From Paenibacillus sp. FSL H7-0331 (GTDB taxonomy: Bacteria > Bacillota > Bacilli > Paenibacillales > NBRC-103111), in contig NZ_MRTH01000092.1 in assembly GCF_001956045.1 (NCBI RefSeq), positions 1-8,110 of the forward strand: DNA of 8,110 nucleotides. Reading direction: 5' to 3'. A program made the translations under genes and the position numbers. This document shows positions 1-8,110 of the stretch, one piece after another. The notes below the pieces were generated by a model, which was given only the letters and a program-made list of their open reading frames with translations, was not told where the DNA came from and did not search any database. How positions within the stretch are numbered: position 1 is the first letter of the stretch; every line of letters starts with the position of its first letter.

Positions 1-68
1 CGGTATGTGCGAAATAGAGATTTTGTATTGCTGTTACGAACGACTCCAAAGACGTACAGAATATCCAT
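1..68 (-). CDS. possible 5' end of a further minus-strand gene, cut by the window edge
   Basis: A minus-strand reading frame starts with ATG at 68 and stays open to the window edge (about 22 codons, beginning MDILYVFGVV). A GGGAGG lies upstream in the adjacent repeat box, but at about 13 bases the spacing is long for a ribosome binding site. The array layout predicts a minus-strand gene start here, just left of a repeat unit, and that is the main support. The plus strand is also open from 1 to a TGA at 94-96, so the assignment is weak. No family is recognisable. Confidence 0.2.
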   Translation of the reverse strand, partial: MDILYVFGVVRNSNTKSLFRTY

Positions 69-81
69 CAAGTTGCAGAAT

Positions 82-158
82 CCTCCCGTTACTTGAAAGA
101 ACAAAAATAGCGGAGCTTCAGTGATGCAGTCTCCGCTATAGTTCGCCGTTACTTTAAC
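82..158 (-). repeat. composite array repeat, copy 1 (box - hairpin - box)
   Basis: Two same-direction boxes flank a hairpin. The left box (82-102) contains CCCGTTACTTGAA. The right box (136-158) contains CTATAGTT followed by CGCCGTTACTTTAAC. Between them is a perfect 8-bp stem TAGCGGAG/CTCCGCTA (108-115 with 131-138). The right box ends five bases from the stop codon of the GNAT gene. The same arrangement recurs after most minus-strand genes in the window. Confidence 0.8.
101..138 (-). terminator. probable intrinsic terminator of the 163-750 gene
   Basis: On the minus strand, the 8-bp stem TAGCGGAG/CTCCGCTA (131-138 with 108-115, loop of 15) is followed directly by TTTTTGTT. That is the usual form of a factor-independent terminator for the acetyltransferase gene ending at 163. 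Confidence 0.65.
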
Positions 159-162
159 GGAA

Positions 163-750
163 CTAAAACTTAGCTTCCCACTCACTTTTACCAAGCTTGT
201 AATAATTATATCTCTCGTCTTCTAATTCAATAACGCTTTGAAAATTAAACCCGCATTTTTGTATAACTCTATTTGACGGTACGTTTCGTAAAAGAGCAAT
301 TGCATTGAGCATCTCAACGTTGGTGTTCTCAAATAAATACTTGGCTAACCCCTCTGTAGCTTGCGTGGTATAACCTTTACCTCTATGATCCTTTGAGATT
401 GCAAACATAATTTCTCGGTTTGGAGCCGGCAATTCCTGTTTAATTCCTGTACAGCACCAACCGATAAAATCTCCCGATGCTTTCAATATGATTCCCAGCC
501 GAAGACGAAGTTCACCTATGACCCCACCTTCGGATACGGTATTTAGAAACTGTTTGTTTCCAGGTATTTCATAATTCGTTAACCAATCTTCCCGCTGTTC
601 TTTAGATACGTTCCAACCAGGTAAGTATTCGTGTATTTCAGGTTGCCATGTTAAAGAATGAAATTGATTCAGATCATCAAGTGTGTACTCTCTTAGGTAG
701 ACATCCTTACATTCAATAGTAAAGATATTTTTATCGCTCAACGTCTTCAC
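163..750 (-). CDS. GNAT family N-acetyltransferase (RimJ/RimL type)
   Basis: Predicted cytosolic acetyltransferase that moves an acetyl group from acetyl-CoA to an amino group; the acceptor cannot be told from sequence. The 195-residue length and order fit the RimJ/RimL branch: an N-terminal strand 'VYLREYTLDDLNQFH' (about 17-31), core strand with 'FIGWCCTGI' (95-103), then the acetyl-CoA pyrophosphate loop HRGKGY (122-127) within 'FAISKDHRGKGYTTQA', and the C-terminal 'NVPSNRVIQKCGF' (156-168) typical of the family. The 750 start is a GTG with no good ribosome binding site. A TTG at 741 has AGGGTGA about five bases upstream and may be the real start, giving 192 residues. The gene stands alone between two array repeats. 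Family is clear, substrate unknown. Confidence 0.88.
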   Translation of the reverse strand: MKTLSDKNIFTIECKDVYLREYTLDDLNQFHSLTWQPEIHEYLPGWNVSKEQREDWLTNYEIPGNKQFLNTVSEGGVIGELRLRLGIILKASGDFIGWCCTGIKQELPAPNREIMFAISKDHRGKGYTTQATEGLAKYLFENTNVEMLNAIALLRNVPSNRVIQKCGFNFQSVIELEDERYNYYKLGKSEWEAKF

Positions 751-782
751 CCTATCAGCTGGTATTTGTTTCCATAACTATT

Positions 783-799
783 GTAACATATCGTGTTAC
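783..799. promoter_or_regulatory. inverted repeat upstream of the GNAT gene
   Basis: GTAACA-TATCG-TGTTAC is a perfect 6-bp inverted repeat about 35 to 50 bases upstream of the acetyltransferase start. It could be an operator or a chance palindrome. No regulator is encoded next to it. Confidence 0.25.
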
Positions 800-826
800 T
801 GTCGTAGTTGATAAGGTTTAGTTATT

Positions 827-925
827 GCTAAACTATCCTCCCGTTACTTAAATCAAAACAGGGAGTAGCTGCCGATGCAATCTATTCCCTGTTTATTGTG
901 CTATCGTATCCGTTAGTCAAATAAG
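827..925 (-). repeat. composite array repeat, copy 2
   Basis: The left box (about 827-856) reads GCTAAACTATCCTCCCGTTA, continuing into CTTAAATCAA. The hairpin stem is at 856-868 with 882-894. The right box (901-920) is CTATCGTATCCGTTAGTCAA and runs up to the stop codon of the next gene. The left edge GCTAAACT is shared with the copy at 7184, so the conserved element extends beyond the CCGTTA core. Confidence 0.78.
853..894 (-). terminator. hairpin terminator of the phospholipase-like gene
   Basis: A 9-bp perfect stem AAACAGGGA/TCCCTGTTT (856-864 with 886-894) extends by four further pairs, including one G-T pair, around a 13-base loop. On the minus strand it ends in TTTTGATTT, which fits a weak intrinsic terminator. 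Confidence 0.55.
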
Positions 926-1560
926 GCATATGGGTTCATCTTAATATTTCCAGTAACGAATAATGGTCGACAAACATCCAATGCACGATAAGCCGAGCGT
1001 TCTAAGTATGCCAATATCTCTTCGAACGAAAAAATGCTCAACTCTTGCTCAATGTGTCCAATTGGATAGTTAAAGTCGTCCAGTGCATGTTTCTTAAATT
1101 CTAATACATTCTTCTCATCAAGTTCTTCGATACTTGGTATGTACACAGCGGAATTTAGGGCTTCGTAAAGTCCATCTGAAGCATATTTTTCATTTAGCTT
1201 CGCATCACACAATCGAAAGTCTTGGTGATAACGCTCGTACAGTGTTGGGTCGTTCTTTATCCTCTCTTCAAAACCACTAAAATAAGACTTCATTGCCCAA
1301 ACTTCATCCGCGACCAAATGGGTTAAATAACCCAACATAAAAGGCTCAGTGATACGCTCCTTATATTTCATGATGAACCGACCGTATTCCCATCGCCTGT
1401 TGACGCCATACTTAAATTGATCTCCTACGAAATGGGTATCGTTTTTTTCTGATATTGCATCTGGTGCTATCGCTCCAAGGAGCATTTCACCACGTTGTTT
1501 GATTGACAACTCCTTGCAAACAAAATCTGAAATCAACAAATGCATAAACCTAGACCCCAT
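913..1560 (-). CDS. zinc-dependent phospholipase C family protein
   Basis: 215 residues resembling the Zn_dep_PLPC family (bacterial zinc phospholipase C / S1-P1 nuclease fold). Visible family features are an N-terminal 'GSRFMHLLISDFV' with His7, 'GAIAPDA' (29-35) with Asp34, 'DTHF' with His43, and 'LGYLTHLVADEVW' (76-88) with His81 and Asp85. These are likely metal ligands. No signal peptide is seen, so unlike secreted phospholipases this one should stay in the cytosol, and the true substrate is unknown. The ATG at 1560 has GGGGG eight bases upstream, which supports the start. The gene stands alone, with repeat copy 2 just after its stop. Confidence 0.75.
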   Translation of the reverse strand: MGSRFMHLLISDFVCKELSIKQRGEMLLGAIAPDAISEKNDTHFVGDQFKYGVNRRWEYGRFIMKYKERITEPFMLGYLTHLVADEVWAMKSYFSGFEERIKNDPTLYERYHQDFRLCDAKLNEKYASDGLYEALNSAVYIPSIEELDEKNVLEFKKHALDDFNYPIGHIEQELSIFSFEEILAYLERSAYRALDVCRPLFVTGNIKMNPYALFD

Positions 1561-1627
1561 TTAATCATCCCCCTTTATATCAATTCCAACTATCTTATTG
1601 CAACAATAATACCATATGTTGGAAGTT

Positions 1628-1652
1628 GAAGTTCAACAAATCTGCCCGTCCC
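1628..1652 (-). repeat. isolated array box upstream of the phospholipase-like gene
   Basis: The plus strand reads GAAGTTCAACAAATCTGCCC followed by GT. The TCAACAA and CTGCCCGT pieces match parts of the array boxes. No hairpin or partner box follows. Instead the decayed transposase begins within about 60 bases, so this may be half of a repeat unit broken by the insertion sequence or by deletion. Confidence 0.35.
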
Positions 1653-1707
1653 TCGGTTTTAACGGTTTATCTAACGTATTCTCACTCATTCGCAGGATTT
1701 CATCACC

Positions 1708-2103
1708 TTAAAAATAACGATCACCTGGATCACTCTTGGAAGGGCTATTATCTCGATTCTCCTTGTTTCTTTTGGTGGTAGCTGGATTCACTAGGACGAC
1801 GTTCGAGCCTTTGTTTGTAAGTCAATTCGCTAAGTTCCACCAATAATGCCCAGTGGGTTCCATGCCAATGATTACACTATTCAAACGGTGCTTTTGCTTA
1901 ATTCCCTCTATCCAACGCTGAAGCTTTTCAAAGCCTTATATGGTGTTACTAAATGAGAGATGTCGATTCGAGAGAACGATTCCGCGGAAATTCGTAGCTT
2001 GTGCGACATGAGTTTCTTTAGCCATATCGATACCTACAACTAGATGAGATGTGGTAATTCGTTCAATTCGTTGATTTTGTACTTCTGATTGTTTAAACTT
2101 CAT
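1708..2103 (-). pseudogene. IS110-family transposase, 5' remnant with in-frame stops
   Basis: From ATG 2103, with AAGGAGG upstream, the minus strand reads 'MKFKQSEVQNQRIERI', then 'LVVGIDMAKETHVAQA', the start of the RuvC-like DEDD domain with the first acidic residue in GIDMAKE. It continues to 'IGMEPTGHYWWNLA' and 'VVLVNPATTKR', both hallmarks of IS110-family DEDD recombinases. The frame is broken by TAA at 1936-1938 (codon 56) and TGA at 1822-1824 (codon 94), and ends at TAA 1708-1710 soon after 'DNSPSKSDP'. The remaining part of the RuvC-like domain and the whole C-terminal serine-containing domain are absent. It is therefore an inactive fragment of about one third of a normal transposase. 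Confidence 0.88.
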
Positions 2104-2108
2104 AATAA

Positions 2109-2177
2109 GAGCGCCTCCTTGATGGTGTTGGGTTTTAAACCCGGGACAAACCCATCATACCGAGGCGCTCCTTTTTT
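2109..2177. other. IS110 leader stem-loop (possible relic of bridge-RNA region or terminator)
   Basis: A 9-bp perfect stem GAGCGCCTC/GAGGCGCTC (2109-2117 with 2162-2170) encloses an inner pairing GGGTTT/AAACCC (2130-2135 with 2137-2142) and GATG/CATC. On the plus strand it is followed by CTTTTTT, so it could stop plus-strand readthrough into the element. The transposase ribosome binding site (AAGGAGG on the minus strand) lies in one arm, so folding would also hide it. This would suit suppression of transposase translation from outside transcripts. Confidence 0.55.
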
Positions 2178-2202
2178 GACAAAGGCCATTTCTTAGCCCT
2201 AA

Positions 2203-2288
2203 CAGGAATGTTTAGCACAACACGACTGCCGATCCGTGCCGAAAGCCGCGTTCTTGTTGAGCTATAGTTATCTGTTAGATTAATGAAC
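2203..2288 (-). repeat. composite array repeat, copy 3 (decayed hairpin)
   Basis: The left box is degenerate (GGAATGTTTAGCACAAC). The hairpin region (about 2222-2251) has mismatched arms. The right box (2262-2288) starts CTATAGTTATCTGTTAGATT. Positions 2213-2251 match 2953-2991 with 5 differences in 39 bases, so copies 3 and 4, which bracket the ydjM-like gene, are each other's closest relatives in the window. Confidence 0.7.
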
Positions 2289-2430
2289 GTGGAATAATAT
2301 CATGTTAGAGCTTCTTCTTTCTAAGAACATAATACCTCTCCACATTTTATTAGCTTGTTTTTCAAAGCTACGGACCATTTTCCGGATAACGCCCGAATAC
2401 TATATGGTTGAAATAAGAATATGTCGTACA

Positions 2431-2434
2431 GGAG
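2431..2434 (+). promoter_or_regulatory. ribosome binding site deciding the ydjM-like start
   Basis: GGAG lies seven bases before the ATG at 2442. The upstream in-frame ATG at 2421 has no purine-rich site before it, so 2442 is preferred. Confidence 0.65.
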
Positions 2435-2441
2435 CGTTATC

Positions 2442-2936
2442 ATGCTGCAAAAAACTCATAGCGTCGCCGGATTAGTAGCCGCCGAGCTTGTACTCGTTCA
2501 TCAGGATGTACCGTTTCTATCGTGGGAGGCTGTCGGCGCTCTGCTGCTTGGCTGTTTAGCCGGTACGCTGGCTGACGTCGATAAGCAAGGCTCCACTATG
2601 GCAAAGGTTCTCTATCCTATATCCGCTCTATTAAAGATTTTAAAGGTTCGCCACCGGTCAATAACCCATTCCATTCTCTTTATACTGGTATTGATGTTTG
2701 TGACGGTTCCTTTGCCTGCATTGTTTTTCTTGACGTTTGTCGTCGCATACGTCTCGCACCCGCTCATTGATTTGCTCAATCACAGAGGCGTCGAACTATT
2801 CTGGCCGCTCAAACTGCATATCCGCTTGCTCCCGAAGTTTATGGCGATCGATACAGGCTCCCTTGGGGAAAACGTGGTTCGCTGGCTTCTGCTTGCCATT
2901 AGCCTCTGGATTCCGTTTTCGACGATCATTTCTTAA
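2442..2936 (+). CDS. YdjM-like membrane-bound metal-dependent hydrolase
   Basis: A 164-residue integral membrane protein of the YdjM / LexA-regulated membrane hydrolase family. Candidate metal ligands visible: His6 in 'MLQKTHSVAG', Asp45 and Asp47 in 'LADVDKQGS', His71 and His76 in 'HRSITHS', and His106 and Asp110 in 'SHPLIDLLNHRGVELFWP', the family signature. Hydrophobic segments lie near 29-44, 77-103 and 146-163. The biochemical role of the family is not established; a phospholipid or related substrate is plausible. An in-frame ATG at 2421 would add seven residues but lacks a ribosome binding site. It is the only plus-strand gene in the window, and it looks richer in G+C than its neighbours. 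Repeat copies 3 and 4 bracket it, which suggests a separately acquired unit inserted in inverted orientation. Confidence 0.85.
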   Translation: MLQKTHSVAGLVAAELVLVHQDVPFLSWEAVGALLLGCLAGTLADVDKQGSTMAKVLYPISALLKILKVRHRSITHSILFILVLMFVTVPLPALFFLTFVVAYVSHPLIDLLNHRGVELFWPLKLHIRLLPKFMAIDTGSLGENVVRWLLLAISLWIPFSTIIS

Positions 2937-2944
2937 GGTAAAAA

Positions 2945-3033
2945 CTGCCAGTTAGCACAACGCGGCTGCCGATCCATGCCGGCAGCCGCGTCTCAGGTTG
3001 TTTATTATGCTATAGGTACTCCGTTAGCTTAAC
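2945..3033 (-). repeat. composite array repeat, copy 4
   Basis: The left box CTGCCAGTTAGCACAAC (2945-2961) is followed by a strong hairpin at 2961-2990 and the right box at 3010-3033 (CTATAGGTACTCCGTTAGCT, continuing into TAACA). It lies between the convergent ydjM-like and Nudix genes, so it is placed to terminate both. Confidence 0.78.
2960..2991. terminator. strong hairpin between convergent genes
   Basis: An 11-bp perfect GC-rich stem CGCGGCTGCCG/CGGCAGCCGCG (2961-2971 with 2980-2990) has an 8-base loop, and an outer A-T pair makes it 12. Neither side has a clean T run (TCTCAGG on plus, TTGTGC on minus). It may stop transcription poorly or act mainly as an RNA-end stabiliser, or as a recombination structure. 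Confidence 0.5.
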
Positions 3034-3046
3034 AAACAAACACCAT

Positions 3047-3673
3047 CTAGAAGGAATAATTCAAATCGTTTAAAACATATTTAAGCCATTCATTTTGTGG
3101 AGAAACAATCTCAGGTAACTCATCGAGCGGAGACCAGAATAATTTAAATGTATGATTATCTGCTTCTTGTTCCCATTTATTTAAATTACTATTTGAATGA
3201 AAGTGGTAAAAATGTCTTGAGACTTTTGAGGCTAAATGTGATTCCTCCACCCAACCTGTTATTTGATAGGTTATGTAGTTGGGATCAGGATATTTATCTC
3301 CTTCTATGTACGACACTTGTACAAATTCCCCGTGTCTGCGTTCTTGTTGTACAGTGATACCCCTTCTAATTTCTGCCCATTGGGAGCTTGACAAGTCGGG
3401 TCTTGAGAAGACCTTCGTCTTTTGAAAAACAATGTACTTACCTAATAAGTTAATCTCTTGCTTCCCAATATAGTTACATGTAATAAATCCATCTAAACCT
3501 GTTTCTTCAAAAGATTCTCGCAAAGCAGCTTGTTTGAAATCTTCGTTTAATTCCACTGTGCCTGCTGGTAATTGTATACCAGCATTGGGATGTTGAATTA
3601 GAAGGAGTTCAATTTTCGTATCAGTTTCCCTAGTGATAAAACAAGTGACTTTACCTAGTACATTATGTTGCAT
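3047..3673 (-). CDS. Nudix hydrolase
   Basis: 208 residues. Nudix enzymes cleave nucleoside diphosphates linked to another moiety, using Mg2+. The full Nudix box is present at 38-60: Gly38, Glu44, Arg52-Glu53, Glu56-Glu57 and Gly59, in 'GTVELNEDFKQAALRE' and 'SFEETGL', with Ser54 where a hydrophobic residue is usual. The preceding 'IQLPAGTVE' and the N-terminal 'VTCFITRE' strand fit the fold. The C-terminal part (about 120-208) is longer than a minimal Nudix domain and includes 'LFWSPLDELPE', the usual closing strand. GAGGTG lies five bases before the ATG at 3673. Substrate cannot be predicted. The other two Nudix proteins in the window are not close copies of this one. Confidence 0.9.
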   Translation of the reverse strand: MQHNVLGKVTCFITRETDTKIELLLIQHPNAGIQLPAGTVELNEDFKQAALRESFEETGLDGFITCNYIGKQEINLLGKYIVFQKTKVFSRPDLSSSQWAEIRRGITVQQERRHGEFVQVSYIEGDKYPDPNYITYQITGWVEESHLASKVSRHFYHFHSNSNLNKWEQEADNHTFKLFWSPLDELPEIVSPQNEWLKYVLNDLNYSF

Positions 3674-3721
3674 TTTTCACCTCATATTTTAATATTTTTT
3701 ATAATTATTACCAAATTATAT

Positions 3722-3788
3722 TGCCACAGGCAGCCAAAAATGCCGACCGCCTGTTCGTCATGAAGCTATAGTCTTTCGTTAGTTCAAC
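3722..3788 (-). repeat. composite array repeat, copy 5
   Basis: The left box is degenerate (TTGCCACAGGCAGCC). A short stem ACAGGC/GCCTGT (3726-3731 with 3749-3754) is followed by a well conserved right box at 3766-3788 (CTATAGTCTTTCGTTAGTTC then AAC), which runs through the stop codon of the next gene. Confidence 0.68.
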
Positions 3789-4255
3789 CTAAACTCCATT
3801 TTTCTACTCTTCGTTGTCATTCCGAATGATTCATAAAATAAAATTGCAGAAGCATTTTTCTCCGATACCCCTAGTTCAATACTATCAACCTTCAGGCTTC
3901 CTCCGAAATCAATAACATATTGCATAAGTCTCTTTCCAACGCCCTTATTTCTGTACGTTTCGGAAACACACAAACTATTTACATATAATATCTTTCTCGC
4001 ATTCACAAATGAATTTTCAGTTATGTCTTCTTCCTTCGTCACAACTACTCCGATTATCTCTAAGCCTATGGTAGCAACAAAAATATGCTGTTTGAGATCA
4101 ACTAGCTGGCTTAAGAAGAATTCTTTCCCGACTGGAGTTGGGTTTTCTTTATACAAATCGGGTCTTTCAAAAACGTGTAGATCATGAACCTGTTTGAACA
4201 AAGGTAACAAAGACTCGTAGTCATCTTGATGAGCACTTCGGATTGATATTTCCAT
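3779..4255 (-). CDS. GNAT family N-acetyltransferase
   Basis: 158-residue single-domain acetyltransferase using acetyl-CoA; acceptor unknown. It starts 'MEISIRSAHQDDYESLL', the typical GNAT first strand and helix. Strand 4 with motif A is 'LYVNSLCVSETYRNKGVGKRLM' split across 90-111, where R-N-K-G-V-G (102-107) is the pyrophosphate-binding loop. Motif B follows as 'ELGVSEKNASAILFYESFGM' (127-146), with the usual Asn and Tyr. The start at 4255 is chosen because GGGGAGG lies four bases upstream; an ATG at 4279 has none. A possible promoter, TTGGTT (4301-4306) and TAAAAT (4280-4285), has a short 15-base spacer. The protein is not a close relative of the first acetyltransferase. Its stop lies inside the right box of repeat copy 5. 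Confidence 0.9.
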   Translation of the reverse strand: MEISIRSAHQDDYESLLPLFKQVHDLHVFERPDLYKENPTPVGKEFFLSQLVDLKQHIFVATIGLEIIGVVVTKEEDITENSFVNARKILYVNSLCVSETYRNKGVGKRLMQYVIDFGGSLKVDSIELGVSEKNASAILFYESFGMTTKSRKMEFRLN

Positions 4256-4325
4256 ATTTCCTCCCCGATCAGTTAACATATTTTACCACGCTTACTCTTT
4301 AACCAAAATAGTTTTATTGAGCATA

Positions 4326-4400
4326 CCTGTCCGTTACTTCAAAGGACAAGAGGAGCTGCCACGTAGCAAGTTCCTCCACTATAGTATCCGTGAGTAGAAC
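4326..4400 (-). repeat. composite array repeat, copy 6
   Basis: The left box is CCTGTCCGTTACTTCAAAGG (4326-4345). A short stem GAGGA/TCCTC (4350-4354 with 4372-4376) encloses CTGCC. The right box is CTATAGTATCCGTGAGTAGA then AC (4379-4400). The copy lies directly after the stop of the Nudix gene at 4407. Confidence 0.7.
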
Positions 4401-4406
4401 GAAGTT

Positions 4407-4904
4407 TTAGCACTTATTTCTATAATCGAACTGTCCTGACACAACGGGAAGTGTTCTTGACCTTATCCAATCAACCGCTTGTAATACCAACGGGGATGAA
4501 TTATCAAGATTTACGTTTGTTAGGGACATCCAAAGAGCCCCTTTAGAATCTTGTTCTTCGAATGCTTCTACAGAACTGACTTGTTCCCAAGAGTCAACAC
4601 TTGCTTCATACAGCACGGCGATGTGATGTAAATGTTCAACTGTGTTATTCTTTAGGGTCCACAATACAAAAAAATCGCTAACACCAATACTTTTAAGCTC
4701 TTTAATCGTATGTCCTGTTTCTTCCCGAAACTCTCGTTTAACGGCAAGCTCTAGGGATTCCATAGTCTCTAATCGTCCACCTGGCAAATCAAATTTCCCA
4801 GTATATGGACCTAAAATTTTTCTGATAACTAGTAAGCGTTCATTATCTACGCTAATTCCGTAAACACCAATATGACGATAAAAATTGTCGGTGATACCAT
4901 CCAT
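4407..4904 (-). CDS. Nudix hydrolase
   Basis: 165 residues from the chosen start. A complete Nudix box spans 43-65: Gly43, Glu49, Arg57-Glu58, Glu61-Glu62 and Gly64, in 'GGRLETMESLELAVKRE' and 'FREETGH'. It is preceded by 'GPYTGKFDLPGG', the usual substrate-loop region, and an early strand 'HIGVYGISVDNERLLVIRK'. This pattern resembles Nudix proteins that act on modified nucleotides, but no specific substrate can be claimed. The start at 4904 is favoured because AGGGGG lies eight bases upstream; the longer frame from 4940 lacks a site. The last residues (SGQFDYRNKC) run up to repeat copy 6. Confidence 0.9.
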   Translation of the reverse strand: MDGITDNFYRHIGVYGISVDNERLLVIRKILGPYTGKFDLPGGRLETMESLELAVKREFREETGHTIKELKSIGVSDFFVLWTLKNNTVEHLHHIAVLYEASVDSWEQVSSVEAFEEQDSKGALWMSLTNVNLDNSSPLVLQAVDWIRSRTLPVVSGQFDYRNKC

Positions 4905-4983
4905 ACACATATCCCCCTGGCATATCTGACCTGAAACCATTTCTTAATCACTTACCACAAAACAAACTCCTTTTATTACGTTA

Positions 4984-5043
4984 ACCTGCCCATAGTTGAG
5001 AAAGGCAGCCGATCATCTGGCCGGCTGCCTTCCTGTGCTTTTA
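4984..5043 (-). repeat. composite array repeat, copy 7 (right box degenerate)
   Basis: The left box ACCTGCCCATAGTTGAG (4984-5000) is followed by a strong hairpin at 5002-5031. Where the right box is expected there is only TTTTATTGATTGCGG, so this copy appears decayed or of a different subtype. Confidence 0.6.
5002..5031. terminator. strong hairpin, likely terminator or transcript barrier
   Basis: A 10-bp perfect stem AAGGCAGCCG/CGGCTGCCTT (5002-5011 with 5022-5031) has a 10-base loop. On the minus strand it is followed by TCTCAAC after the TTT contributed by the stem itself. It sits upstream of the Nudix gene at 4904, insulating it from the unit on its right. Confidence 0.55.
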
Positions 5044-5145
5044 TTGATTGCGGTAAAGTTGTATATTTATTCCACATGGTTCCTGTATTTCCTGCTTTCG
5101 TGAATTTATATGCTTGAAAGTGCACACGAAACGATTGAACTATTC
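5041..5145 (-). pseudogene. short array unit with only a possible gene remnant
   Basis: About 100 bases lie between repeat copies 7 and 8 with no intact gene. One minus-strand frame ends 'RKQEIQEPCGINIQLYRNQ' with a TAA at 5041-5043, exactly where a cassette gene would stop relative to copy 7. It has no start codon or ribosome binding site and no recognisable family. It may be the tail of a deleted gene or simple non-coding sequence. Confidence 0.25.
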
Positions 5146-5220
5146 TGCCAGTTAGCGTAGCGATGGGCTACCACGCGGCAGCCCTTCTGGCATTGAACTA
5201 TCGTTCGCCGTTAGTTCAAT
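5137..5220 (-). repeat. composite array repeat, copy 8
   Basis: The left box is GAACTATTCTGCCAGTTAGC (5137-5156). A nested hairpin has outer stem TGCCAG/CTGGCA (5146-5151 with 5187-5192) and inner stem GGGCT/AGCCC (5165-5169 with 5180-5184). The right box, CTATCGTTCGCCGTTAGTTC then AAT (5198-5220), is the one closest to the consensus in the window. In this copy the outer stem uses bases of the left box itself. Confidence 0.8.
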
Positions 5221-5255
5221 GATGCAAGTGCCCCAAAAATGGGAACCCTTTGTTG

Positions 5256-5810
5256 TTACCCAAGCCATTCTTTAAATTCATGTACCCTCCAATCGTGTTT
5301 ATTGATTAGCCTCTCGTCTTTCAAAACAACTTCATGTGCATGTCTAATTAATTGACTTCCTTCCAATTGAATTCCTTCCTGTAAGTCGGTCAATACACCA
5401 TCACACAATAAAGCGAGCGTAGCTGCCGAATACCATCCCATTCTAAATTCAAAACTATCCTGGGCACTTATGTAAAAACTTATTTCAGTTTCCGCTTCTC
5501 TTAGTTTCTTCTCAATTGAACTCAGTGGTTGCTGTTTGCCAAATATCTTTGTGAAAAAGGTTCCCTTCTTACCCTTTACTTCAATACGTCTAACAACCAA
5601 TTCAAATCCTGTCATCAATTCGATATTATTCAGACTTCTGTTAGGGCAATCATAGATGACAACCTTGAAGGGAAGAAATCCTGAATGATTATTGAATGAA
5701 AAACCAGGATATACTTCTACATCCATATTAAACTTTCCTATTTGAGACAACCATTCAGGAATAATACTATCATTTAATCCTTTAAGGTGGACAGAGAGAT
5801 CGTAACTCAT
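5256..5810 (-). CDS. hypothetical protein, MSYDL-type N-terminus
   Basis: 184 residues, family not recognised with confidence. It begins MSYDLSVHLKG, a start shared with several small uncharacterised bacterial proteins and with the gene at 6536-7003. It continues through 'VEVYPGFSF' and 'HSGFLPFKVVIY' (32-54), a lysine-rich stretch near 79-92, and 'EFRMGWYSAATLALLCDGVL' (121-140), the most hydrophobic part. No signal peptide and no clear transmembrane segment, so probably cytosolic. GAAGGAG lies six bases before the ATG at 5810, supporting the start, and TATAAT is present about 30 bases further upstream. Proteins of this kind sometimes occur with immunity or toxin-system genes; that link is only suggested by the next gene. 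Confidence 0.75.
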   Translation of the reverse strand: MSYDLSVHLKGLNDSIIPEWLSQIGKFNMDVEVYPGFSFNNHSGFLPFKVVIYDCPNRSLNNIELMTGFELVVRRIEVKGKKGTFFTKIFGKQQPLSSIEKKLREAETEISFYISAQDSFEFRMGWYSAATLALLCDGVLTDLQEGIQLEGSQLIRHAHEVVLKDERLINKHDWRVHEFKEWLG

Positions 5811-6038
5811 ATACTTCTCCTTCTACTGGAATAATGTATTATATTAGTTCAGTATACGTCAGTTCCCTTTTCATGTAATAAGAAACTCCACTATCATGCC
5901 CTTTCGCTTAATGGCGCTTGGCCAATCTAATACTTTATTTTCAATGATCACTAGTTCTTATTGAACTGGCATGCTGGTAGCAAAAATTATCTAAATGTTC
6001 TTTGGTATATACAGATATCGCTCAATCGTAGGCGAGCG
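5811..6038. other. intergenic stretch without a clear repeat unit
   Basis: 228 bases with no intact gene. It contains TATAAT and the ribosome binding site of the gene at 5810, and a partial box-like TTAGTTCAGTATACGTCAGT near 5844-5863, but no typical hairpin. This is one of the few gene junctions in the window lacking a good array repeat. Confidence 0.4.
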
Positions 6039-6377
6039 TCATGCTAATCTTTCAATTTCATCTTGTAATTCCTGATCCCAAATGAATTCCATATCAAATG
6101 CTCCGTCAGGTTGTACAGAAAAAACAGCTCTGTTCCATTTATTATTCCCGCCTTCAGTCGTTATTTTATGAAGTTCAAGAACATCAAATGTTAGTTGAAA
6201 ATCAAATTCATCTACATCTATTTGTATTGTTTCATTTTTATTGTTCAAATAATTTCCTGTGAAACTAACCATTTCACCAATCACTTCAATATCTAATTTT
6301 GCTTTCACCCACTCTCCATTAATTACAGTGCTAATATTGGTTACAATAGATTCATAAATTTTGTCGACTGTTTTCAT
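6039..6377 (-). CDS. small YezG-like protein (possible immunity protein)
   Basis: 112 residues. The layout resembles the YezG/DUF600 family, whose Bacillus member is the antitoxin of an LXG toxin. There is an N-terminal helix 'KIYESIVTNISTVINGEW', then strands 'AKLDIEVIGEMVSFTGNYL', then the C-terminal 'KWNRAVFSVQPDGAFDMEF' followed by 'IWDQELQDEIERL'. Similarity is judged by eye, so the assignment is tentative. A longer frame opens with GTG at 6386, but that GTG is part of the ribosome binding site AAAGGTGG, so ATG 6377 is the likely start. The last 43 residues are nearly repeated in the gene at 6536-7003. No toxin gene is next to it. Confidence 0.6.
   Translation of the reverse strand: MKTVDKIYESIVTNISTVINGEWVKAKLDIEVIGEMVSFTGNYLNNKNETIQIDVDEFDFQLTFDVLELHKITTEGGNNKWNRAVFSVQPDGAFDMEFIWDQELQDEIERLA
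6042..6170 (-). repeat. duplicated coding segment, copy A
   Basis: Matches 6542-6670 without gaps at an offset of exactly 500 bases, with about 12 differences in 129 positions by eye. It encodes the shared C-terminus, from LHKITTEGG to DEIERLA. Similarity falls away just past 6170. Confidence 0.85.
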
Positions 6378-6487
6378 ATTTACCACCTTTCGCTATTTTG
6401 TGCCGTTGTTGATTTGTGCAAAGCATTGTGCCACAGCTTCATCAGCAGCTAAATTGCTCGCCTTTTATTTTAAGATACTAACAGGGT

Positions 6488-6510
6488 TCCATGGAATTAT
6501 TTACCATGGA
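6488..6510. other. short hairpin downstream of the chimeric gene
   Basis: A perfect 7-bp stem TCCATGG/CCATGGA (6488-6494 with 6504-6510) with a 9-base AT-rich loop lies about 25 bases past the stop at 6536. There is no T run on the minus strand, so it is at best a weak terminator. It differs from the array hairpins. Confidence 0.35.
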
Positions 6511-6535
6511 TATTAATTTTAAATCATAACATTAA

Positions 6536-7003
6536 CTATTTTGCTAATCTTTCAATTTCATCTTGTAATTCCTGATCCCAAATAAATTTCATATCAAATG
6601 CTCCGTCTGGTTGTACAGAAAAAACAGCCTTGTTCCACTTGTTATTACCTCCTTCTGTAGTTATTTCATGTAATTCCCAGTAAAACAATGCGTCGAATAC
6701 CTTATACCCATCATTGTTTAATATAGTTCTAATTTCAGTTTCAAATAAAAGTTGTTCCTTAACGAACCTCTTAGTCAAAAATTCAATTTTATACTCTGCA
6801 ATCTTCTCCTTAATCTCTACATTCATATTAGGAAAATGCTCTGACAGCTTTTGGTATAAGCGATGCAACGTTTCGGAGCAGACCAAAGGATCATTATAAT
6901 CATGATTTTCCGACCATTGTACTTCCTGATCATACCACTGCATAAATGCCCTCCGATCCCTCGGCGCCTTAGATGGCTCGAAAACCATCAAATCATAGCT
7001 CAT
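6536..7003 (-). CDS. chimeric protein: MSYDL-type N-terminus joined to a YezG-like C-terminus
   Basis: 155 residues in two parts. Residues 1-60, starting MSYDLMVFEPSKAPRDR and ending near 'LSEHFPNMN', match the N-terminus of a widespread uncharacterised family in which 'FPPMNGP' and about 70 further residues normally follow. After that point the sequence changes to a charged stretch (61-108) and a C-terminus 'LHEITTEGGNNKWNKAV' onward (about 111-154), almost the same as the end of the neighbouring gene. The ATG at 7003 has TAGGAGGT seven bases upstream. The frame is intact, so a fusion protein can be made; whether it is functional is unknown. The family description is from memory. Confidence 0.7.
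   Translation of the reverse strand: MSYDLMVFEPSKAPRDRRAFMQWYDQEVQWSENHDYNDPLVCSETLHRLYQKLSEHFPNMNVEIKEKIAEYKIEFLTKRFVKEQLLFETEIRTILNNDGYKVFDALFYWELHEITTEGGNNKWNKAVFSVQPDGAFDMKFIWDQELQDEIERLAK
6542..6670 (-). repeat. duplicated coding segment, copy B
   Basis: Partner of 6042-6170. Several differences are synonymous or conservative (Arg/Lys, Glu/Lys), which suggests some time under coding constraint after the duplication or acquisition from a sister gene. Confidence 0.85.
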
Positions 7004-7043
7004 TTGAAGACCTCCTAGATAGATTACTACTGCTGGAATAATA

Positions 7044-7066
7044 ACAATTGTTCGCCGTTAGCTATT
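7044..7066 (-). repeat. single array box upstream of the chimeric gene
   Basis: AATTGTTCGCCGTTAGCTAT resembles the right box of the composite repeat, but no hairpin or partner box adjoins it. It lies about 40 bases upstream of the start codon at 7003. About 120 bases of unassigned sequence separate it from copy 9, so this may mark a unit that has lost its gene. Confidence 0.5.
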
Positions 7067-7183
7067 TTTCCTGACTCTGTCATCTATAATGCGGTTCACA
7101 CCTCTATAATTAAGAAAGATACATTTTCGGTGAGGTGATATGAAAATCCTCTATTTTTAACAGTAGATCGTCTTGTTTTCTCC

Positions 7184-7277
7184 GCTAAACTGCCCAGTTA
7201 GGTGAACAAAGGCTGCCGTTCGTACTGGCAGCCTAGTTCTTATTGTTTGTTGAGCTCTCGTTTCCCGTTAGTTCAAC
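7184..7277 (-). repeat. composite array repeat, copy 9
   Basis: The left box is GCTAAACTGCCCAGTTAGGT then GAAC (7184-7207). The hairpin has stem GGCTGCC/GGCAGCC (7211-7217 with 7227-7233), and GAAC/GTTC flanks allow further pairing. The right box is CTCTCGTTTCCCGTTAGTTC then AAC (7255-7277). This is the cleanest full copy in the window. It ends about 14 bases from the stop of the third Nudix gene. Confidence 0.82.
7203..7238 (-). terminator. intrinsic terminator of the third Nudix gene
   Basis: A 7-bp perfect stem GGCTGCC/GGCAGCC with a 9-base loop is followed on the minus strand by TTTGTTC. It lies inside repeat copy 9, so the terminator is part of the repeat. Confidence 0.6.
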
Positions 7278-7291
7278 AAAATGATGAAATT

Positions 7292-7777
7292 TTAGAATCT
7301 AAATTTTGAATATGGTTCAATCCTACGGCTTATATAATATTCTTTTAAAAAATCTTTGAGTGTTTGAGGAAACTTTAGATCATTTATTTCGCTGTCTTGC
7401 TTTAAAGACTCTATTATTGTTGAAATATCCAACCATTCAAATCCAATCTGTGCAACATCATTCTGTAAATGAGTGATCTTATCTTCAACTTCAAAGGAAC
7501 AGTGAAAGATGAATTCAATTGCGTGTACTTGTTTAACTAAAAAAGAATACTCGTGATTATTAGAAATATATTCCCTAACGCAAACCAATTCTTTTATTTT
7601 TGCCTTAATATTTAATTCTTCATTGCATTCGCGTAGAATAGTATCTTCAATTGTCTCACCTGATTCTTGCCCACCACCGGGCAAAGTATAATAAATGCCT
7701 ACTTTATCAAGTTTTTTCTTAATAAAAAGTAGCTTATTATCATATTCAATAATTGCTTTTGCTGTATTCCTAACCAA
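7292..7777 (-). CDS. Nudix hydrolase with probable TTG start
   Basis: 161 residues from the chosen start. Residues 35-57 form the Nudix box, in 'GGGQESGETIEDTILRE' and 'CNEELNI': Gly35, Glu41, Arg49-Glu50 and Glu53-Glu54. The usual Gly near its end is replaced by Asn56. The metal-binding glutamates are kept, so activity is expected. It is preceded by 'VGIYYTLPGGG', as in the family. The start is a TTG at 7777 with AGGAGGG six bases upstream; the longer frame begins with another TTG at 7807 that lacks a site and overlaps an array box. Very AT-rich compared with the ydjM-like gene. Substrate unknown. Confidence 0.88.
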   Translation of the reverse strand: MVRNTAKAIIEYDNKLLFIKKKLDKVGIYYTLPGGGQESGETIEDTILRECNEELNIKAKIKELVCVREYISNNHEYSFLVKQVHAIEFIFHCSFEVEDKITHLQNDVAQIGFEWLDISTIIESLKQDSEINDLKFPQTLKDFLKEYYISRRIEPYSKFRF

Positions 7778-7790
7778 AATGTTCCCTCCT
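7778..7790 (-). promoter_or_regulatory. ribosome binding site deciding the TTG start at 7777
   Basis: AGGAGGG on the minus strand (7784-7790) is followed by AACATT and then TTG. No ATG or GTG in this frame is as well placed. Confidence 0.65.
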
Positions 7791-7807
7791 GGATCGAAGT
7801 CACTCAA

Positions 7808-7826
7808 CTATCGTTTCCCGTTTATT
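7808..7826 (-). repeat. single array box upstream of the third Nudix gene
   Basis: CTATCGTTTCCCGTTTATT is a right-box match, closest to copy 9 (CTCTCGTTTCCCGTTAGTT). No left box with a GGCTGCC-type hairpin follows. An imperfect stem CTAGTAAGG/CCTACTAG (about 7842-7850 with 7873-7880) lies between it and the HIT gene and may replace the usual hairpin. Confidence 0.5.
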
Positions 7827-7905
7827 TTTTCCCCAATCCTCTAGTAAGGCCTACGTACACTCAGGTTCATCTCCTACTAGGGATATCTTTCGCTCCTCCT
7901 AGATC

Positions 7906-8110
7906 TTAAATGTTTTCCTTTATCCAAGAACGCAACTTATCAGCATAGAAAGAGCGTTCATCTGGATCGGACTGAGAACCCTTTGTCAGATAAAGTTGAT
8001 CATTCACATATCTAGGGTAAACATGGAGATGATAATGCCACACGTCTTGATTGCCAGCAGGCTCATTATGTTGCCGCGTAGAAATCCCATCACATCCATA
8101 TGTACTTTTC
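7906..8110 (-). CDS. HIT family protein, C-terminal part (cut by window edge)
   Basis: The last 67 codons of a histidine-triad protein, a family that hydrolyses or transfers nucleotides at the alpha phosphate. The frame runs from the window edge to a TAA at 7906-7908. The visible part begins 'KSTYGCDGISTRQHNEPAGN', followed by 'QDVWHYHLHVYPRY'. The triad is His25, His27 and His29 of the visible part, in H-Y-H-L-H-V, and the preceding Asn-Glu-Pro-Ala-Gly-Asn-Gln stretch is also typical. The tail 'DERSFYADKLRSWIKENI' is a C-terminal helix. The active-site histidines are intact, so the gene is probably functional if the missing N-terminal half is normal. Which HIT subgroup it belongs to cannot be decided. 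Confidence 0.85.
   Translation of the reverse strand, partial: KSTYGCDGISTRQHNEPAGNQDVWHYHLHVYPRYVNDQLYLTKGSQSDPDERSFYADKLRSWIKENI

Follow-up and report, generated by a model that had tools for sequence, protein, structure and literature searches.

Do the repeats that separate the short accessory genes of this locus serve as sites at which single genes are inserted, removed and exchanged, and, if so, by which enzyme? Our analysis of the whole stretch of 8,110 nucleotides (hereafter, the window), compared with related genomes (one per species), indicates that the window is probably part of a gene-cassette array of Bacillales working by site-specific recombination, with no recombinase gene of its own. 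I.e., we take it to belong to a cassette system of Bacillales that resembles integrons and has no name as yet, with an enzyme whose activity we infer. The families that possess the system are Paenibacillaceae and Bacillaceae.

Repeats and genes of the window

In the window and in relatives alike, the full repeat consists of box A, a hairpin linker and box B, in this order, the two boxes being related yet distinct (consensus TTnARCTAACGGGnnACGATAGYTnAA for A and TTnARCTAACGGGCAGnnTAGTTnAA for B). The box PWM, for which 536 sites of box A and 501 of box B served as training set, a few of them from the window itself, revealed 14 boxes in the window at a score above 3 and 13 above 8. Every one of these is on the minus strand, and 100 dinucleotide shuffles of the window gave means of 2.0 (maximum 6) and 0.4 (maximum 2), respectively. 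Search of Rfam with the repeat gave no family at E≤1.

The nine full or recognisable copies counted in the initial sequence-only reading are all present, though not all of them are complete. The best preserved is repeat 8 (5135-5219; here and below, minus strand), in which the PWM places box A at 5193-5219 and box B at 5135-5160, on the two sides of the hairpin; repeat 6 (4317-4399) has the same PWM-supported composition, with box A (6-nt overlap) at 4374-4399 and box B at 4317-4342. In repeat 9 (7180-7276) the hairpin lies between box A (7250-7276) and a box at 7180-7206 that the PWM types as A (11.1) and that is B by its place. Recognition by eye was needed for box A of repeat 4 (2935-3033; about 3010-3033, followed by hairpin and box B at 2935-2960) and for box B of repeat 2 (833-921; about 833-852, preceded by hairpin and box A with a 6-nt overlap at 896-921), which stands after the PLC-like gene. 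Repeat 1 (78-157), located after the GNAT gene 163-750, combines box A (131-157) and a hairpin with a B-like half-box at about 81-97, while repeat 3 (2204-2283) has box A (2257-2283), a hairpin and a box B that is, by eye, degenerate. Repeat 5 (3722-3787) comprises box A (3761-3787) and a hairpin without box B; repeat 7 (4976-5040), a hairpin and a weak box B (4976-5001) without a recognisable box A. Two boxes are solitary: a box A at 7803-7829, at the 3' edge of the HIT-gene unit, where homology to two other genomes stops at 7822, and a weaker PWM-detected box B at 5886-5911, upstream of the unit of the 184-aa ORF.

Several foldings of the repeat were considered and rejected. Covariation supports neither hairpins within the boxes, nor pairing between the two boxes, nor folding of the entire repeat in the manner of attC: for twelve partner combinations of the arms, pairing was about that expected by chance (at most 66 vs 60.4), and the one non-partner pair of positions above chance (114 vs 82.4) is, in our reading, due to linkage. 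RNAalifold returned no consensus pair, a weak test, as the visible central hairpin was missed too. The candidate terminator role of the hairpin is likewise weak: stems of at least 7 bp are present in 505/520 linkers and in 448/520 shuffled ones, and a T-run follows in 117/520.

The Pfam scan covered ten long ORFs of the window, the HIT gene extending beyond it. Nine of the ten lie on the minus strand, and the one-strand bias reported earlier holds for these and for all scored boxes, the exception being the YdjM-like membrane protein gene (2421-2936, plus strand), inverted with respect to the array. Similarly, repeats do stand just after the stop codons of most ORFs, the 155-aa ORF (6536-7003, minus; no Pfam match) being without one directly after it. 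Over its final 135 bp, this ORF shares 90% identity with the end of the YezG-like gene. As to the predicted gene content, it was borne out for NUDIX (3047-3673, 4407-4940 and 7292-7807), GNAT (the acetyltransferase gene 163-750 and the gene 3779-4279) and YezG-like immunity-type (6039-6386) genes, all on the minus strand, while the match of the Zn-dependent phospholipase C-like (PLC-like) gene (913-1560, minus) is below the Pfam cut-off (24.4 vs 26.8 bits); the 184-aa ORF (5256-5810, minus) has no Pfam match. None of the ten ORFs is a recombinase, so the earlier statement that there is none nearby is true for the window and not for relatives, some of which carry one inside a linker.

Probable mobile units and the place of the crossover

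Seen against their relatives, the genes of the window appear to fit a pattern of unit exchange, with exceptions. The PLC-like unit (909-1649) recurs at 94-95% identity in two further genomes, where the linkers beside it are different ones, and the GNAT unit (136-849) matches L272 at 79%, the match ending 13 and 6 bp from the box crossovers there. The region 5190-5871 with the 184-aa ORF is 85% identical in L266. The GNAT gene 3779-4279 is 91% identical in L267 and L270; downstream of it the sequences diverge past the box core, and upstream the match stops 45-76 bp short of box B. For some window genes, relatives without boxes exist.

Throughout the loci compared, copies of one gene cease to be identical within the shared core CTAACGGG, that of box B on the upstream side and that of box A on the downstream side. 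This switch recurs in 82 and 69 pairs belonging to 49 and 49 gene groups (one figure per side). At box A the identity excess is 0.78 before the box and 0.69 in the left arm, and then falls to 0.01-0.04 (54 pairs), and at box B it is 0.11-0.17 before the box and in the left arm, and then rises to 0.73-0.80 (31 pairs); out-of-register pairs were left out of these counts, as was one pair of a box with itself (98 and 54 remain). Linkage among 187 composites divides them into three blocks, namely the left arm of A, the right arm of A together with the hairpin and the left arm of B, and the right arm of B, with breaks inside the cores of both boxes. Segments of at least 92% identity mostly start at B and end at A, a few taking in the linker, so that exclusive recombination of A with B is a candidate rule. 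Of the query-side ends of these segments, 86 of 250 are no more than 14 bp away from a box crossover, compared with 3.5% of random nearby positions. The earlier proposal of recombination at the repeats is supported, the sequences showing an exchange of entire units whose ends fall at a fixed position of the box, and neither of the two outcomes named beforehand as refuting it was seen. The probable crossover is placed to the CTAACGGG core, not to a single base.

Where genes are at least 90% identical, the adjoining linker is common in only 3/72 pairs after the gene and in 3/56 before it, which suggests that gene units mostly travel without linkers; in other words, the commonest mobile unit is, to judge from these comparisons, the gene with its half-boxes and without the hairpin. 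Gene order, which the sequence-only reading had proposed to compare between strains, is not kept: both neighbours match in a single pair of the 150 pairs of homologous composites, and this pair represents two repeats 100 bp apart at the same locus. Copies of one gene rarely agree in the overlap dinucleotide of box A, which is at odds with the identical spacers of Xer/dif recombination.

For 733 of the 943 box A sites in the loci examined, an ORF stops in the zone that extends from 400 bp ahead of the box start to 30 bp beyond it (the median being 33 bp ahead), and the genes preceding the same-strand repeats are varied accessory ones. In one related strain, a region of 220 kb holds 106 separate copies, all on the same strand and interrupted by gaps; all 17 plus-strand matches of this region overlap a minus match, and such opposite-strand duplicates were left out. 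Outside chromosomes, a near-match search of plasmids gave one 76-bp match, to a Paenibacillus rhizovicinus plasmid and at the IS end, and viral contigs gave two pattern matches. A Firmicutes dif consensus had no match with up to 3 mismatches in five genomes, and the replication terminus was therefore located by GC skew.

The candidate array recombinase and rival explanations

In some linkers of relatives, the place of the hairpin is occupied by a gene for a Xer-like tyrosine recombinase of ~280 aa, usually between box A and box B. Box A was found upstream of 17/21 recombinase 5' ends (3.9% in control windows), starting, where detected, 81-104 bp before the recombinase start, and box B downstream of 16/23 3' ends (3.2% in control windows), the remaining 7/23 being without box B above the threshold. 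One array terminates in a recombinase gene, and a given gene end precedes a hairpin linker in one instance and a recombinase linker in another. The catalytic domain PF00589 is above its cut-off, and the protein aligns with XerD 1a0p through STGCRIGEV, GKGSKQRE, PHRFRHTYA and LGHEKSSTTQIY, motifs that presumably supply the catalytic residues R, K, HxxR, H/W and Y. With the XerC/XerD equivalog models of NCBIfam, three of the proteins scored at most 192.4 bits against a cut-off of 329.6 (XerD) and at most 187.7 bits against one of 335.15 (XerC). The co-distributed tyrosine recombinase that the earlier reading had suggested looking for has a counterpart: of 148 family genomes, 24 contain its clade, and each of these also has repeats. 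The match is full-length and free of stop codons in 12 of the 24, the others having fragments or broken genes. At least 27 repeat candidates are present in 13/24 genomes with the recombinase vs 4/124 without it (Fisher p 2.8e-9). As 80 of these 124 genomes still carry repeats, decay of the recombinase or the action of another enzyme is possible there.

A generic family of terminators or intergenic repeats, with genes reshuffled by homologous recombination between its copies, would agree with hairpins after stop codons and with the T-runs that follow the stem in some linkers. However, homologous recombination requires identity far longer than 8 bp, and the breakpoints are concentrated in the 8-bp core; besides, in one complete genome 103 repeat matches are confined, unevenly, to 1.47-3.43 Mb of 6.9 Mb, so that we consider this explanation barely credible. 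It is also highly improbable that mobility is confined to the linkers, as MITE-like elements of which an autonomous form bears the recombinase, and that these separate stationary genes by chance: in 49 gene groups per side, one gene and its half-box are found next to linkers that differ, neighbouring genes are not conserved, and at repeat-bearing loci 563/569 neighbouring repeats within 3 kb are on the same strand, even though linkers do have sequence types in common and one linker form includes the recombinase.

That the array is a divergent integron or CALIN, with attC sites moved in trans by an integron integrase, is suggested by the division into units of a single gene, the long arrays on one strand, the kind of genes carried and the GTTAG-like core, as well as by a weak score of the enzyme on the integron-integrase model TIGR02249; this score (at most 90.5 bits for three array recombinases) is nevertheless far under the cut-off of 265, no base-pair covariation links the arms at the partner positions examined, and crossovers take place at both boxes rather than at one end of one folded site, all of which makes this origin very unlikely. 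As for the host XerC/XerD pair, it could recombine the boxes as in dif modules, the array recombinase being a passenger, since in the Acinetobacter dif modules treated in PMC13141974 XerCD is able to rearrange genes lying between Xer sites. The array enzyme belongs to the Xer-like proteins too, and many repeat-bearing genomes are without it. On the other hand, the boxes are, by eye, unlike the pdif sites printed in PMC13141974, neighbouring repeats share one orientation, the number of repeats tracks the array enzyme, which usually occupies the linker, and this enzyme is 32% and 26% identical to two host Xer-like proteins of one genome. We therefore regard the host pair as an unlikely agent.

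A model of the system and its relation to known ones

Site-specific recombination by the array enzyme, the reading that we prefer, relies on the layout of the arrays, in which gene units (half-box R_B, gene, half-box L) alternate with short linkers (half-box R_A, hairpin, half-box L). The recombinase, encoded in one linker, would act on all sites by cutting in the CTAACGGG core, and could excise, insert or exchange single gene units, because L joined to R_B remakes box B and L joined to R_A remakes box A. Hairpin linkers would be non-autonomous forms of the recombinase-bearing one; at ~70 bp, they seem too short to travel easily as free double-stranded circles. We lean slightly towards the view that gene-cassette shuffling was invented separately in Bacillales, with alternating mobile gene and linker units, a recombinase travelling as a linker, and single genes inserted or swapped with neither a recombination-site hairpin nor overlap identity; the arrays would lie about the terminus of replication and be oriented with the leading strand, an arrangement in which replication might present the substrate.

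Integrons are described as very rare in Firmicutes (PMC9024848). If our reading is true, the arrays constitute an independent platform of gene exchange in this phylum, one strain having over 100 repeats in one region. To our knowledge, how a gene first gets joined to a recombination site is an open question for integrons, and it becomes testable in a system where the gene unit separates cleanly from the spacer of the site. The recombinase and its two short sites might also provide a cassette-exchange tool for laboratory strains. We found no earlier description of such arrays in open-access PMC titles and abstract openings.

Key features of integrons and dif modules that were tested are not those of the present system. 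Like integrons, including sedentary superintegrons and CALINs, it forms long one-strand arrays of single accessory genes, reassorting as single-gene units that move at a short conserved core, has a tyrosine recombinase, and includes arrays without the enzyme. In contrast to integrons, of which IntegronFinder 2.0 is reported to find one complete representative and a few CALINs in Firmicutes (PMC9024848), the enzyme here is Xer-like (three proteins, under the integron-integrase cut-off), each repeat has two non-covarying inverted-repeat boxes instead of a single folded attC, the hairpin is mostly left behind when the gene moves, and the enzyme gene is inside the spacer unit. MITEs with autonomous partners likewise have a short non-coding form sharing its ends with a longer recombinase-coding one; here, however, the recombinase is a tyrosine recombinase, and the flanking genes are the units seen moving most. 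The plasmid dif (pdif) modules of Acinetobacter are also gene modules between two Xer-type core sites, and in the model given for them a single module is replaced by two successive recombinations, one per side (PMC13141974). As presented in that source, they depend on host XerC/XerD, two site orientations and identical or near-identical 6-bp spacers, whereas our arrays, chromosomal and with over 100 repeats, keep to a single orientation, combine two types of site, show little identity in the overlap and have, as we infer, an active enzyme of their own. Instead of the 28-bp XerC-6 bp-XerD site, the boxes are of 26-27 bp (within the arm and spacer limits that we set), their arms TTnARCTAAC differ from the sites in Table 1 of PMC13141974, and boxes A and B around a module are co-directional, not opposite.

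Boxes and linkage blocks of the composite repeat

On the gene strand, which is the minus strand of the window, the consensus of box A is TTnARCTAACGGGnnACGATAGYTnAA and that of box B is TTnARCTAACGGGCAGnnTAGTTnAA, and within the window repeat box A is followed by a G/C-rich hairpin and then by box B. The window contains thirteen boxes scoring >8, none of them on the plus strand, whereas 100 dinucleotide shuffles yielded 0.4 such boxes on average and never more than 2. A search of the window repeat in Rfam returned no family at E≤1. The variable positions of 187 composites form three linkage blocks with breaks within the cores of box A and box B; A24 is linked to B2 (z 19.5), and the left arm of box A shows no linkage to its right arm. 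No covariation of the box arms as base pairs was detected (e.g., 61/210 Watson-Crick versus 60.6 expected).

As judged by eye, a second type of linker, ACAGCGACAGTCTAGGA...TGTCGCTGTT or near it, takes the place of the GGCAGCC hairpin in three loci (L011, L101, and L103). Several gene units (e.g., in L006, L010, L014, and contig G003C1) have in common a 5' motif, TTCCAATATGTGGTATTATAA or TTTCGCGAATAC...TTACGAAGTTCG, located directly past box B (by eye); promoters or operators common to the units are a possible explanation of these motifs.

Evidence for mostly separate movement of gene units and linkers

Composites were compared when either the upstream gene (98 pairs) or the downstream gene (53 pairs) was homologous, one self-pair being left out. 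Homology on both sides was found in 1/150 pairs, namely in two repeats lying 100 bp apart in one locus. For the pairs in register up to the box (54/98 on the box A side and 31/53 on the box B side), the identity excess on the box A side is 0.78 upstream, 0.69 in the left arm, 0.01 in the core and 0.04 in the right arm, while on the box B side it is 0.11 upstream and 0.17 in the left arm, rising to 0.75 from the core on and to 0.80 downstream. This switch was repeated in a larger set at ≥85% identity (82 + 69 pairs from 49 + 49 gene groups), where it is located in CTAACGGG, narrowed to the core and not to an exact base. With a linker counted as the same at ≥85% identity, the adjoining linker is also the same in 3/72 and 3/56 pairs at gene identity ≥90%, and in 3/22 and 2/21 pairs at ≥98%; in the random-pair control it is the same in 1/400 on each side.

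Shared segments (131, each ≥200 bp and ≥92% identical) have 86/250 of their query-side ends within 14 bp of a box crossover, versus 3.5% of random nearby positions. In 17 of them both ends lie at boxes in both copies, and these were typed as B-to-A (8), B-to-B (5), and other (4). By eye, about 12 of the 17 run from box B to box A and about three bring the linker with them, several of the ends typed 'B' being box A with an overlap one base shorter. In L212, a 574-bp gene unit occurs twice in tandem (708-1281 and 1327-1900), the copies being 100% identical and separated by one short linker.

The window itself has a match in 216 of 394 family genomes (the best two candidates per genome), many of these being the insertion sequence fragment or the HIT gene. 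The phospholipase C-like unit (909-1649) recurs at 94-95% identity in L265 and L266, bounded there by a box B (to 1 bp) and a box A (to 4 and 13 bp), with other linkers after it. For the GNAT gene (3777-4288), the 91% identical matches in L267 and L270 end downstream in the core, whereas upstream they stop 45-76 bp before box B is reached. A single box was found in L267, where the HIT and GNAT genes are separated by ~415 bp and reversed in order relative to the window. No box was detected by scanning at the genes of L268, L271, L273, and L283 that match window genes, and thus some of the window genes also occur outside the arrays.

The window also harbors a fragment of a transposase gene, assigned by eye to the IS110 type (1650-2216, minus strand), whose edge adjoins the R half of a box B at 1649. 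Its part 1727-2215 was found in many Paenibacillaceae genomes, and L269 has an end similar to that of the fragment on the downstream side of its HIT gene. By analogy with the IS1202-family elements, reported to target pdif sites (PMC10132070), the IS110-type element may target box cores. Two adjacent ORFs of the window have in common a 135-bp end, 90% identical (6042-6176 and 6542-6676), which represents a tandem duplication of part of the YezG-like gene.

The array recombinase and possible routes of exchange

Tyrosine recombinases of ~280-302 aa are located within the arrays, and most of the Paenibacillus copies occupy the place of the hairpin in the linker. Their 5' ends have box A in 17/21 cases, starting 81-104 bp upstream of the gene start (3.9% in control windows), and their 3' ends have box B in 16/23 cases, starting 21-65 bp past the last codon (3.2% in control windows). 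By eye, box-like sequences with indels are present at the four 5' ends lacking a scored box A and, in L100, among the seven 3' ends lacking a scored box B. One gene end, 99% identical in two contigs, precedes a hairpin linker in the first and a recombinase linker in the second.

Judging from its sequence, the enzyme is Xer-like but scores under the cut-offs of the XerC, XerD, XerA, and integron integrase models. Its closest solved chain is XerD 1a0p (E 1.6e-32), and its identity to two host proteins of the Xer-like type in one genome is 32% and 26%. The clade, defined at ≥68% identity (next-best matches, 31-35%), is present in 24/148 genomes, in 12 of them full-length and without stop codons, and all 24 possess the repeats. 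At least 27 scored repeat candidates were found in 13/24 genomes with the clade versus 4/124 others (Fisher p 2.8e-9, which is optimistic because the genomes are related by descent). Relatives of the enzyme at E≤1e-45 occur in 45/199 Bacillales genomes, most being 49-56% and a few just 36-39% identical. In Bacillaceae (L233-L240) they adjoin box-like sites, and in L233-L235 they are oriented opposite to the boxes and cassettes beside them.

Each unit would begin with an R half and finish with an L half, so that on circularization the L-R_B junction of a gene unit would restore box B and the L-R_A junction of a linker would restore box A. A x B recombination could then excise and insert single gene units. 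Alternatively, exchange might occur at both sides of a gene unit, as proposed for dif modules, where it would proceed through a cointegrate (PMC13141974). Copies agree little in the overlap dinucleotide of box A (identity excess of just 0.10 and 0.21), an argument against any strict requirement for identical overlaps.

Distribution, orientation, and cargo of the arrays

Scanning with the exact box A pattern retrieved at least 120 loci, mostly from Paenibacillus and also from some Cohnella and Bacillaceae, and at least one repeat hit is present in 104/148 family genomes. The repeat model built from sequence only found, among ten genomes, ≥150 copies in three, 131 and 44 in two, and 1-11 in five. 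In 132 sequences, picked for carrying repeats and hence not a random sample, 793 repeats occupy 2.04 Mb of loci; neighboring repeats ≤3 kb apart are on the same strand in 563/569 cases and are separated by a median of 781 bp. The related strain FJAT-28004 has 106 non-overlapping repeats on a single strand of one contig (2.644-2.864 Mb). Of the gaps between them 83/105 are <2 kb and twelve are >5 kb, the longest reaching 22.9 kb, and we therefore regard this array as interspersed with other DNA. Two viral-collection contigs of IMG/VR (L001 and L002) also carry full repeats, which may belong to prophage-borne cassettes or to flanking host DNA.

In a complete 6.9 Mb genome (G049 C1), 103 hits among the best 150 of 1478 candidates lie within 1.47-3.43 Mb, all 103 on the plus strand below 1.813 Mb or on the minus strand above 1.816 Mb; a recombinase gene is located at 1.8132 Mb. 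The GC skew of this chromosome (25 stretches of 20 kb) changes sign at 1.80-1.82 Mb and flips back at 4.8-5.4 Mb, which, together with the strand flip, indicates that the repeats are leading-strand oriented to either side of the likely terminus. However, leading-strand coding is also strong in general there (about 55-100% of ORF length per stretch), and single-box scanning revealed a few reversed boxes (one in the L244 array and two in L249), so that only part of this orientation is special.

Window genes include those of the GNAT, NUDIX, and YezG-like types. The cargo is diverse: in FJAT-28004, searching 97 minus-strand ORFs of the array (80-600 aa, ≤200 bp from a box) gave hits to 77 Pfam families, the commonest being NUDIX with four ORFs, and PADLOC assigned 21 families, mostly weakly and each in ≤4 ORFs. 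No prior description of this cassette system was found in the open-access literature, subscription papers lying mostly beyond the scope of the search. By function, integrons and dif modules are the systems closest to it. Where tested, it lacks key defining features of both.
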